In this document: in pieces, positions 1-8,128 of the stretch
Layout of the letters: each line of letters starts with the position of its first letter
How positions within the stretch are numbered: position 1 is the stretch's first letter
Assembly (NCBI GenBank): GCA_900299205.1
Contig: OMIW01000169.1
Span: forward strand, 1-8,128
Reading direction: 5' to 3'
DNA from: Pseudomonadota bacterium
Lineage (GTDB): Bacteria > Bdellovibrionota_C > UBA2361 > OMIW01
DNA length: 8,128 nucleotides
Translations under genes and position numbers: made by a program
Notes under the pieces: model-generated
What the model saw: only the letters and a program-made list of their open reading frames with translations
Database searches by the model: none
What the model was told of the DNA's origin: nothing

Positions 1-31
1 ATCATATGGCGGGGCGTGTAATAGTCGGTAC

Positions 32-78
32 ATCCAGGTTTTCGGCCTCAGTAGTAAACATCGTCACGAAAACCGGAT
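32..78. other. Bulged inverted repeat, probable RNA hairpin
   Basis: Positions 32-35 plus 37-44 (ATCC, then GGTTTTCG) are exactly complementary to 67-78 (CGAAAACC, then GGAT), with one unpaired A at 36. This gives 12 base pairs around a 22-base loop (45-66). There is no T-run after either arm, so a simple intrinsic terminator is unlikely in either direction. It lies 12 bases left of a second, larger foldable segment (90-178), and the two may belong to one RNA. The strand cannot be decided from this hairpin alone because all its pairs are Watson-Crick. Confidence 0.5.
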
Positions 79-89
79 TTCGAGGGAGA

Positions 90-178
90 TGTGTGCGCTT
101 GGAGCCGCCCTGAGAAACCCATCTGCGGGTTTCCCGGCACCAACTTTATTTAGTTGAGGGCGAGGTCAAGCGCGCGCG
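90..178 (+). ncRNA. Candidate structured RNA: closed three-way junction
   Basis: Four helices can form together. P1 pairs 91-101 with 167-177 (GTGTGCGCTTG with CAAGCGCGCGC; 9 Watson-Crick and 2 G-U pairs, with a further possible U-G at 90/178). P2 pairs 106-111 with 157-162 (CGCCCT/AGGGCG). P3 pairs 114-120 with 127-133 (GAAACCC/GGGTTTC, 6-base loop). P4 pairs 141-145 with 152-156 (CAACT/AGTTG). P1 and P2 are separated by a 4x4 internal loop, and P2, P3 and P4 meet in a three-way junction with P4 abutting P2. The G-U pairs in P1 would be A-C mismatches on the other strand, which favours + as the RNA strand. I do not recognise the family: the fold and junction sequences do not fit the TPP, purine, SAM, c-di-GMP, hammerhead or 6S patterns I compared by memory. 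It could be a cis leader of a gene, a small RNA, or a chance fold in GC-rich DNA. Confidence 0.4.
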
Positions 179-215
179 GAGGAGGGAACCCCGCCTACAA
201 AGCTTTAAGCCCTCT

Positions 216-244
216 ATTTTCCCCTGAAGACGCCACGGAGTCAA
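216..244 (-). promoter_or_regulatory. Candidate leftward promoter
   Basis: Read on the - strand, TTGACT (239-244, 5 of 6 to the sigma-70 -35 consensus) is followed after exactly 17 bases by GAAAAT (216-221, 4 of 6 to the -10). A transcript would start near 209 and run left through both foldable segments towards a gene outside the window. There is no supporting coding gene in view, so this is a sequence match only. Confidence 0.3.
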
Positions 245-250
245 AGGCGG

Positions 251-256
251 TAAAAT
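251..256 (+). promoter_or_regulatory. Candidate -10 element upstream of the FemAB-like gene
   Basis: TAAAAT matches TATAAT at 5 of 6 positions, but no good -35 is seen at 16-18 bases upstream. If used, the mRNA would start near 263 and have a leader of roughly 115 bases, containing the C-run tract and a small hairpin (AGGTT 341-345 with AACCT 351-355). The folded segment at 32-178 would then lie outside this mRNA. Confidence 0.25.
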
Positions 257-306
257 GGACTCATGGATACCGCGTGTCCACTTTCGACCGATGACAAAAA
301 ACTCCT

Positions 307-324
307 CCCTCCCCCCCGTTCCCC
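307..324 (-). repeat. C-run tract; G-quadruplex motif on the - strand
   Basis: The + strand has CCC (307-309), seven Cs (311-317) and CCCC (321-324). On the - strand this satisfies four G3 runs with loops of 1, 1 and 3 bases. It lies 56-73 bases before the start of the FemAB-like gene, on the template strand for that gene. The run of seven Cs is also a candidate length-variable homopolymer. Function is unproven. Confidence 0.4.
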
Positions 325-379
325 GTGCTACGGTCCCCTTAGGTTCACCAAACCTGCCTAGCTATTCGAAGGAGGCTCT

Positions 380-1666
380 ATGCGGGATGTTGGATTTATC
401 TCCACCGACGATCCGCGATGGGTCGATGCTCTTGACCGGATCTCTCACGATGTCTACCACCGCCCGGAGTATGTCCAACTTGCGGCGGCAACGGTAAGCG
501 GTCAAGCGAGTGCCTTCTTGTGGCGAGTAGGGGAGCGCTGGGCATTGGTTCCCCTTGTGGTGCGGGATCTTCCCGCTTCCGCCTCACACATCCTCGGGGA
601 TATTCCTTCCACCATTCGAGGATTTGGACCGAATCAACAGCCACGATGGTGCGATGGCGTGTCGCCGTATGGGTACGGAGGACCAATCTCAAACGCCCCC
701 GGCCATTGTGAGGAGGAGGTTTTTTACGACCTGATGAGGCACGCTCGATTCATGGGATTGGTCACCCTCTTCCTGCGAGCCCATCCTGTGCTCTCTTCGG
801 CGTTTCGTCCCTTTCAGGGAGATTGCTCGATTGCAATCGGGACGACCTACAGCATCTCTCTCAAGGAGGCCGAGCAAACTGTAAGCGGTGAATCAAACGA
901 AGAGAAACGAGAGGAATTGAGAACGACATCGCTCCTGAACCGGTATCGCTCCTCATATCGGCAAGAGATTCGGAAACTTCTCAGAGATTCATCAATCGAA
1001 TATTCGCTCAATGACTGGCGACATCTGCCTTCCTTCGCTTCGCTCTATCGTCAGAATATGGCGAATTTGGGGGCTGATCCTAGTTATTTTTTCAGTGACA
1101 CCTACTTTCGAGATTCTCACATGAGGTTGCCTAATCGGGTATTTCTTCTCTCTGCTACCCGCGAGGGACAATTTATCGGCGGGGTTATGCTATATGGATG
1201 TCGGCACAACGACCAGGATGCGCAGGGAGGGGGGATAGCGCAATACCATCTAACGGCCTACCAGGATGAATGGCGGGTGAAAGGTTTGCCGAAGGGCTTG
1301 GTGCACAAAGCTGCTCTGTGGGCGTCGCGTCAGGGGTACCAGAATTTTCACCTCGGCGGAGGCCTCGGGGGACAAAACGATTCGTTGGCGCATTTCAAGC
1401 AAGGTTTCCACCCCCATCCTCACCATTTTCGGGTGTACCGACTGGTGACCGACAACGACGGTTATCAGCGGATTGTCGACCGGTTGGCGCCTCAGGAGAG
1501 AGATTACTTCCCAATCTATCGGAATTCAGGAGGGCAGGCCGCGAGGGTAGGGGCAGGGGAGGCGCGCGAAGGGAAGGGGAGCCCTCCAGAGCAGGGCTCT
1601 GAAACGAAAGGGAAATGCCCAGGGAGAGAATCGAACTCTCACTCTGTTGCCAGAACTGGATTTTGA
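380..1666 (+). CDS. FemAB-like GNAT-fold acyl/aminoacyl transferase
   Basis: The 428-residue protein resembles the FemAB/GNAT acetyltransferase-6 group (PF13480-like), which transfers amino acids or acyl groups to peptidoglycan precursors or other envelope glycans; the substrate here is unknown. The N-terminal half carries SPYGYGGP (residues 95-102), a motif typical of these proteins. The C-terminal GNAT-like half shows an arginine-rich helix (YRSSYRQEIRKLL, 189-201), a VFLLSATREGQFIGGVML strand pair (254-271), and the family signature FHLGGG (323-328) followed by DSLAHFKQGF (334-343). No signal peptide or membrane segment is seen, fitting a cytoplasmic enzyme. The ATG has AAGGAGG at 369-375, four bases away, so the start is well supported. 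Core homology appears to end near residue 381. Residues 384-428 are Gly/Arg/Glu-rich, and the last 16 are read from the antisense of a tRNA gene, with the TGA inside its anticodon loop. A +1 frame stop (TAG, 1548-1550) would give a protein of about 390 residues. Confidence 0.8.
   Translation: MRDVGFISTDDPRWVDALDRISHDVYHRPEYVQLAAATVSGQASAFLWRVGERWALVPLVVRDLPASASHILGDIPSTIRGFGPNQQPRWCDGVSPYGYGGPISNAPGHCEEEVFYDLMRHARFMGLVTLFLRAHPVLSSAFRPFQGDCSIAIGTTYSISLKEAEQTVSGESNEEKREELRTTSLLNRYRSSYRQEIRKLLRDSSIEYSLNDWRHLPSFASLYRQNMANLGADPSYFFSDTYFRDSHMRLPNRVFLLSATREGQFIGGVMLYGCRHNDQDAQGGGIAQYHLTAYQDEWRVKGLPKGLVHKAALWASRQGYQNFHLGGGLGGQNDSLAHFKQGFHPHPHHFRVYRLVTDNDGYQRIVDRLAPQERDYFPIYRNSGGQAARVGAGEAREGKGSPPEQGSETKGKCPGRESNSHSVARTGF
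1579..1599 (-). terminator. Hairpin downstream of tRNA-Leu, weak terminator candidate
   Basis: GAGCCCT (1579-1585) pairs perfectly with AGGGCTC (1593-1599) around a 7-base loop. It lies 17 bases past the 3' end of the leftward tRNA. On the tRNA strand it is followed by C-rich, G-poor sequence rather than a T-run, so it is not a standard intrinsic terminator. It may instead block exonuclease or assist Rho-dependent release. It also lies within the suspicious tail of the convergent FemAB-like ORF, which suggests this stretch is really intergenic. Confidence 0.3.
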
Positions 1667-1699
1667 GTCCAGCGCGTCTACCAGTTCCGCCACCTGGGC
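1616..1699 (-). tRNA. tRNA-Leu, anticodon CAA
   Basis: The reverse complement folds as a complete class II tRNA of 84 nt. The acceptor stem is GCCCAGG/CCTGGGC with discriminator A. The D-arm holds GGTAGAC. The anticodon stem CTGGA/TCCAG flanks the loop CTCAAAA, giving anticodon CAA (reads UUG). A long variable arm, TCTG/CAGA with a GCAA loop, is typical of tRNA-Leu. The T-arm is GAGAG-TTCGATT-CTCTC. No CCA is encoded: the bases after the discriminator are TTT, so CCA must be added post-transcriptionally. A well-spaced promoter lies just upstream (1741-1769). The gene is antisense to, and overlaps by 51 bases, the 3' end of the FemAB-like ORF. The frame that translates through the tRNA on its own strand is a common spurious ORF, not a gene. 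Confidence 0.97.
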
Positions 1700-1740
1700 A
1701 TAGAAAGCCACCGAAACGAGCGAGTCTTCGGCATGGCGGC

Positions 1741-1769
1741 ATGGTACTCAGCGGCTCTCTCGTTGACAA
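1741..1769 (-). promoter_or_regulatory. Probable sigma-70-type promoter of tRNA-Leu
   Basis: On the - strand TTGTCA (1764-1769, 5 of 6 to the -35) is followed after exactly 17 bases by TACCAT (1741-1746, 4 of 6 to the -10). Transcription would start near 1734, leaving a leader of about 35 bases before the mature 5' end at 1699, to be removed by RNase P. Position, orientation and spacing all fit the tRNA. Confidence 0.6.
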
Positions 1770-1798
1770 GGGCTCAGCATAAAAAAGATGCTATGCCC
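1770..1798. repeat. Interrupted inverted repeat between plsC-like gene and tRNA promoter
   Basis: GGGC (1770-1773) and GCCC (1795-1798) flank AGCAT/ATGCT arms, with a 2x2 mismatch between the two helices and an A-rich (T-rich on -) 7-base loop. It lies just past the plsC-like stop and directly beside the tRNA -35 element. It could stabilise the plsC 3' end or terminate weakly, but the T-run is in the loop rather than after the stem, so a canonical terminator is not supported. Confidence 0.3.
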
Positions 1799-1823
1799 GA
1801 TGGACGCGAAGGGACAAGTGTCC

Positions 1824-2675
1824 TCAATGAGTTGATATTCCAATGACGGGATCACCAACCTCCTCATTTGCCACTTGATTTCCCGTCGAGTCCTCTTGCT
1901 CGAGCTCCTGAACAGCCCGCTCATCGCGCACCAGCGGGGCGATTTGCGCCTCACACATTGCCACGAGCCCTTGCGGCTCAATCGAACCTGCCTCGATCGG
2001 TGGCAGTATAGTAATCCGAACCGTCTGCCGCGCCTCAAACGGCCACAGCGCACGCCGGACGATAAACCAGGAACCATGAATCGCTACAGGACACACCAAT
2101 GCATGAGGAACCTGTTTGAGGAAGGTTGCGGCGCCAATCGGCTTGAACGGCTTCATTACCCCGCTTTTCGCCCGGGTGCCCTCTGGAAATATACAGGCTG
2201 TCCCATTCGCTTCGCCCACCGATTGGGAGAAAGCCCGAATCTCGTGAATCGCTTGTCTCCGATCTGAGCGATTGATAAGCGCCGCCTGAGAGAGACGCAA
2301 CCCAATCGAGACCGAGGGCACTCCTCGAGCGAGCTCCTTTTTTGCGATGAAGCGGGTCTGTCGCGGCCAAAAGGTGGTTATTAAGAGAGGGATATCGAAC
2401 ATGCTCTGATGATTTGCGATGACAAGCACCGGACGCTCAGAGTGGGGAATATTCTCGGCTCCCGACACAATAATCGTGGTCCTGCCGCATATTCGAAGAT
2501 TCCACACGAGCGCGCGGTTCATCACGATAAAAATTCGCCAAAACAACTCGCGAGATATCACCCCTGCAAGAGCAAGAAGTGGGTGAAAGACCAACAGAAT
2601 TGCTAAAAATACCAGGTCAAAGAGAATCGAATATAACCAAACCATAGCATTCATTGTGAAGAGTCGATGGAGCAT
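1824..2675 (-). CDS. 1-acyl-sn-glycerol-3-phosphate acyltransferase (PlsC-like)
   Basis: PlsC/LPLAT family enzyme that would acylate lysophosphatidic acid to phosphatidic acid at the inner membrane. Using the ATG at 2675, the product is 283 residues. The HX4D catalytic motif is HQSMFD (H89, D94), inside ANHQSMFDIP. The phosphate-binding block FPEGTR lies at 163-168, and the CPVAIHGS strand (195-202) matches the block IV region. A hydrophobic segment at about residues 11-38 (MVWLYSILFDLVFLAILLVF...) is the membrane anchor. After about residue 250 the tail is acidic. Start choice is uncertain: a GTG at 2705 has no ribosome-binding site, the ATG at 2675 has a weak CAGG, and the ATG at 2654 places the anchor closest to the N-terminus. 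It is divergent from the DUF3108 gene. The family also includes acyltransferases for ornithine lipids and lysophospholipids, so substrate specificity is not settled. Confidence 0.88.
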   Translation of the reverse strand: MLHRLFTMNAMVWLYSILFDLVFLAILLVFHPLLALAGVISRELFWRIFIVMNRALVWNLRICGRTTIIVSGAENIPHSERPVLVIANHQSMFDIPLLITTFWPRQTRFIAKKELARGVPSVSIGLRLSQAALINRSDRRQAIHEIRAFSQSVGEANGTACIFPEGTRAKSGVMKPFKPIGAATFLKQVPHALVCPVAIHGSWFIVRRALWPFEARQTVRITILPPIEAGSIEPQGLVAMCEAQIAPLVRDERAVQELEQEDSTGNQVANEEVGDPVIGISTH

Positions 2676-2790
2676 AGACCTGAGGAGCACAGTCCTGGAG
2701 AGCACAATAGGTGCGGCTCCGCGGTAAAAGCCCGAATTATCAGGGTATCCAGACGTTTATCACGGCGGGGTGGCGTAACCATTCAAACGC

Positions 2791-2798
2791 AGTATACT
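2791..2798. promoter_or_regulatory. Palindromic -10 element between divergent genes
   Basis: AGTATACT is a perfect palindrome and presents TATACT (5 of 6 to TATAAT) on both strands. Rightward (2793-2798) it would start transcription near 2805, but the -35 at 17 bases is poor (GTGGCG, 3 of 6). Leftward (2791-2796) it has TTCACT (4 of 6, at 2815-2820) at 18 bases and would feed the plsC-like gene with a leader of about 110 bases. Symmetric -10 sequences are known in bacteria to drive divergent transcription. Confidence 0.4.
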
Positions 2799-2806
2799 AG
2801 GTCATT

Positions 2807-2884
2807 ATGGGCGAAGTGAAAAGAGGAGGGTCCGGCAACCGTGGTGTTCCAGGCGGTGCACGCCCTCTCAATATCCGGCAATAA
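2807..2884 (+). CDS. Possible 25-residue leader ORF, perhaps leaderless
   Basis: An ATG at 2807 opens 25 codons ending in TAA (2882-2884). The peptide begins MGEVKRGG and is Gly/Arg-rich. The predicted start of transcription from the palindromic -10 element (about 2805) nearly coincides with the ATG, so it would be translated from a leaderless mRNA. It stops six bases before the first possible GTG of the DUF3108 gene, and 17 before the better one. I recognise no homology, and short ORFs like this arise easily by chance. No Shine-Dalgarno site precedes it. Confidence 0.2.
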   Translation: MGEVKRGGSGNRGVPGGARPLNIRQ

Positions 2885-2901
2885 CTCTGGTGAGGTTCGT
2901 C

Positions 2902-3885
2902 GTGTTTTGTTTTTTGGTGGCCCCACTTTCAAAGCAAGTCCGCCTGCATAAGGGAGCGCGTCTACGTACTCCCGTCCGCAGGCTCTGCCTCGTTTTTATG
3001 CTCTCGCTGATGTTCTCACCACTCGCATCCGCTGAATCGGTAGATGCAGATGGATTTATCGCCGGTCAGTGGGAAGAACTTGTATCCGTGCCCCTTTCGA
3101 CTCCGCGGTACGTTCCGTCCTTCGATAATTTTGACCTTCAGGAGGGAACCTATACCTACGTGATAAGTTGGCAAGGTATCCCCGCAGCAGAGGCTTCAGT
3201 ATCAGTATCAGCTCAGGGACCAGCTGGAGTTGGCTCCCAGATTCTGGTCGTCAATACCGCAGAAACGTTCCGACCGATTGATCTTCTCTATAAGCTTCGA
3301 TTCCGGGCAGAGACCCTCATGAATCGAGCGACCTTCGTTCCTGACATCTACAGCGTCCAGCAGAAGGAAAATTCTCGCGTAAAGGATCTCCGGGTAAATT
3401 TCTCTGAGGACGGGCAGATAAGCGCAGTTCGGGTTCAACACGACAAGAGGGAGATGAAACGGGTACGGTTCGTTTCGCAGAACGATACCCTCGATCCCGT
3501 TTCCGCTGCCTTCCTCGCACGTAGCCAGCCGTGGAGGGTTGGCGAAGTTCGTAGCTTTGATGTATTCAATGGTAAGAGCCGTTACGTTATCCATCTCACG
3601 GCGATGGAACGTACCTCGGTCGAGGCGGGAGGAAGAGCCCGGGCCGCAATCATGATCGTTCCCAAAGTCCAAAACCTCGTCAACCCCAACCAATCGAAAA
3701 AACTTCGCGAGGCCCGAATCTATCTGTCGGATGATCGAGCCCGGGAGATACTGCTGATCGAGAGTGAAGTTTTCATCGGCACAGTGAAAACACGGCTCAA
3801 GAGCTTTACTCCTCTGGTACGACCTGAACTGCGTGAGGTTCAGGTAATCGCGCAGACCAAGGAACTTGACAAGTCAGCACTCTAG
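2902..3885 (+). CDS. Exported DUF3108-domain protein
   Basis: The mature protein resembles DUF3108 (PF11306-like), a beta-rich periplasmic family with no established activity. Support is the opening block EGTYTYVISWQGIPAAEASVSV, shortly followed by a LLYKLRFRAETLMNR block and a Lys/Arg-rich EKxxRVKDLRVNF-type strand; overall length (327 residues) fits. The N-terminus has basic residues, then the hydrophobic stretch RLCLVFMLSLMFSPLASA with a good signal peptidase I site (ASA before ES, about 44 residues from this start). The n-region is unusually long, about 26 residues. I chose GTG 2902 because GTGAGG (2890-2895) precedes it by six bases; GTG 2890 is also possible but lacks a ribosome-binding site. 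It diverges from the plsC-like gene and is separated from galE by 265 bases, so co-transcription with galE is uncertain. Confidence 0.75.
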   Translation: MFCFLVAPLSKQVRLHKGARLRTPVRRLCLVFMLSLMFSPLASAESVDADGFIAGQWEELVSVPLSTPRYVPSFDNFDLQEGTYTYVISWQGIPAAEASVSVSAQGPAGVGSQILVVNTAETFRPIDLLYKLRFRAETLMNRATFVPDIYSVQQKENSRVKDLRVNFSEDGQISAVRVQHDKREMKRVRFVSQNDTLDPVSAAFLARSQPWRVGEVRSFDVFNGKSRYVIHLTAMERTSVEAGGRARAAIMIVPKVQNLVNPNQSKKLREARIYLSDDRAREILLIESEVFIGTVKTRLKSFTPLVRPELREVQVIAQTKELDKSAL

Positions 3886-3894
3886 CTCTCAAAT

Positions 3895-3976
3895 AATCGA
3901 AATCGTCACGTCCGAGCCCTTCACCTGCAGAGGTGGGGAGCCTTTTGGACCCGCACCCAGTTCATCAATTTCGATT
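3895..3976. repeat. Nested inverted repeats in the DUF3108-galE gap
   Basis: An outer 9-bp pairing joins 3895-3903 (AATCGAAAT) to 3968-3976. Inside it, GTCC (3910-3913) pairs with GGAC (3947-3950), CCC (3917-3919) with GGG (3936-3938), and CACCT (3922-3926) with AGGTG (3931-3935) around a GCAG loop. The inner stem is followed on + by AGCCTTTT, a weak intrinsic-terminator-like tail, 61 bases after the DUF3108 stop. The outer arm starts 10 bases after that stop. It could be a 3' end structure of the DUF3108 mRNA or part of a galE leader. The rest of the gap (3977-4150) shows no clear promoter. Confidence 0.35.
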
Positions 3977-4150
3977 CTACTTCGCGGGTTAAGGTCCCAC
4001 CCTGTCGCCCCCCGTTCTTATCAGGCACGCGGTGACCTCGTCGAGCTGGCTCATGCTGGCTCTTATGAGAATAGGTGTATTCATCTAAATTCGGCGTCGA
4101 TAGCAAAAGAGACAGAACGAGTGACCGATCTCAACGAAAGGGAATTAACG

Positions 4151-5164
4151 ATGAAGATAAACAGAGGTCGAATACTTATTACCGGCGGGGCGGGCTACAT
4201 CGGTAGCCATACGGCGCTCCAATTCAAAGAGCTGGGATGGGAGGTTGCGATTGTTGATAACTTCTCAAGGGGAAATCGCGATATCGTTGCCCGTCTCGCG
4301 CTTCCTGTTTTTGAGGAAAACATAGGGGACTCCGCAGCGATGGAGCGCTGCTTGCGCGAATTCCGACCTGATGCGGTGATGCATTTTTCCGCATTTGCCT
4401 ATGTTGGCGAATCCGTAACCGAACCCCGTCAGTATTATGAGAACAATGTCGAGTTCACCGTGAACCTCCTTAACACGATGCTTAACAACGATGTCGGTGC
4501 ATTCATCTTTTCATCCACCTGCGCCACTTACGGAGTGCCCGCATCAACACCAATCACCGAGAAAACCCCGCAGCATCCGATAAATCCCTACGGTCGCTCT
4601 AAGATGTTCATTGAGCGGATCCTTGAGGATTACGATGCCGCATACGGACTCCGCTCGATCGTCTTTCGATACTTTAACGCAGCGGGGGCTCACTCCTCTG
4701 GGCTCATCGGAGAGCGACATGCTCCCGAAACACACCTCATTCCCGTAGCGATCCATGCCGCGGTGGAAAAAAAGGCGATGGCGATTTTCGGCGATGATTA
4801 TCCCACACCCGATGGTACCTGCGTGCGGGACTACATTCACGTCGCTGATATCGCTGATGCCCATGCACGAGGTGCCTCAGCACTTCTCTCCGGTAGCAAC
4901 AGTGATGTATTCAACATCGGCAACGGCTCGGGCTATTCCGTTCGCGAGGTCATTCGAGAGGTCGAAGAGGTGACCGGGCTCACCGTACCATTCCAAACGC
5001 ATCCCCGTCGCGCAGGCGATCCACCCGCCCTCGTTGCGTCATCGCAAAAACTTCGGGAACAACTCGGGTGGCAGCCCCGCTATCCTTCGCTCAGATCGAT
5101 GGTCGAGTCGGCGTGGGCATGGTATCAAATAGATCGGGAAAACCAGGGGCATGGTTTCAATTAG
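4151..5164 (+). CDS. galE: UDP-glucose 4-epimerase
   Basis: Extended short-chain dehydrogenase of 337 residues, the usual GalE length, interconverting UDP-glucose and UDP-galactose in the cytoplasm to supply envelope polysaccharide precursors. The NAD-binding motif GGAGYIGS is at 12-19, with VDNFSRG (35-41) following strand 2. The catalytic triad region is SST (121-123) and YGRSK (Y147, K151). FRYFNAAGA (172-180), IFGDDYPTPDGTCVRDYIHVAD (212-233) and RRAGDPPA (286-293) are GalE signatures, all in the expected order. I chose ATG 4151, which directly precedes the Rossmann fold and has GAAAGGG (4136-4142) eight bases upstream. The frame is open back to 3866, overlapping the preceding gene, but that extension has no GalE similarity. 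Position L294 aligns with the Tyr299 gate of E. coli GalE, so N-acetylated substrates cannot be excluded. It converges on the flippase-like gene with a 66-base gap and no obvious terminator. Confidence 0.95.
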   Translation: MKINRGRILITGGAGYIGSHTALQFKELGWEVAIVDNFSRGNRDIVARLALPVFEENIGDSAAMERCLREFRPDAVMHFSAFAYVGESVTEPRQYYENNVEFTVNLLNTMLNNDVGAFIFSSTCATYGVPASTPITEKTPQHPINPYGRSKMFIERILEDYDAAYGLRSIVFRYFNAAGAHSSGLIGERHAPETHLIPVAIHAAVEKKAMAIFGDDYPTPDGTCVRDYIHVADIADAHARGASALLSGSNSDVFNIGNGSGYSVREVIREVEEVTGLTVPFQTHPRRAGDPPALVASSQKLREQLGWQPRYPSLRSMVESAWAWYQIDRENQGHGFN

Positions 5165-5230
5165 TTAGACCCTAAAAAATCGATAATGTTTTGTAAGGAC
5201 CCCTGTTCTGTGAAGGCCTACCAACCAGAC

Positions 5231-6181
5231 TCACAAAGGGCCTGCAGCAGCCTCGCTTTGCTCAGCCTCTTCAACGCGAGAGAGCGCGCCCGTTATTACC
5301 CCTATTAACCCCCCTAGCAGAGCACTCGTCGTCACCGCAAGAAGCCAAAGCGCTCCGAATGCGACTGCTTGCTCAGTCGAGCAGATCGCTGGCACAAAAA
5401 AGAACCGGTAGGCGTTTTCCCGAACACCGAGCCCTTGCCACGAGATTGGCAGGCTGCTGACTATATTGACGAAGGGAACTATCGTCATCAGGGTCGTCAT
5501 TGATACCTCTATTCCGAGCCCGTATGCCATACAGAGATGGAGCGCGATCTGAGTGAGATGAAACAAAAGGGAGATACCTGTGATAGAAGCTATCGTCCGA
5601 GGATGAGTGGGAAAAGCGCGCGCTATCTCGATCGCCTTGGAATGGTAGCGACTCTCCCGTGGCAGAAGGATGGCGACAACGAGGGGAACGAGAAACCACC
5701 CGAGGATGATTGAGCCGCCGAGGCCGCACAGCATGAGGGACAAATAGGAGGGGAGTACTTCGTGTGAAAAGAGCCCTACGGAGACCGTCCCGAGCCCCGC
5801 TAACACCGCAAGTCCATGCAATCGATCAGCGACGACAGAGGCGACTCCTACTGCGCGCTTTGAACGCGCATTTCCGATAAGCACACCTCGAAGTACATCT
5901 CCGCCCACAGTGCCCACGCCGGCAAGATTCACGAACATCGCCGCAAAGTAGATTCTAAATGCCTCGATGAATGTTGCCTCGATATGACAGCTTCGGGCGA
6001 GTATCCACCACTTTATCGAGCTGAGGAGCTGACCGACAAAATAGCCTCCACAGAGAACCACGATCGTCCAAAGAGGAATTCCCGCAATAATCTGCGCGAG
6101 TTTGGCGAAGTCAACTGAGCGAGCCACAAACCCAACAAGGAGCAAACTCAGGATAATTTTGAGGTGTCGGCGGGATAACAT
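5231..6181 (-). CDS. Flippase-like / LPG synthase transmembrane family protein
   Basis: Integral membrane protein of 316 residues, the usual size for UPF0104 (PF03706, lysylphosphatidylglycerol synthase TM region). Members include the flippase half of MprF and glycolipid or glycan-associated membrane proteins; no soluble lysyl-transferase domain is present, so the substrate is unknown. Motifs in order: MFVNLAGVGTVGGDVLRG with the signature GGDVLR (93-98), SVVADRLHGL (115-124), and LPISWQGLGVRENAYRFFF (starting at 244), the family's characteristic SWxGLGVRE loop. Hydrophobic stretches at about 9-19, 37-55, 79-91, 122-138, 150-172, 205-221, 227-243 and 275-298 suggest 7-8 membrane segments. The C-terminal 17 residues are acidic and cytoplasm-like. 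The ATG at 6181 precedes a basic residue cluster and first helix; a TTG at 6217 would add 12 residues, and neither has a clear ribosome-binding site. Confidence 0.82.
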   Translation of the reverse strand: MLSRRHLKIILSLLLVGFVARSVDFAKLAQIIAGIPLWTIVVLCGGYFVGQLLSSIKWWILARSCHIEATFIEAFRIYFAAMFVNLAGVGTVGGDVLRGVLIGNARSKRAVGVASVVADRLHGLAVLAGLGTVSVGLFSHEVLPSYLSLMLCGLGGSIILGWFLVPLVVAILLPRESRYHSKAIEIARAFPTHPRTIASITGISLLFHLTQIALHLCMAYGLGIEVSMTTLMTIVPFVNIVSSLPISWQGLGVRENAYRFFFVPAICSTEQAVAFGALWLLAVTTSALLGGLIGVITGALSRVEEAEQSEAAAGPL

Positions 6182-6418
6182 GGCATGAAGACTAAATGAT
6201 GAAGCATAGGGGAGCAAGCGGGGGTCGACAGACTACTTTTGATGCTTCTTCTCTCTTGTCGTCGATTGAGCGTATCTTTTCGGAATAGTTTGTGGTATCT
6301 CCATCCATGAAAAAAAGGGAAGAGTGAGGAGAATACAGAATAAAGACTAGAGAATCTGTCAACGAATGCCCCCCGAAAACGGTGCGGTCACACGGGCAAG
6401 ATACGTCAGCGAGTTATC
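6182..6418. other. Divergent intergenic region, no clear promoter
   Basis: This region lies between the flippase-like gene (-) and the flavoprotein gene (+). The only strong element is an exact TTGACA on the - strand (6357-6362), but at 17 bases the -10 is poor (TCTGTA); TATTCT occurs at 14 and 21 bases. On + I see no convincing -35/-10 pair. An A7 tract lies at 6310-6316. No ORF or RNA fold stands out. Confidence 0.3.
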
Positions 6419-7915
6419 ATGATACAGCATCCGGTTCTGATTCAAGGTGGTATGGGGGTGGGGGTTTCCAACTGGAAGCTTGCCAACAAGGTCTCGCGCT
6501 GCGGCCAGCTCGGGGTCGTATCAGGGACCTGTATCGACTCAGTGATTGTGCGTCGATTACAGGAGGGAGACCCTCACGGAGATGTCCGACGGGCGATGGA
6601 TCACTTTCCCCGACAGGATATCGCTCAGGAGGTGCTCCGAAAATACTTTGTACCAGAGGGTATCGCGGAGGGACGGCCCTACAAAATGTTGCCGATGTTC
6701 GGGCCGAAGGATGATGTGGATCGTCAGTTGATTGCAGTGCTCGGGGGCTTTGTGGAAGTCTTCCTTGCGAAGGAGGGGCACAGCGGAGTTGTCGGGATCA
6801 ACCTGCTGACGAAGATTCAGCTTCCTAATCTTCCTACTCTCTACGGTGCGATGCTTGCGGGAGTAGATTATGTCTTGATGGGGGCGGGGATTCCGCGGGA
6901 GATTCCTGGCGTTCTTGAAGCGTTCGCTGCTCACCGTTCCGCCTCACTCGTGATAGATGAGGACGGGCCGCGACCTGAGGAGCCGATCGTTTGTTCGTTC
7001 GATCCAGCAGCGACGTTTCCCAGTGCCGAGGGCACCGTTACCCGTCCTCACTTCCTCCCAATAATCTCGACTCATACTCTTGGCCAAATGCTTCTCAAGC
7101 GAGCTCCTGACGGAATTTCCGGGTTCGTCGTTGAGGGGCCCGTCGCTGGGGGACATAACGCCCCTCCCCGCGATGGAAAGATTAACGAACAGGGCGAACC
7201 GGAATATGGTCCCCGGGATCACGCCGATTTTGCCAAGATCGCGGCCTTGGGTCTCCCGTTTTGGATCGCCGGAGGGCAGGGATCTCCCGCTGACCTTCCC
7301 GCCGCTCGTCGTCTTGGGGCTCACGGCATCCAGGTTGGTACTCTCTTCGCGTTTTCGGCGGAGTCTGGGGTCGAGACTGACCTCAAGGATAAGGTGCTTC
7401 AATCGGTGGTGGATGGTTCGGTACGAATTAAGACCGATGGGCGTGCGTCTCCTACCGGATTTCCTTTTAAGGTAGCTGAGCTTTTCGGCACGATGTCTGA
7501 AACCTCAGTTTATGAATCTCGGGAGCGGGTCTGTGACTTGGGCTATCTTCGGGTTCCCGCTCGTCTTACCGACGGTAAGGACAAGGGCAAGATAGTCATG
7601 CGATGCTCTGCCGAACCAGTGAGGGAATATCTTAAGAAAGAGGGCAACGAGGCCGAGACGGTTGGCCGAAAGTGTCTCTGCAACGCGCTATTTTCGGTCA
7701 TCGGGCTTGGGCAACGACGGCGAGATGGCGTCTCAGAACTACCCCTCATGACGAGTGGCGATCAGCTCATGACGATGGCTCCCTTCCTCGACCGCTATGG
7801 CCTCTCATACACGGCACTCGATGTAATCGAGTATCTAACCCTCGAGATGGCGACCGACAAGGTGACTAGAGGCGCTGGTCGGGAGGAGGCTGAAGAGGTC
7901 TCCGCTGGAGTGTAG
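6419..7915 (+). CDS. Long nitronate monooxygenase-type FMN oxidoreductase
   Basis: FMN-dependent TIM-barrel protein of the nitronate monooxygenase/2-nitropropane dioxygenase family (PF03060-like), which also contains FabK-type enoyl-ACP reductases and PfaD. Motifs: IQGGMGVGVSN (8-18) at the first strand, LGVVSGT (31-37), GVDYVLMGAGIPREIPGVL (148-166), GFVVEGPVAGGHNAPPR (235-251) with H246 at the family's catalytic-histidine position, and FWIAGGQGSPADLPAARRLGAHGIQVGTLF (281-310), the FMN phosphate-binding half. At 498 residues it is much longer than the usual 320-360. The extra C-terminal part (about 340-498) contains C372, C396, C419 and C421 (CDLGYL, RCSAEP, KCLCN), a possible metal or Fe-S site. 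Substrate is unknown. The ATG 6419 has only a weak GCGAG upstream, but it begins just before the first strand and no better start is seen. It is monocistronic by appearance, with two hairpins after the stop. Confidence 0.82.
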   Translation: MIQHPVLIQGGMGVGVSNWKLANKVSRCGQLGVVSGTCIDSVIVRRLQEGDPHGDVRRAMDHFPRQDIAQEVLRKYFVPEGIAEGRPYKMLPMFGPKDDVDRQLIAVLGGFVEVFLAKEGHSGVVGINLLTKIQLPNLPTLYGAMLAGVDYVLMGAGIPREIPGVLEAFAAHRSASLVIDEDGPRPEEPIVCSFDPAATFPSAEGTVTRPHFLPIISTHTLGQMLLKRAPDGISGFVVEGPVAGGHNAPPRDGKINEQGEPEYGPRDHADFAKIAALGLPFWIAGGQGSPADLPAARRLGAHGIQVGTLFAFSAESGVETDLKDKVLQSVVDGSVRIKTDGRASPTGFPFKVAELFGTMSETSVYESRERVCDLGYLRVPARLTDGKDKGKIVMRCSAEPVREYLKKEGNEAETVGRKCLCNALFSVIGLGQRRRDGVSELPLMTSGDQLMTMAPFLDRYGLSYTALDVIEYLTLEMATDKVTRGAGREEAEEVSAGV

Positions 7916-7926
7916 AGGGGTTCCCC

Positions 7927-7954
7927 GAGAGGTAGTCGCGGAACGACGCCTCTC
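7927..7954 (+). terminator. Hairpin 12 bases after the flavoprotein stop
   Basis: GAGAGG (7927-7932) pairs with CCTCTC (7949-7954), continued by a U-G pair (7933/7948), a bulged A (7934), and GTCG/CGAC (7935-7938 with 7944-7947) around a CGGAA loop. That is 11 pairs, with one G-U favouring the + strand. The following bases, TCAAAGGTGTCTTT, are not a clean T-run, so it may act with the next hairpin rather than alone. Confidence 0.5.
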
Positions 7955-7969
7955 TCAAAGGTGTCTTTA

Positions 7970-8020
7970 AAAATAAAGGCGCTACCAATGGCGTAAAGCG
8001 ATTGGTAGCGCCTTTATTTT
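7970..8020. terminator. Bidirectional intrinsic terminator, 20-bp perfect stem
   Basis: Positions 7970-7989 are exactly complementary to 8001-8020, with an 11-base loop (7990-8000). The GC-rich centre (GGCGCTACC/GGTAGCGCC) sits inside A-tract and T-tract ends. Rightward, the stem ends in CCTTTATTTTACC. Leftward it ends in CCTTTATTTTTAAAG, the longer T-rich tail, so it should stop transcription from both sides. It closes the flavoprotein unit and implies a convergent gene from the right. Confidence 0.85.
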
Positions 8021-8031
8021 ACCTGACTACA

Positions 8032-8055
8032 TCAATCAGCCCCCTCAATCAGCCC
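8032..8055. repeat. Short tandem direct repeat, TCAATCAGCCC twice
   Basis: Two copies of the 11-mer TCAATCAGCCC (8032-8042 and 8045-8055) are separated by two bases. They straddle the proposed stop of the right-edge partial gene. The repeat may be a small slippage duplication at a gene end; no function is evident. Confidence 0.4.
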
Positions 8056-8128
8056 ACTGGCATGCTATCAGAGGGCCTTCGTTACCTGGGGGCCTTGTTG
8101 CCACCTTCTCGTTGTGAGGCTTGCCGAC
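8045..8128 (-). CDS. Possible C-terminal end of a convergent gene (partial)
   Basis: On the - strand a 27-codon frame runs in from the right edge and ends with TGA (8045-8047); its last residues are GPLIACQWAD. The two other - frames are also open for 14 and 19 codons, so the frame is not certain. The bidirectional terminator directly downstream supports some gene entering from the right. Too little is present to assign a product. Confidence 0.25.
   Translation of the reverse strand, partial: VGKPHNEKVATRPPGNEGPLIACQWAD

Follow-up and report, generated by a model that had tools for sequence, protein, structure and literature searches.

A structured segment beside a contig end is probably a truncated copy of a dispersed multi-hairpin repeat

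We find that a strongly folding segment near one end of an 8,128-base contig (C169, one of the 206 contigs of the assembly, analysed here in full as the window) contains, at 83-146 on the minus strand, what is likely a truncated copy, and probably a relic, of a REP/MITE-type repeat that is dispersed, does not code for protein and forms several hairpins. The repeat was detected, whole or in part, at no fewer than 20 loci of the genome, by blastn with its consensus and by the covariance model R1. A sequence-only reading had described 90-178 as a structured RNA with a closed three-way junction, and its interpretation is partly supported: the structure is real, but it comes from a truncated copy of a repeat on the other strand and is not a free-standing three-way-junction RNA. 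Since the window is a whole contig, the feature lies only 90 bases from a contig end. The parts discussed below are the following.

32-78: bulged 12-bp hairpin, present in the fold of 1-380
83-146, minus strand: truncated repeat copy (model R1, blastn) that keeps the terminal hairpin and the GGCTCCAAGCG segment and lacks all other hairpins, the long second one included
97-113, minus strand: core common to the window and the copy on contig C3 (pattern search), GCTTGGAGCCGCCCTGA on the plus strand and TCAGGGCGGCTCCAAGC on the minus strand
109-137: terminal (HR) hairpin of the MFE fold, stem GAAACCC/GGGTTTC at 114-120/127-133, which is the first hairpin of the sequence-only reading
138-146, minus strand: repeat terminus, AAGTTGGTG here and TAGTTGGTC in other copies, abutting a minus-strand TAA
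147-178: unique flank outside the repeat (the R1 match stops at 146), with the 3′ arms of the closing stem, the second helix and the second hairpin

Results

The fold of 90-178 and its closing stem

The four-helix fold proposed for 90-178 was reproduced exactly as the plus-strand MFE structure (helices 91-102/166-177, 106-111/157-162, 114-120/127-133 and 141-145/152-156), at -46.4 kcal/mol with a z of -5.16 and none of 200 shuffles equally stable. On the minus strand the MFE is -41.5 kcal/mol (z -4.3); the inner helices are unchanged, and the 12-pair closing stem, 91-102/166-177, comes down to seven consecutive pairs and two isolated pairs. The strand bias previously read from G-U pairs does favour the plus strand, but the repeat family is oriented on the minus strand. 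The hairpin described at 32-78, to the left of the structure, was also recovered in the fold of 1-380, though that stretch as a whole has ordinary stability (z -1.1), and the search of its own genome returned no relative of this hairpin. A supposed switch between AGGGC and GCCCT comes down to a 5-bp match without any supporting result.

On the plus strand, the closing stem (P1) is stronger than chance pairing: the duplex of the arm 90-113 with 147-300 was matched by 0 of 2,000 shuffles, and on the minus strand the same-arm duplex is marginal, its score being reached by 97 of 2,000 shuffles. The plus-strand duplex was also matched by 11 of 3,000 genomic stretches, and pairing with 147-178 by chance is possible. 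One arm of the stem, 91-102, lies inside the repeat and the other, 166-177, in the flank beyond it. When a P1-like helix was scored in 14 copies it was strong in the window only; two other copies reach p ~0.015, over a scored stretch that there includes the repeat's own first bases. With no equivalent helix across the 14 copies except in the window, we discarded the closing stem as a family feature, and for that reason regard the closed three-way junction as specific to the window locus and without conservation in the family. Taken as a conserved fold, the junction fails because it needs the flank 147-178, which other copies lack. The second hairpin, CAACT/AGTTG, is likewise built with bases of this flank. 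The closed junction is perhaps what is left of a partial duplication in inverted orientation, or a product of chance.

The window copy as a member of a repeat family

Searching the genome with 1-380 brought up a second site, C3:1401-1426, which is 92% identical to 96-121. The core GCTTGGAGCCGYCCTGA is found again elsewhere in the genome, in surroundings that fold as a row of hairpins: as a pattern it is exact at C3 and carries one or two mismatches at C112, C165, C203 and C120, the first three of these four sites being copies by blastn or R1 and C120 not. To build model R1 we used nine copies and left out that of the window. Across the whole genome it matched the window at 146-83 on the minus strand with 34.2 bits and an E-value of 1.8e-6, in thirteenth rank. 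The aligned part takes in the HR hairpin and GGCTCCAAGCG, jumps over the second hairpin (H2) and ends at 146, and we conclude from the skipped hairpin that 83-146 is a truncated copy. Against the repeat consensus, blastn aligned window positions 96-145 with 82% identity (E 1.5e-6). The agreement with an independent model, together with the z of -5.2, refutes chance palindromes as an explanation of 83-146; that such palindromes simply arose in unconstrained DNA would fit the lack of the closing stem in other copies, but we consider it scarcely conceivable.

The fold had been left without a known class, and Rfam bears this out for the window region, with no credible match at the gathering score or at a relaxed E-value; six loci with other copies gave no match at the gathering score either. 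A distant blastn comparison with phages and plasmids returned no match, and the exact core pattern is absent from the viral and genome collections. The repeat family appears to be unlisted, but of a familiar kind.

Among the copies, that of the window is an outlier in its context, being preceded only by a 71-codon open stretch; the nearest real gene, 380-1666 on the plus strand, points away from it. Since the long hairpin and all that would come after it are missing, and no clear gene lies upstream, the copy is probably inert and probably a truncated relic of the dispersed repeat. Its place ~200 bases upstream of the 380-1666 ORF, on the strand of the more stable fold, could also suggest a riboswitch-like cis-regulatory leader of that gene. 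We hold this to be very improbable, as the shared unit is reversed and other copies follow unrelated genes, no Rfam class matches and no promoter-like site was seen on the plus strand. In the class, homologues of the gene were found only in genomes G005 (33% identity) and G044 (25%), both without the element, and G005, the closest, also lacks similar upstream DNA; the genome contig collection gave no orthologue.

Architecture, covariation and ends of the repeat

The full repeat is ~170-190 bp long and consists of a TAGTTGGTCCTGAAAAA...TTTTTCAGGACGGCTCCAAGC hairpin, a long hairpin, two short hairpins and a terminal hairpin. On the strand of the adjacent genes, these read HR (TAGTTGGTCCTGAAAAAC..GTTTTTCAGGACGGCTCCAAGC), H2 (GCGGATGAAATCGC..GCGATTTCATCCGC), H1 (CAAACGCC..GGCGTTTG), H0 (CCGGACCA..GGTCCGG) and the terminal hairpin HL, which resembles CTCCTGAAAAA..TTTTTCAGGAG. 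In the genome, a DNA search with the consensus, itself derived from some of the copies that it retrieves, returned several copies at E < 1e-14, the best at E 9.5e-64. Eight copies have definable ends and measure 98-193 bp, with a long form of 167-193 bp and a short form of 98-99 bp; the short forms, on C55 and C131, are without H1 and H2. We also noticed that the copies on C18 (L105) and C203 (L112) share an extra segment past the usual 3′ end (..TGCAAAATCGG..), which suggests subfamilies with an added module.

The stems of the repeat covary between copies. Counting four helices in eight long copies, 81.8% of the cells are paired; with a slid register the share never exceeds 49.5%. Fourteen cells are changed on both sides, compared with 6.6 in shuffles, and none of 500 shuffles reaches 14; this shuffle count is not a probability, as the copies share descent, and the slid-register controls agree with it. 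Most of the compensatory changes fall in helices 1 and 2, helix 1 being the stem homologous to the HR hairpin of the window, which covaries among the other copies. The covariation test put forward in the sequence-only reading therefore speaks for the family's own hairpins and not for P1, and the structured RNA unit named there is indeed a non-random palindrome, but one whose conserved part is 83-146 on the minus strand.

The homology between copies has sharp ends, with an identity of 0.64 across the first 16 bases inside and of 0.26 and 0.22 just beyond the two ends. Five of eight copies carry TA at both ends, with 3′ ends picked by eye. Terminal inverted repeats were significant in the copies on C108 (reached by 5 of 1,000 shuffles) and C55 (4 of 1,000), and in the six others they were not.

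Gene context and distribution

All 19 scored copies outside the window with a called upstream gene have that gene on the element's strand, the calls being based on ORF length and codon score rather than on annotation. In six cases (C18, C165, C66, C152, C40 and C38) the upstream gene ends on the element's leading TAG. One copy lies between ORFs that, from reading their sequences, we take to be mraZ and rsmH; across most of the order the model found no counterpart of this copy at E <= 0.01. Separately, an open frame seems by eye to cross the whole repeat at C112:4775-4864 on the minus strand (L107), possibly a case of the repeat being read as protein.

We searched 45 genomes of the class with R1 and found several convincing copies only in G004, which belongs to another family of the order and has five (E 2e-6 to 6e-4). 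Several of these stand directly after stop codons, beside genes unrelated to the neighbours in the window's genome. Single weak matches (E 0.005-0.009) occurred in G002, G019 and G032, and that in G019 resembles a true relative by eye.

A functional 3′-UTR RNA, either a terminator or a stabiliser of mRNA 3′ ends, placed by selection instead of transposition and represented in the window by a remnant, would account for part of these observations. The hairpin begins within a few bases of the stop codon in roughly every second copy, and likewise in G004; several G004 copies, too, have a GCTCCAAGC-like segment after the hairpin; the stems covary; and the fixed post-stop position is as compatible with a functional element as with a mobile one. 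Yet the proteins encoded upstream of the copies bear no relation to one another, nor do the upstream genes correspond between genomes, and the model search found the repeat to be absent from most genomes of the order. The copy between mraZ and rsmH is internal to an operon, a position at which strong termination would be damaging, and the window region has no called T-tract terminator. We thus see this explanation as possible but the less probable one, and favour a dispersed repeat.

Discussion

The closest parallels are with the small bacterial repeats RUP, ERIC and Correia/NEMIS, which are of the MITE type in size, TA termini and folding RNA (PMC2229807). Our repeat is likewise below 200 bp, non-coding, intergenic, dispersed and multi-hairpin, with full and shortened forms, and in some of its copies the ends match and each carries TA; sequence comparison covered Rfam and the distant blastn search of phages and plasmids. 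In being short, dispersed and non-coding, with sharp boundaries, it agrees with a MITE. Unlike these families, it has no IS partner that we could find and shows a clear terminal inverted repeat in two copies only.

The search for a partner transposase covered the DDE_3 and Y1 families. An IS630-type DDE_3 transposase was not found in the assembly, which is 89.75% complete. The sole Y1/RAYT-like gene of the genome, at C131:5764-6711 (L154) or, in narrower limits, 5875-6096, matches NF047646 below the cut-off and stands directly 3′ of an ORF that presumably is ftsI; no repeat flanks it, the nearest copy being ~3.6 kb off. With the one candidate unflanked and the other not found, neither a RAYT nor an IS630-type transposase is supported as the partner of the repeat.

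REPs, among them the GTAG- and CGTC-tagged types, are units of 20-40 bp found for the most part 3′ of coding sequences (PMC3733652). Our repeat resembles them in being palindromic, 3′ of coding regions and plausibly RNA-acting, in a genome with a single RAYT-like gene, but it is much longer and has four or five different hairpins, and the RAYT-like gene is unflanked. The CGTC type carries a CGTC tag, an 8-9 bp stem beginning with AT, a loop of 4-5 bases and a CCA tail (PMC3733652). On inspection, several copies have CGTC-like bases next to the second hairpin. The stem of that hairpin is longer, however, and its loop larger, and the stem of the third hairpin does not begin with AT; we rejected this assignment.

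Integron attC sites are imperfect palindromes placed straight after stop codons in a fixed orientation, and the repeat shares all three traits. It differs in being a row of separate hairpins rather than one long one, without RYYYAAC/GTTRRRY ends, and its neighbouring ORFs, of ~150-500 aa, lie at separate loci and not in a cassette array. Both attC sites and DNA-uptake sequences were discarded because neither the structure nor the copy number agrees.

We propose that the repeat is a small mobile element, non-autonomous and with TA-like ends, and that it spread as such. When it lands behind a gene, its leading TAG may keep that gene's stop codon or take its place, which would leave surviving copies mainly at gene ends. 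Transcription would then give the mRNA a series of hairpins at its 3′ end, and these might influence termination, processing or 3′ decay, as is described for ERIC, Correia and REP elements. In the window copy, the extra closing stem is supplied by the flank. A broader version, in which an order-wide family of post-stop-codon multi-hairpin RNAs (the terminal hairpin and a GCUCCAAGC motif) lands behind genes, supplies their stop and controls the fate of mRNA 3′ ends, strikes us as unlikely.

An apparent orphan structured RNA would accordingly be understood as the decayed remains of one copy of a palindromic repeat that is dispersed in the genome and not listed in Rfam, and we suggest that a strong fold at a single locus be compared with the rest of its genome before it is named a riboswitch-like RNA. 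The siting directly after stop codons, with the repeat's TAG as the stop, offers a point at which the tolerance of such elements can be put to the test.

Other features of the window

The ORF 380-1666 (plus strand) has no match in Pfam or NCBIfam. A tRNA-Leu (CAA) gene at 1615-1700 on the minus strand overlaps its 3′ end by ~52 bases, so that its last ~17 codons are antisense to the tRNA. Towards the other end of the window, 7964-8022 holds a perfect stem of ~20 bp (AAAATAAAGGCGCTACCAAT..ATTGGTAGCGCCTTTATTTT), ~50 bases 3′ of a nitronate-monooxygenase-like gene, which looks like an ordinary (bidirectional) terminator.
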